Shown piece after piece: positions 1 to 64,000 of a stretch of DNA of 64,000 bases; positions within the stretch are counted from its first letter, which is position 1; each line of letters starts with the position of its first letter. Both the position numbers and the translations under genes were made by a program. Under the pieces are notes generated by a model. That model was not told the DNA's origin, did no database searches, and saw only the letters and a list, made by a program, of their open reading frames with translations. The DNA lies in assembly GCA_017303855.1 (NCBI GenBank), contig JAFLBL010000011.1, positions 62,001 to 126,000 on the forward strand, in the 5' to 3' direction. Origin of the DNA: Chitinophagales bacterium. Lineage in GTDB: Bacteria > Bacteroidota > Bacteroidia > Chitinophagales > Chitinophagaceae.

Positions 1-1
1 T

Positions 2-865
2 ATCCTGCAACGGATCGGCAAAAAGAAACCGGCCTATCTTTCACCAGGTGAAGTATTTCCCCTGCCGGGTTTATTCGGTGAACCGGTAAAAGTATACGTA
101 CTGGGACCACCCAAAAACGAAGAACTGCTGTATGATAAAGAACCAGGCAAGGGGGAAAGTTTTGATCCGAAACTGGCGGCCAACAGCACCACCGCGCAAC
201 GGATGCTGAATGCCATGCAAAAAATTTCCAACCCGGGTAAGCCCGATAATGAAGAAGCCCCTTTCCCTTTTTATGAACCATTCAGGGAATCCGGAAATTT
301 CAAACAGGTATGGGACAGTTATTACAGCAAGAAAGAAGCCTGGCGCACGATTGATCTGGACTGGCTCAACCAGGCTGAACAGCTGGCTCTCTGGCTGGAT
401 GGCTTTACCAATAACAGCAGCCTTGTACTGGCTTTCGAACTGGTACAAAGCAATAAAGTATTATTGTTTGCGGCTGATGCGCAGGCAGGAAACTGGAATT
501 CATGGCGTGAAATAAAATGGAAGAAAAAGCCAAAGGATTTCAACTGGCTCAGCCTGATGCATAACACGGTATTATACAAAGCCGGGCATCACGGCAGCCA
601 CAACTCAACACTCGTGGAAGGACTGGATAACATGACCCATGAAGAACTGGTGGTGATGATCCCTGTAGATAAATCCGATCCGCATATCACCAAAAAGAAT
701 GGATGGAAGATGCCGGCAGCCAACTTATATAAAGAGCTGAAGAAAAGAAGTAAGAACAGGGTGATCCGGATGGACGATGGCTTTTCAAAAGTCAAAGCCT
801 GGAATGAGTTGAAAGGGAAACCATCCGGCAACAGCCTCTACTGGCAATTTGAAATAAAAGGATAA
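2..865 (+). CDS. MBL-fold (ComEC-like) hydrolase, C-terminal part
   Basis: The reading frame is open from the first base, so the true start lies upstream; 287 C-terminal residues are visible. A segment reading KAGHHGSHNST (its histidines near visible residue 196) matches the HHGSxxS motif near the C-terminus of ComEC/Rec2-type metallo-beta-lactamase domains. It follows a strand reading KVLLFAADA, which fits the metal-binding aspartate position of that fold. No membrane segment is visible in this part, so it looks like a soluble hydrolase rather than the full DNA-uptake channel. The substrate is unknown. The stop is 11 bp before a patatin phospholipase gene on the same strand, so the two are probably cotranscribed. 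The fold is fairly sure, the function is not. Confidence 0.75.
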   Translation: MLQRIGKKKPAYLSPGEVFPLPGLFGEPVKVYVLGPPKNEELLYDKEPGKGESFDPKLAANSTTAQRMLNAMQKISNPGKPDNEEAPFPFYEPFRESGNFKQVWDSYYSKKEAWRTIDLDWLNQAEQLALWLDGFTNNSSLVLAFELVQSNKVLLFAADAQAGNWNSWREIKWKKKPKDFNWLSLMHNTVLYKAGHHGSHNSTLVEGLDNMTHEELVVMIPVDKSDPHITKKNGWKMPAANLYKELKKRSKNRVIRMDDGFSKVKAWNELKGKPSGNSLYWQFEIKG

Positions 866-876
866 ACTATCGCAAC

Positions 877-2541
877 ATGAACAACATCGCTTTAGCCTTC
901 TCCGGTGGTGGTTTCAGGGCAGCCTGCTTCAGCCTGGGCACGCTCTCTTATCTGCATCACCTGAAATACAACGGCCGGCCATTGCTGGAGAATGTAAAGT
1001 ATATATCATCCACCTCCGGCGGCAGTATCACCAACCTGGTTTATAGCCGGTTTCATTTCAACGGGCGTCCATTCAGCGAATGTTACTCGTTTTTATGTGA
1101 GAAACTGGACGGGGAAATCTTACTGGCCCGGGCCCTGCACATCCTCAGCGACAGCAAAGAATGGAAAAAAAGACCGGAGAAAAGCCGGAATCTGATTAAT
1201 GCATTCAGCCTGGCGTATGATGAACTCCTGTTTAACGGTGAAGAATGGTCGCTTTTCAGCAACCACAGTCCGCAGACTTCACTCGGTGAAATCTGCATCA
1301 ACGGCACTGAATTCACCAACGGACTGCCTTTCCGCTTCCAGTCAAAACCCCCGGGGGAAAAATCAGCAGGGCTGATCGGCAACCGGTATATTTTCTTTAA
1401 GAAATCAGCACAGGAAACCAGCAAGAAGTTGCGCCTGGGCGACATACTGGCCACCTCTTCCTGCTTTCCGTCGGGCTTTGAACCCATGATATTCCCCGAC
1501 GATTATACACATGAAGGATTAAACGCCACTGCCATCAGTAAAGCGATCAGTTACAAAGCCAACCGGTACACGCTGCCGGATAACAAATCCGTACAGGATG
1601 CTACTGAAAATTATAACCGCTTTGACCTGCTGAAGGACGAACAGTTTACCTCCGGTATTCGTTTTGGCATTATGGACGGAGGCGTTACCGACAACCAGGC
1701 AATTGATGCTTTTAAAAAGGCCGATACACGAAGAGCGAAAAACAGGTTTGATCTGTTTATCGCCACCGATGTTACCAGTTACCTGATGGATGGATATACA
1801 CTGCCGCTGGAAAAAAAGAAATGGTACAATTTCTTTTCCCTGAAATTCATTAGTTTACTCTGGTTATTGTGCAGCCTTTTCCTGCCGCTGCTGCTCCTGC
1901 TCAACCCACAACCCTGGAAAGCCTGGATGTATATCAGCGGAACAATTTCCGGCCTGCTGCTGCTCCCCGTTCTGTATCTTTTCTTTCCCTCACTTAAAAA
2001 AATCGTATTAGGGAAAAAAGCGAAAACATCCTGGGAGCTGGTCTTTAAAAAATACAGACATATTTTCCTGGGTATCCGGATCGGGGCTGTAAAACAAATG
2101 ATCCGCTCCCGGGCAAAGTCGGTGCTTATACTGGCGAATGATGTTTACCTGAAGCAGATCCGGCGGATGTATTATGATGCGCTGTATGCGGATCCCCTAT
2201 ATAAAGACCGTTGTGTTCAAAACGCGATTTACGATCTCAGTTTAATTAATTTCTCTCCTGCCGACCTTAGCACGGATCCGCTGCATCCTTCCGCGACGCT
2301 GATTGCCATGGCGGAAAAAGCCAGAAATATGGGTACCACCCTTTGGTTTGATAAAAATCACCAGGCGGAAAAAATGAAAGAAAGCATCATTGCCTCCGGT
2401 CAGTTTACCTGCTGTTACAACCTGTTGAAATACTTCAATGAAAAGAAAAAGGGAACATTAACGACGGCAGAAACGGAACTGAAAAAGCAGCTGTTGGCGG
2501 ACTGGGAACAATTTAACAAAAAACCCGGCTGGCTTTTATAA
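877..2541 (+). CDS. Patatin-like phospholipase with internal membrane hairpin
   Basis: This 554-residue protein has the patatin layout: a glycine-rich oxyanion loop SGGGFRAA at residues 9-16, the nucleophile elbow SSTSGGS with Ser47 as predicted nucleophile, and the DGG motif with the catalytic Asp near residue 267. The first glycine of the usual GxSxG is a serine, as in many large bacterial patatins. Residues about 324-372 form two strongly hydrophobic segments, so the protein is probably anchored in the inner membrane with the catalytic part cytoplasmic (topology inferred). About 180 residues follow the hairpin with no recognised domain. It should hydrolyse membrane lipids. It lies 11 bp after the MBL gene and is convergent with recN 10 bp away. 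A defence or stress role is speculation. Confidence 0.85.
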   Translation: MNNIALAFSGGGFRAACFSLGTLSYLHHLKYNGRPLLENVKYISSTSGGSITNLVYSRFHFNGRPFSECYSFLCEKLDGEILLARALHILSDSKEWKKRPEKSRNLINAFSLAYDELLFNGEEWSLFSNHSPQTSLGEICINGTEFTNGLPFRFQSKPPGEKSAGLIGNRYIFFKKSAQETSKKLRLGDILATSSCFPSGFEPMIFPDDYTHEGLNATAISKAISYKANRYTLPDNKSVQDATENYNRFDLLKDEQFTSGIRFGIMDGGVTDNQAIDAFKKADTRRAKNRFDLFIATDVTSYLMDGYTLPLEKKKWYNFFSLKFISLLWLLCSLFLPLLLLLNPQPWKAWMYISGTISGLLLLPVLYLFFPSLKKIVLGKKAKTSWELVFKKYRHIFLGIRIGAVKQMIRSRAKSVLILANDVYLKQIRRMYYDALYADPLYKDRCVQNAIYDLSLINFSPADLSTDPLHPSATLIAMAEKARNMGTTLWFDKNHQAEKMKESIIASGQFTCCYNLLKYFNEKKKGTLTTAETELKKQLLADWEQFNKKPGWLL

Positions 2542-2551
2542 ATTGCAGGAC

Positions 2552-4225
2552 TTAATTCATCACCATCTCCCGCGCATTTTCCATAGCCGCGGCGGTGGGC
2601 TTTTCGCCACTCAGCATTTTGGCAATGCTGGTAATCCTTTCTTCAGTAGATAGCAGCCGTATATTAGTTTTAACATTGTCCTTTACGATTTCCTTATAGA
2701 CAAAATAATGGGCGTCGGCTTTGCCGGCAATCTGGGGTTGGTGCGTAATGCAAAGCAATTGACGGCGGGCGGCCAGTGCTTTCATAATAATCCCGACCTG
2801 CCGTGCCGCTTCCCCGGAAATGCCGGTATCTATTTCATCAAAAATAAGTGTTGGAAGATCCACCGATTGTGCCACCAGTGATTTGATGCACAACATCAGC
2901 CGGCTCAGCTCACCGCCACTGGCCACTTTACGCAAGGGTTGGAATTGTCCCTCTCCTTTTTTATCAGCCGGAAGGTTGGCATCAAATAAAAACTCAATTG
3001 TATCGGCCCCGTTTATATACAAATCCGTTGCGCTGATTACAACCTTAATCCGGGCATTGGGCATTCCCACCTGTGCAAGCAGTTTGTTCACACTTTCGGC
3101 AAATGGTTTTGCCTGTTTCTGCCGGTTCGCGGATATCTTACCGGCCAGTTGGGTGGCTTTCTCAAAAAGCTGATTGGCTTCTTTTTCTTTTTCTTCTATC
3201 AGGTGACCAATATTCAGTACCGCCTGCAATTTATCTTCAAGTGCCCGTTCTATTTCTTTTAATTCACGGGTCGAGTTAACACCATGTTTCTTCTGCAACC
3301 GGTAACCCATTGAAATCCGTTCATTCAGTTTCTCCAGTCGTGCCGGATCCACACTTACCTGATCACTGATACGTCCAAGGTCGCCGGCAATATCCTGTAA
3401 CTCGATCTGAGCCGATTGCAATCTGGCTGTTACCGCGGGCAGTTCCGGATGATAGACCGAAAACGCGTTCAATTGATGGATGATTACTTTCAGTTGCGGC
3501 AGCAAAGGTTGTTCGCTTTCATGCAACTCGTAATAGGCTTTGCTCACTGCCGCTTTAATACCCTCTGCATGTTCGAGCATTTTCAATTCCCCTTCCGCCT
3601 CTTCAATTTCATTTTCCCGGAAACCGGCTTCTTCCAGCTCCGTATACTGAAAGCGGTTATAGTCCGCCTCTTTTTCAAACTGTGCCTGCTGATGCTTTAG
3701 TTCATCCGTTGCTTTGCGAACAGCCAGCCATTGATGATAGTCCGTTTTATATTCCTCCAGCAATCCGGCATGCCCGGCCAGTGCGTCCAGCACTTCCCGT
3801 TGAAAACCGGATTCACCGAGCGCCAATGTATCGAACTGCTGATGCAGGTCTACCAGCAGGCTGCTGAGCTCCTGTAGCTGTGAAAGATTAACCGGCGTAT
3901 CATTGATAAAAGCTCTTGACTTCCCGTTCACCGCTATCTCCCGGCGTATCACGAGTTCCTCTTCCTGATCCAGTTCATTCGCCTTCAGAAATGCCGCCAC
4001 GTTCCTTTTCTGTTCTGCCTGGAAAACCCCTTCCACCACACATTTCTTTTCCTTCTTCACCAATGCTGACGAATCGGCCCGTTCACCCAATATAAGGCCG
4101 AGCGCGCCCATGATGATTGACTTACCCGCACCTGTTTCCCCGGTGATGATATTCAGCTTTCCGGAAAAATCAATATCGAGCTCATCAATGATGGCGTAAT
4201 TGGATATGGAGAGACGCTTCAGCAT
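2552..4225 (-). CDS. recN: DNA repair protein RecN
   Basis: RecN is an SMC-like ATPase that acts in recombinational repair of double-strand breaks. The 557-residue length is normal for the family. The N-terminus holds a Walker A motif (GETGAGKS, residues 29-36). The central part is charged and heptad-rich, as expected for coiled-coil arms. The C-terminal half carries the ABC signature (ASGGELSRLML) and the Walker B motif (LIFDEIDTGISG). The start is an ATG giving the conserved opening MLKRLSISNYAIID. The gene upstream on this strand is the zinc-ribbon protein, but a clear terminator lies between them, so recN probably has its own promoter. Identification is firm. Confidence 0.97.
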   Translation of the reverse strand: MLKRLSISNYAIIDELDIDFSGKLNIITGETGAGKSIIMGALGLILGERADSSALVKKEKKCVVEGVFQAEQKRNVAAFLKANELDQEEELVIRREIAVNGKSRAFINDTPVNLSQLQELSSLLVDLHQQFDTLALGESGFQREVLDALAGHAGLLEEYKTDYHQWLAVRKATDELKHQQAQFEKEADYNRFQYTELEEAGFRENEIEEAEGELKMLEHAEGIKAAVSKAYYELHESEQPLLPQLKVIIHQLNAFSVYHPELPAVTARLQSAQIELQDIAGDLGRISDQVSVDPARLEKLNERISMGYRLQKKHGVNSTRELKEIERALEDKLQAVLNIGHLIEEKEKEANQLFEKATQLAGKISANRQKQAKPFAESVNKLLAQVGMPNARIKVVISATDLYINGADTIEFLFDANLPADKKGEGQFQPLRKVASGGELSRLMLCIKSLVAQSVDLPTLIFDEIDTGISGEAARQVGIIMKALAARRQLLCITHQPQIAGKADAHYFVYKEIVKDNVKTNIRLLSTEERITSIAKMLSGEKPTAAAMENAREMVMN

Positions 4226-4242
4226 TTGTTTAGCAAGTTAAT

Positions 4243-4277
4243 GGAAAGTGGAGCGTGGAAAGCGGGGCGTGGAAAAA
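4243..4277. repeat. Short heptamer array, five units
   Basis: Five consecutive 7-bp units of the form GGAAAGT, GGAGCGT, GGAAAGC, GGGGCGT and GGAAAAA lie between the start of recN and the terminator of the zinc-ribbon gene. The unit resembles the complement of the heptamers at 19,758-19,883. Confidence 0.6.
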
Positions 4278-4304
4278 AAAACCCGGAGACTTTTCGTCTC
4301 CGGG
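4272..4304 (-). terminator. Rho-independent terminator of the zinc-ribbon gene
   Basis: A perfect 9-bp stem (CCCGGAGAC at 4282-4290 against GTCTCCGGG at 4296-4304) with a 5-nt loop is followed, on the minus strand, by a run of nine T. It lies about 30 bp after the stop of the minus-strand gene at 4337-5092 and should separate that transcript from recN. Confidence 0.88.
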
Positions 4305-4320
4305 ACCTTACAATTTTTTC

Positions 4321-4341
4321 CATCACTCATCACTCATTATT
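4321..4341. repeat. Three heptamers over a stop codon
   Basis: Units CATCACT, CATCACT and CATTATT run into the stop codon (4337-4339) of the minus-strand zinc-ribbon gene. Read in the sense of that gene, TGA recurs every seven bases. It is short, and is listed because longer arrays occupy the same position in other genes here. Confidence 0.45.
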
Positions 4342-5092
4342 TCACTTCCACATTATTGTGCAGCTCTTCATCCACGAGGATACGGCCGCAGTTTTCGCAG
4401 ATCATGATCTTTTTATGCTGGCGGATTTCACTTTGTTTTTGCGGGGGAATGGCATTAAAGCAACCACCACAGGCGTCCCTTTCCACGGGTACTACGGCCA
4501 GGCCATTGCGGTAACTGTGCCGGATTTTTTCGTAACTGGCCAGGAGCCGGGCTTCCACATGCTCTTTCGCATCAGCCGCCATTTTGGCGAAATGCTTTTC
4601 TTCTTTTTCATTGGCCGCGATAATTTTTTCCAGCTCACCTTTCTTGGTTGCCAGCACACCTTCTTTCGCCGCAATATTCTTCTTGGCTTTTTCGAGGAGT
4701 ATCGCTTTTTCGCCAATCTCTTCGTTCGCGTCTTTGATATGCTTTTCAGCCAGTTTTACTTCCAGCTGCTGCATTTCAATTTCTTTATTAATGGCTTCGA
4801 ATTCCCGGTTGTTTTTTACGTTCTCACTCTGGCTCTCATATTTTTTTACCAGGGCTTCGGATTCCTTAATGGCTTCTTTGCGCTGCTCGATAAACTCTGT
4901 CACACCATTAATTTCTTCCTCAATACGGGTTTGACGGGCATGAAGACCGGTGATCTCATCTTCAAGGTCGGCTACTTCCATCGGCAACTCTCCTTTCAGG
5001 ATCTTGATCTCATCCATTTTGCTCTCAATTTTCTGGAGCGTTACCAGGGAGGTCAGTTTTTCTTCAACGGAAAATTCTTTAACGTGTGCCAT
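4337..5092 (-). CDS. Coiled-coil protein with C4 zinc ribbon
   Basis: This 251-residue protein has a long charged helical region, residues about 10-190, rich in E, K and A with heptad spacing. It is followed by a four-cysteine zinc ribbon: CGGC near residue 208 and CENCGRIL near 232. This is the layout of the HP0958-like zinc-ribbon family, proposed to bind nucleic acids or act as chaperone-like coiled coils. The exact role in Bacteroidota is not known to me. The start is ATG. A strong terminator follows its stop. It lies 44 bp downstream of the Nif3-like gene, a pairing common in this phylum and consistent with one transcript. Confidence 0.85.
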   Translation of the reverse strand: MAHVKEFSVEEKLTSLVTLQKIESKMDEIKILKGELPMEVADLEDEITGLHARQTRIEEEINGVTEFIEQRKEAIKESEALVKKYESQSENVKNNREFEAINKEIEMQQLEVKLAEKHIKDANEEIGEKAILLEKAKKNIAAKEGVLATKKGELEKIIAANEKEEKHFAKMAADAKEHVEARLLASYEKIRHSYRNGLAVVPVERDACGGCFNAIPPQKQSEIRQHKKIMICENCGRILVDEELHNNVEVK

Positions 5093-5095
5093 TCA

Positions 5096-5129
5096 GTTTT
5101 GATGTTTGAAAGTTTGACGTTTGGGGTGG
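5096..5129. repeat. Imperfect GTTTGAnn short repeats
   Basis: About four diverged 7-8 bp units beginning GTTT fill the gap between the stop of the Nif3-like gene (5137) and the start of the zinc-ribbon gene (5092). It looks like a decayed short tandem array. Confidence 0.4.
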
Positions 5130-5136
5130 TTCCGGG

Positions 5137-6234
5137 TCAGCTGAAATACTTTACCGGGTTGGTTTCCACCTCAGTTTTAAGGACGGCAAAGGTAGGGAAT
5201 TTTTTGGCTAAAACCTCCTGCAGCAGTCCAATCGTAAATTGCTCGGTTTCAAAATGACCGGGGTCCGCGATCAATAACCTGCCATTGGCATCAAAAAACT
5301 CATGATACTTCATATCCGCCGTAACAAAGGCATCCGCCCCGGAAGCTAATACACTGGAAATCAGAAAACTACCGGCTCCTCCACAGATAGCCAGCTTTTT
5401 TATCATTTGTCCGCTCAATGCCGTATGCCGGATAAACGATGTGCCAAACACCTCGCTGACTTTGTTCAGAAAAGCTGTTCCGGTAAGCGGTTCCGGCAAT
5501 TCCCCGATCAGCCCGGATCCGGTAGCCGGATGCGTATTGGCCAGTTGAATTATATCATAAGCCACTTCTTCATACGGATGCGCTTTTTTTAAAGCCGCTA
5601 CCAGCGCCCCCTGCAGCCAGGCCGGGAAAATCATTTCCATTTTGATTTCCGGCTCCGTATGCCTCCTGTCGGGTGCACCTACATAAGGATTGGCTCCGGC
5701 TCCGGCTTTAAACGTACCGGAACCTTCAGTAGTAAAGCTGCATTCGGAATAATTTCCAATATGCCCGGCACCGGTTTCAAACAGGGCGGTCCTTACTTCT
5801 TCCGCCTTCTCTACTGGTACAAAAGTGTAGAGTTTGCGTAGCAGGCCTTCTTTTTCAGCAAGAATCCGGCGGTTGACCAGGCCAAACCGGTCTGCAATCC
5901 GGCCATTTACCCCTGTCAGGATATTATCCAGGTTGGTATGTATGGCAAAAATGGCAATATCCTCTTTGATCGCTGTAATGACGGTTTTTTCCACATAATT
6001 TTTCCCGGTCAGTTTTTTAATACCGCCAAAAACAATCGGGTGATGAGCCACCACCAGGTTACAGCCCATTGCTTTCGCCTCTTTTATTACATCTTCCGTA
6101 GCATCCAGTGTACAGATGATACCGGTACAATCCCAGCCGGGACTTCCGGTAATCAGACCAGCATTGTCGTAGTTCTCCTGAAGGGCCGGTGGCGCCCAGG
6201 ATTCCAGATAAGTTATAATGTCGGCTATTCTCAT
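5137..6234 (-). CDS. Nif3-like dinuclear metal-centre protein
   Basis: At 365 residues this is the long form of the Nif3/YbgI family, with the conserved two-part metal-binding domain split by an insert at about residues 130-230. Visible motifs are VVAHHPIVFGG near residue 65, the metal-binding HxE at GHFETEQF near the C-terminus, and TADMKYHEFFDA before it. Members form toroidal hexamers with two metals per subunit and are annotated as GTP cyclohydrolase 1 type 2 homologues, though the physiological substrate is unsettled. The start is ATG. The gene is divergent from the DinB-family gene, with about 140 bp between starts, and is followed by the zinc-ribbon gene. Confidence 0.92.
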   Translation of the reverse strand: MRIADIITYLESWAPPALQENYDNAGLITGSPGWDCTGIICTLDATEDVIKEAKAMGCNLVVAHHPIVFGGIKKLTGKNYVEKTVITAIKEDIAIFAIHTNLDNILTGVNGRIADRFGLVNRRILAEKEGLLRKLYTFVPVEKAEEVRTALFETGAGHIGNYSECSFTTEGSGTFKAGAGANPYVGAPDRRHTEPEIKMEMIFPAWLQGALVAALKKAHPYEEVAYDIIQLANTHPATGSGLIGELPEPLTGTAFLNKVSEVFGTSFIRHTALSGQMIKKLAICGGAGSFLISSVLASGADAFVTADMKYHEFFDANGRLLIADPGHFETEQFTIGLLQEVLAKKFPTFAVLKTEVETNPVKYFS

Positions 6235-6305
6235 ACCGGAAAGTTACAGCAAAGCTGTTTACAGCGGTAACCGGAAGAAGTACCCCGGAATTTAAAAAAC
6301 TTTAG

Positions 6306-6313
6306 TACCTTTT
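6306..6313 (+). promoter_or_regulatory. Possible -7 promoter element of the DinB-family gene
   Basis: TACCTTTT differs by one base from the Bacteroidota -7 consensus TAnnTTTG and lies 58 bp before the chosen ATG. No clear -33 TTTG is present, so this is only suggestive. Confidence 0.3.
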
Positions 6314-6371
6314 ACATCCGTTCTGCCCTTTGCATTTTTGGCCTCGTATTATTCAACGTAAATTTCTTGCC

Positions 6372-6995
6372 ATGCTCAGAAGAACAACCGGACGCCTCCT
6401 CCTTATTCTGATCGTTATTACAGGATCAGCCGGTACCATTGTAAACAATTCCATTTCGAAGCCTGACCGGAAATATGCACTCAGCATCATGAAGGACTCG
6501 CAGAAAGAACTGACAAAAGCCACCAAAGGATTATCAACCGCACAGCAGGATTTTAAAGCAGCCCCGGACAGATGGTCGGTCAGGGAATGTGTATACCATA
6601 TCGCCGCATCAGAAAAAAGGCTCTGGTCCATTTTTGAAGAAGCCATGAAAAATGCACCTGCCCCGGAAAAAAGAAAAGAAATCAGGATAAAGGATGATGA
6701 ATTGGTAACAATGGCACAGGACCGGTCAAAAAAAAATCAGGCGCCTGAATCACTCCGTCCGGATAATGCGGGCTATAAAAACATGGCCGAAGCCCTGGCA
6801 GACTTTAAAATTTCCCGTCAGGATCATATCAGATACATGCGGACTTCCACAGAGGATATGCGCAACCGGGTGGTACAACTGGCTTTTGGCTGGATCGACT
6901 GTTACCAGCTGTATATTTTTATCGCCGCACACAGTAAACGGCATATTGCACAACTGCAAGAAGTGCAGGCTGCCGCCGGCTACCCCAAGAAATAG
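6372..6995 (+). CDS. DinB-family metal-dependent protein, exported
   Basis: This 207-residue protein has a DinB four-helix-bundle signature. It shows WSVRECVYHIAASE with the first metal-ligand histidine near residue 78 and AAHSKRHIAQ near the C-terminus with the other two histidines. A hydrophobic segment (residues about 8-22) preceded by basic residues indicates a signal peptide or anchor, so it acts outside the cytoplasm. I chose the ATG at 6372. The frame extends upstream to a TTG, but that would place 14 residues before the signal. Related proteins are often annotated as damage-inducible or thiol-transferase-like; the actual reaction is unknown. Confidence 0.8.
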   Translation: MLRRTTGRLLLILIVITGSAGTIVNNSISKPDRKYALSIMKDSQKELTKATKGLSTAQQDFKAAPDRWSVRECVYHIAASEKRLWSIFEEAMKNAPAPEKRKEIRIKDDELVTMAQDRSKKNQAPESLRPDNAGYKNMAEALADFKISRQDHIRYMRTSTEDMRNRVVQLAFGWIDCYQLYIFIAAHSKRHIAQLQEVQAAAGYPKK

Positions 6996-7053
6996 TGGAC
7001 AATTACCACCTATTCTCCCGCCCTGTTATCTGCAATCCGGTTAACAGGTCTGC

Positions 7054-9444
7054 TTACCGGGTAATAATCTGTTCCAGTAAAACTAATTTGCCCGACGTGG
7101 TCATACCCTCCACGACAACCCGGAACCGTTTTGCCTGATCATTATTGGTAAAACTGACCGGTATGACAGGGTTCACATTGTTTACAAAGATATTCGGTCG
7201 CCAGTCAATGGTATTCCGCAGGTCGGGTTCCTTTTGCAACACCGGATCTTTTTTATAGTCCGGTACAAAGAAATCCTTAACCACGGCAAAACCGTTATAC
7301 AGGATTATATCTCCACGGGTAGACGTCTGCACATCACTTCCTTTCCGAGTATAAATGGACATCACCCCTCCTGCCCCGTTTCCGGTCGCCGCTACAAAAT
7401 TGCTGTACATTTTGATCAGGGCAATCTCTGATGGAGGCAGTGAAGCGATTACACTGGCATCTGTTTCCACTTCATTCAGGTATAGTTTCATGGGTATTTG
7501 CCCCATGGAACTCATGGATTCCGTTTGCCGGTAATACAAACTGTAATCAAATCCGTCCGCCGCCACCACCAATCCCGGTACGCGTGATTGCAGGTAATCA
7601 AAAATCGTAAGATCAGTTATCACCTGATCGGAATTCACCAGGTCAATAGTACGCACAGCGTCACCGCTGAATGGGCCATTCGTATACTTCTCGTCCAATT
7701 CCTGTGTGGGCGATTTCTTCTTTACTTTAATTGTCACCGTTTCGAGCATCAGACCATTCGCCTTACTGATTGCATCGGCATCCGCAGCCATTCGTTTCAG
7801 TTTTTCCTCATCACCATTTACTGCCAGCGCAGCCGGCAGACTGGTTACTACAGGATACCTGCGCCCGAGGGAATCACCATTCAGTTCCACATCTATAAAC
7901 TGACTTTTTCTTCCTTTAATATCAAGTATAAAAATCCGGCCGTTACCAAAAAACAGGAGTGAGTCGATTTTGAACCGCCCTTCATTATCGGTAGTAAAGA
8001 GCTGCGCATTCCGCTTCATTCCTTCTGCCGTAATCAACGCGAGCAGTGGCTTGTTGTTATACCCGTTGCGGGTGCCTCTTACATTCACTTTTCCGGATAA
8101 GGTAATATAAGCAGGATCAGCAAATGGCAATGGCTGCTTTACCAGGCGGGCCAGTTCTTCCCAACGGAAACGACGCCAGCCATTCGTCATCATCAGCAGG
8201 TCAAGTGCTGTTTGAACTGAATCGGAGGAAGAAGAAAAATACCAGGCGGGGTTGTGAATATAACCGCGCAAATCTCCTGTGAGCAACAGACCGGAAAATA
8301 TATTTTCCCGGCGGACCGGATACAAGGCATAATCCGCATCCGTAACCGATACCGATAAGCTGGCCTGAACCGTATCGGGCAACATTATTTTCAGGTGATT
8401 CCTGCCCTTTGCAGCAAAACTAACCGTATCAGTACGAAGGGAGACAGGATGAACATATTCCCTGTTATTGACAAAAAACAATCTTTCCGCTAAGGGCACG
8501 CCCTCTTTTGTAAATACGGTAACCTGCATGATGCCAGAGTTCAAACTTGTAGTATTCAGTACACCCTGCCATTCATCACCCGGGCTTTTCAATTCCTGGC
8601 GAAAAACCACATGGTGTTGCATCTGTCCGATCATATAGGCAGCCCGCCGGGCCGGATCAGTAACCCGTTGCCGGATTTCAAAAAATCCGCCCTGTGGATG
8701 AGGAATCAGGCTAAGTGAAAGACCTTTCTCTTCGGCAACAGGCAACGTGATTGTTTTCCCCGCATAGGGTGCATCGGTTTTTGCCGTATACATTACCCCT
8801 GCTTCAGGTTTAAAACCGAAAAAACCCATTCCATCGTGATACGTACTGAAACGGGTTATTTCTTCACCCTTAGTATTAAAAATTGTACCGCTTACCGATA
8901 CCGGATAACCATACTGATCTGTGGCTTTAAACGCCAGGGTATTCTCCCAACCTGTAATCAGGTTTCCTCCTTCAGGAAAAAAATCGAGCCGCAGTTCAGG
9001 AATCGCTTTGTCAGCCTTTTGCATTTTTTTTCCAACCACCGGAAAACGACGGAGTGAAAGATACTCTGTTCCGTTATTCAACATACCTGCTGTATAAGCA
9101 CGCAACTGATACATGCCTGCATTGAGCGAGTCTGGCAATTCAATTTGCCCGTATGCGGCGGCAAGCAGTACAGGAAAGGCCTTTCTGCTGATCACAGTTC
9201 CGGCAGGCTGGAGTAATTCCACAAACAATACTGAACTCAGCGTGTCTGGCTGATAATCTGAACTAAGATAAGCTTTGAACCAGATGGTTTCACCTGCCGC
9301 ATAATTCTCCCGGTCACAATGCAACCAGGCTTTCTCTATCGGCGCTTTTTTGTACCATTGCTGCAATAATTCTTCAGGCTGCTGACAATAGCTTGTATAA
9401 AAAACACATGCCAGAACGGGGAGGAGAAAATATTTATTTTTCAC
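7054..9444 (-). CDS. MG2-type envelope protein with TonB plug-like domain
   Basis: This 796-residue exported protein starts at a GTG, followed by a basic and hydrophobic signal sequence. The N-terminal region has the EKAWLHCDRENYAAGETIWFKAYL type segment (residues about 38-60, part shown) typical of MG2/alpha-2-macroglobulin-like beta-sandwich repeats. The C-terminal 250 residues resemble a TonB receptor plug domain (DYLQSRVPGL, then NGAGGVMSIYTRKG). There is no beta-barrel, so it is not a transporter by itself. Such proteins are common in Bacteroidota and are presumed to be surface or periplasmic, with no established function. A TACCTTTT element lies just before the GTG. It is convergent with the DinB gene. 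Confidence 0.75.
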   Translation of the reverse strand: MKNKYFLLPVLACVFYTSYCQQPEELLQQWYKKAPIEKAWLHCDRENYAAGETIWFKAYLSSDYQPDTLSSVLFVELLQPAGTVISRKAFPVLLAAAYGQIELPDSLNAGMYQLRAYTAGMLNNGTEYLSLRRFPVVGKKMQKADKAIPELRLDFFPEGGNLITGWENTLAFKATDQYGYPVSVSGTIFNTKGEEITRFSTYHDGMGFFGFKPEAGVMYTAKTDAPYAGKTITLPVAEEKGLSLSLIPHPQGGFFEIRQRVTDPARRAAYMIGQMQHHVVFRQELKSPGDEWQGVLNTTSLNSGIMQVTVFTKEGVPLAERLFFVNNREYVHPVSLRTDTVSFAAKGRNHLKIMLPDTVQASLSVSVTDADYALYPVRRENIFSGLLLTGDLRGYIHNPAWYFSSSSDSVQTALDLLMMTNGWRRFRWEELARLVKQPLPFADPAYITLSGKVNVRGTRNGYNNKPLLALITAEGMKRNAQLFTTDNEGRFKIDSLLFFGNGRIFILDIKGRKSQFIDVELNGDSLGRRYPVVTSLPAALAVNGDEEKLKRMAADADAISKANGLMLETVTIKVKKKSPTQELDEKYTNGPFSGDAVRTIDLVNSDQVITDLTIFDYLQSRVPGLVVAADGFDYSLYYRQTESMSSMGQIPMKLYLNEVETDASVIASLPPSEIALIKMYSNFVAATGNGAGGVMSIYTRKGSDVQTSTRGDIILYNGFAVVKDFFVPDYKKDPVLQKEPDLRNTIDWRPNIFVNNVNPVIPVSFTNNDQAKRFRVVVEGMTTSGKLVLLEQIITR

Positions 9445-9549
9445 TGAAAAAGGTATATATGAGCTTAAAAATACCGCTTAATTCACAAAACGTTGCCAGT
9501 AAGCCGTTAAGACAGGTTTAAAACCGTGGTAAACGGGATAAGTCTGCTA

Positions 9550-9579
9550 TTGGATAAGCAGTTTTATATACTTATTTTG
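9550..9579 (+). promoter_or_regulatory. Candidate promoter of the lipocalin-like lipoprotein gene
   Basis: TTGG at 9550-9553 and TTATTTTG at 9572-9579 are separated by 18 bp, close to the Bacteroidota -33 TTTG and -7 TAnnTTTG pattern with one mismatch in each. The predicted ATG follows at 9598. Confidence 0.4.
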
Positions 9580-9597
9580 TGTCCAACAACCCCGTAT

Positions 9598-10008
9598 ATG
9601 AAGAAATTGTTTTTCGTGTTTGCGTTGATCCCGCTGTTAACCAGCTGTAAAAAAACTACAAAAGAAGCCAGGGAAGACCTGGTAATACTGGCTATGACAG
9701 ATGGCCAATGGAAAGTCAGCAGTTTCACCCTGAACGGAACCACGATTACCAGTGACTTTACTAATTACCGCTTTAAATATTTCAGCAACCGGACTGTCGA
9801 TGCCATTAATAATGGCACCGTGGAAAAAACCGGTACCTGGGAAGGAAACAGCAGCACGATGACGATCAGCGCCAGCTTTTCGGGTGCAATACTCCCTCTT
9901 TTTCTATTAAACGGCACCTGGACTATTACCCGGAATGGGTGGACCTATGTGGAAGCGACTTTAACGGCCGGATCAGAAGTAAGAACATTGAGGCTGGATA
10001 AAGTGTAA
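9598..10008 (+). CDS. Lipocalin-like lipoprotein
   Basis: This 136-residue protein has a short basic start and a hydrophobic stretch ending in LLTSC, a lipobox, so it should be a lipoprotein with the acylated cysteine near residue 16. The mature part shows DGQWKVSSFTLNG followed by alternating short strands and a TGTW motif, as in small lipocalin-like proteins of Bacteroidota. No ligand can be inferred. The ATG at 9598 is chosen; the frame extends to a GTG at 9526, but that would spoil the signal peptide. It stands alone, with a candidate promoter just upstream. Confidence 0.75.
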   Translation: MKKLFFVFALIPLLTSCKKTTKEAREDLVILAMTDGQWKVSSFTLNGTTITSDFTNYRFKYFSNRTVDAINNGTVEKTGTWEGNSSTMTISASFSGAILPLFLLNGTWTITRNGWTYVEATLTAGSEVRTLRLDKV

Positions 10009-10180
10009 GTTCCAATTAAGTATTTTACAAGCTTTTTTTTTAACAAAAAAGCGCCGTACTTGTCCAAATTCCGGATATTTCTGAAAATAAACGATTAGTT
10101 TCAGAAAACAAGCCGCCGGAAACCAGTCATAGGAATAGTTTTTGCAGTATTCAAATCCCTGAAAGTAAACCAGCTACCTG

Positions 10181-13100
10181 TTGAATCACCGAAATAGCCA
10201 TATCCGAAATCTGAGTCTGCTGTTGCTTGGCTTACTGGCAAGTGCCTATCAGTTATGCGCACAACCCGTAGCTAATTTTTCAGGAAACCCGCTGGCTGGC
10301 TGTTCCCCGCTGATTGTAAACTTCCAGGATCTGTCAACCGGTGGCCCCACAAGCTGGAACTGGAATTTCGGAAACGGGAATACGTCAACACTCCAAAATC
10401 CGATTGCCACTTATTTTACACCCGGTACTTATACCATTACCCTGACTGTAACAAACGCGGGCGGTTCAAATACACTTGTCAGAACAAATTATATAACGGT
10501 TTATGAGCCACCTACTGTTAATTTTTCCGCCAGTATCACCAGTGGCTGTTTCCCGCTCCGTGTACAATTAACTGATCTCTCCTCACCAGGAGCGGGCAAT
10601 TCCAATGTAAGCTGGGAATGGGACCTGGGAAATGGCATAACATCAACACAACAAAATCCAGGTATCACCTACACGGCTGCCGGGGTTTATAATGTTACAT
10701 TAAAAGTTACCAACGACAAAGGGTGTACACGCACCATCAGCCGCCCCGCATATATAACGGTAACACCCGGTGTGCAGGCCGGCTTTACACATACATTACC
10801 CACGGTATGCAGCGCCCCCGCAGCGGTCAGCTTTACCAACACGTCCACCGGCCCCCCGGTGCTGAGTTATTTATGGGATTTCGGTGACGGGAATACCTCC
10901 ACCTTACAAGACCCCGTACATACTTATACGGTAAACGGCACTTATACGGCAACGTTAGTTACATTCAGTACCGCCGGCTGCCAGGACACGATCCGCAGCG
11001 CGCCTATCCAGATCGGGGGATTTACCACCGACTTCAATTATCCGGCCGCAGTATGTATAAACGAAACGGTGAGTTTTACCAATACTTCTGTACCGGCGCC
11101 GCAGAGTGCCAGCTGGACATTTGGCGATGGAGGTACCGCCACGGGTATCAATGCCACCTATAGTTATCCCACTCCGGGTGTTTACACCGTAAGACTGTAT
11201 AACACCTATGCCAATTGCACAGATTCCGTGGCGCATGACATCACGGTTAATCCGCGACCAGTAGCCGGTTTTACAGCCCCGGTTACTACCAGTTGTCAGC
11301 CCCCGCTCACAGTAAATTTTCAGGATATCAGCACGGGTGGCGCCACCGGCTGGCAATGGGATTTTGGAGATGGGAATACTTCCACGTTACAAAATCCGTC
11401 ACACACATATAATGCCTACGACAGTTTTACGGTGACCCTGATAGTGACCAATGCATCTGGCTGTACGGATACGCTTGTCATACCGGATTTTGTTATCATC
11501 CGCAGGGCACAGATCAGTATTCCGTCCCTTCCGGACAGGGGCTGTGTTCCGTTTACTATCAATCCCGTACCGGTGATCAATGCCATTGATGCCGTTACTT
11601 CCTATCAGTGGGATTTTGGAGATGGCGGAACATCCACTGCCGCCAATCCGGTATACACCTACACAGTTCAGGGAACATATACGGTCCGGCTGATAATCAC
11701 CACCAGCACGGGTTGCAATGATACGCTGACCATACCGGCTGCTGTACGGGTGGGAACTAAACCGTTGGCCGGTTTCTCTGCCACCCCGAATCCGGTTTGT
11801 GCCCGTCAACCGGTAAATTTTACAGACTTATCTGTACCTGCAGACGAATGGTTATGGGATTTTGGTGACGGAACCATGTCAACCTTACAAAATCCTGTAC
11901 ACGTATATTCAGATACCGGTTATTTTACCGTCAGACTGATTGCCTGGAATAACGGATGTGCGGACACCCTCACCCGGATCAATTATATCTATGTCAATCC
12001 TCCCATCGCCCGCTTTAACCAGGCTGCTGACTGTGCCAACCGGCTTCGCTTTACATTCACGGATGCCTCCATTGCACCAGTTACCTGGGAATGGGATTTT
12101 GGCGATGGCAGCCCTGCTGTGACAATTCAAAACCCGGTACATATCTACAGTGCATTAGGTGTATACAATGTCCGGCTGGTAGTAACCAACGGGGGCTGTT
12201 CAGATACCACTTTCCGAACGGTATATGCATTGGATGAAAGAGCCAATTTCTCTGCCGAGCAGACTACTGTTTGTAAAATAGGTACGGTGCAGTTCACGCC
12301 GTCCGGGTTCACATTTGCCAACATTATCAGTTATACCTGGGATTTCGGTGACGGGAATACAAGCACAGTGGCCACTCCTGTAACCACTCATACATACACT
12401 ACTTCCGGCACCTATACAGTTACCCTGACCATCCGGGATCTGAATGGCTGTACCAGCACTTTTGTACGGACGAATTATATCCGGGTAAACGGGCCTGTTG
12501 CCAATTTCACCGCCAGTAATACCAGCGGCTGTACCGGCCTTGTTACAACGTTTACTGATCTTTCCACAACAGACGGGCAAAACAATATCAGTAACTGGCA
12601 ATGGCATTTCGGAGATGGAGTGATACAGGATTTTACAGCTCCGCCATTTCAGCATAGCTATAATACGGCCGGTATTTTTAGTGTAAAACTGGTGATCACC
12701 GACGCCTCCGGATGTAAGGACAGCCTGACAATTGCGAATCTTGTTACCGCCACAGACCCTGTACCTGCTTTTGTGGTTGATACACTGACCTGCCCCGGTG
12801 CCAGTATTACCTTTACCAATCTTTCCACTCCTGCCGGACTTACCAGCAGCTGGGATTTCGGAGACGGAAATACATCCGTACTTACGTCACCTGTGCATAG
12901 TTATGCAGCCACAGGCCAGTATACAGTTAAGCTCATTGTACAGGATGCTGTCGGCTGCACGGATTCATTAGTGTTAACCAATCATATCCGGGTTGCTTTA
13001 CCCGTTCCCGGATTTACGATGAGCGATTCAGTTACTTCCTGTATTCCGTTGCAGGTACAGTTTACAAACAGTTCTGTTTTTTATACTTCATCCGTTTGGG

Positions 13101-14536
13101 ATTTTGGCCCGGGACAGGGTACTTCCACACTCAACAACCCTGTTCACTTTTTTACATTTCCCGGTGTATATCCTGTCAAACTGGTGGTTACCAGTCCCGG
13201 TGGCTGTAAGGACTCCATTACCCGGAATGTTACGGTATATGACACATCAGGTTCCCGGCTGAATTATACCCCAACCGCAGGCTGTAAGCCCCTTTCACTT
13301 ACCATGAATACACTTACGGCGGGACCGATGGTTTCCTATTTCTGGGATTTCGGGGATGGGAATACCGATATTACCACGGTACCAACGGCCTCACATATTT
13401 ACAATACATTCGGCACGTTTGTACCCAAAGTCATTATGGAAGATCCTTCCGGTTGCCTGATACCGTTAGAGGGAGTGGATACGCTGCTTGTCCGCGGAGC
13501 CAAAGCTAATTTCGGTGCAGACAGCAGCTTTTTTTGTGATATTGGCACGGTTCAGTTCAGCGATTCCACCACTTTTAACGACCCGATCGTATCCTATCAG
13601 TGGGATTTCGGCGACGGTGGCACATCCACCCTGCAAACCCCATCACATGTATACAATACGCAGGGCCTCTTTAATGTGCAGCTGATTGTGCAAACGCAGG
13701 CGGGCTGCCGCGATACATTGGTAAAACCGGCATTGGTAAAATTAATTCAACGGCCATTAATTGATATTGCCGGCGATTCAGTGATCTGCATTTTTAATTC
13801 CATTCTGCACAGTGGTGTATTTATACGGCCCGACACTTCACTGGTCAGCTGGCAGTGGACTTTTCCAAACGGAAATACTTCCAACCTGCAAAATCCACAA
13901 TTGCAGACCTACAACGTGGCCGGTACATTTACCGCCACGGCCATTGCCATGAACAGCAGTGGCTGCAGGGACACCACTACCCAGACGATCGTGGTAAACC
14001 CGTTACCAACCGTTACATTACCCGGACAGATGACAATAACTGCCGGCTTCCCGGTCACTATTCCGGCCACATACACACCCAATACGGTCAGCTGGATCTG
14101 GTCTCCCTCCGGCGGACTGAGTTGTGCCAATTGTCCCACCCCGGATGCAGGTCCGAAATTCAATACGATCTACCAGGTTTATTTTACGGATGTCAATAAT
14201 TGCAGCAACACCGGGCGCATAGAGGTTACCGTTATTTGCGGAAATGGCAACCTTTTTATCCCCAATACGTTTTCACCAAACGGAGATGGCAGCAATGACG
14301 TCTTTTATCCGCGGGGCAAGGGGCTGGAACGGGTGAAGTTCCTGCGTATTTTCAACCGTTGGGGAGAAGTGGTGTTTGAAAAAAGAGAGTTCCCGGTTAA
14401 CAGTGCCGCGGCTGGTTGGGATGGAAGATATAAAGGACAGGCACCCAAAGCGGATGTATATATCTACCAGGCGGAAGTATTTTGTGAGAATGGCGACCTG
14501 ATCCGGTTAAATGGAAATATTGCACTTATTCTGTAA
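10181..14536 (+). CDS. Giant PKD-repeat T9SS protein with gliding-motility C-terminal domain
   Basis: This 1,451-residue secreted protein has a signal peptide (residues about 9-27), then about 15 PKD-like beta-sandwich repeats, each marked by WDFGDGNTST or a variant. The final 90 residues match the gliding-motility-associated C-terminal (CHU_C, type B sorting) domain: FIPNTFSPNGDG, then IFNRWGEVVFE and GWDGRYKG. Such proteins are exported by the type IX secretion system and retained at the surface, probably as adhesins. No ATG is available near the signal sequence, and a stop codon lies five codons upstream, so TTG at 10181 is the likely start. It is followed 2 bp later by a PorP/SprF partner. 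Repeats 1, 2 and 15 carry a degenerate GDG. Confidence 0.9.
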   Translation: MNHRNSHIRNLSLLLLGLLASAYQLCAQPVANFSGNPLAGCSPLIVNFQDLSTGGPTSWNWNFGNGNTSTLQNPIATYFTPGTYTITLTVTNAGGSNTLVRTNYITVYEPPTVNFSASITSGCFPLRVQLTDLSSPGAGNSNVSWEWDLGNGITSTQQNPGITYTAAGVYNVTLKVTNDKGCTRTISRPAYITVTPGVQAGFTHTLPTVCSAPAAVSFTNTSTGPPVLSYLWDFGDGNTSTLQDPVHTYTVNGTYTATLVTFSTAGCQDTIRSAPIQIGGFTTDFNYPAAVCINETVSFTNTSVPAPQSASWTFGDGGTATGINATYSYPTPGVYTVRLYNTYANCTDSVAHDITVNPRPVAGFTAPVTTSCQPPLTVNFQDISTGGATGWQWDFGDGNTSTLQNPSHTYNAYDSFTVTLIVTNASGCTDTLVIPDFVIIRRAQISIPSLPDRGCVPFTINPVPVINAIDAVTSYQWDFGDGGTSTAANPVYTYTVQGTYTVRLIITTSTGCNDTLTIPAAVRVGTKPLAGFSATPNPVCARQPVNFTDLSVPADEWLWDFGDGTMSTLQNPVHVYSDTGYFTVRLIAWNNGCADTLTRINYIYVNPPIARFNQAADCANRLRFTFTDASIAPVTWEWDFGDGSPAVTIQNPVHIYSALGVYNVRLVVTNGGCSDTTFRTVYALDERANFSAEQTTVCKIGTVQFTPSGFTFANIISYTWDFGDGNTSTVATPVTTHTYTTSGTYTVTLTIRDLNGCTSTFVRTNYIRVNGPVANFTASNTSGCTGLVTTFTDLSTTDGQNNISNWQWHFGDGVIQDFTAPPFQHSYNTAGIFSVKLVITDASGCKDSLTIANLVTATDPVPAFVVDTLTCPGASITFTNLSTPAGLTSSWDFGDGNTSVLTSPVHSYAATGQYTVKLIVQDAVGCTDSLVLTNHIRVALPVPGFTMSDSVTSCIPLQVQFTNSSVFYTSSVWDFGPGQGTSTLNNPVHFFTFPGVYPVKLVVTSPGGCKDSITRNVTVYDTSGSRLNYTPTAGCKPLSLTMNTLTAGPMVSYFWDFGDGNTDITTVPTASHIYNTFGTFVPKVIMEDPSGCLIPLEGVDTLLVRGAKANFGADSSFFCDIGTVQFSDSTTFNDPIVSYQWDFGDGGTSTLQTPSHVYNTQGLFNVQLIVQTQAGCRDTLVKPALVKLIQRPLIDIAGDSVICIFNSILHSGVFIRPDTSLVSWQWTFPNGNTSNLQNPQLQTYNVAGTFTATAIAMNSSGCRDTTTQTIVVNPLPTVTLPGQMTITAGFPVTIPATYTPNTVSWIWSPSGGLSCANCPTPDAGPKFNTIYQVYFTDVNNCSNTGRIEVTVICGNGNLFIPNTFSPNGDGSNDVFYPRGKGLERVKFLRIFNRWGEVVFEKREFPVNSAAAGWDGRYKGQAPKADVYIYQAEVFCENGDLIRLNGNIALIL

Positions 14537-14538
14537 AA

Positions 14539-15549
14539 ATGCGAAACAGGACTTTACGATATGGGTTGATTTGTCTGCTTGCACTCCTGTGCGGGACAAA
14601 GCCGTTCGCGCAGGATATTCACTTTTCCCAGTTTTTTGAAGCTCCTTTATGGAGAAACCCTTCTCTGGCCGGCATTTTCACCGGCGATGTACGGGTACAA
14701 CTGGTGTACCGTGATCAGTGGAACAGTGTAACAAATGCCTATCGTACCGGTTCGGCCAATGCGGAATATAAAATGCCGGTTGGTAAACAAAATGATTTTG
14801 TAACAGTGGGCTTACAGGCTTTGTATGACAGGGCCGGTACCATTGCCTGGACGTCCACCCATTTATTACCCGCACTCAATTATCATAAATCCCTGAGCGC
14901 TGAAAATAACCGGTACCTCTCACTGGGCTTTATGGGTGGTATTGTACAGCGCCGGTTTGATGCCAGTAAAATGACCACCAACAGTCAGTACGACAATGGC
15001 GGACTGGGAGAAAATTTTTCCAAAACCGGTTACAGTTACCTCGATGGCAGTGTGGGTATGAGTTATAATTCTAACCTGAACTATCAGCCGGATAATAACT
15101 ATTACCTGGGTGTGGCCTATCATCATTTTAACCGGCCAACCAATTCCTTTTTCCGGAATAATACCATTGCCATTCAGCCCAAATGGGTTTTCTCCGGCGG
15201 ATTAAAATACGGGGTATCCGATTATGCCTATATCACCCTGCAGGCGGATCATTCCCGCCAGGGCGGATTTAATGAAACTATGGCGGGCGTATTGTATGGC
15301 TTAAAACTCGGACCTGATCCGGATCATCCACCTTATACTATTCATGCGGGTGGATTTCTGCGCTGGAACGACGCGCTGGTACCGGTAATTAAACTGGATT
15401 ATCAGCCATTTTCCATTGCCCTCAGCTATGATGTTAATATCTCCAAACTGAAACCTTCCAGTTATGGCAGAGGCGGCTTTGAAATGTCGGTATCGTATAC
15501 CGGCTTTCTGAAACGCAATGAAGGCTACCTGCTTTGTCCTAAATTTTAA
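14539..15549 (+). CDS. PorP/SprF-family outer membrane protein
   Basis: This 336-residue protein has a signal peptide (residues 1-25) followed by DIHFSQFFEAPLWRNPSLAG, the hallmark N-terminal motif of PorP/SprF. Alternating aromatic strands of an outer-membrane beta-barrel fill the rest, ending in LCPKF. PorP/SprF proteins are dedicated partners of T9SS type B cargo and help secrete or anchor it. The gene begins 2 bp after the PKD protein, so the pair is almost certainly one transcript and one functional unit. The start is ATG. Identification is firm; the specificity for its neighbour is inferred from context. Confidence 0.93.
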   Translation: MRNRTLRYGLICLLALLCGTKPFAQDIHFSQFFEAPLWRNPSLAGIFTGDVRVQLVYRDQWNSVTNAYRTGSANAEYKMPVGKQNDFVTVGLQALYDRAGTIAWTSTHLLPALNYHKSLSAENNRYLSLGFMGGIVQRRFDASKMTTNSQYDNGGLGENFSKTGYSYLDGSVGMSYNSNLNYQPDNNYYLGVAYHHFNRPTNSFFRNNTIAIQPKWVFSGGLKYGVSDYAYITLQADHSRQGGFNETMAGVLYGLKLGPDPDHPPYTIHAGGFLRWNDALVPVIKLDYQPFSIALSYDVNISKLKPSSYGRGGFEMSVSYTGFLKRNEGYLLCPKF

Positions 15550-15616
15550 CCCGGATATTGACGGACTGATGAACTTTTTCCCTTCCTCCTTGTTTTTCTG
15601 CTAAACAATTATCATT

Positions 15617-16087
15617 ATGCAACTCACAATCGGCCAGCCCGCTCCTGATTTTACGTTATTTGACAGCGACAAAAACCCGGTATCACTGTCCGCACTGAAA
15701 GGAAACAATGTACTGCTGCTTTTCTTTCCCCAGGCATTTACCAGTGTATGTACAAAAGAACTCTGTGGTGTACGTGATAATATTGGCCTGTACAGTAACA
15801 GCCAGGCAAAGGTTTTCGGTATTTCGGTGGATTCGGTATTCACCCTGGGCAAATTCAAAGAAGAGCAGGGATTCAACTTTCCCCTGTTAAGCGATTTTAA
15901 TAAAGAAGTATCTGAACAGTACGGAACTATTTATCACGACTGGATTCTGAACATGAAAGGCGTATCAAAACGTTCCGCTTTTGTGATTGATAAAGAAGGC
16001 AACATTCAATACGCAGAAGTGCTGGAAAGCGCCGGTGATGTACCCAACTTTGAGCGGATACATGAAACATTGGCCAAACTGGGTTAA
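15617..16087 (+). CDS. Peroxiredoxin (AhpC/TSA, AhpE-like)
   Basis: This is a 156-residue cytoplasmic thioredoxin-fold peroxidase. The peroxidatic cysteine is Cys45 in PQAFTSVC, and a second cysteine, Cys50, lies five residues later as in Bcp/AhpE relatives. The N-terminus IGQPAPDFTLFD is typical. It should reduce hydrogen peroxide or organic peroxides with a thiol donor. The gene starts with ATG, 67 bp after the PorP/SprF gene, and is followed by a perfect 12-bp hairpin, so it is probably a transcription unit end. No reductase partner is adjacent. Confidence 0.93.
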   Translation: MQLTIGQPAPDFTLFDSDKNPVSLSALKGNNVLLLFFPQAFTSVCTKELCGVRDNIGLYSNSQAKVFGISVDSVFTLGKFKEEQGFNFPLLSDFNKEVSEQYGTIYHDWILNMKGVSKRSAFVIDKEGNIQYAEVLESAGDVPNFERIHETLAKLG

Positions 16088-16110
16088 AATTTCGTGAAAT
16101 TAATCTCCTT

Positions 16111-16141
16111 ACGCCTTGTAAATCATTGGTTTACAAGGCGT
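16111..16141 (+). terminator. Perfect 12-bp hairpin after the peroxiredoxin gene
   Basis: ACGCCTTGTAAA (16111-16122) and its exact reverse complement (16130-16141) flank a 7-nt loop. Only a short ACTTTT follows, so the T-tract is weak. A transcription terminator is the simplest reading. Confidence 0.7.
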
Positions 16142-16219
16142 ACTTTTGACCAGTAGTTTTACGATTGCTTTATAAAAAAAAGGGGCTATATTTAGCATAA
16201 TAAAAGTAATTTTGTTTCG

Positions 16220-16564
16220 TTGAAACGCCTATTACCCATATTGTGTATCCTGCTGCTGACGGCAGTCACATCTCAGGCACAGAGCTCCCGGAGCGGGCAG
16301 CCTGGTGAGGGTGATCGTATTGTGAAACTTTACCCTAATCCGGCGACTTCCTATATAACATTTGACTTACAGAGCAATTATAAGAAAGGCCTTACCGTTC
16401 AGGTATATAACGGGGTTTTAGGTAAGAAAATGTATGAATCGCAGAATATCACGGAGAAGTTCACCCTGAATCTGAACGATTTCACCCGCGGTATTTATAT
16501 TTACCACCTGCTGGATGCATCCGGAAAAATCATTGAATCCGGTAAATTCCAGGTTTCCCGTTAA
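16220..16564 (+). CDS. Mini-protein: signal peptide plus T9SS type A sorting domain
   Basis: At 114 residues this protein consists of a signal peptide (residues 1-21, ending SQAQ), a short linker and a full T9SS C-terminal sorting domain (KLYPNPATSYITF, then GIYIYHLLD and a final GKFQVSR). There is no room for a cargo domain, which is unusual because such domains normally end large enzymes or adhesins. The only start that keeps the basic residues of the signal is TTG at 16220. TAATTTTG sits 5 bp before it, giving almost no leader. It could be a free surface subunit, a decoy for the secretion machinery, or the remnant of a larger gene. Confidence 0.8.
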   Translation: MKRLLPILCILLLTAVTSQAQSSRSGQPGEGDRIVKLYPNPATSYITFDLQSNYKKGLTVQVYNGVLGKKMYESQNITEKFTLNLNDFTRGIYIYHLLDASGKIIESGKFQVSR

Positions 16565-16584
16565 TCTTACTTTTCTCTTTTTCT

Positions 16585-17757
16585 TTACTGTACCTGTACC
16601 ACCAGGAATTTAAGGTATTGTGTATTCTCCATGCCCCAGATAATGGGATGATCAGCTGCCTGTGTCTGAAAAGTTACCTGCCTGATTTTCCGGCGTGCAT
16701 CTTTAGCGGCCATTTCTATTATCTCCAGGAACAGCTCCGGACCCACCAGGTTGGTACAGGAAGATGTGACCAGGAAGCCACCGGGTTTCACCAGTTTCAT
16801 GCCCCGCAGGTTAATTTCCTTATACCCGGTAATCGCCTTTTGAATGGTTTCACGGCTCTTGGTAAAGGCCGGTGGATCCAGCATTACCACATCATATTGC
16901 CGGCCATCTTTGCCCCATTGCTTCAGCACATCAAAGGCATTGGCCGTTTCGAAACGGCAATGTCCATGAACCCCGTTCAGCTCCGCATTGCGGTTGGCCT
17001 GGGCTACTGCATTGGCGGAAATATCAAGACCCAGAACCGATTTTGCCCCATAAAAAGCCGCATGTATTTCAAACGTACCGGTATAGGTAAATGCGCCCAG
17101 TACATCAGCGTCTTTTACAATATGCTGAATGGCTCTCCGGTTATCCTGCTGATCAAGGAAGTATCCTGTTTTCTGCCCGTTCTCAATATCCACATGAAAC
17201 TGCAGGCCATTTTCCCGGATAATAATGCTGGTATCAAAGGGTGCGGATAAGAAGCCTTTTTGCTGTGGCAATCCTTCGAGTTCGCGGACCGGCACATCAT
17301 TCCGTTCATAAATTCCTTTGGGCGAGAAGATGGTTTCAATCGCTTTTACGATAGATGGTTTCCAGACATCAATCCCAAGTGCCAGCGTCTGTATCACAAA
17401 ATAGTCGTTGAATTTGTCAATGATCAGTTGCGGTAACCCGTCTGCTTCGCCAAATACGAGCCGGCAATTTTCTGTATACCCGATTTTTTGCCGGTATACC
17501 CAGCATTGACGGATCTTTTCTATAAACCAGTTTTCATTGATAGTATCGGCTTTACTCCTGGTCAGAATACGTACCAGGATCTGGGATTTGGGATTAATAT
17601 AGCCCTTGCCGATAAACTTTTTATCATGTCCGAATACGTCCACAATATCCCCGCCTGCTACTTCACCCTCAATCCGGTCAACTTCATTGGCAAATACCCA
17701 GGGATGGCCATTGGCCACCCGGGGTGCAATTTTTCTTTTCAGGTATACACTGCTCAT
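16585..17757 (-). CDS. RlmI-like 23S rRNA methyltransferase
   Basis: This 390-residue protein has an N-terminal PUA-like RNA-binding domain (residues 1-70; GHPWVFANEV is characteristic) and a class I SAM-dependent methyltransferase domain. The latter shows GQKTGYFLDQQDNR near residue 195, the SAM-binding VLGAFTYTGTFEIHA near residue 218, and catalytic-region motifs VMLDPPAFTKS and SCTNLV. This matches the RlmI/RlmK family, which makes 5-methylcytosine at position 1962 of 23S rRNA. The start is ATG. It is convergent with the mini T9SS gene (20 bp) and divergent from grpE. Confidence 0.92.
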   Translation of the reverse strand: MSSVYLKRKIAPRVANGHPWVFANEVDRIEGEVAGGDIVDVFGHDKKFIGKGYINPKSQILVRILTRSKADTINENWFIEKIRQCWVYRQKIGYTENCRLVFGEADGLPQLIIDKFNDYFVIQTLALGIDVWKPSIVKAIETIFSPKGIYERNDVPVRELEGLPQQKGFLSAPFDTSIIIRENGLQFHVDIENGQKTGYFLDQQDNRRAIQHIVKDADVLGAFTYTGTFEIHAAFYGAKSVLGLDISANAVAQANRNAELNGVHGHCRFETANAFDVLKQWGKDGRQYDVVMLDPPAFTKSRETIQKAITGYKEINLRGMKLVKPGGFLVTSSCTNLVGPELFLEIIEMAAKDARRKIRQVTFQTQAADHPIIWGMENTQYLKFLVVQVQ

Positions 17758-17892
17758 AAGGGGGCGAAGATAAGGAAAGCCCGTAATGCCTGTCAGGTAA
17801 ACCCGCAGCTGCCTGACAAGCTATCACCCGACAAAGCCAACTGTCCCCCGGGATACCGGGTTAAAGCAGGTCATTTTGTCCCAAACTGTGGG

Positions 17893-17922
17893 TTGGCAAT
17901 ATTCTTGACAATCGTACCTTTG
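17893..17922 (+). promoter_or_regulatory. Promoter of grpE-dnaJ
   Basis: TTGG (17893-17896) and TACCTTTG (17915-17922) are separated by 18 bp. The second element is an exact match to the Bacteroidota -7 consensus TAnnTTTG and the first is close to the -33 TTTG. The grpE ATG follows 18 bp later. I see no CIRCE inverted repeat. Confidence 0.65.
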
Positions 17923-17940
17923 CACCCAATTTTGTAAAAA

Positions 17941-18510
17941 ATGGCAGAAGATTTAAAAGACAATACAACTTCGGTTCCGGAGAATAGCCAGGATCCTGAT
18001 ATCAATTCAGATGAGAATCAGAGCGGCAGTACGCACCTGAATGAACCGGTGGCGGAAGTAGCTGAACTGGAAACCCTGAAAACAGCCCTGGATGAAGCCA
18101 ATGACAAATTTCTGCGTCAGGCTGCGGAATTTGATAATTACAAACGGCGCTCTGCAAAAGAAAGGATTGAACTGATCCAGACAGCCGGCCGGGATGTGAT
18201 TACCGACCTGCTGGATGTACTGGATGATTGTGACCGGGCCCAGAAGCAACTCGACAACGCAGCAGAGGCAGCCCCCATACGGGAAGGCGTGATGCTGGTT
18301 TTTAATAAACTCCGCAACAGTCTCCAGGCAAAGGGATTAAAGCCCATGCAGGCCGTGAACACCGAATTCAACCCGGATCTGCATGAAGCCATTACTGAAA
18401 TACCCGCTCCGGCTGAAGAATTAAAAGGAAAAGTAATCGACGAAGTCATAAAAGGCTATTACCTTAACGATAAAATCATCCGCCATGCCAAAGTGGTGGT
18501 AGGCAAGTAA
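17941..18510 (+). CDS. grpE: Nucleotide exchange factor GrpE
   Basis: GrpE releases ADP from DnaK in the heat-shock chaperone cycle. The 189-residue protein has an acidic disordered start, a long helix (residues about 40-80, ending [11 protein letters not shown]), a four-helix middle ([14 protein letters not shown]) and a beta-rich C-terminal wing with [11 protein letters not shown] and [18 protein letters not shown] (within the last 60 residues). The start is ATG with a good upstream promoter. dnaJ follows 28 bp later on the same strand, a standard operon. dnaK is not in the window. Confidence 0.97.
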
Positions 18511-18538
18511 CCCCATCAATCACGGATCAAACGAAAAA

Positions 18539-19711
18539 ATGTCCAAAAGAGATTATTACGAAATACTGGGCGTAGGCAAAACAGCTTCAGCGGATGAAAT
18601 CAAAAAGGCTTACCGTAAAGTAGCCATGCAATTTCACCCTGACCGCAATCCCGGGGATAAAGCGGCCGAGGAAAAATTCAAGGAAGCAGCTGAAGCGTAT
18701 GAAGTGCTGAGTGATGCGGACAAGAAAGCGCAATATGACCGCTATGGTCATGCCGGGGTGAGTGGCAATGGCCGGGGTGGATTTGGCGGGAGCGGCAATA
18801 TGAACATGGATGATATATTCAGCCAGTTCGGAGATATTTTCGGCGATGATCTGTTTGGCAGTTTCTTCGGCGGTGGCGGACAACGTGGTGGTGGCCGTGG
18901 TGGTCAGCGCAGCCGTGGCGTCCGTGGCAGTAACCTGCGGGTAAAACTGAAACTGACCTATGAGGAAATTGCAAAAGGGGTTACCAAGAATATTAAAGTA
19001 AAGAAACACGTTACCTGTACCTCCTGTAGTGGCAGCGGGGCAAAAGATAAAGGTAGTGTACAATCCTGTGGCACCTGTGGTGGCAGTGGCCAGGTACGCA
19101 GGGTTCAGAATACTTTCCTGGGACAAATGCAGACCGTAACCACCTGCCCGACCTGTAACGGGGAAGGCACAACGGTAACGGCTAAATGCGGATCCTGCAA
19201 AGGCGAGGGAAGAGTATACGGAGAAGAAACCGTAAGCATTGACATTCCCGCCGGTGTACAGGAAGGAATGCAAATGAATGTGAGTGGCAGAGGAAACGCT
19301 GGTGAACGTGGAGGTATGGCCGGTGACCTGATTATTCTGATTGAAGAAGAACCGCATAAGGAATTATTCCGGGAGGGACTGAATGTTGCATATGAACTGC
19401 ACCTGTCCTTCACCGATGCCGTATTCGGCACTTCAGTGGAAGTACCCACAATTGACGGACGGGCTAAAATCAAAATCCCTGCCGGCACACAAAGCGGTAA
19501 AATTTTCCGGCTGAAAGGAAAAGGATTCCCTGCTGTAAACTCGTACGAGAAAGGCGATCAGCTGATTCAGGTTAGTGTATGGACACCTCAGCAATTATCA
19601 TCCGAAGAAAAAGCCATCCTGGAAAAACTGAATCACTCTCCGAACTTCAAACCACATCCGGAGAAAGGGGATAAAAATTTCTTTGATAAACTGAAAGAAC
19701 TTTTCTCTTAA
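18539..19711 (+). CDS. dnaJ: Chaperone DnaJ
   Basis: This 390-residue type I J-protein has a J domain at residues 1-70 with the HPD tripeptide (FHPDRNPGD) needed to stimulate DnaK. A glycine/phenylalanine-rich region spans about 75-130. Four CxxCxGxG zinc motifs follow at about residues 160-225 ([32 protein letters not shown]), then the C-terminal substrate-binding domains. It works with GrpE and DnaK. It is second in the grpE operon and is followed by a strong terminator. Confidence 0.98.
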
Positions 19712-19716
19712 ATAAA

Positions 19717-19753
19717 AAACAAAAAGCCTCTTTCCGGAGGCTTTTTGTTTTAA
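19717..19753 (+). terminator. Terminator of the grpE-dnaJ operon
   Basis: A 14-bp stem (19717-19730 against 19737-19750) contains the core AAAAAGCCTC / GAGGCTTTTT with a 6-nt loop, and T-rich sequence follows. It lies 6 bp after the dnaJ stop. The A/T flanks make it usable on both strands, so it may also serve the convergent VWA gene. Confidence 0.9.
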
Positions 19754-19757
19754 TTAC

Positions 19758-19883
19758 TTTCCCACTCCCCACTCCCCACTCCCCACTCTCCACTCTCCAC
19801 TCTCCACTTTCCACTTTCCACTTTCCACTCTCCACTCCCCACTCTCCACTCTCCACTTTCCACTTTCCACTTTCCACTCTCCT
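19758..19883. repeat. Heptamer array, 18 units, over the VWA stop codon
   Basis: Eighteen consecutive 7-bp units of the form CTYYCCA (CTCCCCA, CTCTCCA, CTTTCCA) run without a phase break from just after the dnaJ terminator into the stop codon (19882-19884) of the minus-strand VWA gene. Variant units are clustered rather than random, suggesting expansion by slippage of blocks. Confidence 0.92.
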
Positions 19884-21645
19884 ATTTCTTCTTCTTCCCT
19901 TTCGAATAAAGTGTTTTTGCCTGCAGCACCAGGTTGATAAATTCTTTTTGCAGCAGGTCATTCTCCCCGATAGTGGGCTGCGCCAGGTTGACCACATCCT
20001 GCCAGGTCTTTGTTTTTACAAAAGGAGAACTGCGCAACAATGATCCAAATAAAGCCACCGCTGCAGAAAAATGATAACATTTCCCCAATGACGCAAACCC
20101 TTTATAACTGAAGTTTCCAGTGTAATTAAAGTAACGGTGCGTGCTGTCGCCGGGAAACCGGTACTGCAGTTTTACATCTGTAAACTTCCCGGAATAGATG
20201 CTGTCACGAATAGCCCCACGGTTAAGTTCAGTTGGCACAATTTCAAACAGGGCAATCATGGAATGTCCCGAACCAATTTCGCCGCCTTCAATGATGGAAG
20301 TGGAATCCCGGAGTGCCCCGACTTTATTATCAAACCCGATCAGCCGGTATTGCCGTACATATTCCGGATTGAAGTCAACATTCATATATACATCATCCGC
20401 TACGGAATACAACGTTTGTGTAAACTCCTGCAGCAATACTTTCTCCGCTTCTTTGAAATTATCAAGATAGGCGAAGTTGCCATTTCCTTTTTCCGCCAGT
20501 AATTGAATTTTGGAGTCTTTATAATTGCCCATGCCCACACCAAGACAGGTCAGGTAAACACCCGATTCCCGTTGGGCGGAAATCATTTCATCCAGTTCTG
20601 ATTCTGTTTTTAATCCCACATTAAAATCGCCATCCGTAGCAAGGATAACGCGGTTATTGCCGTTCTTTATAAAATGCCGGCGTGCCACGCTGTAAGCAAT
20701 TTTAATTCCTGATTCACCGGGCGTTGAACCACCGGGCGTGAGTTCATCAATGGCTTTAATAATTTTTTCCTTTTCGGCCCCGCTGGTATTGTTGAGCATT
20801 ATACCGGTAACACCACCATACACCACAATGGATACCGAATCTTTTGCCCGCAGATTATTCACCAGCAACCGGAAAGCCGATTGCAATAACGGCAGTCGGT
20901 TGGGCATGTCCATAGAGCCAGAAACATCGATCAGGAATACAAGATTACTGGGGGGCAGTGTATCCAGGTTAAGTTTCCGGGACGACATGTTTACATAATA
21001 CAACTGATTTTCCGGATTCCAGGGGCAGGCCGTCAGCGTTGTTTTAAGGTGAAAGAGATCATTGCCCGCCGGTGAATCATAGTCAAGGCTGAAGTAGTTC
21101 AGCATTTCCTCTATCCGTACGGCATCCGGCGGTACCAGCGAATTCATAGTGATAAAACGACGGATATTACTGTACGAAGCCCTGTCCACATTCAGCGACA
21201 TACCGGTACTCGGAAACTGCCGGGCATTCAGGAACCGGTTTTCCAGCAAACTGGCATAAGTCTCGTCACCGGCAAACCATTTCTTTTGCTCCTCCCGGCC
21301 CAGGTCTTTTGTAAATGAGGATAACCAGTTTCTGAAAACATGGGAGGCTTTGCTTGGGGCGGGTTTTAGTTTTACCCGGATATAATTATCCGCATTCACC
21401 TGAAATTTTTCCGGGCGATACCCTTCCAGGAAAAAACTGAATGTGTCGAGCTGACTATGTGCCAGGATACCGAACGTGCCGGATGCGCCACTGCGAAATA
21501 TATAACCTGTTTTAAACTGCTTTATAATGACATTTTGCAGCACATTACCTGCTTCATCCTTAACTTCTCCCCGTACATAGAACTGCTGGGAAAAAGCCGG
21601 AAAGCAGAAAAAAAACAAGATGATTATATGACAGGCCCTCTTCAA
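19882..21645 (-). CDS. VWA-domain protein (YfbK-like), exported
   Basis: This protein of about 587 residues has a signal peptide, an N-terminal carboxypeptidase-regulatory-like domain (VRGEVKDEAGNVLQNV), the YfbK-type segment (LNVDRASYSNIRRF, then RIEEMLNYF), a von Willebrand A domain with the MIDAS motif DVSGSM near residue 238, and the YfbK C-terminal region. It probably binds metal-dependent protein ligands in the periplasm or at the outer membrane; no specific role is known. No ATG is available. TTG at 21645 gives a clean signal (MKRACHIIILFFF), and TTG at 21672 is the alternative. The stop codon is inside the heptamer array. Confidence 0.85.
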   Translation of the reverse strand: MKRACHIIILFFFCFPAFSQQFYVRGEVKDEAGNVLQNVIIKQFKTGYIFRSGASGTFGILAHSQLDTFSFFLEGYRPEKFQVNADNYIRVKLKPAPSKASHVFRNWLSSFTKDLGREEQKKWFAGDETYASLLENRFLNARQFPSTGMSLNVDRASYSNIRRFITMNSLVPPDAVRIEEMLNYFSLDYDSPAGNDLFHLKTTLTACPWNPENQLYYVNMSSRKLNLDTLPPSNLVFLIDVSGSMDMPNRLPLLQSAFRLLVNNLRAKDSVSIVVYGGVTGIMLNNTSGAEKEKIIKAIDELTPGGSTPGESGIKIAYSVARRHFIKNGNNRVILATDGDFNVGLKTESELDEMISAQRESGVYLTCLGVGMGNYKDSKIQLLAEKGNGNFAYLDNFKEAEKVLLQEFTQTLYSVADDVYMNVDFNPEYVRQYRLIGFDNKVGALRDSTSIIEGGEIGSGHSMIALFEIVPTELNRGAIRDSIYSGKFTDVKLQYRFPGDSTHRYFNYTGNFSYKGFASLGKCYHFSAAVALFGSLLRSSPFVKTKTWQDVVNLAQPTIGENDLLQKEFINLVLQAKTLYSKGKKKK

Positions 21646-21697
21646 TAGATTCAGCTGGCTGATAAAATACAAAAAAAAGGGGGAAATACACTATCCT

Positions 21698-22231
21698 TTA
21701 TATGACCTGGTAGATCTCTTTAAGATTCCGGCCAAGTCCGTCATAATCCAGCCCGTATCCCACCACAAACTTATTGGGTATATCAAACCCCACATAATCG
21801 GGATGAAGCGGGAAAACCGTGGCTTCCGACTTATGCAGCAGGGTCGCGATCTTCAGTGAGCGGGGCTGCTGGTGACCGAGCTTGGGCAAAAAATTGTGCA
21901 GGGTCTTTCCCGTATCCACGATATCTTCCACGATGATCACATCTTTGCCAAACAGGTCGTCTTCCAGTCCGATGGAGGTTACCACATTCCCGGACGACTT
22001 CATTCCCTTATAAGATGCCAGTTTGATAAAACAGATTTCCGCTTCCACGGTCAGTTGCTTGAACAGATCGGCGGCAAACATGAAAGATCCGTTTAGTATC
22101 GCAATAAACAAAGGACGCTTACCGGCGTAATCCGTATTAATCTGAGCAGCCAGTTCCTTTACGCGCTGCTGGATTGTTTCTTCTGAAAGATAAATATCAA
22201 AAGTTTTGTCGTGGACTTTTATGGTGGACAT
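21698..22231 (-). CDS. hpt: Hypoxanthine phosphoribosyltransferase
   Basis: This 177-residue purine salvage enzyme makes IMP (and often GMP) from hypoxanthine or guanine and PRPP. The PRPP-binding loop VIIVEDIVDTGKTL, near residues 95-108, is the family signature. FIAILNGSFMFAADL matches the first loop and YVGFDIPNKFVVGYGLDY the base-binding region. The length is normal and the start is ATG. It lies downstream of the LysM gene, separated by an octamer repeat array. Confidence 0.94.
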   Translation of the reverse strand: MSTIKVHDKTFDIYLSEETIQQRVKELAAQINTDYAGKRPLFIAILNGSFMFAADLFKQLTVEAEICFIKLASYKGMKSSGNVVTSIGLEDDLFGKDVIIVEDIVDTGKTLHNFLPKLGHQQPRSLKIATLLHKSEATVFPLHPDYVGFDIPNKFVVGYGLDYDGLGRNLKEIYQVI

Positions 22232-22238
22232 GGGAGAG

Positions 22239-22286
22239 GTTTAGATGTTTAGGTGTTGAGTTGTTTAGATGTTGAGTTGTTTAGTT
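22239..22286. repeat. Octamer array, six units, over the LysM-gene stop codon
   Basis: Six consecutive 8-bp units beginning GTTTAG or GTTGAG fill the gap between hpt (start 22231) and the LysM gene, and run through that gene's stop codon at 22281-22283. In the sense of that gene they read as repeated AACTAAAC/AACTCAAC units. Confidence 0.8.
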
Positions 22287-23291
22287 GTGCAGACGTTTCG
22301 GTTTTATGTTGGCTTTGCGTTGCAGGTTCAGTCTCTCTCCGGGTGCAATTTGTTCTGTGGCCGACAACAGGTTCAGTTCAAGCAGACTTTCCAGGCGTAT
22401 CCCCTTCTGCTGCGCTATCAAGTGTAAAGTTTCACCCGGTTGTACGATATGGTATTCTTCTTTACCTGTTTTCCGTTTCCGTTGCAGGTATACCAGCTGA
22501 TCTTCTTCCGTGGTTTCAGCCTCCGGACGGTCATTGAATTCAAAAAGCCGGGCAAGTGGCATCTCATATTTTTTCGCCAGGGAAAGAAAGGATATGCCTT
22601 TTTTAACAAACAACACTTTTGTATCGTTTATTTGAAATTCACCGGCCGGATAGTCAACTGTTTTCTTTACCGGCGCTTTAGTAACGGATTCGTTCAATGG
22701 TATTAGCCCTCCTGTTTTTTCCGCAGGAGAATCGGTTATCTCCGTACTGACTGTATCAGCGGCCGGACGACCCATTGCAGCCAGTGTATACGTTTGCAAC
22801 CCGTAATCTTCAATGAGTTTTATGAGTACCACCGGGTATTTCGGATTGGTGGCATAGCCCGCTTTTTTTAATCCATTGGCCCAGCCGGCATAATCAGTAG
22901 GGTCGAGTTGAAAAAGCCCTGCATAACGTTGACTGTTTTTCAGGAAATTGGAATGATCCCGGTAGGAATCTTCCGCAGACGGGTATTTGCGAAAACACTC
23001 GCCCCGTGCATCATCATCATGAGAAACGGATTCCCCGGTCCAGCCGGTTTTGCATTTGATGCCAAAATGGTTGTTTGATTTTTTTACCAGGTTGCTGGTA
23101 CCGGCCAGTGTTTCATGTATTCCCTGTGCCAGTTTTATAGAAGCCGGTACACCGGTGCGTTGCATTTCCGCAATAGCCAGGTCTTTATACGTGGAAATAT
23201 AATTACGGATAACCTCCGACTGTTGCGCCCGGCTATCCACAGCAAGTATAAGCAGCAAAGAAGAAAAAATATACCCTCTTATTTTATTCAT
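22281..23291 (-). CDS. Glucosaminidase-domain protein with LysM repeats
   Basis: This 336-residue exported cell-wall protein has a signal peptide (residues 1-22). It is followed by a glucosaminidase (FlgJ/LytG-type) domain at about residues 30-175, with IKLAQGIHETLAG carrying the likely catalytic Glu and SNNHFGIKCK after it. Two LysM-type modules lie near residues 220-265 and 280-325 (YHIVQPGETLHLIAQQKGI). It should bind and cleave peptidoglycan. It overlaps the O-methyltransferase stop by 4 bp (ATGA), so the two are translationally coupled. Its own stop lies in an octamer repeat. Confidence 0.9.
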   Translation of the reverse strand: MNKIRGYIFSSLLLILAVDSRAQQSEVIRNYISTYKDLAIAEMQRTGVPASIKLAQGIHETLAGTSNLVKKSNNHFGIKCKTGWTGESVSHDDDARGECFRKYPSAEDSYRDHSNFLKNSQRYAGLFQLDPTDYAGWANGLKKAGYATNPKYPVVLIKLIEDYGLQTYTLAAMGRPAADTVSTEITDSPAEKTGGLIPLNESVTKAPVKKTVDYPAGEFQINDTKVLFVKKGISFLSLAKKYEMPLARLFEFNDRPEAETTEEDQLVYLQRKRKTGKEEYHIVQPGETLHLIAQQKGIRLESLLELNLLSATEQIAPGERLNLQRKANIKPKRLHN

Positions 23292-23938
23292 ATCGTCTCA
23301 TCAGTTTTACGGATCAGGTAAAGACCATCCCGTACAGTAATCATTGTTTTATCAATACCGGGATATGCCCGGATAAATTCATTAAACGCCTGAATGCCTT
23401 TTGCACTTTTCCCTTTTACCTGATCCTGTAATACCTGACCGTGAAAAAGTACATTATCTGCTAAAATAAAGCCGTTTTTCCGCAAGCGGGGAAAAACAAG
23501 GTTAAAATATTCAATATAAGCCGGTTTATCCGCGTCAATAAAGACCAGGTCCCAGGTTTCCTGCAACTCCGGAATAATAGTTAACGCATTCCCTGTATGG
23601 GATATTATCTGCGGTCCATGGGGAGACCGATCAAAAAAACCGCGTGCCAGCCGGGCATCCGCCTCCCGTAACTCAATTGTATGAAGTACGCCATCGGTTG
23701 CAAGGCCTTTGGCAAGACAAAGAGCGCTATAACCGGTAAATGTGCCGATTTCCAGTATACGCCGGGGGGTGATCATCCGGCTGATCATTTCCAGGAATTT
23801 CCCCTGCAGATGGCCGCTGAGCATGATCTGTTCCTTATGATGCAGCCGTGTATAGTCCGCTACTTCTTTCAGCAACGGGTCTTCCGGGGTGGAGTATAAG
23901 GCCGCATAGGCTTCCGCCTGGGAGTTGATCAGTTCCAC
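23288..23938 (-). CDS. Class I SAM-dependent O-methyltransferase
   Basis: This 216-residue protein of the catechol-O-methyltransferase-like family (Methyltransf_3) shows the SAM-binding motif LEIGTFTGYSALCLA near residue 60, the following acidic TIELREAD, and the metal-binding FIDADKPAYIEYF and LADNVLFHG. It transfers methyl groups to catechol-like hydroxyls with a divalent metal; the substrate is unknown. The start is GTG at 23938; no ATG fits. It overlaps the LysM gene by 4 bp. A TATCTTTG element lies just upstream. Confidence 0.88.
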   Translation of the reverse strand: MELINSQAEAYAALYSTPEDPLLKEVADYTRLHHKEQIMLSGHLQGKFLEMISRMITPRRILEIGTFTGYSALCLAKGLATDGVLHTIELREADARLARGFFDRSPHGPQIISHTGNALTIIPELQETWDLVFIDADKPAYIEYFNLVFPRLRKNGFILADNVLFHGQVLQDQVKGKSAKGIQAFNEFIRAYPGIDKTMITVRDGLYLIRKTDETI

Positions 23939-23949
23939 GTCTTTTTTTG

Positions 23950-23957
23950 CAAAGATA
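23950..23957 (-). promoter_or_regulatory. Possible -7 promoter element of the O-methyltransferase gene
   Basis: On the minus strand TATCTTTG matches TAnnTTTG exactly and lies 11 bp before the GTG start. TTG at 23973-23975 could be the -33 element, but the spacing of 15 bp is short. Confidence 0.4.
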
Positions 23958-23960
23958 ACT

Positions 23961-25490
23961 TTATACCACTTGCAAGCTGAGCCGGGATGGATCTTTCCGG
24001 GAGATCAGCCAGAGTCCGGCAAACGTAAAGAGGCCGTTTATCAGAATCAACTCATTCCCGATCCTGTATTTACCAAAAGTGGCTGCGGACCATTCTTTCA
24101 GCAATGGCATGGAGAGATGAAGTTTGGCTTCATACCAGGCCGGGTTGCTGAGCATGTCCACACTGAGTGCCAGCAAGGGCGCGGCGATACAGGCCACCCA
24201 GATCAGTTTGTCGTTCAGTTGCCGTTTGGTCAGAATACCAAAAGAAAACAGGCCGAGCAACGGACCATAGGTAATCCCGGCAAATTTGAGGATAAAATCT
24301 ATAATCAGTTTGTCATTGATCCATTTAAACAACAGCACCATCAGGAAGAAAATCGCGGCAAAAGTGAAGTGTACTTTCAGCCGGGTGTTTTTCTTTTCTT
24401 TTTCCGTTCCCGCTTTTTTATTCAACCCGATAATATCAATACAGAAACAGGAGGTAAGCGAAGTGATTGCGCCATCCACACTGGGAAACAGTGCGGAGAT
24501 CAAAGCAATGATGAAGATTACACCGATCAGCCCGCTGAAAGTCTCACTCAGGGCAATGGTCGGGAACAAATCATCAGGTGGAACATTGATGCCTTTTTCG
24601 GCCGCATAGAGATAGAGTACCCCGCCGAGTACCAGGAACAGGAAGTTGACAAACATCAGCACAGCGGTGAATGTCATGATATTTTTCTGAGAATCTTTCA
24701 GCGTTTTTACACTGATATTCTTCTGCATCATTTCCTGGTCAAGGCCAGTCATGGCGATCGCGATAAACATACCGCCTACTATATGTTTCAGGGCAAATGA
24801 AGGCGCGTTCACATCCCAGTTAAAAATCTGTGTATAGCCTTTATCCGCCATCATGGACATGGCCCCGCCAAAATCGGTGCCCATAGTTTTTATAATCACA
24901 ATAATACAAGCCACCAGTCCTACCAGCATACCGGTGGTCTGCAGGGTGTCGGTATAAATAATCGTTTTTACCCCTCCTTCGAATGTATAGAGCAGGATCA
25001 GCAGGAGTATCACAAAGGCCGTGGCTTCAAACGGAATACCCATTTTATTAAAAATGAAAATCTGAAGCACACTGATCACCAGGTAGAGGCGGGCTGTAGC
25101 TCCGACCGTACGGGAAAGTATAAAGAAGAAAGCCCCGGCTTTATGGGCGTTGATCCCGAACCGCTTTTCCAGGTAGGTATAGATACTGGTCAGATTCATC
25201 CGGTAATACAATGGAATCAGCACAAAGGCAATCACCATATACCCCAGCAGGTACCCCAATACAATCTGGTAATAATAGAAATTCCCGGATCCTACCCCAC
25301 CCGGCACACTTACAAATGTGACACCCGATAATGAGGTGCCGATCATGCCGAAGGCCACCAGCATCCAGTTACTGTTCCGGTTGCCGATAAAGAAAGACTC
25401 GTTATCGGAGTTGCGTGAAGTATACCAGGCTACGCCAAGCAATAACAAAAAATAACCAATGACAAAGGAAAAGAGTACAACCGGTGACAT
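23961..25490 (-). CDS. Sodium:solute symporter (SSS family)
   Basis: This 509-residue integral membrane protein has about 13 predicted hydrophobic helices across its length. Family signatures include NRNSNWMLVAFGMIGTSLSG near residues 37-56, the sodium-site region, and SRTVGATARLYLVISVLQ. A late SALFPSVDGAITSLTS segment fits TM8-9. It should import a small organic solute with sodium. Relatives transport sugars, nucleosides or sialic acid, and the substrate here cannot be told. The start is ATG. It is divergent from the LOG-family gene and 22 bp upstream of the O-methyltransferase. Confidence 0.9.
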   Translation of the reverse strand: MSPVVLFSFVIGYFLLLLGVAWYTSRNSDNESFFIGNRNSNWMLVAFGMIGTSLSGVTFVSVPGGVGSGNFYYYQIVLGYLLGYMVIAFVLIPLYYRMNLTSIYTYLEKRFGINAHKAGAFFFILSRTVGATARLYLVISVLQIFIFNKMGIPFEATAFVILLLILLYTFEGGVKTIIYTDTLQTTGMLVGLVACIIVIIKTMGTDFGGAMSMMADKGYTQIFNWDVNAPSFALKHIVGGMFIAIAMTGLDQEMMQKNISVKTLKDSQKNIMTFTAVLMFVNFLFLVLGGVLYLYAAEKGINVPPDDLFPTIALSETFSGLIGVIFIIALISALFPSVDGAITSLTSCFCIDIIGLNKKAGTEKEKKNTRLKVHFTFAAIFFLMVLLFKWINDKLIIDFILKFAGITYGPLLGLFSFGILTKRQLNDKLIWVACIAAPLLALSVDMLSNPAWYEAKLHLSMPLLKEWSAATFGKYRIGNELILINGLFTFAGLWLISRKDPSRLSLQVV

Positions 25491-25588
25491 AGCAAGTAGT
25501 TTCTGTTAGCGAAAAAATAACCTGCCATGCAGGTAAATGAATTTTGAAGATAAGTAAAAATGTTATCCCTTTGTGTCAATTTATTTAT

Positions 25589-26125
25589 ATGGCTATACAA
25601 TCACTCGCTGTATTCTGCGGATCAAAAAACGGAAGCAATCCCCTCTTTGCCACACATGCGGCTGAACTGGGCCGGCTGATGGCCGGTAAAGAGATCCGCC
25701 TCGTTTACGGAGGCGGCAGTGCAGGACTGATGGGCATTATCGCGGATAGCGTAATGGCTCACGGCGGAAAAGTGACGGGCATCATTCCACGCATATTACT
25801 GGAATGGGAAGTACAGCACCGCGGCATTACGGAGCTCGTGGTGAGTGATGACATGCATGAACGGAAAAGAAAAATCTACAGTATCTCCGATGCCGCCCTT
25901 ATACTACCCGGCGGATTTGGCACACTCGATGAGTTATTTGAAATCGTAACCTGGAACCAGCTGACGATACATGACAAACAGATTTATATCCTGAACTCTG
26001 GCGGCTTTTATACGCACCTGCTGCAGCATATTGAATTAATGAAAGCGGAAGGTTTCTTATATGAAGACGCGATAAAACGGATTCATGTGATTGATGAACC
26101 GGCCGCCCTGCTTCCTTTCCTGTAA
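25589..26125 (+). CDS. LOG/TIGR00730-family phosphoribohydrolase
   Basis: This 178-residue Rossmann-fold protein has the PGGFGTLDE motif near residue 108 that defines LOG-type cytokinin riboside 5'-monophosphate phosphoribohydrolases, often misnamed lysine decarboxylases. VYGGGSAGLMG and MHERKRKIY, the phosphate and active-site region, are also present. In bacteria it probably cleaves nucleoside monophosphates to base and ribose phosphate. I chose ATG at 25589. The frame extends to a TTG at 25544, but the family begins at the strand AVFCGSK. Convergent with a beta-barrel gene 5 bp away. Confidence 0.92.
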   Translation: MAIQSLAVFCGSKNGSNPLFATHAAELGRLMAGKEIRLVYGGGSAGLMGIIADSVMAHGGKVTGIIPRILLEWEVQHRGITELVVSDDMHERKRKIYSISDAALILPGGFGTLDELFEIVTWNQLTIHDKQIYILNSGGFYTHLLQHIELMKAEGFLYEDAIKRIHVIDEPAALLPFL

Positions 26126-26130
26126 CCGTA

Positions 26131-26715
26131 TCAGTTATTCTTATTCCGCCCCAGGTAAAAGCTGAAGCCAGTCCGGAAAACGGGCATTACCCGGCCAAAC
26201 TGATCCCTGTACGGTGAATTCACATCCCGCAACAGGTCAATCATAATACTGGTATAAATCTGCATCTGGCCGATATTGCGGGTGCCATATCCCAGGCCTG
26301 CCAGCAGGCTGGGCGCAGTCGCTTTTGCCCGGTTGATAACACCGGCGGTTGTTTTCTCACTGTACGAAATTTTATTGTATTCAAACTGTCCCCCGATAAA
26401 TAGCTGCTGTATCGGCCAGAGCCGGACAAAGGGACCAACACCAACGGCCGTATAACGGGCCGTACTGTTTACATACTGGTCCCGCTGCGTGATATGCGTA
26501 ACGTTGAAAACAAAACCGGCATCCACCACTTTATTGATGCTGTATCCGAATTCAGGATTCAACCCGATAATAAACCCGTTTGAAAAACCCAGGTTAAGAC
26601 CGGTACCAATAAACACATTATTGGAATTCCATCCCTTTTGCTCATCGCGGTACTGGCTATGTACGTTCAGGAAAGCAAGTACCAACAGCAATCCGACAGT
26701 TATTCTCTTACACAT
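26131..26715 (-). CDS. Small outer-membrane beta-barrel protein
   Basis: This 194-residue protein has a signal peptide (residues 1-20) and then alternating hydrophobic and polar strands rich in glycine and aromatics (GTGLNLGFSNGFIIGLNPEFGY), ending in a typical terminal strand, FRTGFSFYLGR. It resembles 8-stranded OmpW/OmpX-type barrels of Bacteroidota. No function can be assigned. It lies 18 bp downstream of a membrane protein gene on the same strand, so they may be cotranscribed. Confidence 0.75.
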   Translation of the reverse strand: MCKRITVGLLLVLAFLNVHSQYRDEQKGWNSNNVFIGTGLNLGFSNGFIIGLNPEFGYSINKVVDAGFVFNVTHITQRDQYVNSTARYTAVGVGPFVRLWPIQQLFIGGQFEYNKISYSEKTTAGVINRAKATAPSLLAGLGYGTRNIGQMQIYTSIMIDLLRDVNSPYRDQFGRVMPVFRTGFSFYLGRNKNN

Positions 26716-26733
26716 GAAAATAGTTTTAATCAG

Positions 26734-27228
26734 TTATTTAAGTGATTCCTCTTCCTGCCAGTTCAGCTGCAGTTCTTCCGGCAATTTACCGATCGCCACC
26801 AGTTTTGCTCCCATAAAAAACAGGGACAGCGGAACAACCAGCAAAAAGACAACCTCACCGGTCAGGAAAAAAACAATCACCGCGAAAAAAGAAGGCATTT
26901 CACAAAGACTCATATAACTCAGTAACGCGGCCTTATATGCCTCCAGTTTTGTATCCAGTTCTCCGGCCGCATCCCTTGTCCGTTGCATCTTTTTATTCCA
27001 CCTGTACTTCGAATAAAACACGGCCAGTCCGGCCAAGGCCAGCAAAAACAGCAATATTTCAGACCGGTACGGCGCCGCTTCCAAAGCGAAAGGAGCCCCA
27101 CTCGTCTGTCCGGCAAAAAAGAAAACGACGGTAAAGATGGTTACACCGGACATCATCGCGGCGCTAAGAATACGCAGCACCCGGACTTTAGCTTTTGGTG
27201 TATTGTTTATTTCGGTGCCTGATTTCAT
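26734..27228 (-). CDS. Hypothetical membrane protein, four predicted helices
   Basis: I do not recognise a named family for this 164-residue protein. Four hydrophobic segments are visible: ILSAAMMSGVTIFTVVFFFA, EILLFLLALAGLAVFYSKY, a middle one at SFFAVIVFFLTGEVVF and LLVVPLSLFFMGAKLV. A charged loop (KKMQRTRDAAGELDTKLEAY) lies between helices 2 and 3. The C-terminus is acidic (LNWQEEESLK). The ATG at 27228 is preferred; the frame opens further to a TTG at 27285, which is possible. It lies between two outer-membrane protein genes on the same strand. Confidence 0.65.
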   Translation of the reverse strand: MKSGTEINNTPKAKVRVLRILSAAMMSGVTIFTVVFFFAGQTSGAPFALEAAPYRSEILLFLLALAGLAVFYSKYRWNKKMQRTRDAAGELDTKLEAYKAALLSYMSLCEMPSFFAVIVFFLTGEVVFLLVVPLSLFFMGAKLVAIGKLPEELQLNWQEEESLK

Positions 27229-27304
27229 TGTTGCATGCAGCTTCCGGAGTTCCGGCTGGCCTGCAAATTTATGGAAGATGGGCAACTCTGTGCCGTACGC
27301 GGTT

Positions 27305-28339
27305 TCAATATTTAAAAGAAGGACACATGGACTCTCTTCTGTTCCCTTTATATTGTCCGAACGACCCCTGTTTTACCAGTGAAAATTCAAAAGCCCCGCG
27401 GGTATTGTTATAATTTTTCAGGGAGGACATGGTGGCATCATAAGTAAATGTAAACATCAGGTCTTTTACACCTAGTCCCACCATTGGTATTACAGCATCC
27501 CCCACCCTGTAATAGGCGCCGGCCGTAAGTACTTTATCACCGTCACCGGAAATATTATACTGTGCATTCAACCCGCCCACTATCTCGTATGATTTTGCCT
27601 GCAGTGAGACGTAGGCATTCGGGTTAAGGATCACCATATCATTCAGCTTAAAACTGCCATTCATGAAACCCGTATACCGTACAGGAATCCGGTTATCTAT
27701 ACCCGGTTGTTCCGTAAAAAATGATTCTTTGGGCTGATTGATGTGCATGGCAGAAAAACCGGCATTGAAGTAGGTCCGGTTATTGGGAAAATAAGCATAG
27801 TTCATCCCGACCTGCATATCGAAATAACTGATATTGTTATAATCCAGTTTGGGAGCTACCGTTGTCTGGTGCGCATCAAAAAACTGTCCGTTCCACTGCC
27901 CGGGGAAACTCAGGTTGGCGGTATTGATATTTTTATTTGCCCAGCCGGCATTAAAGCCAAGGCTCACCAGGCTTCCCTGGTTGATCATCTGATGATAGGC
28001 CACCGAACCATAAACTTTTGTTGATGTAAGCACGCTGGTACCGGCCACATCACGGAGTATCACGGCACCCACCCCCAGCCAGCCGGTATTCTCACTGTTT
28101 TGCAACAGTTGTACATCGCCGTAAGCACTCATGGTTTTATAGGGAAATGCGGTAATGGATGCCCATTGATTTCTGTAGTTGACACCGAGCCGGTAATCCC
28201 CATCGGGAATAAAACCGGTATTGGCCGGATTGGTAAGCAGCGGGGCATTCATAAACTGGGAAAAATGCAGGTCCTGTGCCTCAGCAATCATCCATCCCCC
28301 GGAGCACATTAGTAATATAATCAGCCTGAATACCTTCAT
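27305..28339 (-). CDS. PorP/SprF-family outer membrane protein (second copy)
   Basis: This 344-residue protein has a signal peptide (residues 1-22), the DLHFSQFMNAPLLTNPANTG motif and repeated beta strands of an outer-membrane barrel, ending in MCPSFKY. It is the partner type for T9SS type B cargo. It sits 10 bp downstream of the PKD/SBBP protein on the same strand, mirroring the pair at 10,181-15,549. The start is ATG. The family call is firm; pairing with the neighbour is inferred from adjacency. Confidence 0.93.
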   Translation of the reverse strand: MKVFRLIILLMCSGGWMIAEAQDLHFSQFMNAPLLTNPANTGFIPDGDYRLGVNYRNQWASITAFPYKTMSAYGDVQLLQNSENTGWLGVGAVILRDVAGTSVLTSTKVYGSVAYHQMINQGSLVSLGFNAGWANKNINTANLSFPGQWNGQFFDAHQTTVAPKLDYNNISYFDMQVGMNYAYFPNNRTYFNAGFSAMHINQPKESFFTEQPGIDNRIPVRYTGFMNGSFKLNDMVILNPNAYVSLQAKSYEIVGGLNAQYNISGDGDKVLTAGAYYRVGDAVIPMVGLGVKDLMFTFTYDATMSSLKNYNNTRGAFEFSLVKQGSFGQYKGNRRESMCPSFKY

Positions 28340-28349
28340 AGTCCAGCAA

Positions 28350-31300
28350 TTATCGGATTAACGTAATATCTCCTTTCATCGTTGTCTTCGCGCCATCAAA
28401 GAATTCCACATTGAGCGTATAAGCATATACATCCATTGGCTGCACAGCGCCTTTTACTTTTCCATCCCAGCCTTTATTCCGGTCCGTGGTCTCAAATACT
28501 TTCTGTCCCCAGCGGTTCCAGATGGTAAATTGCATTTTGGCTATACCAAATCCCCGGACCATAACAACACTGTTTATATCCCCGCTGTTGGGGGTAAAAG
28601 CATTGGGCACATCCACCAGGGGGATTACCGTGGCGCTGACCGGCCGGCAGATCGTGTTCGGACAGTCGATACTGTTATACGCGGTAAGACAGGCATTGAA
28701 TGTACCTGTTGAATTATATTGGTGGGACACATCGGCGCGGGAGGTGGTAAGCAACGAATCCCCATCGCCAAATACCCATTTGAACCGTATCGCATCGGCA
28801 GTGGAAAGATTGGTAAAGACCACCGGCATATTCACTGGTGGCGTTACCGGTGCAAAACTAAAATCAGCCGTGGGTGCCGCAAATACCTGTACGGTAAAGC
28901 GGGCCGTATCCGTCAGGTTGCAGGTATTCGGGTTATAGGCCACCAGCGTAATATTGTACGTACCCGGAAGGGTATACACATGTGTGGGAGTAGCGGCTGT
29001 AGACGTATTGCCATCATCAAAATTCCACAGGAAGGTCTGTGCGGCTAATGAAGTATTCGTAAAAGCAGCCGTATAGGGAATGCAACCAGAAGGCGGCGTG
29101 GTAAACTGCGCTTTTACATTATCCGCCACACTCAATGGTATAACCAGTGAGTCAGGCGCGTTACAATACACCGTATCCTGTAATAACAATTTTACATTAT
29201 AAGTACCCGGTCCCGCAAACGTATGAAACACGGGAGCACTGCCAGCCACCACTTTAGGCGAACCGTCACCAAAATCCCATACAAAGGACTGGTTGGTGAA
29301 GGGCCTTGTCGGGGGTGCAATCGTGGTATTGTCAAACCGGTAATTAAAAGATCCGCAGGGCGGCAATTTTACAGGAGTAAAGGCCGGCGTAGCCAGCAGG
29401 TTACCTACCCTGATACGGACATAGGATGTATCCCGCACATTACAGGTGGCGGGATCAATAGCCACGAGCATAACCCTGTATGTTCCGATATTCAGGAATG
29501 TATGTGTGGCTGTCGGAACAGTAGTGGCAACGGTTGGCGAACCATCCCCGAAATTCCATTCATAACTTACGCCGGTTGCCAGTGTATCGGTAAACGTTAC
29601 TGCCAGTGGCTGGCAACCCGCCGTATCGTTGGGTACCCCGTTGATGGTTGACTGTACCCCGGCTCTCACACCCGACAGGTTCATATCAATTTTCAGCATC
29701 GTGAGATTACATTCTCCTCCACCCACTGCATTGTTTACCGTAGACCAGGCACCGGGTGTGGTGGGATAGACACCCCGTCCGTTGATATTACAGTTACCAC
29801 ATATCGCCTGGTAGATTTTACCATTGCGGTCAAAGCGGCTGGTACCACCATCCACGTGATCACAACCGGCTCCGGGGGCATTGTTCTCTCCGAAGAAACT
29901 GCCGAATAACTGGGAGGCCGCGTCTTTTTTCAACACAAAAAAGTACAGATCTTTTCCATCCGTTGTTGATTTTAACGCATCGGGGGTTACCGGCAACCCG
30001 GTAGTACCCGCACTGTTAAACGCATTGTCCGTGCTGAAGAAGCCACCCCATCCGGAGATGTATACGTTTTCGCAACGATCCACCAGGAAGGCAATCGGTG
30101 AGATATTAGGCGTAACCGCACCTGAACCAAAAGCAGTGGAATAAACATAGGCGGATAAATCCGGTTGCAGTTTACAGATAAACTGCTTGCCCGCAGGATT
30201 ATTATAGGTCGCATTCTGAATACGCCAGGCACCGGTAGTCTGCCCCATGATGTAGGGAAAACCCAACGCGTCAAACTGCACCCCGAATACCTGATCGATA
30301 CCTGTTGTACCAATGTAGGCGGAACGGATCACATTAGTACCTGTATTATTAATAATGGCCACAAACCCGTCGATCACACCATTATTCGCCGGGCCGACAG
30401 TACCGGTTTGTGTATTGGGCAACAGGTTGGTGCTTTCAGTACCACCGGCCACATAAATATTATTATTCGTGGGATTTAATGAAAGTACATAAGCCGCGTC
30501 ATTCCCGGTACCACCGATATAACTGGCAAAAAGAAGGGTATTGAGATCGGGAGTGAGTTTTAATACCACTCCATCCTGTGTCCCTCCCCCAAATGCCTGT
30601 TGAAAAAATCCGGCTGTTCCGGGAAAGTCACTGGATTGTGTGCTGGACGCCACATATACATTACCAGCTGCATCGAGTATCACTTCACTACGGCCATCAT
30701 CCCCGTAATTGCGTTGCAGTGAACTGAGTCCCCGGGTATCGGATATATTCACTCCGTCATTACTGCTGCCGCCGATCTTTCGGGAGCCAAGCAGGGCCGT
30801 TCCGGTTGCGTTCAGTTTGGTTACCACGATATCCCAGAGTGCGCCGGCAGCTGTTCCATTGTTCATTACCGGGTAGTCACTGGAATTGGTACGTCCTGCA
30901 ATTACCAGGTTACCCTGCGCGTCCGCTATAAGACTATGCGGTTGATCTTTCCCGTTACCACCTATATAAGTCGCATAAATCCTGTTGTTCCCGTTGGGTG
31001 AAAGTTTTATAATACCAATATCAAATTCGCCGCCCTGGTATGTTGTTTCATACGCACCGGGAGAGGTTGGGAAACCGGTACCGGACCCTCCAAAGACGAT
31101 GCCCCCGCCAAAGAGACTTTCATCCGGCCCGTAAGTGGCGGTAAAACCCCAGTTGTCAAACCGGCTGCCGGAAAAAGAACAAAACACGATACTGGGATCA
31201 ATCACCAGCGGTTTAGTTTTATCATATTCCTTTACTTCGAAGCGCACAATATTTCCATTCACCACATACTTACAACTTACTTCCTGGCGGCCGGCGAGGC

Positions 31301-31934
31301 CGGGCTGGAAGGTATAGGGAGCTGATTCTTTAAACTCTGCCAGCGACGTACTGACCACCAGTTCCTTATTTTTTACCTGCAGTTTATCCACGCCCTCATA
31401 TTTCAGGGCAATTTTTGATACATCGGCTCCCGGCTGTACCAGGATATCATATTTCAGGGTACCCCGGTCCGTATAGTAACGGAGATCAATACCCGGATAC
31501 AAATGCTGAACATTGATGCCCTGGTAGATTTTACATTCAGCCGCCCATTTAGCGGGATTGTTACCGATAAAATAATTATTATAGGTAGGTATGGGTTTTT
31601 CGGCGACTATTAACGGGCGGGTTGCCGCCCCTACAAAGTCCACATGCCAGGCATGGGAACGTACCCGTATGGGCTCATTGGCTTTTGCGAGCTGCCCTTC
31701 CGCATTCAATCCATGTTTCAGCTGGTTCAATCGGGCCAGATCAACCGGGTTATGTTGTACCACGGTAAATCCTCCGTCACGGATAAAAAAAGTACCGTTA
31801 CTTACGTCGCCCTGGTAACGGACACGGCTGTCCCACTGGCCTTTGTTTTCAATAAATTCAATATTTCCCTGTGCTGAAAGGGTACAGACAGCAAACAGGG
31901 ACAGGACGAAGGAGAAGAGATTTTTCAGTGTCAA
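28350..31934 (-). CDS. T9SS surface protein: beta-propeller repeats, four PKD, CHU_C domain
   Basis: This secreted protein has about 1,194 residues. The signal peptide is followed by the segment FIENKGQWDSRVRY, typical of the domain preceding SBBP repeats, then a region of SBBP-like beta-propeller repeats (residues about 250-700). Four PKD domains follow (WNFGDGSPTV, WDFGDGSPKV, WNFDDGNTST, WVFGDGDS), and the gliding-motility C-terminal domain closes it (VPNAFTPNSGD, then IWNRWGQKVFE and GWDGKVKG). It should be exported by T9SS and held at the surface with the adjacent PorP/SprF protein. No ATG is present. TTG at 31934 gives a clean signal; TTG at 31979 is alternative but overlaps a possible -7 element AAGTTTTG. 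Confidence 0.88.
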   Translation of the reverse strand: MTLKNLFSFVLSLFAVCTLSAQGNIEFIENKGQWDSRVRYQGDVSNGTFFIRDGGFTVVQHNPVDLARLNQLKHGLNAEGQLAKANEPIRVRSHAWHVDFVGAATRPLIVAEKPIPTYNNYFIGNNPAKWAAECKIYQGINVQHLYPGIDLRYYTDRGTLKYDILVQPGADVSKIALKYEGVDKLQVKNKELVVSTSLAEFKESAPYTFQPGLAGRQEVSCKYVVNGNIVRFEVKEYDKTKPLVIDPSIVFCSFSGSRFDNWGFTATYGPDESLFGGGIVFGGSGTGFPTSPGAYETTYQGGEFDIGIIKLSPNGNNRIYATYIGGNGKDQPHSLIADAQGNLVIAGRTNSSDYPVMNNGTAAGALWDIVVTKLNATGTALLGSRKIGGSSNDGVNISDTRGLSSLQRNYGDDGRSEVILDAAGNVYVASSTQSSDFPGTAGFFQQAFGGGTQDGVVLKLTPDLNTLLFASYIGGTGNDAAYVLSLNPTNNNIYVAGGTESTNLLPNTQTGTVGPANNGVIDGFVAIINNTGTNVIRSAYIGTTGIDQVFGVQFDALGFPYIMGQTTGAWRIQNATYNNPAGKQFICKLQPDLSAYVYSTAFGSGAVTPNISPIAFLVDRCENVYISGWGGFFSTDNAFNSAGTTGLPVTPDALKSTTDGKDLYFFVLKKDAASQLFGSFFGENNAPGAGCDHVDGGTSRFDRNGKIYQAICGNCNINGRGVYPTTPGAWSTVNNAVGGGECNLTMLKIDMNLSGVRAGVQSTINGVPNDTAGCQPLAVTFTDTLATGVSYEWNFGDGSPTVATTVPTATHTFLNIGTYRVMLVAIDPATCNVRDTSYVRIRVGNLLATPAFTPVKLPPCGSFNYRFDNTTIAPPTRPFTNQSFVWDFGDGSPKVVAGSAPVFHTFAGPGTYNVKLLLQDTVYCNAPDSLVIPLSVADNVKAQFTTPPSGCIPYTAAFTNTSLAAQTFLWNFDDGNTSTAATPTHVYTLPGTYNITLVAYNPNTCNLTDTARFTVQVFAAPTADFSFAPVTPPVNMPVVFTNLSTADAIRFKWVFGDGDSLLTTSRADVSHQYNSTGTFNACLTAYNSIDCPNTICRPVSATVIPLVDVPNAFTPNSGDINSVVMVRGFGIAKMQFTIWNRWGQKVFETTDRNKGWDGKVKGAVQPMDVYAYTLNVEFFDGAKTTMKGDITLIR

Positions 31935-32035
31935 CTTATTTTCTTTAAGATAACAATTAATTGCCGTAAACAGATTCAAAACTTCTGTTAATTCGGGCCG
32001 GTTCCGGGTAATTTTACCTGTAACAGACAGTTTCG

Positions 32036-34165
32036 TCAGGCAATTTTACTCCATTGAACCGGACCTTTTCTGTATTGCAGGAATTTCTTTAACCGCAAAT
32101 TTTCTGCCGAAACCATATCCGGATCTTTTTCCAACAGGTCTGCAGCCAGATTACCCGCTATTTCCAGCAAATCCCGGTCTTGGACTATACTGGCCAGCCG
32201 GAAGTTTAACGCACCGCTCTGCCGGGTACCTTCAATTTCGCCCGGTCCCCGGAGTTGCAGGTCTTTTTCGGCTATTTCGAATCCATTATTGGTCGAAGTC
32301 ATGATATTGATGCGCTCACGGGCATCATTACCCAATCTGGACCCTGAAATTAATATACAATAGCTTTTTTCCGCTCCCCTGCCCACACGGCCCCGCAACT
32401 GATGGAGCTGAGACAATCCGAATTTTTCCGTGCTTTCAATCACCATCACCGATGCATTGGGCACATTCACCCCCACTTCAATCACCGTAGTGGAGACCAT
32501 GATCTGCGTATCATGCTCAACAAATCTTTTCATATTTAGTTCTTTCTGCTCAGCCGGCTGCCGGCCATGTACCATGCTGATCCAGTACCTGGGTTCAGGG
32601 AAATACGCTTTTACGTTCTCATAGCCCTTCATCAGGTTTTCATAATCCAGTTTATCACTTTCTTCTATCAGGGGGAAAATAATATATACCTGGCGGCCTT
32701 TATCTATTTCTGCCCGGATAAAATCCATCACTTTACTCCGCTGCGATTCTAAACGATGTACCGTGGTAATCGGTTGCCGGCCCGGCGGCAGTTCATCAAT
32801 CACGCTATAATCCAGATCGCCATAAGCCGTCATGGCCAGTGTCCGGGGAATAGGAGTAGCCGTCATCACCAGCACATGCGGGGGAATCTCCGCCTTCTTC
32901 CATAAGCGGGCTCTTTGCTCTACCCCAAACCGGTGCTGTTCATCAATAATTACCATCCCCAGATTTTGAAACTGCACGGCATCCTCAATCAATGCATGCG
33001 TGCCCAGTATTATTTTCAGTTCTCCACTGGCAAGCGCCGCCAGTGTCTTTTTCCGTTCTGCGGATTTTACAGAACCGGTAAGCAGCCGCACGGGTACCCC
33101 CAGTTTTTCAAGTAATGCGCCGATTCCCTGGTAATGTTGCTGCGCCAGTATTTCCGTAGGTGCCATCAGGCAGGCCTGGTATCCATTATCAACGGCCAGC
33201 AGCATCGTCAGTACAGCCACAATTGTTTTTCCGCTGCCCACATCCCCTTGCAGCAACCGGTTCATTTGTTTACCTGTTGCCGTGTCATTGCGGATTTCCC
33301 GGAGTACCCTCTTCTGCGCGCCGGTCAGTTCAAATGGCAGATGATTTTTATAACAGTCATTGAAATAATCACCCACTTTTTCAAATATGACGCCTTTTGA
33401 AAACCGATGCCGTTCACTCCGCAACAGGTTCATGCGCAACTGAGCAATAAATAATTCTTCAAACTTGATCCGTTTTACCGCGGCCTGGTACTCCTCTTCG
33501 GATTGGGGAAAATGAATCTGCTGCAGGGATTTAAAGCGCCCTGTCAGTTGCAGCCGTTCCAGTATATCCGCAGGCAGGTTTTCTTCGAAATCTTTTTCTT
33601 TCAGCTGGGCCCATAATACCTGCGTGAGTTTTCCGATCTGTCGTCCGCCAAGCCCTTTCGCTTTTAATTTTTCCGTGGTGGAATATACAGGCTCCAGGAA
33701 ATTTTTTGCCAGCGGCTGATCCGGCACCAGCAGTTCCAGTTCCGGATGCACGATCTGGGGATTGCCGTTAAAAAACCCCACTCTTCCCCAGACCAGGTAT
33801 GAACGTCCGGGCTCAAGGGATTTCTGCACCCAGTTTACTCCCTGGAACCAGGTCAGCTCAAGTATACCGGTCTTGTCTTTTAGCCGGGCCACAAGCCGGC
33901 GGCCTGCTTTTTGTCCGATCACTTCTGCACTCAGCAATACCCCGGCCACCTGCGCATAATCCGTATCCGGCCTGAGATCACTTACCATGTTCACTTTGGT
34001 GCGGTCAATATGACGGAAAGGGAAATACTCCAGCAGATCTCCAAAAGTGAAAATATTCAGTTCCTTTTTCAACAGATCGGCGCGCAGGGGTCCTACCCCT
34101 TTGAGGTATTCGATGGGACTGGCTAATATGTGTGTGCCGGATGAAATAAAATAGTATTTGGGCAA
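32036..34165 (-). CDS. recG: ATP-dependent DNA helicase RecG
   Basis: RecG remodels stalled replication forks and branches recombination intermediates. The protein has about 709 residues, with the wedge (OB-fold) domain in the first 270, Walker A LLQGDVGSGKTIVA near residue 305, a DEQH box (VIIDEQHRFGVEQR) near 403, MTATPIPRTL after it, and the C-terminal helicase motif SQLHQLRGRVGRG. The frame extends to 34258 and would overlap the glycosyltransferase gene. Conservation begins at ASPIEYLKGVG, so TTG at 34165 is the best visible start. The same bases form TACATTTG, a promoter-like element, so the start is uncertain by some 15 codons. Confidence 0.94.
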   Translation of the reverse strand: MPKYYFISSGTHILASPIEYLKGVGPLRADLLKKELNIFTFGDLLEYFPFRHIDRTKVNMVSDLRPDTDYAQVAGVLLSAEVIGQKAGRRLVARLKDKTGILELTWFQGVNWVQKSLEPGRSYLVWGRVGFFNGNPQIVHPELELLVPDQPLAKNFLEPVYSTTEKLKAKGLGGRQIGKLTQVLWAQLKEKDFEENLPADILERLQLTGRFKSLQQIHFPQSEEEYQAAVKRIKFEELFIAQLRMNLLRSERHRFSKGVIFEKVGDYFNDCYKNHLPFELTGAQKRVLREIRNDTATGKQMNRLLQGDVGSGKTIVAVLTMLLAVDNGYQACLMAPTEILAQQHYQGIGALLEKLGVPVRLLTGSVKSAERKKTLAALASGELKIILGTHALIEDAVQFQNLGMVIIDEQHRFGVEQRARLWKKAEIPPHVLVMTATPIPRTLAMTAYGDLDYSVIDELPPGRQPITTVHRLESQRSKVMDFIRAEIDKGRQVYIIFPLIEESDKLDYENLMKGYENVKAYFPEPRYWISMVHGRQPAEQKELNMKRFVEHDTQIMVSTTVIEVGVNVPNASVMVIESTEKFGLSQLHQLRGRVGRGAEKSYCILISGSRLGNDARERINIMTSTNNGFEIAEKDLQLRGPGEIEGTRQSGALNFRLASIVQDRDLLEIAGNLAADLLEKDPDMVSAENLRLKKFLQYRKGPVQWSKIA

Positions 34166-34187
34166 ATGTAAAGAAGCTGTGCAGCAT

Positions 34188-35357
34188 TCAGGCAGGCTGT
34201 CGTTCCGCTTTTTCCCAAAGCACAACCTGTTTTTTCCGGAGATACAGGAGTAATCCACGGACCAGGCAAAAATTCATAAACAGAAAATAATAGGGAATCC
34301 CCAGCACACCGGCTTTTTTCCCGGCACGAAGGAGCAGCCAGCCCGCCAGGCTGAGCAGGTAATACAATCCCTGGGCGGCCAGCACCAGTTGATAAAAAAA
34401 CGGGGCGCCCGGCTGCAAAACGATCAGGCAATTTGTTATCAGTATCACGATCAGCAGGAAGGGACAATAGAACCAGCGGAGAATGCGACGTGAAAAATAC
34501 TGAAAGAATAAACGGGGATAACGTTTCATTGTTAAAGCTCCACGAAGTATACCGGCTGCCTCGTAGGCGCCCGCCGCAATCCTGATTTTTCGTTTCTGTT
34601 CTTCCTGCAGTGAAGCGGAAGCGGTTTCAGCGGCGAAAGCCCCCGGCTCATACGCCGTACGGTACCCCTGCAAACCTACCTGCATGGAAATAATAAAATC
34701 ATCCAGGATCATGTCGCGTTCCATGGGACTGAACAACTCAGTACGAATGGAAAAAAGTTCGCCGGCAGCGCCTACTACTGAATAAAAGCGGGCGTCCAGT
34801 TTTTTCATAAACGATTCATAGCGCCAGTACATACCCTCTGCCTGACCAACAGCTGTATTGTTTATACCGGTTAATATCTTTTTTTCTCCGGCTACTGCAC
34901 CTGTACGGGGATCGGCATAATGAGCAGTAAGTCTGCGCAAAGCCTCCGGGTTCAATTGCGAATTGGCATCTGTAAAAACGACTATGGGTGTCCGTACCTG
35001 TTGCATCGCTTCCCGTATAGCCGCATACTTGCCCTGGCGTACCGGCTGATGGAGGTGCAGGATCTCCGGATATTTTTTCAGAATGGACACCGTGTCATCA
35101 GTTGAACCATCCGTTACAATAATTATTTTCAATAACCCGGGCGGATAAACGAGTGCCTTTGTATTCTGTATTTTCTGTTCCAGTACCGGTGCTTCATTCC
35201 ACGCTGCAATGATCATGGTCAGTGCCGGAAAAGCCTGTTCCTTTTCCTTTCCGCTGTTTCTTTTCCCGGGAAGGAGTAACAATAGCAGTCCATATCCCAG
35301 GTATGCATAAAACAGGATAACCAGGCTGGTATAAAAAAGGATGTACAGGACGGTCAT
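34188..35357 (-). CDS. Membrane glycosyltransferase, family 2
   Basis: This 389-residue protein has an N-terminal membrane helix (residues about 3-28) and a GT-A domain with ALTMIIAAWNE, VTDGSTDDT, VFTDANSQLNP and MILDDFIISMQVGLQGY (all within residues 45-250). A basic QEEQKRKIR segment stands in place of QxxRW, and two or three C-terminal helices follow. Processive family 2 enzymes of this shape make or extend surface polysaccharides from nucleotide sugars. The product is unknown. ATG at 35357 is preferred over a TTG at 35426. Divergent from the MraY/WecA-like gene, about 180 bp apart. Confidence 0.88.
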   Translation of the reverse strand: MTVLYILFYTSLVILFYAYLGYGLLLLLLPGKRNSGKEKEQAFPALTMIIAAWNEAPVLEQKIQNTKALVYPPGLLKIIIVTDGSTDDTVSILKKYPEILHLHQPVRQGKYAAIREAMQQVRTPIVVFTDANSQLNPEALRRLTAHYADPRTGAVAGEKKILTGINNTAVGQAEGMYWRYESFMKKLDARFYSVVGAAGELFSIRTELFSPMERDMILDDFIISMQVGLQGYRTAYEPGAFAAETASASLQEEQKRKIRIAAGAYEAAGILRGALTMKRYPRLFFQYFSRRILRWFYCPFLLIVILITNCLIVLQPGAPFFYQLVLAAQGLYYLLSLAGWLLLRAGKKAGVLGIPYYFLFMNFCLVRGLLLYLRKKQVVLWEKAERQPA

Positions 35358-35536
35358 GGTATGATGTGAAAAATACGGTGTTGTAAAAGCAAATATCCCA
35401 ATAATGCGGATCAAAATAGCAGGCAACGGCTTGAAATCCTCTTTTCAGATCAGTTACACAATAAAAAAGTCTTTGCCGGAATGGCAAAACTGCCTATTTT
35501 AACAGCAGATCCACCATTCAGGACAAACCATTGACC

Positions 35537-36658
35537 ATGAGCAGCCCGTTCTATTTTTTACAACTGAACCTCCCTTTAAGTGATTATAAATTCGCTTTAC
35601 TCTGTTTCCTGACGGCCTTTGTCATTACCCTGATCAGTATTCCCCCGATCATTACCCTGATCCGCAAATACAAATTATATGACGTACCGAATGCCCGCAA
35701 AGAGCATGTGGCGCCGATACCTACCATGGGAGGCATTGCCATTGTGGCCGGCATGGCCGTCTCTTTATTGCTGTGGTTTTCTTTCAGTACACAGCCTGCA
35801 CAGATCTGTTTTTTTCTTTCCGTTTTAATTCTCCTTGGTCTGGGCATTATGGATGACCTGAAAGATCTTTCCGCTAAATACAAATTCATCATTCAGATAG
35901 CCCTGGCCGCCCTGATGGCCATAACCGGTGTGCGCATTACCAGTTTTGAAGGCATACTCGGTGTAAATGAATTGCCGTTGGGCGCTCAGTACACTGTCAC
36001 CATTCTTGCCATCACCGGCATAACCAATGCATTCAACCTGATTGATGGTATTGACGGACTCGCGGGAGGTATCGGGTTTATGAGCCTGGTTACACTGGGC
36101 TTGTTTCTGACCATGAGCGGGGACAGTCAGACCGCCCTGATTGCATTCGCATTAGCGGGTGCCGTACTGGCTTTTTTATATTTCAATCTCAATCCTGCAA
36201 AAATATTTATGGGCGATACCGGCTCGCTGGTATTGGGTTTTGTAATTGCCGTACTCAGCCTGCGGCTGGTACAATATAACATTACAGGCAGTACACCCGT
36301 ATTACTCAACACACCGGTGATTGCACTGAGTATCGTACTGATACCGGTATATGATACACTGCGTGTATTTGCCGGACGTATCTGGAATGGCAAATCGCCC
36401 TTTCATGCGGACCGAACGCATATTCATCACCTGCTCACCAACCAGGGATACAGCCATGCATTTGCCAGTAAAATCATTTATATCATTCATGGTATTATTC
36501 TGATCGAAGCCTTTGTACTGAAATCCATGCGGGCCGAATATATCCTGCTCTTCCTGGCCCTGTCCATGCTGTTGTTCACTTTTGTTTTAAAAAGACTGGG
36601 GAAATGGCTGGGGAAAAACGAGAAAGTACATGCGGCAATAAAAGAGTACCTCGGGTAA
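35537..36658 (+). CDS. WecA/TagO-like undecaprenyl-phosphate sugar-1-phosphate transferase
   Basis: This 373-residue membrane protein has about 11 hydrophobic helices. MraY/WecA family motifs are VPNARKEHVAPIPTMGG near residue 45, MDDLKDLSAKYK near 108, NLIDGIDGLAGG near 170 (catalytic Asp cluster), FMGDTGSLVLGF and HADRTHIHHLL near 293. It should transfer GlcNAc-1-phosphate (or a related sugar) to undecaprenyl phosphate, starting a surface polysaccharide, which fits the adjacent glycosyltransferase. The HIHHLL form indicates the WecA rather than the MraY branch. ATG at 35537 is chosen over a TTG two codons earlier. Confidence 0.92.
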   Translation: MSSPFYFLQLNLPLSDYKFALLCFLTAFVITLISIPPIITLIRKYKLYDVPNARKEHVAPIPTMGGIAIVAGMAVSLLLWFSFSTQPAQICFFLSVLILLGLGIMDDLKDLSAKYKFIIQIALAALMAITGVRITSFEGILGVNELPLGAQYTVTILAITGITNAFNLIDGIDGLAGGIGFMSLVTLGLFLTMSGDSQTALIAFALAGAVLAFLYFNLNPAKIFMGDTGSLVLGFVIAVLSLRLVQYNITGSTPVLLNTPVIALSIVLIPVYDTLRVFAGRIWNGKSPFHADRTHIHHLLTNQGYSHAFASKIIYIIHGIILIEAFVLKSMRAEYILLFLALSMLLFTFVLKRLGKWLGKNEKVHAAIKEYLG

Positions 36659-36820
36659 AAATCCAGGAACCGAAGGAGCTAAGACACCAAAGTAGAAGCA
36701 AAAGCAAGAAGCAAACGATAACCAATGAGCCGCCGGGCTTAGTGAATTGGCATGGGAATAATGTTGTCATTGAGGAAAGATAGAAATGACTTTGACTGTT
36801 AAAAATACTGCAATCTGTAA
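36659..36820. other. Intergenic stretch without a gene
   Basis: No supported gene. It begins with degenerate 8-9 bp purine-rich units (AGGAACCGA-like) and leads into the 43-bp repeat array. The TGTAAGGAGTTTCC at its end recurs at 37,929-37,942. Confidence 0.5.
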
Positions 36821-37064
36821 GGAGTTTCCTTGCTGCGCTGTTTGATGGACGTTAACGTTTGAGGAAGTTTCCTTGCTGCGCTGTTCGGCATACGTTAACC
36901 TTTTACGAAGTTTCCTTGCTTCGCTGTTCGGCATACGTTAACCTTTTACGAAGTTTCCTTGCTTCGCTGTTCGGCATACGTTAACCTTTTGCGAAGTTTC
37001 CTTGCTTCGCTGTTCGGCATACGTTAACCTTTTACGAAGTTTCCTTGCTTCGCTGCGGAATGAC
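36821..37064 (+). repeat. 43-bp tandem repeat array, left arm
   Basis: Six units start at 36821, 36864, 36907, 36950, 36993 and 37036, exactly 43 bp apart. Each begins GAAGTTTCCTTGCTTCGCTG (first unit GGAG, first two with GCTGCGCTG), and the last ends early in CGGAATGAC. Units 3-5 are nearly identical, and the 23-bp part between cores is also conserved, so these are not CRISPR spacers. CGAAG and CTTCG flank a constant 8-nt loop, giving a small hairpin in most units. Confidence 0.95.
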
Positions 37065-37085
37065 ATTGCCCCTTTTGGGGGGGGA

Positions 37086-37114
37086 CAAGTAAGACTTCTC
37101 GCTACGCTCGAAGT
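37086..37114 (+). repeat. REP-like module B, left copy
   Basis: A sequence close to AGACTTCTCGCTACGCTCGA follows a run of G some 20 bp after the end of the left array. A similar module occurs reversed at 37,557-37,583 and again forward at 37,988-38,010. Confidence 0.7.
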
Positions 37115-37121
37115 TGACGTC

Positions 37122-37463
37122 CTAGAATCTTCTGACTATATTTTGGGGGGGCCATTGACCGCAGATTTTTTCGTTCAGGAATTGCCAGCCAGGGTTTTGT
37201 GAGTTTATCAGTGCTTCTTTCTTGTTCCTGTTCCACTTTTTTAGTTCAGTTTCCCGGTTTATTGCCTCCTGAACATTTTCAAATGTTTCGTAGTAAATGA
37301 GGTTAAAGCAAAAATACCGTCCCGCAAATGTGGCGAAGCGCCCCCTGTTATCCCAATGCTCCGCAAGCCTGGCTTGCAGGTTATTCGTCACCCCGATGTA
37401 TAATGTAGTTCGATTCTTATTTGCAACAATATATACATAGTATGTTTTCCCATTTACTTTCAT
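37122..37463 (-). CDS. Small GIY-YIG nuclease
   Basis: This 113-residue protein is essentially one GIY-YIG domain: VYI at residues 10-12 (replacing GIY), YIG at 22-24, the catalytic-type Arg in NLQARLAEH near 32, and INRETELKKWNRNKKEALI with the metal-binding Glu. It matches the YhbQ/UPF0213-like group of stand-alone nuclease domains. The last dozen residues (CGQWPPQNIVRRF) fall outside the domain and come from sequence next to the repeats. The start is ATG. It is the only gene in a 1.4-kb repeat island and lies exactly between two inverted 43-bp repeat arrays. It might cut or mobilise those repeats; that is inference. Confidence 0.9.
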   Translation of the reverse strand: MKVNGKTYYVYIVANKNRTTLYIGVTNNLQARLAEHWDNRGRFATFAGRYFCFNLIYYETFENVQEAINRETELKKWNRNKKEALINSQNPGWQFLNEKICGQWPPQNIVRRF

Positions 37464-37554
37464 GTCTTGTCATTTATTTGCATGAAAGTGCTTAAAAAGA
37501 AATTCCCGGCAAGGTGATTTCCCTCACTTATTTCCGGGAAAAAAACGACCATTT

Positions 37555-37583
37555 CTGAGATTTCGAGCGCAGCGAGAAATCTT
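37555..37583 (-). repeat. REP-like module B, central reversed copy
   Basis: GATTTCGAGCGCAGCGAGAA is the reverse complement form of the module at 37,086-37,114 and leads into the right 43-bp array, in mirror order to the left side. Confidence 0.75.
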
Positions 37584-37603
37584 CCATCGCCCCCTCCACC
37601 GCC

Positions 37604-37905
37604 CGTCATTCCGCAGCGAAGCAAGGAAACTTCGTTCAAAACAAACGTCAGCCAAACTGCGCAGCAAGGAAACTTCGTTTAAGACAAACGTCAGCCAAAT
37701 TGCGAAGCAAGGAAACTTCGTCTAAGACAAACGTCAGCCAAACTGCGAAGCAAGGAAACTTCGTTCAAAACAAACGTCAGCCAAACTGCAAAGCAAGAAA
37801 ACTCCGCTCCCCCTCCACCGCCCGTCATTCCGCAGCGCAGCAAGGAAACTTCGTCTAAGACAAACGTCAGCCAAACTGCGAAGCAAGGAAACTTCCTGCC
37901 TGAGT
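37604..37905 (-). repeat. 43-bp tandem repeat array, right arm (inverted)
   Basis: GCAAGGAAACTTC cores start at 37621, 37664, 37707, 37750, 37793, 37840 and 37883. All spacings are 43 bp except one of 47, where a copy of the array entry sequence (CCGTCATTCCGCAGCG with its C-rich lead) is duplicated inside. The units are the reverse complement of the left array cores. The rest of the unit aligns with the left unit at about 19 of 30 positions by eye, so the two arms are related but each is homogenised separately. Confidence 0.95.
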
Positions 37906-37928
37906 TTAGAGTCTTCCGCTGCACCCTT

Positions 37929-38010
37929 GTAAGGAGTTTCCTTGCTGCGCTGCGGAATGACAAATTTCCTGGGGGGGGGTAAAAAAAAGATTTCTCGCAT
38001 CGCTCGAAAT
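37929..38010 (+). repeat. Forward A-B module closing the repeat island
   Basis: TGTAAGGAGTTTCCTTGCTG followed by CGGAATGAC, a G-run, and a module B copy (AGATTTCTCGCATCGCTCGA) repeat the order seen at the left side in the same orientation. The sequence shares its first 14 bases with the start of the left array. Confidence 0.8.
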
Positions 38011-38033
38011 AGCAGGGGGTCTTCTGCTTTCAG

Positions 38034-38138
38034 CAACCTCCAACCTCGAACCTCCAACTTCCAACCTCCAACTTCCAACCTCCAACTTCCAACCTCCAAC
38101 TTCCAACCTCCAACCTCCAACCTCCAACGCTCAACTCT
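38034..38138. repeat. Heptamer array, about 15 units, over the lutC stop codon
   Basis: Units CAACCTC and CAACTTC alternate without a phase break for 14-15 repeats and run through the lutC stop codon (38131-38133). The two unit types alternate strictly through the middle, so the effective repeat there is 14 bp. Confidence 0.92.
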
Positions 38139-38709
38139 CCCTCACTATTACCGCCACCATCCCGCACGGCCCATGCGCCCCGATGACCAGGCTTTGTTCG
38201 ATATCGGCGGTTTTGGAAGGGCCGGCGATAAAGACACCGAAGCCGGTTTCGTTGATTGAGATGCGTTCGTAAGCCTGGTGCATGGTAGGAACCAGGTCTT
38301 TTTCGTTAATAATCAGAATGAGTTGCTGGGCAATAAAGGGCAGTAAGCGATTGACCATTTCATTTTCGGTGACCCAGATGGAGCCGTTCTCGGCTACGGC
38401 TACACCACCCCGTATGATGGCTGTATCCACGGAAGCCAGCGCGGCGGGAGATAATTGGGCCAGACCTGAAGGATGCTCGGCAGTGGTATCGATCACGAAA
38501 GTGCCTTTATCAAGAGAAGCAATAAATTGTTTTGCATCTTCGGCAGAAGCTACTTCTCTGCAACTGCCGCCAATTGCTGTTAATACCGTACTGAACTGGC
38601 TTAACAGGTCGGGATAACCGATTACCACCGACAGATCCGGGGTAACACCGGGCACTGCTGCCGGTTTATTCTTACGGATCGCACTGAATATTTGATCGCG
38701 GCTGCTCAT
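38131..38709 (-). CDS. lutC: Lactate utilization protein LutC
   Basis: This is a 192-residue LUD-domain protein, the third subunit of the LutABC iron-sulfur L-lactate dehydrogenase complex that oxidises L-lactate to pyruvate. TAIIRGGVAVAENGSIWVTE, then PFIAQQLILII and a closing GAHGPCGMVAVIV are typical. ATG at 38709 overlaps the lutB stop in an ATGA and is chosen over an ATG at 38733. It is the last gene of a rhamnose/lactate operon. Its stop codon is embedded in a heptamer repeat array. Confidence 0.93.
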   Translation of the reverse strand: MSSRDQIFSAIRKNKPAAVPGVTPDLSVVIGYPDLLSQFSTVLTAIGGSCREVASAEDAKQFIASLDKGTFVIDTTAEHPSGLAQLSPAALASVDTAIIRGGVAVAENGSIWVTENEMVNRLLPFIAQQLILIINEKDLVPTMHQAYERISINETGFGVFIAGPSKTADIEQSLVIGAHGPCGMVAVIVRES

Positions 38710-40070
38710 TTCTTTTTGTTTTGAATATACCATTCCCTGAAACTCTGTTTGGGCGGCGCGGGCATCTCCCTTTGTTTATACCAGGGATTGATCTTAAACT
38801 TCACCATAAAGGGCATATACCTTAGTACCCATCTGGCGGACGCCCCGCTGAAACGATAGAGTGCCGGGCGCCCCAGCACAAAGGCCATTCCTTTCATCAT
38901 GATCTTTTTCATCAACGGTACATGTCCGGCTTTGGTAAGTTCCTGCCGCCATTTCCACAGCTGATCATGTATATCAATTTTTACCGGGCATACATTACTG
39001 CAACTGCCACAGAGTGATGAAGCAAATGGCAGGTCGGCATATTTCTTCGGATCAAAATTGGGATTAAGAATGGAACCGATCGGACCGGCCACTGCCGTAT
39101 GATAACTGAAACCACCACTGCGGCGATACACGGGACAGGTATTGAAACAGGCAGCACAACGGATACATTTCAAGGCATTCCTGAAATCAGCCTTGCCTAA
39201 TATATTGGAACGGCCATTGTCCACAATCACGATATGCATTTCCTGTCCGGGTTTCGGTTTATGGAAATGACTGGAATACGTAGTAACCGGCTGCCCGGTA
39301 GCACTGCGGGCCAGCAAACGAAGGAATACGGATAAATGACTGGCTTTCGGAATCAGCTTTTCAAAACCCATACAGGCAATATGCACATTCGCCGCATGGG
39401 TTCCCATATCGGCATTACCCTCATTGGTGCATACGACAAATCCACCGGTCTCCGCTACTGCAAAATTCACTCCGGTGATAGCTAGTTCAGATGCAATGAA
39501 TTTCTCCCGCAGGTGTACCCTTGCGGCACGGGTAAGATAAGTGGGATCATTATTCCCCTTCTCTGTATGCAGGTACTCATGAAAGGTATCACTTACATCC
39601 TGTTTCTTCAGGTGTATCGCGGGCAATACAATATGACTGGGCGGTTCGTGCCGGAACTGAACAATGCGCTCACCCAGATCCGTATCCACTACTTCCACCC
39701 CCTGCTCTTCGAGATAATGATTGAGGTGACACTCTTCCGTGAGCATACTTTTACTCTTCACAATCCGCGTGATGCCTTTTTTCTTTATAATGTCATGAAT
39801 AATCCGGTTATGCTCCGCGGCATCCGAAGCCCAATGTACCTGCACCCCGTTGGCCAGCGCATTCCGTTCAAACTCCTCCAGGTAGCTGTCCATATGGGAG
39901 AGCGTATGATTCTTGATCTGAGAAGCCCATTCACGCAGTTGTTCCCATTCGGGTAAACCATGCGCGGCTTTATCTCTTTTCTGACGGACAAACCACAAGG
40001 TCTCATCGTGCCAGTTGGTACGGGCCTCGTCTTGAATAAATGCTTCCGCTAATGTGGCATGATCTTTCAT
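38706..40070 (-). CDS. lutB: Lactate utilization protein LutB (iron-sulfur)
   Basis: This 454-residue protein has an N-terminal LUD domain and a C-terminal ferredoxin-type part with two cysteine clusters: CIRCAACFNTCP near residue 300 and CGSCSNVCPVKIDI near 353, each suited to bind a 4Fe-4S cluster. It is the electron-transfer subunit of the LutABC L-lactate oxidising complex. The start is ATG, 1 bp after the lutA stop, and it overlaps lutC by 4 bp. It follows the rhamnose genes, where lactate is the expected end product. Confidence 0.95.
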   Translation of the reverse strand: MKDHATLAEAFIQDEARTNWHDETLWFVRQKRDKAAHGLPEWEQLREWASQIKNHTLSHMDSYLEEFERNALANGVQVHWASDAAEHNRIIHDIIKKKGITRIVKSKSMLTEECHLNHYLEEQGVEVVDTDLGERIVQFRHEPPSHIVLPAIHLKKQDVSDTFHEYLHTEKGNNDPTYLTRAARVHLREKFIASELAITGVNFAVAETGGFVVCTNEGNADMGTHAANVHIACMGFEKLIPKASHLSVFLRLLARSATGQPVTTYSSHFHKPKPGQEMHIVIVDNGRSNILGKADFRNALKCIRCAACFNTCPVYRRSGGFSYHTAVAGPIGSILNPNFDPKKYADLPFASSLCGSCSNVCPVKIDIHDQLWKWRQELTKAGHVPLMKKIMMKGMAFVLGRPALYRFSGASARWVLRYMPFMVKFKINPWYKQREMPAPPKQSFREWYIQNKKK

Positions 40071-40071
40071 C

Positions 40072-40809
40072 TCAGGCCTCCGTGTTTAGGATTTCCGCAA
40101 TATGAATGGTTTTTATCTTGCTGCCTTGCCGCTTTAAAATGCCCTCGATGTGCATGAGACAACTCACATCCACCCCGGTGATATACTCCACGTCATTGGC
40201 TTCATGCTGTTTAATGCGGTCCTTCCCCATCTTCACGCTTAAGGCCTCTTCAAAAACGGAGAAAGTACCACCAAATCCACAACATTCATCATTGCGAACC
40301 GGCTTTACTAACTGTATCCCTTTTACCTTACTGAGTAATTGCTCCGGTTTGGAAAAAGCGGGTAGTACGCGTTCACTCATAGAAGACAATCCGAGACCTC
40401 GCTGCCCGTGACAACTATTATGCAATCCTACTTTATGTGGAAAAACAGCGCTGGTAATCTCTTTCTTCAGCACATCCACGATGAATTCCGACAGCTCATA
40501 AATATGTTTGCGGATATGAATTGTTTCTTCCGGGTGTTTGTCATCTTTTAAATGCTCTTTCACATGCAACACACAACTGCCCGATGGCCCTACGATATAA
40601 TCATACCCGGTAAAATTGCGGACGAAGTTCTTATCGCAATCCTTCGAGGCAGCCGCAAAACCGCTATTGGCCATGGGCTGTCCGCAACAGGTCTGGTTGA
40701 GGGGGAAATCCACTTCACAACCAAGCTTCGTCAGTAATTCGAGGGTGGCCTGTCCTACCTGCGGGTAAAACTGATCAATATAACAAGGTATAAAAAGCGC
40801 GACTTTCAT
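40072..40809 (-). CDS. lutA: Lactate utilization protein LutA
   Basis: This 245-residue protein has two CCG (cysteine-rich) domains like those of heterodisulfide reductase and glycolate oxidase GlcF: QTCCGQPMANSGF near residue 40 and NDECCGFGGTFSV near 175, with HNSCHGQRGLG between. It is a subunit of the LutABC complex that turns L-lactate into pyruvate. The gene lies 10 bp after the rhamnulokinase-like gene and 1 bp before lutB on the same strand, so it is part of the rhamnose operon. Confidence 0.95.
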   Translation of the reverse strand: MKVALFIPCYIDQFYPQVGQATLELLTKLGCEVDFPLNQTCCGQPMANSGFAAASKDCDKNFVRNFTGYDYIVGPSGSCVLHVKEHLKDDKHPEETIHIRKHIYELSEFIVDVLKKEITSAVFPHKVGLHNSCHGQRGLGLSSMSERVLPAFSKPEQLLSKVKGIQLVKPVRNDECCGFGGTFSVFEEALSVKMGKDRIKQHEANDVEYITGVDVSCLMHIEGILKRQGSKIKTIHIAEILNTEA

Positions 40810-40819
40810 GATGTTCGGT

Positions 40820-42187
40820 TCATTGTCCGTACTTTCTCAGCTGTACGAGGCTGGAAGGAAGAGTTTGTGTATTCCAGATTGCATGGATCGCCATGGCGGC
40901 ACCGAGCGAACTGGCCTGGGCCACCGTAGCTGCATAAACTTCCATTTCCGGAAAAGCAGCCGCTAACAGCTGCATATAAATGGGGTTCTTGCTGAACCCG
41001 CCATCGACAAATATTTTTTTGACTGATGTGTCCTTCATCACCAGCCAGCTGCTTTGCACCTGCAACGCCATCAGGTCGGCGATGAGCAGGTGATAAGCTT
41101 CTTCATAACTGCCGAAATCAGCCAGGTCCCTTTCGCCAAATACGGAAACCATGGGTAAGGCTTCTGTCTGCAATTGCTTCAACGCTTCGTAATCCATCGG
41201 GTACTTTCTCAACAACAGCGGATCGGCCTTTACGGATTTATAATAATCCGCTTCTTTCTCAAAATGGGCAGCCAGTCGTTTGACCTGCTGCTCATGTTCA
41301 TTCCCGGCAAATAAACGGGAGGCTTTTACCGGTTTACCTTTATAGGTCAGGTAGCAAAGACAATCACTTTTCAGTTCCGGTATCGTGAGCGGCTGTGCAT
41401 TAAACGGATTGAGGGTGATACACCAGGTACCCGTTGACAATAATACGAATGGCTCAGTGAAAGAAGCCAGGTAAGGGATCAGGGCGGCGGAACTGTCATG
41501 CAGTCCTCCACCAACCGGAATACCTTCCGCTGTGGCACCTGCTTGTTCCGTACAATCCTTTATTGCCGGAAATTTCCCATCCACCTGTTCTTCGGTTACC
41601 CATCTATGATAGTGCTGCCGGGTAAAGTCCCAGAGATTGGTATGACAACCAATACTGGTAATATCCGTATGTAAAGCACCGGTGAGTGTATAACTGAGGT
41701 ACTGTGGAAGATGCAGGGCGGCGGCCACTTTGGAGAATACCTCAGGTCTTTCTTCCTTCAGGCGGTACACCTGCATACCGGAGTTGAGACTGCCGAGTAC
41801 GGGTGAAGCCGTCTGACTGGCCAGTAACTCCTCCCCCCCGTATTTTGTATAAAACGATTCCAGTAAGGGGCGTGGAAAGGGCTTGAGGTAATTATAGAGG
41901 GGCAGCATTACCTTACCTTCCTCATCCAGATACACAAAACTCGCCCCGTAGCCTGAAAAATTAATCCCTTTAATTGCATACCGCTCACTGCGGAGCAGGG
42001 CCGTATAGCTTTCCTTTATCCAGCTGGTAAGGGCCATTACATCATCACAGGGAAAACCATCCTCATCATTGATCTCCTCCATCGGCCGGCTTTCTTCCTG
42101 CAGCAATTCATACTGTTCACTGAACAGCAGCAGCTTCTTATTGGTCTTACCCACATCGAAGATGGCTATAACCGGTATTTTGTTCAT
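40820..42187 (-). CDS. rhaB: FGGY carbohydrate kinase, probable rhamnulokinase
   Basis: This 455-residue sugar kinase of the FGGY/actin fold has the N-terminal phosphate-binding strand AIFDVGKTNKK at residues 8-18, FSGYGASFVYLD near 92, HTDITSIGCHTNLWD near 185, GGGLHDSSAALIPYL near 226 and the C-terminal KIFVDGGFSKNPIYM. Its place next to rhamnose isomerase and rhamnulose-1-phosphate aldolase points to L-rhamnulose as substrate. DxGKTN in place of the usual DxGTxS is a feature of this subgroup. Its start overlaps the isomerase stop by one base (TGATG). Confidence 0.88.
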   Translation of the reverse strand: MNKIPVIAIFDVGKTNKKLLLFSEQYELLQEESRPMEEINDEDGFPCDDVMALTSWIKESYTALLRSERYAIKGINFSGYGASFVYLDEEGKVMLPLYNYLKPFPRPLLESFYTKYGGEELLASQTASPVLGSLNSGMQVYRLKEERPEVFSKVAAALHLPQYLSYTLTGALHTDITSIGCHTNLWDFTRQHYHRWVTEEQVDGKFPAIKDCTEQAGATAEGIPVGGGLHDSSAALIPYLASFTEPFVLLSTGTWCITLNPFNAQPLTIPELKSDCLCYLTYKGKPVKASRLFAGNEHEQQVKRLAAHFEKEADYYKSVKADPLLLRKYPMDYEALKQLQTEALPMVSVFGERDLADFGSYEEAYHLLIADLMALQVQSSWLVMKDTSVKKIFVDGGFSKNPIYMQLLAAAFPEMEVYAATVAQASSLGAAMAIHAIWNTQTLPSSLVQLRKYGQ

Positions 42188-43461
42188 CAGAGTCCTGTTG
42201 CGATCGTATTCGTTCCTCTTTCTTTTGTCAACGCTTCCCTGATTTTTTCCTCCCGGAAGAATTGCAGGGGATTCAATGCCGCGCCGCTGCGCAACCGGGC
42301 TTCGGCCACCAAGGCACGCACATCGGTATGGAAGGTTTGCTTCAGTAATTCCTGCGCGGCCACCACATCATTATTCTCCTGTGCGGCATTCAGGGCCTTG
42401 CGATCCATCAGCAACGCATGGGCATAGGCCATCATGATGGCTTCCACGGATTGCAACAGATCCTCTAACGGGTCCTTTACATTGTGGGAGGCATCAATCA
42501 TCCAGCCCAGGTCTTTCGCATGATCCATGCCGTTGGCATCCATTCCTTCTACCAGTTCATTGAAGATGAGGAAGAGCTGGTAAGGCTTGATACTGCCCAC
42601 GGTCAGGTCATCATCCCCGTACTTGCTGTCATTAAAATGGAAACCGGCCAGTTTGCCTTCCATTAATAACAAGGCCACGATCTGTTCAATATTTGCATTG
42701 GGTAAATGGTGTCCGAGGTCCACCAAAGTCTTTGCCTTCGGTCCGAGTTTATTGGCATAGAGTAATGACTGTCCCCAATCGCCTACGGTCATGGAATAGA
42801 AATTGGGTTCGAAGGCTTTGTACTCTACAAACATTTTCCAGTCCGCAGGTAAGGCGGCATAAATTTCTTCGAGACTCTCCAGCGTATTTTGAAATGCCTT
42901 TCTGAAATTCAGTTGTCCGGGGAAGGTACTGCCATCGGCCAGCCATACGGTGAGCGATTCAGAACCGAGTTCCACTCCATGCTTGATCACTTCAATATTA
43001 TGATCGATCGCCTGTTTGCGGGTGGCTTTATTTACATGTTGTAAGGAACCGAATTTATAAGAGTGTGCCTGACCGGGCTGATCCTGGAATGTATTGGAGT
43101 TAACCGCATCAAATTTCAGTTCCAGCTCAGCCGCCTGTTTACGGATCGCGGCATAATCTTTCGGAATATCCCAGGGAATATGCAGGGAGATGGCGCCACT
43201 GGATTTATTCAGCGCGTGGAGTAAACCCACATCATCCAGTTTCTGTTCCAGGCTGCCGGGTTCACCGGGACCGGGAAAACGGCCAAAGCGCGTACCCCCT
43301 GTACCGAGGGCCCAGGAAGGAATAGCCACCTGGAATTTCATCAGTTTTTCAATGATGGCATCCAGGTTGCCGAGTTCAGATTGTAAAAAGGAAAAACGGG
43401 AAGCATGTTTTGCCAGCCCGCGTTCATTGTGCTGTTGAATTTGCTTACTGTCGACTCTCAT
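42187..43461 (-). CDS. rhaI: L-rhamnose isomerase (TIM-barrel, RhaI type)
   Basis: This 424-residue xylose-isomerase-like TIM barrel is of the kind found in Pseudomonas stutzeri and many Bacteroidota, distinct from E. coli RhaA. Expected metal and substrate residues are in KMFVEYKAFEPNFY (Glu), LVDLGHHLPNANIEQIVA (Asp/His) and GFHFNDSKYGDDD (His, Asp). It converts L-rhamnose to L-rhamnulose. The start is ATG. A TTATTTTG element lies 24 bp upstream and may give an internal promoter, since an 89-bp gap separates it from the aldolase gene. Confidence 0.93.
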   Translation of the reverse strand: MRVDSKQIQQHNERGLAKHASRFSFLQSELGNLDAIIEKLMKFQVAIPSWALGTGGTRFGRFPGPGEPGSLEQKLDDVGLLHALNKSSGAISLHIPWDIPKDYAAIRKQAAELELKFDAVNSNTFQDQPGQAHSYKFGSLQHVNKATRKQAIDHNIEVIKHGVELGSESLTVWLADGSTFPGQLNFRKAFQNTLESLEEIYAALPADWKMFVEYKAFEPNFYSMTVGDWGQSLLYANKLGPKAKTLVDLGHHLPNANIEQIVALLLMEGKLAGFHFNDSKYGDDDLTVGSIKPYQLFLIFNELVEGMDANGMDHAKDLGWMIDASHNVKDPLEDLLQSVEAIMMAYAHALLMDRKALNAAQENNDVVAAQELLKQTFHTDVRALVAEARLRSGAALNPLQFFREEKIREALTKERGTNTIATGL

Positions 43462-43550
43462 AAAACAAGTTATAATCTAAATTACAAAATAACCCTCTGC
43501 CCCTGCCCGAAAACCGGCCGGATGCAGAGGGTGAAAAAATTAAACAGAAC

Positions 43551-45671
43551 TTACCGGTAGAAGCCCATCGATACACCGCCATCCACATTCAGCGCGTTGC
43601 CGGTTGACTTACTGAGTAAGCCTCCTACAAATGCAAAACAGGCATTAGCGATATCTTCCGGCAAGATAATCTCGTTGAGCAAGGTACGCTTGGCATAATA
43701 GGCCGGGAGTTCTTCCACGGTAATACCATAGGCTTTGGCTCTTCCTTCCGCCCAACCACCGGCCCAGATATTGGAGTCGGAAATCACTGCATCGGGATTC
43801 ACCGTATTGACACGGATCTTATCGGCACCGAGTTCTGCTGCCATCAGGCGGGTAAGGTGCGCTTGTGCAGCTTTGGCACTGCCGTAACCCGGGTTGTTGG
43901 GACCCGCTACCACGGCATTCTTCGAAACAATATTTACAATATCACCGCCAAAGCCTTGTTTACGCATTACTTCAATTCCTTTCTGCGATACCAGGAATTG
44001 TCCCTTCACCAGGATATCATATAACCGGTCCCATTCTTCAATGCTGTGATCAGTGATGGATTTGGAGATACTGATACCGGCATTGTTTACGATTATATCC
44101 ACGCCACCAAACGCGAGGGCCGTATCATCCATGGCTGCCGCAATACTGTCCGCATCCGTTACATTCAGCAAGGTACTGCTCACGGCATCTTTGCCATACA
44201 ACTTCACCATCTCGTCTTTTGCGCCGGCCAGGCGTTCCGCATTGATATCATTGATCACCACACAGGCACCCTCGTCGGCAAAACGTTTGGCAATGGCTTT
44301 ACCAATTCCACCGGCACTTCCGGTAACGAGAGCCACCCGTCCGCTCAGCGGTTTGGGTTTAGGCATCCGCTGCAGTTTGGCTTCTTCGAGCAGCCAGTAT
44401 TCAATATTAAATGCTTCCTGGCGGGGCAGCGATGTATATTCAGAAACCGCTTCCGCGCCCCGCATTACATTGATCGCGTTGATATAAAATTCCGCGGCTA
44501 CACGTGCGGTCTGTTTGTCTTTGGAAAACGTGAACATCCCCACACCCGGGAAAAGTATCACCACGGGATTGGCATCGCGCACGGCGGGACTGTTGGGGTG
44601 CTTACAGGTTTCATAATATTCCGTATACATTTTACGGTAGGCTTCAAACTGGGGTGCCAGTTTTTCCTTCACCGCTTTTACATCACTGAGATCGGCTTCT
44701 GTACCGAGCTCCAGTACCAGCGGGGAAATTTTAGTCCGCAGGAAGTGATCGGGACAACTGGTACCCAATGGTGCCAGGCGATCGAGGTCATTGGAGTTGA
44801 TGAATTGCAATACGCGTTCATCATCAGTGAAGTGACCCAGCATTTTAACCTTCGAAGAACAGAAACCGCGGAGCACCGGTGCCAGTTGCGCGGCTTTTGC
44901 CCGACGCTGATCAGCCGGCAATGCTTCACGTTTTGCTCCACCGAAGACCGGTCTTTTCTTCCCGTAATTTTCTTCCAGGTACTGGGCACAGCGTTCAATT
45001 ACTTCCAGCGTATTCAAATAACTTTCATACGCCGTATCGCCCCAGGTAAACAAACCATGTGAACCGAGCATGATACCACGGATACCGGGGTTCTCATCGA
45101 GACATTGTTTCAGTTTCAATCCGAGATCGAAACCGGGACGCTGCCATTCCACCCAACCGATACTGCCGTTGAATAATTCCTGCGTAATCTTTTTGCCGTC
45201 TTTAGCCGCTGCAATAGCAATAGCTGCATCGGGATGCAGGTGGTCAATATGTTTGAAGGGCAGAAAACCATGCAACGGTGTATCAATCGAAGGCGCTTTG
45301 GAAGCCAGGTCGTAGATGCAATGGTTGAACAGCTCCACCATTTCATCTTCAAACTCCAGTCCGCGGTACACATTGGTGAGGCTGCGGAGCCGGTCTACAT
45401 ACAAGGCGGCCAGGCCATTTCTTTTCATAGAGCCGAGGTCACCCCCGCTGCCCTTGATCCACATAATCTCGGTTTCCTGTCCCGTCAGCGGATCTTTGGC
45501 GATCGCTTTACAGGAGGTATTTCCTCCGCCGTAATTGGTAAGCCGCAAATCGGCACCCAGTAAATTGGAACGGTATACCAGTAAAGCTACTTCATCCCCG
45601 GCCAGGGCGGCGGCTTTCTCTTCGTCCCATAAATAGCTTACATGCTTAAAGTTCATTGTTGTAACTGACAT
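43551..45671 (-). CDS. rhaEW: Bifunctional rhamnulose-1-phosphate aldolase / lactaldehyde dehydrogenase
   Basis: This 706-residue fusion has residues about 1-430 as a class II aldolase domain, with TPLHGFLPFKHIDHLHPDAA carrying the zinc histidines and MLGSHGLFTWG later. Residues about 442-706 form a short-chain dehydrogenase with the NAD-binding TGSAGGIGKA, NNAG and catalytic YGSAK. The aldolase splits L-rhamnulose 1-phosphate into dihydroxyacetone phosphate and L-lactaldehyde; the second domain should oxidise lactaldehyde to L-lactate, feeding LutABC. This fusion is known in Bacillus and others. ATG at 45671 overlaps the rhaT 3' end by 26 bp; a second ATG at 45656 is possible. Confidence 0.95.
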   Translation of the reverse strand: MSVTTMNFKHVSYLWDEEKAAALAGDEVALLVYRSNLLGADLRLTNYGGGNTSCKAIAKDPLTGQETEIMWIKGSGGDLGSMKRNGLAALYVDRLRSLTNVYRGLEFEDEMVELFNHCIYDLASKAPSIDTPLHGFLPFKHIDHLHPDAAIAIAAAKDGKKITQELFNGSIGWVEWQRPGFDLGLKLKQCLDENPGIRGIMLGSHGLFTWGDTAYESYLNTLEVIERCAQYLEENYGKKRPVFGGAKREALPADQRRAKAAQLAPVLRGFCSSKVKMLGHFTDDERVLQFINSNDLDRLAPLGTSCPDHFLRTKISPLVLELGTEADLSDVKAVKEKLAPQFEAYRKMYTEYYETCKHPNSPAVRDANPVVILFPGVGMFTFSKDKQTARVAAEFYINAINVMRGAEAVSEYTSLPRQEAFNIEYWLLEEAKLQRMPKPKPLSGRVALVTGSAGGIGKAIAKRFADEGACVVINDINAERLAGAKDEMVKLYGKDAVSSTLLNVTDADSIAAAMDDTALAFGGVDIIVNNAGISISKSITDHSIEEWDRLYDILVKGQFLVSQKGIEVMRKQGFGGDIVNIVSKNAVVAGPNNPGYGSAKAAQAHLTRLMAAELGADKIRVNTVNPDAVISDSNIWAGGWAEGRAKAYGITVEELPAYYAKRTLLNEIILPEDIANACFAFVGGLLSKSTGNALNVDGGVSMGFYR

Positions 45672-46788
45672 AGGTTACTGCTTTTTCGTTTTTCGATTTT
45701 TCGTGAAGACTGTTGCCCCTTCCCACTAATAATACAGACAATATTATCGTGGCAATTCCTGCCGCAATGATTGTTTTCGTTTGCTTGCTTACGCCTTTCC
45801 ATTCTTTCAGCACCAGTCCCCACATATTGGCCACCAGGATAATAAAGGCCATGTGCAGGATCCAGGAACTCGGTCCGTTACCCAGTTTGCTTTCGCCCAT
45901 TCCATAGAAGAAGAACTGGAGGAACCAGGCGGTACCGGCAATAGCGGAGAACAGGTAGTTCTTAAATAGCGGCGTTTTCTTATTGGTATAATCACCAAAT
46001 GATTTGTTACGGGCATTCAGGATCATACACCAGATAAAATTGGTCGTAAGACCGCCCCATAACAACACGACATAAATTACATTGTTGCGGTAGAGAAATT
46101 CGCCATCACCCGGATTGGCTGCCTTCCATGCTTCATTGGCTACATTGGCCAGATCCTGTCCGGCTTCGAGACCGAAATTAAAACAGGCGCTGAGTACACC
46201 GGAGATGATGGAAACAAACATTCCCAGGCCGAATTTATATTCCGTCTTTACTTCCGTACCATGCGGATCCACCGGGGCGGCGCAGAGTTGTTTTTCTTTC
46301 ATCATACCGGCTTTACCGGAAATCACAATGCCAATAATACACAGCAGGAGCCCGGCCATAATGGTCAGCCCCCACTGGGAACCGATCATTTCACTGAATG
46401 TATCCTTTCCTTCCTTGGGAAAGAAATCATAATAGATAGCCGGTATCAGTGCACCAAAGACCATACAAAGACCGAGGATAATACTGCTGCCGAGGGATAC
46501 TCCCAGGTAACGTACTCCGAGTCCATAGGTAAGTCCGCCGATACCCCAGAGCACACCGAATAAAAAGGTATAGCCCAATGTGGTACCCGCCGCACCACTG
46601 ATCATTTCAGTAAAACCGGGGATGGTTAACCAGGCCGCTACAGGAGGTACAACCAGCCAGGAAAAGAGTCCGCCGACAATCCAGTAACTCTCCCAGCTCC
46701 AGCCTTTTACCTTTTTGTAAGGGATATAAAAACTACCAGAGGCAAAGCCGCCTAAAAAGTGAAAAATAACGCCTAAAATAACATTCAT
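45646..46788 (-). CDS. rhaT: L-rhamnose/H+ symporter RhaT
   Basis: This 380-residue protein has about 10 membrane helices and RhaT signatures throughout: FHFLGGFASGSFYIPYKKVK at residues 8-27 and WSWESYWIVGGLFSWLVVPP after it. A later GGLTYGLGVRYLGVSLGSS and a closing FYGMGESKLG are also typical. It imports L-rhamnose with protons across the inner membrane. It is the first gene of the rha-lut operon, and its stop lies inside the start of the aldolase gene. The start is ATG. The GntR-type regulator is divergent from it. Confidence 0.95.
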   Translation of the reverse strand: MNVILGVIFHFLGGFASGSFYIPYKKVKGWSWESYWIVGGLFSWLVVPPVAAWLTIPGFTEMISGAAGTTLGYTFLFGVLWGIGGLTYGLGVRYLGVSLGSSIILGLCMVFGALIPAIYYDFFPKEGKDTFSEMIGSQWGLTIMAGLLLCIIGIVISGKAGMMKEKQLCAAPVDPHGTEVKTEYKFGLGMFVSIISGVLSACFNFGLEAGQDLANVANEAWKAANPGDGEFLYRNNVIYVVLLWGGLTTNFIWCMILNARNKSFGDYTNKKTPLFKNYLFSAIAGTAWFLQFFFYGMGESKLGNGPSSWILHMAFIILVANMWGLVLKEWKGVSKQTKTIIAAGIATIILSVLLVGRGNSLHEKSKNEKAVTYVSYNNEL

Positions 46789-47014
46789 AAAGGGAATTCA
46801 ATTTGGAAGCAATCAGTTTAGCACCTCGTAAAACTATGAATTCCCATCCGTCGCCCGTCACGCTCCGTCCTGCTTTATTTTTGGCTTTCCGGAGACCGGG
46901 AGCGCCCAATTCCGGAAATTATTAATACTTTTAAAAACTTCGATTGCATTGCTGAAACCGGCCCCGGATCAGGCGCCTTTGCCTGACTGGTCTTCTGGCC
47001 CCAAAGGACTGTTG
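46789..47014. promoter_or_regulatory. Divergent control region rhaT / GntR regulator
   Basis: This is the only divergent gap in the rhamnose region. A perfect 9-bp inverted repeat, GGGAATTCA (46792-46800) and TGAATTCCC (46837-46845), lies 36 bp apart next to rhaT, and a TCCGG-rich inverted pair sits near 46,887-46,920. TAGTTTTA (minus strand, 46,832-46,839) and TACTTTTA on the plus strand near 46,926 resemble weak -7 elements. The inverted repeats are candidate operators for the adjacent regulator; none is proven. Confidence 0.4.
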
Positions 47015-48046
47015 ATGAAAAAGAATATTCTGTTTGATTACATACTGATTGACTACCTCTCTGCCACGCCTAAATATATGCAGCTGGCCAATTCCGTTAT
47101 TAAAGCCATCAGTGCGGGCAAAGTCGGCCAGGAGGAGTTGCTGCCCTCCATCAATGAGCTGAGCTTCGAATTTGAAATATCCCGTGACACGGTTGAAAAA
47201 GGTTACAAGTACCTGAAACAGATCGGTGTTCTGGGTTCTGTACCCGGCAAGGGCTATTTTGTAAAATCCGTGGACGTGGAACAGCCCCTCCGGATTTTCC
47301 TGTTGTTCAATAAACTGGGTGCCCACAAGAAAATAGTATACGATGCTTTTGTAAAAGCCCTGGGCGATATGGCCCTGATTGATTTCTATGTATACAACAA
47401 TGACTTTTCACTCTTTAAAAAACTAATTGAGCACCATAAAAAGGAATATACCCACTATGTGATTATTCCCCATTTCCTGGAAGGTGGCGAAAGCGCGTAT
47501 GACATCATCAATCAGCTGCCGGCGGAGAAACTGCTGGTAATGGACAAACTTATTTCCGGTATCAAAGGAAATTACGCGGCAGTGTATGAGAATTTTGAGA
47601 AAGACATCTATGCGGCCCTGGAAGAATTAAGGGAGCCGCTGAGTAAATACCATACACTGAAAATCATTTTCCCGGATGACACTTACCACCCGGAAGAGAT
47701 TCTGAAAGGGTTTACCAAATTCTGTAAACAATACGCGTTTAATTACCGTGTGGTACGGGATATCTCCAAAGAACCGATCAAAGAAGGGGAAGTCTTTATC
47801 AACCTGATGGAAGAAGACCTGGTGACCCTGATTGAAAAAATACTGGTTACCAAAATGAAAGTGGGTAAACATGTGGGCGTGATCTCCTACAATGAAACAC
47901 CGCTGAAGAAAATCATCCTCAACGGTATTACCACCATTTCAACCGACTTTGAATTCATGGGAAAAAAGGCGGCGGAAATGATCCTTAACGGCTCCACCGA
48001 ACATACGGAGATCCCTTTCTATGTCACCAACCGCGCTTCGCTGTAA
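47015..48046 (+). CDS. GntR-type regulator of the rhamnose operon
   Basis: This 343-residue regulator has an N-terminal GntR winged-helix domain (residues about 12-75; LPSINELSFEFEISRDTVEK, then VLGSVPGKGYFV). It is joined to a LacI-like periplasmic-binding-fold effector domain in place of the usual FadR or UTRA domain, ending ISTDFEFMGKKAAEMIL. It probably senses rhamnose or a phosphorylated intermediate and controls the divergent rhaT operon and perhaps the pectin enzymes; that is inferred from position. ATG at 47015 is chosen because the frame before it, back to a TTG at 46949, shows no conserved residues. Its stop directly abuts the CE12 gene on the other strand. Confidence 0.9.
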   Translation: MKKNILFDYILIDYLSATPKYMQLANSVIKAISAGKVGQEELLPSINELSFEFEISRDTVEKGYKYLKQIGVLGSVPGKGYFVKSVDVEQPLRIFLLFNKLGAHKKIVYDAFVKALGDMALIDFYVYNNDFSLFKKLIEHHKKEYTHYVIIPHFLEGGESAYDIINQLPAEKLLVMDKLISGIKGNYAAVYENFEKDIYAALEELREPLSKYHTLKIIFPDDTYHPEEILKGFTKFCKQYAFNYRVVRDISKEPIKEGEVFINLMEEDLVTLIEKILVTKMKVGKHVGVISYNETPLKKIILNGITTISTDFEFMGKKAAEMILNGSTEHTEIPFYVTNRASL

Positions 48047-48829
48047 TCAACGCAGGTACTGACTGATTCCGGCCGGGTTCTGTTTGCGTAGCTGGTCTAT
48101 TACAAACGCCGTATTAATCAATGCGCCTTCTTTATTGGTATGTGTATTATCAGAAGGAAAGTATAATGCTTTTACTTTTTCCTGTCCCAGCTTATCATAT
48201 TCTGCAGCGGTCAGCTCATTCAGGTCTATAAAATAAGCGCCTTCCTGTTCAGCGATCTGCCGGGCCCATAAGGCCCAGGAATCACCCGACCGTTGAATCT
48301 TACCGTCCTTCCAGCTGTTGCGGGGCACAAGTGAACAAATGATAGCCGTGGCCCCTTTTGCTTTTGTTTCCCGTACAAATTTGCGCATATACCAGCCATA
48401 CGTATACACGGTCTCCTGTATTTTCCGGATCGGATTATAAATGCTGGTATCCTTATCACTTATACCGCGGAGTACGCCACGGGCGCGGGCGGTATCATCT
48501 AGGGGACTGGCATCATTGTGCCCGAACTGCATGATTACAAAATCTCCTTTCTTTACTTGCTGTACTACTTTTTCCCAGCGACCCTCGGTCTGGAAGGTGC
48601 GGCTGCTACGTCCGCCCATGGCATGATTTTGTACCTGGAGTTTATTCGTATCCACCTGGTCGGCGATAAAACTGCCCCAACCCCAGAGACTCCCCTTACC
48701 GGTTCCGTCGCCATTGCGTACGGTACTGTCACCGATAATAAAAAATACCGGCTTTTCCTTTTGGTGCAGTAAAAAGGAAGTCAGTGCCATGAACAAGGTC
48801 ATCATTACTAATCCCGGTTTCCATTTCAT
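48047..48829 (-). CDS. Rhamnogalacturonan acetylesterase (CE12), copy 1
   Basis: This 260-residue exported SGNH hydrolase has a signal peptide (residues about 1-22), then IIGDSTVRN (catalytic Ser), MGGRSSRT (Gly block), IMQFGHNDASP (Asn block) and SDNTHTNKEGA (Asp and His). This matches CE12 rhamnogalacturonan acetylesterases, which remove acetyl groups from galacturonate in the rhamnogalacturonan I backbone so lyases and hydrolases can act. ATG at 48829 is chosen over a TTG two codons upstream. It lies 8 bp after a paralogous gene. Confidence 0.92.
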   Translation of the reverse strand: MKWKPGLVMMTLFMALTSFLLHQKEKPVFFIIGDSTVRNGDGTGKGSLWGWGSFIADQVDTNKLQVQNHAMGGRSSRTFQTEGRWEKVVQQVKKGDFVIMQFGHNDASPLDDTARARGVLRGISDKDTSIYNPIRKIQETVYTYGWYMRKFVRETKAKGATAIICSLVPRNSWKDGKIQRSGDSWALWARQIAEQEGAYFIDLNELTAAEYDKLGQEKVKALYFPSDNTHTNKEGALINTAFVIDQLRKQNPAGISQYLR

Positions 48830-48837
48830 ATACAAAC

Positions 48838-49608
48838 TCAGTTTGATTTGATAAATTTATTCAATCCCAACGCGCTGTTTTGCCTGATTCCCTCCGTCAC
48901 CGATGCCGCATTCAGCCGGGCTCCTTCCTCATTGGTATGGGTATGATCGCCGGGGAAGAAGGCTTTTACTTTTTCCGGGCCAAGAACATCGTACTTATCA
49001 GCGGTGATTGCATTGAGATTAATGAAGAACACGCCTTCCTCTTTCGCGATTTCCTCAGCCCACCTGCCAAAGTCCTTATCCGCTCTTTTTACTTTTCCAT
49101 CAGCCCACTGATTGCGGGGAATCATGGAACAGATTACGGGGATGCCGCCTTTGGCCTTCGCCTCCCGGACGAATTTGCGGAGATACCATCCATAACTATG
49201 CACCACTTCAGTTAATGTATCGCCCCAGTTCAGGGAAACACTGTCATTGCCCGTACCCCGCAGCACACCCCGGTATCCCGCTCGTGACGTATCGGGTTTG
49301 CTGCCTTCGTTATGACCAAACTGCATAATGAGGTAATCGCCCGGCTTTATGGCATTGATCACTTTCTCCCATCGTTTCTCTTTGATAAACGTGCGGGTAC
49401 TGCGACCGGCCATGGCCTGATTGCTCACACTGAGTTGTGCAGTGTCGAGTAATTCACTGATCATTTCACCCCAGCCACATTGCGGACGATTGGTATTACG
49501 GACGGTGGAATCTCCAATAATATACAATACGGGTTTGCGTTGCGGCAGCACCAGGAAGGAACTCAGTACAATAAGTGCAATAGCGAATAAACCAGTCTTA
49601 TGCTTCAT
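48838..49608 (-). CDS. Rhamnogalacturonan acetylesterase (CE12), copy 2
   Basis: This 256-residue paralogue of the next gene has the same SGNH blocks: IIGDSTVRN, MAGRSTRTF, IMQFGHNEGS (Asn then Glu instead of Asp) and PGDHTHTNEEGA. The signal peptide covers about residues 1-21. The two copies align along their length but differ in many surface positions, so they may prefer different acetyl positions or chain lengths. The start is ATG, 2 bp after the PL11 stop; one polycistronic unit with the pectin enzymes is likely. Confidence 0.92.
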   Translation of the reverse strand: MKHKTGLFAIALIVLSSFLVLPQRKPVLYIIGDSTVRNTNRPQCGWGEMISELLDTAQLSVSNQAMAGRSTRTFIKEKRWEKVINAIKPGDYLIMQFGHNEGSKPDTSRAGYRGVLRGTGNDSVSLNWGDTLTEVVHSYGWYLRKFVREAKAKGGIPVICSMIPRNQWADGKVKRADKDFGRWAEEIAKEEGVFFINLNAITADKYDVLGPEKVKAFFPGDHTHTNEEGARLNAASVTEGIRQNSALGLNKFIKSN

Positions 49609-49610
49609 GC

Positions 49611-51482
49611 TTATTTTTTGATCACTTTAATCGTAGGTGGCGGCGGCAGCTTCATCCCCTGACCCAGGAAAAAACTCACATGCGGCGGTTGGTTATAGGC
49701 CACATTCTGCCAGGCAATACTCAGGCGGTACTGGGGATTATGCATCAATGTATACAGTTTCATATTCGTGGGTATTGCGGTGCTGTATATGCGTAATTCT
49801 TTACTGTCGGCAGTGCGGCAGATCATTTCCTCCCTCCAGTCGCCCAGTATATCCGCACTCAGTGAAGGATTGGCTTTTGTCCCGTTATTACTGGCACAAC
49901 CTTCGTCGCGTGCATCAAAGATTTTTTCCGCCCGGCTGCTGTCGTAATTCCATTTTGAAATATTGACACCATTCAGAATTTCACTCAACGGATCGCCGTC
50001 CCAGTAGATACCCATATTACAGGCGGGAGTGCGATCGGCAATGCTATTTCCTTTTGCATCAAACAATCCACGGATACCGGCACCGGCCACCCAGCATTCA
50101 TATCCTTCGTAGCGCGGATCAATATCCAACGCCAGTCCACGACCGGGGCCTTCCCCATCATCACCGGCTTTAACGGATGGCTTTTTCCAGATCACTTCAC
50201 CGGTTCTTGCATCCCGGAAATTCGCTCCCGCATCACCGAATTTTTCCTGGATACTGAATACTTCAAGACCGGGGCGCGAAGGATCCAGATCGCTCACATG
50301 CATGGCATCCGCATGCCCGATACCGGTGCTATATAAACCTTTTCCATTATCGTCAATCGTCATCTGTCCGTAGACAATTTCATCTTTGCCGTCGTTGTCG
50401 ACATCCGTAACCGTGAGATTATGATTTCCCTGTCCGGCATATTTTCCATTGCCTTTGTCATTGGTATCAAAGGTCCAGCGTTTAACAAGCTTTCCTTGTT
50501 TAAAATCCCAGGCTGCCAGTACCGTGCGTGTATAATAACCGCGGCACATCACGAGTGAAGGATGCATGCCGTCGAGATAAGCCACACAGGCAAGGAAACG
50601 ATCCATTCGGTTGCCATAGCCATCACCCCAGAGTGATTTCAATTCCTCTGATGTGGGAAAAAGATTGTTTGGATAACGCGGGGGATCATATAAAACGGTT
50701 GATTTTTCCGCACCGGTTAAGCCATCAAATACCGTAAGGTACTCGGGTCCGGATAATATATAACCCTGTGCGTTACGGAAATCTTTAGTACTGTCGCCAA
50801 TAACATTTCCTATGCCGTCAATGGAACCATCGGCGGTCTTCATCGCTATTTCGGCTTTACCATCACTATCCAGATCATATACCATGAACTGTGTGTAATG
50901 CGCCCCTTCGCGAATATTTTTTCCAAGGTTGATTTCCCAGAGAAAAGTCCCATCCAGTTTATAACAATGAAAAAGTGGCGGATCCGTTTCACCGCGTTGG
51001 GAATTATCCCTGGCCCTGCCGGTCAGGTGAATCACTATTTCATATACGCCATCCCCATCCATATCGCCCACACTGGCGTCGTTGGCGGAATAGCCGGCGG
51101 GTGTACGCAGCGGAACAGACAGATAGTTTTTTGGATTTGCCGGCAACGTGTAACTGTTACCTTCCGGGTTTTCTTTCTTTTTCAATACAGCCCTTACCGT
51201 GTACAGGTTGGCCTGTGTCAGATCCACCGTGGTGTCGGGAAATGAAGTAGCCTGTTCAACAGGGGCAGTGTTTAACTTAACCGTTTTACCAGCTGTAGTC
51301 CGGTACACGTTATAGGTTGTCTGCGGATTTTCATTGCCGGGCATCCGCCAGCTTACCAGTACATCGCCCTTACGGTCGGGTACAGCGATCAGTCCGCGGT
51401 CCAGGTACTCCATTACCGGTTGGGCCAGTAATACCGGGCCAGCCAGCAGGATGGCGAGAGCGGTGACTATACAACGTTGCAT
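49611..51482 (-). CDS. Rhamnogalacturonan lyase (PL11)
   Basis: This 623-residue exported lyase cleaves the rhamnose-galacturonate backbone of rhamnogalacturonan I by beta-elimination. The signal peptide is residues 1-20. A fibronectin-like domain (YNVYRTTAGK) precedes an eight-bladed beta-propeller with calcium loops such as DMDGDGVYE, DLDSDGKAE and DVDNDGKDE, as in YesW/YesX of Bacillus. It lacks a T9SS sorting domain, so it is probably periplasmic or a soluble secreted enzyme. The start is ATG. It lies 9 bp after the GH28 gene. Confidence 0.94.
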   Translation of the reverse strand: MQRCIVTALAILLAGPVLLAQPVMEYLDRGLIAVPDRKGDVLVSWRMPGNENPQTTYNVYRTTAGKTVKLNTAPVEQATSFPDTTVDLTQANLYTVRAVLKKKENPEGNSYTLPANPKNYLSVPLRTPAGYSANDASVGDMDGDGVYEIVIHLTGRARDNSQRGETDPPLFHCYKLDGTFLWEINLGKNIREGAHYTQFMVYDLDSDGKAEIAMKTADGSIDGIGNVIGDSTKDFRNAQGYILSGPEYLTVFDGLTGAEKSTVLYDPPRYPNNLFPTSEELKSLWGDGYGNRMDRFLACVAYLDGMHPSLVMCRGYYTRTVLAAWDFKQGKLVKRWTFDTNDKGNGKYAGQGNHNLTVTDVDNDGKDEIVYGQMTIDDNGKGLYSTGIGHADAMHVSDLDPSRPGLEVFSIQEKFGDAGANFRDARTGEVIWKKPSVKAGDDGEGPGRGLALDIDPRYEGYECWVAGAGIRGLFDAKGNSIADRTPACNMGIYWDGDPLSEILNGVNISKWNYDSSRAEKIFDARDEGCASNNGTKANPSLSADILGDWREEMICRTADSKELRIYSTAIPTNMKLYTLMHNPQYRLSIAWQNVAYNQPPHVSFFLGQGMKLPPPPTIKVIKK

Positions 51483-51491
51483 ACAGAATCT

Positions 51492-52928
51492 TTATCCTTT
51501 AAGACGTTCCTGCTCTTCAATTCCTCCGGCAGGTTTCTTTTTTTCTTCTTCTTTCTTTTCAATGACGAGACGAAACTTCGTAAAGTTCCAGTCTTCGGCA
51601 AAAATCATATCACCCAGCGTAGCCGCCGTTATGGACGAGTTGTTAAAATTGAAATTCCGGATCCGGGAATTGGTCAGTCCGTTTACTTCAAAAGCTTTTT
51701 GCGCATGGGTGATCTTTACATTATGAATATAAAAATCCTTTGTCTGCGGAATTCCTTTTTCAGCCGGAGTTACTTTTTGCAGCATGGCTTTCCAGTGCTG
51801 CGGCACTGAATCAATATTGTAACCTGCAGGTAGTTCACTGTAGCTGTAGGCCGGGTACCAGTTCAGGTTAAACTGATAGGCATTACGAACGGAATCCAGC
51901 ACGGAATTGACAAAGTATACATCTTCCACAATACCACCTCTTGTCGTGGCGGATTTAATCCGCAAGCCGTTATCCGTATGTTTAGCTGTGAGGTCGGTAC
52001 AATAAATATGACGGATACCGCCGGATGTTTCACTGCCGAGCGTAACCAGTCCGGCACCCCGGCGCGCCACGGATTTACGGATCACCACATATTCTGTTGG
52101 TTTATTCACCCGCAGTCCGTCCCAGTCGCGTCCGGCTTTCAGGCAAAAATTATCATCATTGCAATCAATATCGCAGTGCTGGATCAGCGCCCAGCTGCTG
52201 GAGTCTACATCAATACCATCGGTACTGGGGCCGCTGCCGTCTTCATTGTTGCGGATCACCACGCCGTCTACAGTGAGGTAGGAAGAATAGAGCAACTGGA
52301 TAGTCCAGAAGCCGGCGTTCTTAAACGTCAGTCCCTTAATACTTATATCGGAAGAGGACTGCACGACTACCGTACGAACCCGTTTGGCATCGTAGTCCAC
52401 GATCCAGCGAAGACCTTTTTTATCATACGCTTTCCGCATGGCCCAATACATATCCCAGCAGAATTTTCCGCGTGCATTCACCACGCCTTCACCAGTAAGT
52501 GCCGCGTTTTTTACATTGAGAAAGTTAATCAGGGCTGCCGGCCAGGTGGTTTCTATTCCGGCGATACGGGAATACATATCCGGATAGTCGCTGAATTTTT
52601 GTGAGCCGAGCAGGGTTACTCCTTTATCTATTTTCAGGTGAACATTACTCTTAATAAAAAGACTGCCGCTCACATAGGTGCCCGGGAGAAATTTCACCAC
52701 ACCGCCGCCGGCCGCCGCGCATTTATCAATAGCGGCCTGTATGGCTTTTGTACTCACAACGGCCGTATCGCTTACAGCGCCGAAATCATTGACGACAACT
52801 ACTTTTTTTCCGGCGGGAAAGGATTTCGCACCGACTTTGGTGGTCCAGGCGGGAGCGGTAAATTGGGCATACCCCGCTACAGGAATCAGTAGAATAAGAA
52901 GGAATCTGTAAATGTTGAATCGTGGCAT
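51492..52928 (-). CDS. GH28 polygalacturonase-like hydrolase
   Basis: This 478-residue exported right-handed beta-helix enzyme has a signal peptide (residues about 1-22) and then the segment VVNDFGAVSDTAVVSTKAIQ. GH28 catalytic motifs are STDGIDVDSS, CNDDNFCLKAG (two Asp), LGSETSGG (in place of the GHG motif) and LRIKS. It hydrolyses galacturonic acid linkages in pectin. The GSETSGG form suggests an exo-acting or rhamnogalacturonan-specific member, which fits the neighbours. ATG at 52928 is preferred to a TTG four codons earlier. Confidence 0.92.
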   Translation of the reverse strand: MPRFNIYRFLLILLIPVAGYAQFTAPAWTTKVGAKSFPAGKKVVVVNDFGAVSDTAVVSTKAIQAAIDKCAAAGGGVVKFLPGTYVSGSLFIKSNVHLKIDKGVTLLGSQKFSDYPDMYSRIAGIETTWPAALINFLNVKNAALTGEGVVNARGKFCWDMYWAMRKAYDKKGLRWIVDYDAKRVRTVVVQSSSDISIKGLTFKNAGFWTIQLLYSSYLTVDGVVIRNNEDGSGPSTDGIDVDSSSWALIQHCDIDCNDDNFCLKAGRDWDGLRVNKPTEYVVIRKSVARRGAGLVTLGSETSGGIRHIYCTDLTAKHTDNGLRIKSATTRGGIVEDVYFVNSVLDSVRNAYQFNLNWYPAYSYSELPAGYNIDSVPQHWKAMLQKVTPAEKGIPQTKDFYIHNVKITHAQKAFEVNGLTNSRIRNFNFNNSSITAATLGDMIFAEDWNFTKFRLVIEKKEEEKKKPAGGIEEQERLKG

Positions 52929-53000
52929 AGGAGCAATCAATTAAAGCCTTAAAGTTAGTTTTAAAGCCCGTCCCTGCGTCCTGTTGTATCCTGCGCTCAT

Positions 53001-53078
53001 TGTCACCCCGAGCTTGCCGAACCATGACGAACCCATTGTGAATCTTGTTCGTCATGGTTCGACATGCTCACCATGACA
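53001..53078. repeat. Long-stem inverted repeat inside the GH43 3' end
   Basis: Arms at 53010-53032 and 53047-53069 are complementary at 21 of 23 positions with a 14-nt loop; TGTCA (53001-53005) and TGACA (53074-53078) extend the outer ends. A related partial sequence continues to about 53,095. The GH43 stop codon (53052-53054) lies in the right arm. Confidence 0.88.
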
Positions 53079-54005
53079 ACATGCGCTCAGCATGACAAGG
53101 AGCTCCGCTTTACTTACCCGGAAGATCGTACCGTGACGGAGTCCGGGAGGGATGCTGATCTGATCGGAAATGTCGGTCCAGCTGACCAGGTCGGCAGAAC
53201 TGACTGCTCCGTATTTATGATCGCGGTATTTATCGAAGTATACGATCCACTGGCCGTCCTTATATAAAGCCGTAGGTCCTTCGGCCCAGTAGTTACCGGT
53301 AATGGGAGCAGAAGGCAAAGAAAATCCGCTGGTCAGTTTTTTACTGAACGCCACGCGAATATTTTTCTGCGGCGGATTGCGTGTTTCATCTTTAAGAAAC
53401 ATTACATATTTTTTATCTACGGGCAAGATGCTCGCATCGATCACATTAAAGCCTTTATCATAAAGCATTTTTGTTTTGCTGAAGGATTTGAAGTCTTTAG
53501 TCGTTACATAATACATCCGGTGATTATAGCCGCTCTCCACGCTGGGATCAACAGGATATTTGCCCCGGATGGTGGTGGCCCAGTAGATCATGTATTGCTT
53601 TTTCTTCCGGTCCCAGGTGATCTCCGGTGCCCAGCAGTTACGGGCCGAATCTTCGTGCATCATCACGGAAATGAATTGCTGTTCGCTCCAGTGGATCAGG
53701 TCAGTTGAACTGGCATAACCGATACCCCGGTCATTCCAGCTCACCGTCCAGACCATGTGGAATTTGCCGTCCTGTCCGCGCAGGATACAGGGGTCACGCA
53801 TCAGTTTATCTTTGGAAACGGTGGGGGTCAGAAAAGAACTGTCATGCTTTAAAGCCTGCCATTTCAATCCATTAGTACTGGAGGCTAAATGCAGACCGTC
53901 CTGCCCGTTATTCTTAAAATAGGCAAAGAGCCAGACGCTGTCTGATTGGGCAGAAAGTCCAGTTGCCAATACGATGGCTAAAACAAATGCAGGTATTTTT
54001 CTCAT
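53052..54005 (-). CDS. GH43-like glycosidase with repeat-derived C-terminus
   Basis: This 317-residue exported five-bladed propeller enzyme has a signal peptide (residues 1-19). The likely catalytic residues are Asp in LMRDPCILRG near 71, Glu in NYWAEGPTALY near 240, and the pKa-modulating Asp in NVIDASILPV near 189; WAPEITWD is also typical. Relatives remove arabinose or galactose side chains. The last 18 or so residues (ELLVMLSACCHGEHVEP) are encoded by an intergenic repeat, so the original stop has been replaced. The start is ATG. It lies 4 bp after the DUF4450-like gene. Confidence 0.87.
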   Translation of the reverse strand: MRKIPAFVLAIVLATGLSAQSDSVWLFAYFKNNGQDGLHLASSTNGLKWQALKHDSSFLTPTVSKDKLMRDPCILRGQDGKFHMVWTVSWNDRGIGYASSTDLIHWSEQQFISVMMHEDSARNCWAPEITWDRKKKQYMIYWATTIRGKYPVDPSVESGYNHRMYYVTTKDFKSFSKTKMLYDKGFNVIDASILPVDKKYVMFLKDETRNPPQKNIRVAFSKKLTSGFSLPSAPITGNYWAEGPTALYKDGQWIVYFDKYRDHKYGAVSSADLVSWTDISDQISIPPGLRHGTIFRVSKAELLVMLSACCHGEHVEP

Positions 54006-54009
54006 AAAC

Positions 54010-57000
54010 TTATCTGATTAATGTCACTCCCATCAGCCCGATCACCACATCGTTGGCTACGGCTTTCAGGACCAGGTTCTTCAACTTTTTATTTTTACTG
54101 AGCGGCATACTGAGTACTGTTGCGGCGCCACCTTCTATGCCAAAATTAGAAAAGCCTTTGATCCCGGTATATTTATAATCAGCGGGTATCTCCTTACCTG
54201 TCTTTAAGGAGACACGTATTGGCCGTGGCGCGTCCGTGGTAAAGGCGAATCCATCTATATAATAATCCTGCTCAATTGGCCACCAGTTTTGCGGGTTACG
54301 CAGTTCCAGCAGATCCGATGTACCATCCGTATAGTTGATACGGATTAGTCCGTTGATCAACCTGCTCTGCATGGGATTGGTGGTGCCGGCCATCAGGAAC
54401 GCGGCGCCAGTTGCAGTACCGGTTAATGGAATCAGCACCGAATCCGGATATACATCCCACATGGATGTAAACACAATATTGCTTTTTGTTGTGTCGGAGG
54501 GCGTACGGAACGGTATACCGGCAGATGCTGACCATTCATTCTTTGCGCCCGCTATCGACCTGAGCCCGCTGTCACTCACATTAAACTGCACACTATGATA
54601 AGCCCAGTTGCCGATACCATGAACCGGTAACTGAAGTGTGGGTGAAACAGGCCGGGGTGAAAAATACTGAGGCTTGAATATATTGATTACTTTATCATTA
54701 AAAACAGCATCCAGGTTAATTCTTTCCTTATCTGCCTTCGTTATATCGGGATCGAAATCAACGGCAGGTAATCGCTGCGGAATATAAATATCCACCGGCT
54801 GCCAGCTGCTGAAAATCCCCTGAGTGGACTTTACAAAAAAACTATGATGACCGGGTTTGTCGCCGATGGTGCCGGCAATGAATAATGGATTATGTATGAT
54901 TCTCTCAAAAACACCCTGCGGATCAAAGATCCTGAAACCAGATATTTTTTTTGAACCGGCTTTTATCTGCTCGCCGGTAAAATACAGCTGTTTAAAATTC
55001 AGCTTTTCTAAAAGGGTTCCTCCCCAGGTTATTTGCACAACAACACTATCCTTTGCCGGTATTATAATTTCTACCAGTGGCTGCCCCAACACTTCCGGCA
55101 CCTGTTTCCACTTTACCTGCTTTCCATTCACCAGCACACTGAGCAAACGGTCTTTCATTACCGGGATGATCAGCTTCACAAATCTTTCCTTACTGAATTG
55201 TTTTATCCGGTATTCATCTTTATTCCCCTTTCGCACAAAATCAAAACAGATATCCGGTGTAGTGATTCCTGCATGATTCCATTGCTGCGGAAAACCTGGT
55301 TGTATGGTCAGTTCGTTTTTCAAGCCGTTGGGATTAATCCCAAACAACCCTTCCACCAATGATCTTGATACCATCCCGATCCCATCGGCAAAATCACGGT
55401 AAAGCTCTCCCCTTATTGCATCATAAAAACTCAGCTGCTGAAAATTACCCGGACCCGCACTGAGATACATGGTCTCCAGTATGGCACTGCGCCAAAGCTG
55501 AAAAGCTTCTTCTTTACGGTTGCCTTGCCAGTAGGCCAGCGCCGTGTGCAGGTTCTCACTGGTCACCACATTGTTCAGACTCCAGGTATAGGGCTGCCAG
55601 TTGGTCTCACTATATAGATACAATCCGGTCTCCTGCCAGCCCTTTGCGATGACCGGTATACGTGGAATATGATTGTCGATATAACGGAGCGACTGGTAAG
55701 CCTGGAAAGGATCGGGCACTTTACTATCGATGGCATGGTAGATGGTCCAGAGTCCGGCTGCCGGATGCAGTAATTTATTCCCCAACAGATCCTTGTACTC
55801 TGCATACCAGCCCTTATCCTTCATCCACAACTGTCGGTTCATGGCCATTAATATCTTGTCTGCTTCCTTTGCATAAGCAGTGCCATCTTCGCCAATGAGT
55901 TTTGCCAATGCCGCTGCTTCTTTAAACGCACGGTAGTTATATGCACTGCTGTGCGTTACGCCTCCCCCGCTGTATTGCAATGCATCACTGGCCCAGATAG
56001 CAGCATATGCATCATAGAGCCCGTCGCCATCCATATCAAAGTTCTTTTTCTCCCAGGCCAGGTGACGCCTGAGCAGGGGCCACATTTTTTTTACAAACGC
56101 CGTATCCCCGGTATACTTAAAATGACTTAACAGCTGATCAATAAAGACCAAGTTCATATCATAGTGATGCGCCCGGATATCGCCATTGGGATTGCGACAG
56201 ATATAGCCTTCGCTGAATAATTGCGTGCCCACTTTCTCGAGATGTCTGGCGAGGTTTAATGCCGTATCCATCACTACGCCCGTTTTGGCGGGTGTTGTGA
56301 TCTGTGATAACGCATAGGCTTCAAAGTTGCGGCGTGCCCTGTCATGCCAACCGAGTACATCCGCGGTATACGCGCCTCTCCATCCGGGTAAGCGCATCCG
56401 CCAGGCAATGGCGCCGTGCATATAAGACGGATCTTCCCAGATGGCATCGGCCGCTATGGATAAAGCTCCGCCGAGTGTATTGAGAAAAGAATCGGGCGTA
56501 CGGACATCAATGCGATTGGCCAGTTGCTGCCGGACTTTCTCCGCGGCGGCAAATTCAACGGCTGCTGTTGCCTGTACAGCTGTAGCGGTATTGTGAATTA
56601 AAAAATAATCCTCAGCGCCCGGAACGAAACGACCACTGATACAAGGATTGGATTTCGTGGTATCCGTACCATTGAACAGCTCATTCAGCTTGGCGGCATT
56701 CATGATCCTGACCGTTGATGACAGGGGAAAATAACCACTGAGCTTTTTTGATTCTCCTGTTTCTCCTTTCAGCTGACTCTCCGGTTTGGTTTGTATCTCG
56801 TACCGTTCTTCTTCGGTCAGCACTTTTCCCGTACCATAGGAAAGCAGGAAGGCATTGTCTTTTACGCGGTAACTGTTATCCTTACAATTTTCCGCTTTCA
56901 GGTAAAAAGAAGATTCCGGATCGGCACCGATATCACCATCGCGGGAAAATTTCTTACCGGAAGCCCCGCCAAATACCCAGGCGAGTTGCAGACCATCAGG

Positions 57001-57444
57001 CAACTGATTACCGCTGATACGAAGCACCATACCTTCTGCAGCTGAGAGGGCCAGGACCGTAATACTGAGTGTACCATTTCCCAAGAGCGGATCTTTGATT
57101 GTATAGATCATACTGCCCGGTCTGTAGCGTGTACTGATTTCCTTTGCTTCGATCAGCCATTTATGTTGCTCCTTATTGATGAGTGCAAAACGGAGATTAC
57201 CTCCCATGCCCGGCATATATAGGGCGAACTCCGGTAAATCACCGGCTTCAACTCTGAATGCAGTATTGGTTCCATACAAGGCGCGGTTGAATCGCAGGTA
57301 CGGATTTACACAGACAAAATCCTTACCGTCGGGCAGATAATGTACGCTACGTTCTTTCCCATGCCACTTATGGAGACTATCACCCGGTTGTGCCTGTGAT
57401 AAGAGGGGGAGCCATAAAAAAAGAAGAACGTTTTTCAGTTGCAT
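54010..57444 (-). CDS. Large DUF4450-like carbohydrate-active protein
   Basis: This is a 1,144-residue exported protein. The signal peptide is residues 1-18. Residues about 25-330 are beta-rich. Residues about 340-760 look like an alpha/alpha toroid of glycosidases, with AIAWRMRLPGWRGAYTADVL near 355, YDMNLVFIDQLLSHFKYTGD and SETNWQPYTWSLNNVVTSEN (near 660); the rest is beta-rich. From memory this resembles DUF4450 proteins of Bacteroides, and PL27 rhamnose-glucuronate lyases have similar size and fold; I cannot verify either. It presumably cuts a rhamnose-containing pectin or arabinogalactan side chain. ATG at 57444, 2 bp after the previous stop, gives the best signal peptide. Confidence 0.75.
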   Translation of the reverse strand: MQLKNVLLFLWLPLLSQAQPGDSLHKWHGKERSVHYLPDGKDFVCVNPYLRFNRALYGTNTAFRVEAGDLPEFALYMPGMGGNLRFALINKEQHKWLIEAKEISTRYRPGSMIYTIKDPLLGNGTLSITVLALSAAEGMVLRISGNQLPDGLQLAWVFGGASGKKFSRDGDIGADPESSFYLKAENCKDNSYRVKDNAFLLSYGTGKVLTEEERYEIQTKPESQLKGETGESKKLSGYFPLSSTVRIMNAAKLNELFNGTDTTKSNPCISGRFVPGAEDYFLIHNTATAVQATAAVEFAAAEKVRQQLANRIDVRTPDSFLNTLGGALSIAADAIWEDPSYMHGAIAWRMRLPGWRGAYTADVLGWHDRARRNFEAYALSQITTPAKTGVVMDTALNLARHLEKVGTQLFSEGYICRNPNGDIRAHHYDMNLVFIDQLLSHFKYTGDTAFVKKMWPLLRRHLAWEKKNFDMDGDGLYDAYAAIWASDALQYSGGGVTHSSAYNYRAFKEAAALAKLIGEDGTAYAKEADKILMAMNRQLWMKDKGWYAEYKDLLGNKLLHPAAGLWTIYHAIDSKVPDPFQAYQSLRYIDNHIPRIPVIAKGWQETGLYLYSETNWQPYTWSLNNVVTSENLHTALAYWQGNRKEEAFQLWRSAILETMYLSAGPGNFQQLSFYDAIRGELYRDFADGIGMVSRSLVEGLFGINPNGLKNELTIQPGFPQQWNHAGITTPDICFDFVRKGNKDEYRIKQFSKERFVKLIIPVMKDRLLSVLVNGKQVKWKQVPEVLGQPLVEIIIPAKDSVVVQITWGGTLLEKLNFKQLYFTGEQIKAGSKKISGFRIFDPQGVFERIIHNPLFIAGTIGDKPGHHSFFVKSTQGIFSSWQPVDIYIPQRLPAVDFDPDITKADKERINLDAVFNDKVINIFKPQYFSPRPVSPTLQLPVHGIGNWAYHSVQFNVSDSGLRSIAGAKNEWSASAGIPFRTPSDTTKSNIVFTSMWDVYPDSVLIPLTGTATGAAFLMAGTTNPMQSRLINGLIRINYTDGTSDLLELRNPQNWWPIEQDYYIDGFAFTTDAPRPIRVSLKTGKEIPADYKYTGIKGFSNFGIEGGAATVLSMPLSKNKKLKNLVLKAVANDVVIGLMGVTLIR

Positions 57445-57446
57445 AA

Positions 57447-59579
57447 TCAAAACATTTTTTTCAACCCTTCCCATTTTACTTTCCAGCTGCCATCCTTTGG
57501 AAAACCGATATTGATGGCTTTATCTGCATCCGCGCCGGTACACATGAGGGCCACTGCATTCAGCACACCACCATTACCGGGCAGGTAGATTGTCAGCCGG
57601 TCGTCCTGGTAGTTGTGCCCGTTGACTAAATACGTATTCGTGCGTACAGGCATCAGCAGGGCATTCACCGCATCTTCCGGCCGATGCAGTCTGGCCGCTG
57701 TCATGGCGATTAACGGATAGTCCCAGCCCCAGGTCTCGTTCCAGTCCCACATTTTTAAAACAATATCATAGGTCTTATTCATAACGGCAGTATCGAGACC
57801 ATTCGCTGCGGGGATCGTACTATAGGCACCCAGTACAGCAGGATGATCGGTGAGGTATTTTGAACCTTTGGTATAACAGTCAGGCGTATTCGCGGCTGCG
57901 AGATACACCCCGTTCAGTTGCGGAAGCGGTGCCAGGTTGTTAATGATCGTATCCCATTTCTCATTACGGGGCAATCCGTTCCTGATACGCCATTGCTGCG
58001 CTACTCCCAGGGCCCAGCTCCAGTAGGATAATTCGTAAGTGGGATTAAACGTACTCACGGCATCAAAACATTCCTGCGCGGGGATCAGTCCTTTTCCGAG
58101 ATTGTACTTCTGTGTCACCGGATCCCTGGTTGGGAAAGAAGCCATGAACTCCGCCGTTTCAAATAAGAGCTGCCTGTATTTCTTCAGTATAGCCGGATCT
58201 TTTTTCTGGCGATAGAGCTGCTCGGCCATATAAATAAAATGGGGTTGCTGCCAGATGAGAAAAGCACCGACCGAAGAAGGTGTTTCTTCACCGCTATGAT
58301 CCGTCATCTTCTGCCAGCGTAATCCGTCAAAGCCCTGTCGTTTCGCAATGGCTCTGGCTTTATCGGCGACTCTGAAATACCAGTTCAGGCTATTCTCCAG
58401 GAATTGTGGCCGTCCCCACTGCGCATAATGCGCGGCATGCCACCAATGCATTTCAAGATGGGGTTTACCATACCAGCTGTTATAGGTCAGCCCTGTTTCC
58501 TGTGGCGGGAAAGCAGAGGAACATTGAATACGGGTGAGGTATTGCGAGAGAATAACTCTGCGTTCGAGTTCAAAAGCTCTCGGATCCGTACTGCCGGAGA
58601 AATCAACCGCGCCGCCTGAACTCCAGAATTTTTTCCAGGCTTTGATACTGTTGCTGCTGATAACGGCAAAACTGCTCACTTCTCTTTTGGTCATCTGGCA
58701 GAAGTTTACGGTCAGGTCCCAGCTATCATTCTTCACTGTATCAGGGGTCACTAAAAAATAATGCGATCCTGCCTGTTTCCAGCTGGTACGACCTGTCCAG
58801 TAAGCGCTAACCCTGTAGTTCGTGGAATCCAGCTTGCGTTTGATCAGTAAGCCATGGTCCGCTAAGGCCATGGGAACAGACTGATGCGCTTCATCATTGC
58901 TCCAGTTATTGCCCACATCCTTAAATTGTCCGTTGGGATAAGGGAAACGCAAGCGTACACTGATGCGTTGCTGATTGAGCAGGGGTGATTTAATCCGGAA
59001 GGATACGGCCTCTTGTATATCATCACAGGCGGTCATTACTTCCACCGGTTCTCCGTCTACTGAAAAAGTACTGTGAATGATTCCGGTCCAGCAATCGAGT
59101 TGCTGATCAATGTTTTTTATATCGGCCGAACCGGCAAGGGTACCGTCTTTCTTTTTTATTTCGAGACCGACATTGCCGAGTTGTAAACGGTGCGGATTTA
59201 CTCTGAAATATTCCACGGTTTTTTTCACCCGCTCAGGTTCTTTGGGCTGAACCATATAGGAGATCTTTCTTCCTTCGAGGTCATAGGTTTTGAGGGCATC
59301 GTTGCGGACGAGGTTTTCTTTGTTGGCAAAACTGTGCCAGCCCCATTCGGATTGGGTACCCAGGGGTACGCCTTTGGCATAGGCATCGGGAAAGGATTGA
59401 AAACCGGTGGCATCAACAGTGAAGGCGAAACGGCCGTTGCCGACGCTAAGCGAGGACAAAGAGTCGACTTTATTCACGCGGATCGTATGCCGCTGCACGA
59501 GGGCTTTGCGGTCGATGCGTTGGGCGTGTACGCCGGTGCTAAGGAGCAGGAGGAATATAAAAGTGATACTTTTTTTCAT
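57447..59579 (-). CDS. Six-hairpin glycosidase-like protein (GH65/GH95-like)
   Basis: This 710-residue exported protein has a signal peptide (residues 1-20) followed by a beta-sandwich (LSVGNGRFAFTVDATGFQSF). From about residue 320 an alpha/alpha six-hairpin domain follows, with YNSWYGKPHLEMHWWHAAHY, then IPAQECFDAVSTFNPTYELS and ETWGWDYPLIAMTAARL. The layout is that of clan GH-L/GH95-like enzymes, but I do not see enough to name a family or reaction. E and D residues in EMHWWHAAHY and ETWGWDYP are candidate catalytic residues. ATG at 59579 gives a clean signal; another ATG lies two codons upstream. Confidence 0.75.
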   Translation of the reverse strand: MKKSITFIFLLLLSTGVHAQRIDRKALVQRHTIRVNKVDSLSSLSVGNGRFAFTVDATGFQSFPDAYAKGVPLGTQSEWGWHSFANKENLVRNDALKTYDLEGRKISYMVQPKEPERVKKTVEYFRVNPHRLQLGNVGLEIKKKDGTLAGSADIKNIDQQLDCWTGIIHSTFSVDGEPVEVMTACDDIQEAVSFRIKSPLLNQQRISVRLRFPYPNGQFKDVGNNWSNDEAHQSVPMALADHGLLIKRKLDSTNYRVSAYWTGRTSWKQAGSHYFLVTPDTVKNDSWDLTVNFCQMTKREVSSFAVISSNSIKAWKKFWSSGGAVDFSGSTDPRAFELERRVILSQYLTRIQCSSAFPPQETGLTYNSWYGKPHLEMHWWHAAHYAQWGRPQFLENSLNWYFRVADKARAIAKRQGFDGLRWQKMTDHSGEETPSSVGAFLIWQQPHFIYMAEQLYRQKKDPAILKKYRQLLFETAEFMASFPTRDPVTQKYNLGKGLIPAQECFDAVSTFNPTYELSYWSWALGVAQQWRIRNGLPRNEKWDTIINNLAPLPQLNGVYLAAANTPDCYTKGSKYLTDHPAVLGAYSTIPAANGLDTAVMNKTYDIVLKMWDWNETWGWDYPLIAMTAARLHRPEDAVNALLMPVRTNTYLVNGHNYQDDRLTIYLPGNGGVLNAVALMCTGADADKAINIGFPKDGSWKVKWEGLKKMF

Positions 59580-59590
59580 GTGCATTTGTT

Positions 59591-59737
59591 ATAATCATGC
59601 CACCCCTTCGGGGTTTTGATGCCGATATACGATTCTATATTTATTTCTATAATCATGCCACCCCTTCGGGGTTTTGACAATTAGTAACCCTTAATTTGTC
59701 GTTTTTATAATCATATCAGCCCTTCGGGCTTTAATAA
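59591..59737. repeat. Three CCCTTCGGG hairpin repeats with a compensatory change
   Basis: Three copies of an ATAATCAT-led, 29-31 bp unit start at 59591, 59649 and 59707. Copies 1 and 2 contain ACCCC-TTC-GGGGT; copy 3 contains AGCCC-TTC-GGGCT, so both sides of one base pair changed together. They lie in the gap between the GH2 gene and the six-hairpin gene, which are on the same strand. Confidence 0.9.
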
Positions 59738-59789
59738 CCGCAGAGGACGCGGAGAGCGCGGAGAAATTCAATCCCGTCCTGCTTTAAGC
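59738..59789. other. Purine-rich 9-bp units, decayed
   Basis: CCGCAGAGGA, CGCGGAGAG and CGCGGAGAA are three related 9-bp units after the hairpin repeats; nothing else is recognised. Confidence 0.4.
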
Positions 59790-59859
59790 CTCACACCCCA
59801 CAACTCACATCTCACAACTCACATCTCACAACTCACATCTCACAACTCACATCTCATTC
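59790..59859. repeat. Heptamer array, ten units, next to the GH2 stop codon
   Basis: CTCACAA and CTCACAT alternate for most of ten 7-bp units and end 1 bp before the stop codon (59861-59863) of the minus-strand GH2 gene. On that gene's sense strand each unit contains TGA, so stops appear in all three frames within 21 bp. Confidence 0.92.
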
Positions 59860-59860
59860 C

Positions 59861-62716
59861 CTAAAACACATTATCTACCGCCGGCCTGCTATACTGCTCC
59901 TTACTATTTGTCGTCTTCGGCAGACCGAAATAGAAATGAAGCGTGCGTTTCTGGCTGCCATCAAGATGATTGGGCTCGCTCATCGGGCCATACACTTTGG
60001 TATTGGTGGTAAGACCGGTGGCCAGTTTGGTGCCGATGGGCGGAATGCAATCGAGGAAGGAGATATTACCTACCGGTAATTCCGGGTGGGGTTTAGTGCC
60101 GCTGCTGAGGGCATAGAAATCGAAGAGCCGTACAAAGAGTCCATTGTCGGGAGAAGCGATATAGAGTTTGCCTTCCACGGTGCTGAGTTCCATCCAGGTG
60201 ATTTCACCATAGTAACCTTTGAACTCTGGATAGATATGGGCGGAATAACCCGTATGCGTATTATTATAAATATTCTGCCACACATTTACGGGCGTGCCTG
60301 CCATACGATTCTTCCACTGACGATAAGGTCCCTTACCGAGCCAGCGGGCACCGAGCACGTAGTTTTCAGGATAATTAAAACTAATCCCGGCAAAGGGCAG
60401 ATCACCTTTAGCATTGTACTCATATTCCAACGTGGTCCAGCCACTGCTGTTGATCCTCCAGCGGGTATATTTCAGATCACCGCTATAGGAAAATTCCACC
60501 ACGGCTTCATTGCCTTCTTTCCAGGTTTTGGATGTGGTAACAGTGGCAGTGCCTTTTACCAGCACCGGACCATTGTTAAAGGATAAGACATAATCATTGG
60601 CCGTGTTCTTTGTCGTGACCAGGTTGCCGGATTTTTTGTCAAGCACCACGGAAACTTCACCACCACGTATCGTATAGACCGTATCGGTTTCGGTAATGAA
60701 CGTGGAATCGTTCTTTATGGTTACAAAATTCTGTAACTGATCTTTCTTCGTTTTTACTTCAGCCGTCCATTTGTACAATTCACGTCCTGCAGGATCTTTG
60801 GCCACGATCACCAGCGCATCGTAGTTCCTGTAATCCGCAGGAAGACTTAATTGCAGTTCGCCTTTTTGTACCGGTGCAATGGAAGGAGCAACGATCGTAC
60901 CTTTTGTTTTGACCACATAGCCATCGAAACGATCAAAGGGCTTTGAATAATCCACCAGGGCCCAATAGAATGTACAGGCGCTTAAGTTGGTGAAATGAAA
61001 GCGGTTCTCCACGGGGAGCTTCCCGCTAAAATCAACGGGGAGCTGAGCCGGCAGGGATAACTGAACCGGGGAGAATATTTCACGGAGTGCATTGAAACTG
61101 CCTTCCTTTTCCCGATGAGGTCCGAGGATACCATCATTGGCATTGAGTCCATTGGCATCAAGCGCATTGTTCAGATCGGTACGTATAACGGCCTCATCCA
61201 CCATGGCCCAGATAAATACTCCGCCACTCTTCTGCGATACCCAATGCAGATTCCAGAAATCTTCCATAGCCGCGCCGGCTCCGCCGTCATCCTGTGCATG
61301 GAGCATCTCCGTAGGCATATAGATCAGGGAATCATTCAGTATTTTCCGGGTGCTGTAATAATCTTCGTAGTGGTTGCAGTCGATCCCGTTGAACTGATTA
61401 CCCGGACGATGGTGCGGATGGATTACAGGACGCTTTTGAAAATCCCATTTTACAAAATCATCATCGAGATCTTTATTGGTCCCGCCCTCATTGCCATTAT
61501 CCCAGAAGATGATGGAGGGATGATTGAGGTCACGCAGCACGAGTTCTTTTACCAATGGCTCACCCGCTTTGGAGGAATAGTATTTCTGCCAGCCGGCGAG
61601 TTCGTTCAGGACATAGATACCCAGGCTATCACACAACTCCAGGAAATACTTATCCGGGGGATAATGCGAACAACGAACGGCGTTCATGTTCATTTCCTTT
61701 AATAACAGCGCATCCATCCGCTCCTGCTCCTTACTCAGTGAACGGGCGGTCTCGGGCCACCAGCAGTGACGGTTGGTGCCTTTGAACTTTACCTGGGTAC
61801 CGTTGATATAGACACCCTGCCCGTATTTTATTTCAATCGTACGGAACCCGAATTTCTCATTGAGCTCATAGAGTTTCTTGCCGGCTGCATCCTGCAATTG
61901 TACATTCACACTATAAAGATTGGGTGACTCAGAAGTCCAGGTTTTTATACCATCCAGTTGTGCATTCACCACTACATTCTCTGCCCCTTTCGGCACAGGG
62001 GCTTTGATCTTACCTATCACTTTCTTTGAAGCGTCGGTAATGGTGGTCACCACTACGGCATCCTTTGTTAATCCCTTTGGCCATACCTGCATGGCGAATT
62101 TTCCATCGGCTTTGGCATCAATACCTACATAGTCAATATAATTAGCGGGCATGGCTTCCAGGAAGACGGGACGGAAGATGCCGCCGAAAACCCAGTAGTC
62201 AGCGAGGCGTTCTGCATTGTTCACACTGGCATCACTGCTCATCTTGCTTACTGATACTTCCAGTGTATTGGACTTGCCATAATTAAGCAGTTTACTGATA
62301 TCATATTTGAACCGGTAGAAAGCTCCCTGGTGAATAGCCCCGGCTGACTGTCCGTTGATCTTTACTTCGGTGTCCGTCATGCTGCCATCGAAGACGATAT
62401 TCACCTGCTGTCCTTTCCAGTTAGCCGGTACATTGAACGTGTACTTATACATCCCTTTCTCATCATAGAAGCGGGCGTTCTTTCCGTTGGTCTTGTAATC
62501 GCGGCCATAGTTATAATTGCCAAAGCCCTGCTGCTCCCAGCAGGAAGGCACCTGTATCTTTTTCCATTCACCACTGTTGCGGCCGGCTGTGCAGTAGAAA
62601 TCCCACTGTACCGTATGGGCCGCATCGGTACCGGAGAGATACCGGATCTGCTTTTGCTGACTCCATGCCAGTAAACTTGTCAACTGCACTAAACCGATCA
62701 GAAAATACTTTTTCAT
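59861..62716 (-). CDS. GH2 glycoside hydrolase (beta-galactosidase-like)
   Basis: This 951-residue exported enzyme has a signal peptide (residues 1-19), a jelly-roll sugar-binding domain (VPSCWEQQGFGNYNYG), immunoglobulin-like domains and a TIM barrel with FKGTNRHCWWPETARSL. The acid/base Glu is in DNGNEGG near residue 410 and the nucleophile Glu in PTEMLHAQDDGG near 468. C-terminal beta domains follow. It should release beta-linked galactose or another sugar from rhamnogalacturonan side chains; the exact specificity is open. ATG at 62716 is chosen; the frame extends to a TTG at 62743 next to the preceding stop. Confidence 0.92.
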   Translation of the reverse strand: MKKYFLIGLVQLTSLLAWSQQKQIRYLSGTDAAHTVQWDFYCTAGRNSGEWKKIQVPSCWEQQGFGNYNYGRDYKTNGKNARFYDEKGMYKYTFNVPANWKGQQVNIVFDGSMTDTEVKINGQSAGAIHQGAFYRFKYDISKLLNYGKSNTLEVSVSKMSSDASVNNAERLADYWVFGGIFRPVFLEAMPANYIDYVGIDAKADGKFAMQVWPKGLTKDAVVVTTITDASKKVIGKIKAPVPKGAENVVVNAQLDGIKTWTSESPNLYSVNVQLQDAAGKKLYELNEKFGFRTIEIKYGQGVYINGTQVKFKGTNRHCWWPETARSLSKEQERMDALLLKEMNMNAVRCSHYPPDKYFLELCDSLGIYVLNELAGWQKYYSSKAGEPLVKELVLRDLNHPSIIFWDNGNEGGTNKDLDDDFVKWDFQKRPVIHPHHRPGNQFNGIDCNHYEDYYSTRKILNDSLIYMPTEMLHAQDDGGAGAAMEDFWNLHWVSQKSGGVFIWAMVDEAVIRTDLNNALDANGLNANDGILGPHREKEGSFNALREIFSPVQLSLPAQLPVDFSGKLPVENRFHFTNLSACTFYWALVDYSKPFDRFDGYVVKTKGTIVAPSIAPVQKGELQLSLPADYRNYDALVIVAKDPAGRELYKWTAEVKTKKDQLQNFVTIKNDSTFITETDTVYTIRGGEVSVVLDKKSGNLVTTKNTANDYVLSFNNGPVLVKGTATVTTSKTWKEGNEAVVEFSYSGDLKYTRWRINSSGWTTLEYEYNAKGDLPFAGISFNYPENYVLGARWLGKGPYRQWKNRMAGTPVNVWQNIYNNTHTGYSAHIYPEFKGYYGEITWMELSTVEGKLYIASPDNGLFVRLFDFYALSSGTKPHPELPVGNISFLDCIPPIGTKLATGLTTNTKVYGPMSEPNHLDGSQKRTLHFYFGLPKTTNSKEQYSRPAVDNVF

Positions 62717-62743
62717 GTCATGTATGTTTATTCGTTCGTTCAA

Positions 62744-64000
62744 TTATTGCTTTACATTCTTTAAAGGCTTCAACTCATCCGGACTGTCCTTGGTATAGGC
62801 ATCAAATACAAAACGCGAAGGTTTGCCCGTGAGGTCACGCACCATCGCCGGATCAAGGTCCATACCTGTCCAGTCTTTTGTATATAATAAGTGTTGCAAT
62901 AGACTATAATGCAATTGCCGCAACACGGGACTTTTTTCTTTCCCGGAGAAATCAATACTGGTCACCAGCAGTCTTCCATTGCCAACCTTGCCTTCGAATA
63001 CCAGGGCCAGTCTCCGGTTCATGAACCAGGTATCAATGGGACGTACAGGAACAGGAATAGTAACTGGGAAATCCTCGAGGTGCATCACCTGTGAACGGGT
63101 AACCGGCCACCACCACTGCAGATCGGAATGTGTGCGGGTGGGGAAACGGGCCAGTGCCTTGCTGGTTGTATCGATCAGCAAACCCAGTGTATGCGGGGGG
63201 CGCATCTTAAACCAGGAGGTATTCCAGAACACGGGCGTGAATGATTGTATCACTTCTTTTCCCTTATTCACTTTACCATACAGTTGCAGGAAGACCTTTC
63301 CTCCGTTATTCAGTAATTCAATTGCTTTGGCATCGAGTGTATCCGTGATCAGCAGGTCGGTACGTTCGGCATGTGCTTCTCTTGGCAGTTCATCCGGGAA
63401 TACCCATATTGGCCACTGGTTGCTGTATGCTGTTCCTCTGACCGTAACAACCAACTGCAGTTCCTGCGGACCGGAAATATCTTTTAAGGAGAGTCCGAAT
63501 GTGCCGGCTTCGTATAAACCACCGCGGTTATAGTCTTTCGCTTCGGTGCTGCCGGAGCGAAGCGTGTTTCCCCGCAGATCCACTAGTTTAAAGTCGAGGA
63601 TCGTATTTTTCATATCCACCGGACCATACTGATACAATTCAATACCCATTAAGAGTTCTTCGTTCGTGGCAAAGGTAAACCGGGGCAGACGCACCAATGG
63701 CACCACACTGTTGCAGAACTGCCTGAACTGTGCCGCATTGATATAGCCTTTCTCTTTATAAAAAGCATTCAGTACACCCACCAGGGCCGTTCCTTGTCCG
63801 GGAAAATCCTGCAGACCGAGTAACTGAAAACCGGCCAGATCTTTGGTACGCAATGACCGCTCCATTTCCATTTTATAACAAAGGGCCTGGAGTTTACCCG
63901 AGGCTTGCAAAAAAGCAGGTGCCAAATGTAATAATCCCTGTGCCTGCATGTCTTCGCGGAACAATTCGAAATTCCGGGCCTTGTAAGCGCCGGTATATAA
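62744..64000 (-). CDS. GH2-like glycoside hydrolase, C-terminal part
   Basis: The frame is open to the window edge, so the start and most of the catalytic domain lie beyond 64000; about 418 residues are visible. The segment DLAGFQLLGLQDFPGQGTAL, followed by VGVLNAFYKEKGYI, is typical of the region after the catalytic barrel in a group of large Bacteroidota GH2-type proteins, and beta-rich C-terminal domains follow. The catalytic residues cannot be seen, so family membership is by resemblance. Its stop is 27 bp before the ATG of the GH2 gene on the same strand, consistent with one operon of pectin side-chain enzymes. Confidence 0.7.
   Translation of the reverse strand, partial: LYTGAYKARNFELFREDMQAQGLLHLAPAFLQASGKLQALCYKMEMERSLRTKDLAGFQLLGLQDFPGQGTALVGVLNAFYKEKGYINAAQFRQFCNSVVPLVRLPRFTFATNEELLMGIELYQYGPVDMKNTILDFKLVDLRGNTLRSGSTEAKDYNRGGLYEAGTFGLSLKDISGPQELQLVVTVRGTAYSNQWPIWVFPDELPREAHAERTDLLITDTLDAKAIELLNNGGKVFLQLYGKVNKGKEVIQSFTPVFWNTSWFKMRPPHTLGLLIDTTSKALARFPTRTHSDLQWWWPVTRSQVMHLEDFPVTIPVPVRPIDTWFMNRRLALVFEGKVGNGRLLVTSIDFSGKEKSPVLRQLHYSLLQHLLYTKDWTGMDLDPAMVRDLTGKPSRFVFDAYTKDSPDELKPLKNVKQ

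Follow-up and report, generated by a model that had tools for sequence, protein, structure and literature searches.

A GIY-YIG nuclease gene amid inverted repeat sets

The window analyzed here, a 64,000-nucleotide stretch of contig JAFLBL010000011.1 from a Chitinophagales bacterium (assembly GCA_017303855.1), contains a gene for a 113-residue GIY-YIG nuclease amid sets of short repeats, which comprise units A and B, G-runs and arrays of a 43-bp unit (Table 1). This arrangement of gene and inverted repeat sets, reported in a preliminary description of the locus, was confirmed at the base level. The inverted arms around the gene are 199 nt long, 78% complementary and 540 nt apart. The order of the repeats had also been described as mirrored around the gene, which holds for the arrays and for units A and B, all of them inverted on the two sides. 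However, a third set, consisting of unit A, a G-run and unit B, has the left-hand (forward) orientation, so the block is not a plain mirror; in addition, the 43-bp units on the two sides have different spacers, their shared part being mainly a core of ~18 bp, and the right inverted set has C-rich stretches instead of a clean run. The reversed array has a 133-bp superstructure, in which the GTCATTCCG end recurs.

Table 1. Nuclease gene and repeat features of the locus (positions within the window).
Feature	Position	Strand	Remarks
43-bp tandem array, left	36823..37055	+	partial REP core AGTTTCCTTGCTNCGCTG per unit; TRF: 5.4 copies, 94% matches
Full unit A, left set (AGTTTCCTTGCTTCGCTGCGGAATGAC)	37038..37064	+	ends CGGAATGAC; opposite-strand tag TGTCATTCCG
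G-run, left set	37077..37084	+	between units A and B
Unit B, left set	37093..37114	+	gene-strand reading CGTCAACTTCGAGCGTAGCGAGAAGTCTTAC; CGTC tag adjoins the stop codon of the gene
GIY-YIG nuclease gene, 113 aa, NPxW clade (UPF0213/Slx1-like fold)	37122..37463	-	PF01541 E=1.3e-16
Unit B, right inverted set	37560..37581	-	~100 bp upstream of the gene start
Full unit A, right inverted set	37605..37631	-	tag CGTCATTCCG
Reversed 43-bp array	37616..37895	-	6.4 copies, 78%
Further full unit A within reversed array	37824-37850	-	GTCATTCCG end repeated
Full unit A, third set	37935..37961	+	
G-run, third set	37971..37979	+	
Unit B, third set	37989..38010	+	

Genome-wide repeat counts were obtained by pattern searches. 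The 25-base core occurs five times in the 4.62-Mb genome (at most three mismatches), four of these at the window locus, and module B occurs 13 times; the reversed control pattern of the former and the control of the latter each gave 0 matches. Since both counts far exceed those of the control patterns, the repeat block is not a product of chance. Pairs of composite A/B-like repeats are also found in this genome at places that have no GIY-YIG gene (for example, C10:11329-11724).

Two arrays of seven-base tandem repeats (CAACCTC and CCACTCT) are located at positions 38034-38140 and 19762-19882 of the window, the first of which starts ~25 bases past the end of the third repeat set. A structured RNA family was considered for the locus and rejected, as Rfam gave just one sub-threshold match, to the ribosomal S15 leader (36726-36839; 22.9 bits against a threshold of 39.5), which overlaps the start of the left array and is probably due to chance.

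Family, residues and fold of the nuclease

The window protein matches PF01541 with 61.1 bits (cut-off 22.6), and its score of 18.6 bits against TIGR01453, the profile of group I intron GIY-YIG homing endonucleases, lies below the NCBIfam cut-off of 56.05. Comparison with 25 relatives revealed the invariant residues Y11, Y22, R32, H36, E71 and N90. The catalytic Tyr, Tyr, Arg, Glu and Asn are all kept, and the invariant residues are those of an active GIY-YIG nuclease. The structure predicted for the protein (mean pLDDT 91) has UPF0213 (1zg2) as its nearest solved fold, followed by Slx1, and its closest named relative comes from a Chitinophagaceae bacterium. The gene belongs to a clade of ~100-aa Slx1/UPF0213-like GIY-YIG nucleases that are linked to CGTC/TGTC-tagged REPs, as described in the following section.

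An assignment as a defence gene was rejected, the PADLOC matches being weak and partial, and so was a phage origin, for which there was no phage match. Elsewhere in the same genome (C4:29641-30163; L002, L007), a GIY-YIG gene of another clade lies beside a partial second copy of itself and adjoins a tRNA-like sequence, whose end is repeated along with it; this arrangement suggests a tandem duplication.

Relatives of the gene are flanked by CGTC-tagged REPs

A protein search of GTDB genomes yielded 80 loci with relatives of the gene. In a sequence-agnostic comparison of the two 600-bp flanks, exact direct repeats with a length of 15 bases or more were shared in 39 of 72 loci, as against 20 of 882 control positions, and exact inverted repeats of the same minimum length in 17 of 72 as against 2 of 882. 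In Bacteroidota, nearly all of these repeats are hairpins of the form (T/C)GTCAT NN CGA...(variable)...NN ATCT, with 5-bp outer stems, internal mismatches and a CT tail. In Pseudomonadota, they are CGTCATTCCCGCGAAAGCGGGAATCCA-type hairpins, many of which have an 8–9 bp stem that starts with AT, a loop of 4–5 nt and a CCA tail. The Pseudomonadota repeats are CGTC-tagged REPs, a class defined in a 2013 survey by Di Nocera et al. (PMC3733652), where these repeats were found without association to transposase genes and were said to ‘apparently lack a dedicated transposase’. In N. gonorrhoeae, a copy of the gene lies among CGTC-1 repeats, which correspond to dRS3 (PMC3733652). The CGTC/TGTC tag is present beside most relatives; distinct copies start with GTCAT (395) or GTCAC (31), and the base in front is mostly C or T. 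The conserved partner of the gene family is therefore a REP-like hairpin starting with GTCA. The 43-bp unit, which had been put forward as the partner, is lineage-specific and represents a local tandem expansion.

The link between gene and hairpin was quantified in 147 loci from several phyla with one detector, which was tuned with the data in view and with which controls were scored identically; it replaced a stricter version (7-bp stem) that missed the Bacteroidota repeats owing to their internal mismatches. In 127 of the 147 loci, a tagged hairpin is found at most 150 bp from the gene, compared with 58 of 800 control positions taken from these loci; 86 loci have hairpins on both sides (4 of 800 control positions), with tags facing outward in 55 of these 86. 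The preliminary description had named homologues without repeats nearby as evidence against its proposal; in fact, repeats are close by in nearly all homologous loci. No hairpin was detected within 400 bp in 13 loci, most of which show degenerate copies by eye. Typically, the element is compact, at ~350–450 bp, and consists of a REP, the nuclease gene and an inverted REP in this order, with the GTC tags facing outward. Among the Pseudomonadota pattern-match places listed, all 13 REP pairs that lie at most 150 bp apart likewise have a plus copy followed by a minus copy and outward tags.

With the same detector, no true REP was found beside seven UvrC/long GIY-YIG genes or beside 11 short GIY-YIG genes of other clades; the genes were sorted by reading the proteins, because automatic clade labels misplaced several of them. 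Flanking repeats as a property of any GIY-YIG gene can thus be rejected. Of 96 loci, 87 have REPs that agree in at least 7 of 8 stem bases on the two sides, compared with 23% between loci. Proteins that are more alike also have more similar REPs (r=0.52 and 0.42 in two samples; 0 of 2000 permutations), a correlation from which kinship was not removed. Paralogs in genome G406 are bracketed by different REP types (GGCCGGGCTTG..., TCCGGGGCG... and TTGCGAGCGAAGCG...), each matched between left and right, and the same is true of paralogs in genomes G197 and G134. That a GIY-YIG gene is linked to small palindromic repeats, as originally claimed for a single locus, is strongly supported by these relatives, and we regard the linkage as real and specific with near certainty.

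On the tagged strand, the loop reads C-GNA-G in 194 of 426 distinct hairpins and the complementary C-TNC-G in 15 of 426. GNA loops are unusually stable in DNA. This asymmetry suggests that one folded strand of the REP may be the form that matters.

The window copy departs from this general form. In its unit A, the (C/T)GTC tag is kept but the stem is limited to a short TTCC/GGAA pairing, and its left unit B combines CGTC with a 5-bp stem containing mismatches, so that the units lack the tag with 8–9 bp stem by which CGTC-tagged REPs are recognized; we treat them as decayed relatives of that class, not as members. Predicted single-strand folding of the window hairpins is no better than that of shuffled sequences (z=-5.5 for the comparison hairpin CGTCATTCCCGCGAAAGCGGGAATCCAG), and the tags point inward relative to the gene, opposite to most relatives. 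The window copy is a decayed and rearranged family member, in which half a REP was expanded into the 43-bp tandem array. Away from the gene, at positions 53051-53096, the window contains a pair of palindromes resembling CGTC REPs (CGTCATGGTTCGACATGCTCACCATGACA, TGTCATGCTGAGCGCATGTTG...).

Repeat number across genomes

The possibility that repeats are equally frequent in genomes without the gene, the second point raised against the proposal at the outset, is not borne out in either group compared. In statistics that ignore phylogeny, Chitinophagaceae genomes contain a mean of 20 hairpins when the gene is present (55 genomes) and 3.7 when it is not (89 genomes; Mann-Whitney p=4e-8), and in Pseudomonadota a CGTC-1-like pattern reaches at least 3 copies in 29 of 59 genomes with the gene and in 21 of 190 without it (249 genomes; odds ratio 7.8, p=3e-9). 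The Chitinophagaceae count was restricted to good genomes, with the gene called at E<=1e-12 and one general hairpin pattern. Among Chitinophagaceae genera with both states, gene-bearing genomes have more hairpins in 15 and fewer in 2.

Repeat-rich genomes in which the gene was not detected also exist, such as G243 (152 copies), G371 and G238. The repeats can therefore persist alone or with a partner that was missed here. In a further genome, where REPs but not the gene were detected (G309), three regions around REPs have no recognizable nuclease gene. The CGTC REP dimers in these regions (L378-L380) lie within a larger palindrome ending in TACACGACA / TGTCGTGTA, possibly a larger MITE.

A proposed mechanism of REP spread

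The resemblance of the fold to Slx1, the invariant catalytic residues and the asymmetry of the loop point to an enzyme that would recognize its own REP in a folded state (hairpin or cruciform) and then cut at or near the GTC tag. Slx1 is a branched-DNA nuclease. Repair of the cut would copy the element, or REP dimers from which the gene has been deleted, to new sites, and dispersed REPs and dimers would represent non-autonomous progeny, as REPINs do for RAYTs. The parts of this proposal differ in strength. Judged from sequence comparisons, the nuclease probably acts on REP DNA, whereas the chance that this action also causes REPs to spread is, in our estimate, just above even; we know of no strand-transfer activity in GIY-YIG enzymes. 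The account as a whole, a clade linked to tagged REPs with cutting of the folded REP and copying by repair, is the one we favor, with moderate confidence. The broadest reading is evenly balanced: NPxW-clade proteins may be enzymes dedicated to the CGTC REP superfamily, each recognizing its own folded REP, REP-gene-inverted REP a minimal autonomous mobile element of ~400 bp, and gene-deleted dimers the REP populations of many bacteria.

Gain and loss at orthologous sites and alternative explanations

Comparisons of orthologous sites show that the element is gained or lost as a unit, with presence and absence observed in Bradyrhizobium, Winogradskyella, Azospirillum and Sphingobium. In the dnaN-recF gap of 61 Bradyrhizobium genomes, ~14 have REP-gene-REP and several have CGTC REP dimers without the gene; one further copy (L215) is shortened, with the start of the gene fused to its end and the REPs intact, and plainly derives from a full element by deletion instead of representing an empty site. 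In Winogradskyella, many relatives lack the element of locus L068, and just a few bases separate the neighbouring genes there. In Azospirillum, an element lies between sufB and sufC of A. lipoferum and is missing in A. ramasamyi (flanks 97.9% identical). Among related Sphingobium plasmids, one has a single perfect palindrome where others have REP-gene-REP, and this palindrome resembles a fusion in which one REP contributes its left half and the other its right half. In these interspecies comparisons, where the flanks are too diverged, no exact insertion junction or target-site duplication could be read, and a comparison of Rhizobium plasmids was marred by an IS4 copy.

The same Bradyrhizobium gap holds, in ~25 genomes, a DUF559 gene (PF04480, E=5e-36) within a different inverted palindrome, CCCTCTCCCCTTGTGGGAGAGGGTGGCGCC... 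(among them L218, L221, L225, L228, L230, L231, L234, L235, L238, L239, L241, L245, L246, L248-L250, L254-L258). DUF559 is a restriction-endonuclease-like family, here in the slot that the GIY-YIG element takes in other species. Gene and palindrome together look like a second element composed of a small nuclease and a palindrome.

Several of these sites bear on an alternative in which the gene is a traveller that homes into REPs or REP dimers of other origin, in the manner of a free-standing homing endonuclease. Homing is a classic role of GIY-YIG nucleases, and gene-free REP dimers in the Bradyrhizobium slot, the Sphingobium palindrome and the repeat-rich genomes without a detected gene are what such a history would leave. 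However, the paralog-specific REP types, the matched sides and the higher repeat number of gene-bearing genomes suggest that REPs are more than landing sites, the shortened Bradyrhizobium copy derives from a full element, and the Sphingobium palindrome, with its two joined half-REPs, is at least as likely to be a deletion product. We therefore consider homing into pre-existing repeats unlikely, at about one chance in four, and retain the view that the nuclease acts on its own REPs.

It is considerably less probable that Y1 (RAYT-type) transposases or general host processes move the repeats, with the GIY-YIG gene as a bystander in repeat-rich intergenic DNA. RAYTs classically move REP pairs, and Y1 transposases are present in 146 of 197 Chitinophagaceae genomes, but their presence does not predict repeat number in these genomes, either with or without the GIY-YIG gene. 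Moreover, none of 28 Y1 loci has hairpins of the CGTC type on both sides, no such hairpins lie beside the Y1 loci of the window's own genome, and the 2013 survey recorded no Y1 gene flanked by CGTC REPs (PMC3733652). With Y1 loci unflanked and Y1 presence uninformative on repeat number, we reject RAYTs as the driver of these repeats; nor would a bystander have matched, paralog-specific REPs.

An ordinary minisatellite, that is, 43-bp arrays formed by replication slippage and located beside the gene by coincidence, is very improbable. Slippage may well explain the array, which is a tandem expansion of half a REP, and the one further A-type array of the genome, a ~45-bp tandem array in a second A/B cluster of the window's type at C23:269528 (L013, 1440-1710), has no GIY-YIG gene nearby. 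Slippage does not explain the locus: the gene clade is generally REP-flanked, and in a homologue with 65% identity (L031) units A and B again bracket the gene, between other neighbouring genes and with a tandem array of partial units. A minisatellite origin of the whole locus is thereby refuted. Least probable of all is a function of the repeats for the gene itself, such as transcription termination or mRNA stabilization, in which they are not mobile with it. The hairpins are indeed close to both gene ends, and roles of this sort have been ascribed to REPs (PMC3733652), but copies are dispersed at many gene-free sites, the tags have a fixed outward orientation, and the REP type differs between paralogs of one genome. 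Copying of REPs through cutting by their linked nuclease remains our preferred explanation.

Comparison with known systems

A GIY-YIG enzyme at such a place had been thought undescribed, and no report of the link was found in the literature searched, which included papers citing the CGTC survey and consisted mainly of open papers, with few subscription papers and no preprints. CGTC-tagged REPs are widespread, including those of Neisseria (dRS3) and Rickettsia (RPE), and their origin was left open in the defining survey (PMC3733652); a specific and widely shared gene beside them makes it testable. If the NPxW proteins are indeed the enzymes of these repeats, enzyme-driven REPs would have arisen a second time, independently of RAYT/GTAG. 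A fold of repair, restriction and homing would then also drive short palindromic repeats, a role for which GIY-YIG chemistry offers no obvious mechanism.

Among known proteins, UPF0213/YhbQ/YazA and Slx1 share the GIY-YIG fold and the catalytic residues, and the best structural matches are UPF0213 BH0048 (1zg2) and Slx1. However, Slx1 has an extra zinc-finger domain and needs Slx4, whereas the REP-linked clade consists of single-domain proteins with a conserved NPxW motif. Free-standing GIY-YIG homing endonucleases are similar in being solitary genes that appear and disappear at orthologous intergenic sites, but here inverted palindromic repeats bracket the gene and unrelated sites are occupied; no intron or cognate gene target was seen at the REP-linked loci examined.

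CGTC-tagged REPs, including Neisseria dRS3 and Rickettsia RPE-4/RPE-6, have a CGTC or TGTC tag, an AT-starting stem and a short loop and occur predominantly as head-to-head dimers (PMC3733652); several repeat families beside the gene are of this form. A difference is that the survey found these REPs unassociated with transposase genes and makes no mention of GIY-YIG (PMC3733652). The Bacteroidota copies, with their internal mismatches and a CT instead of a CCA tail, and the decayed window copies also depart from the described class. Finally, the analogy to RAYT REPtrons and REPINs, drawn in the preliminary description, is apt in anatomy, as both systems have a small nuclease-type gene bracketed by inverted REPs and gene-free REP pairs elsewhere. 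A REPtron has a Y1 HUH transposase gene between REPs of the GTAG type, whereas the gene at the window locus encodes a GIY-YIG enzyme and the REPs belong to the CGTC class. The anatomy is thus of a known, REPtron-like kind, with an enzyme other than a RAYT and repeats of the other REP class.
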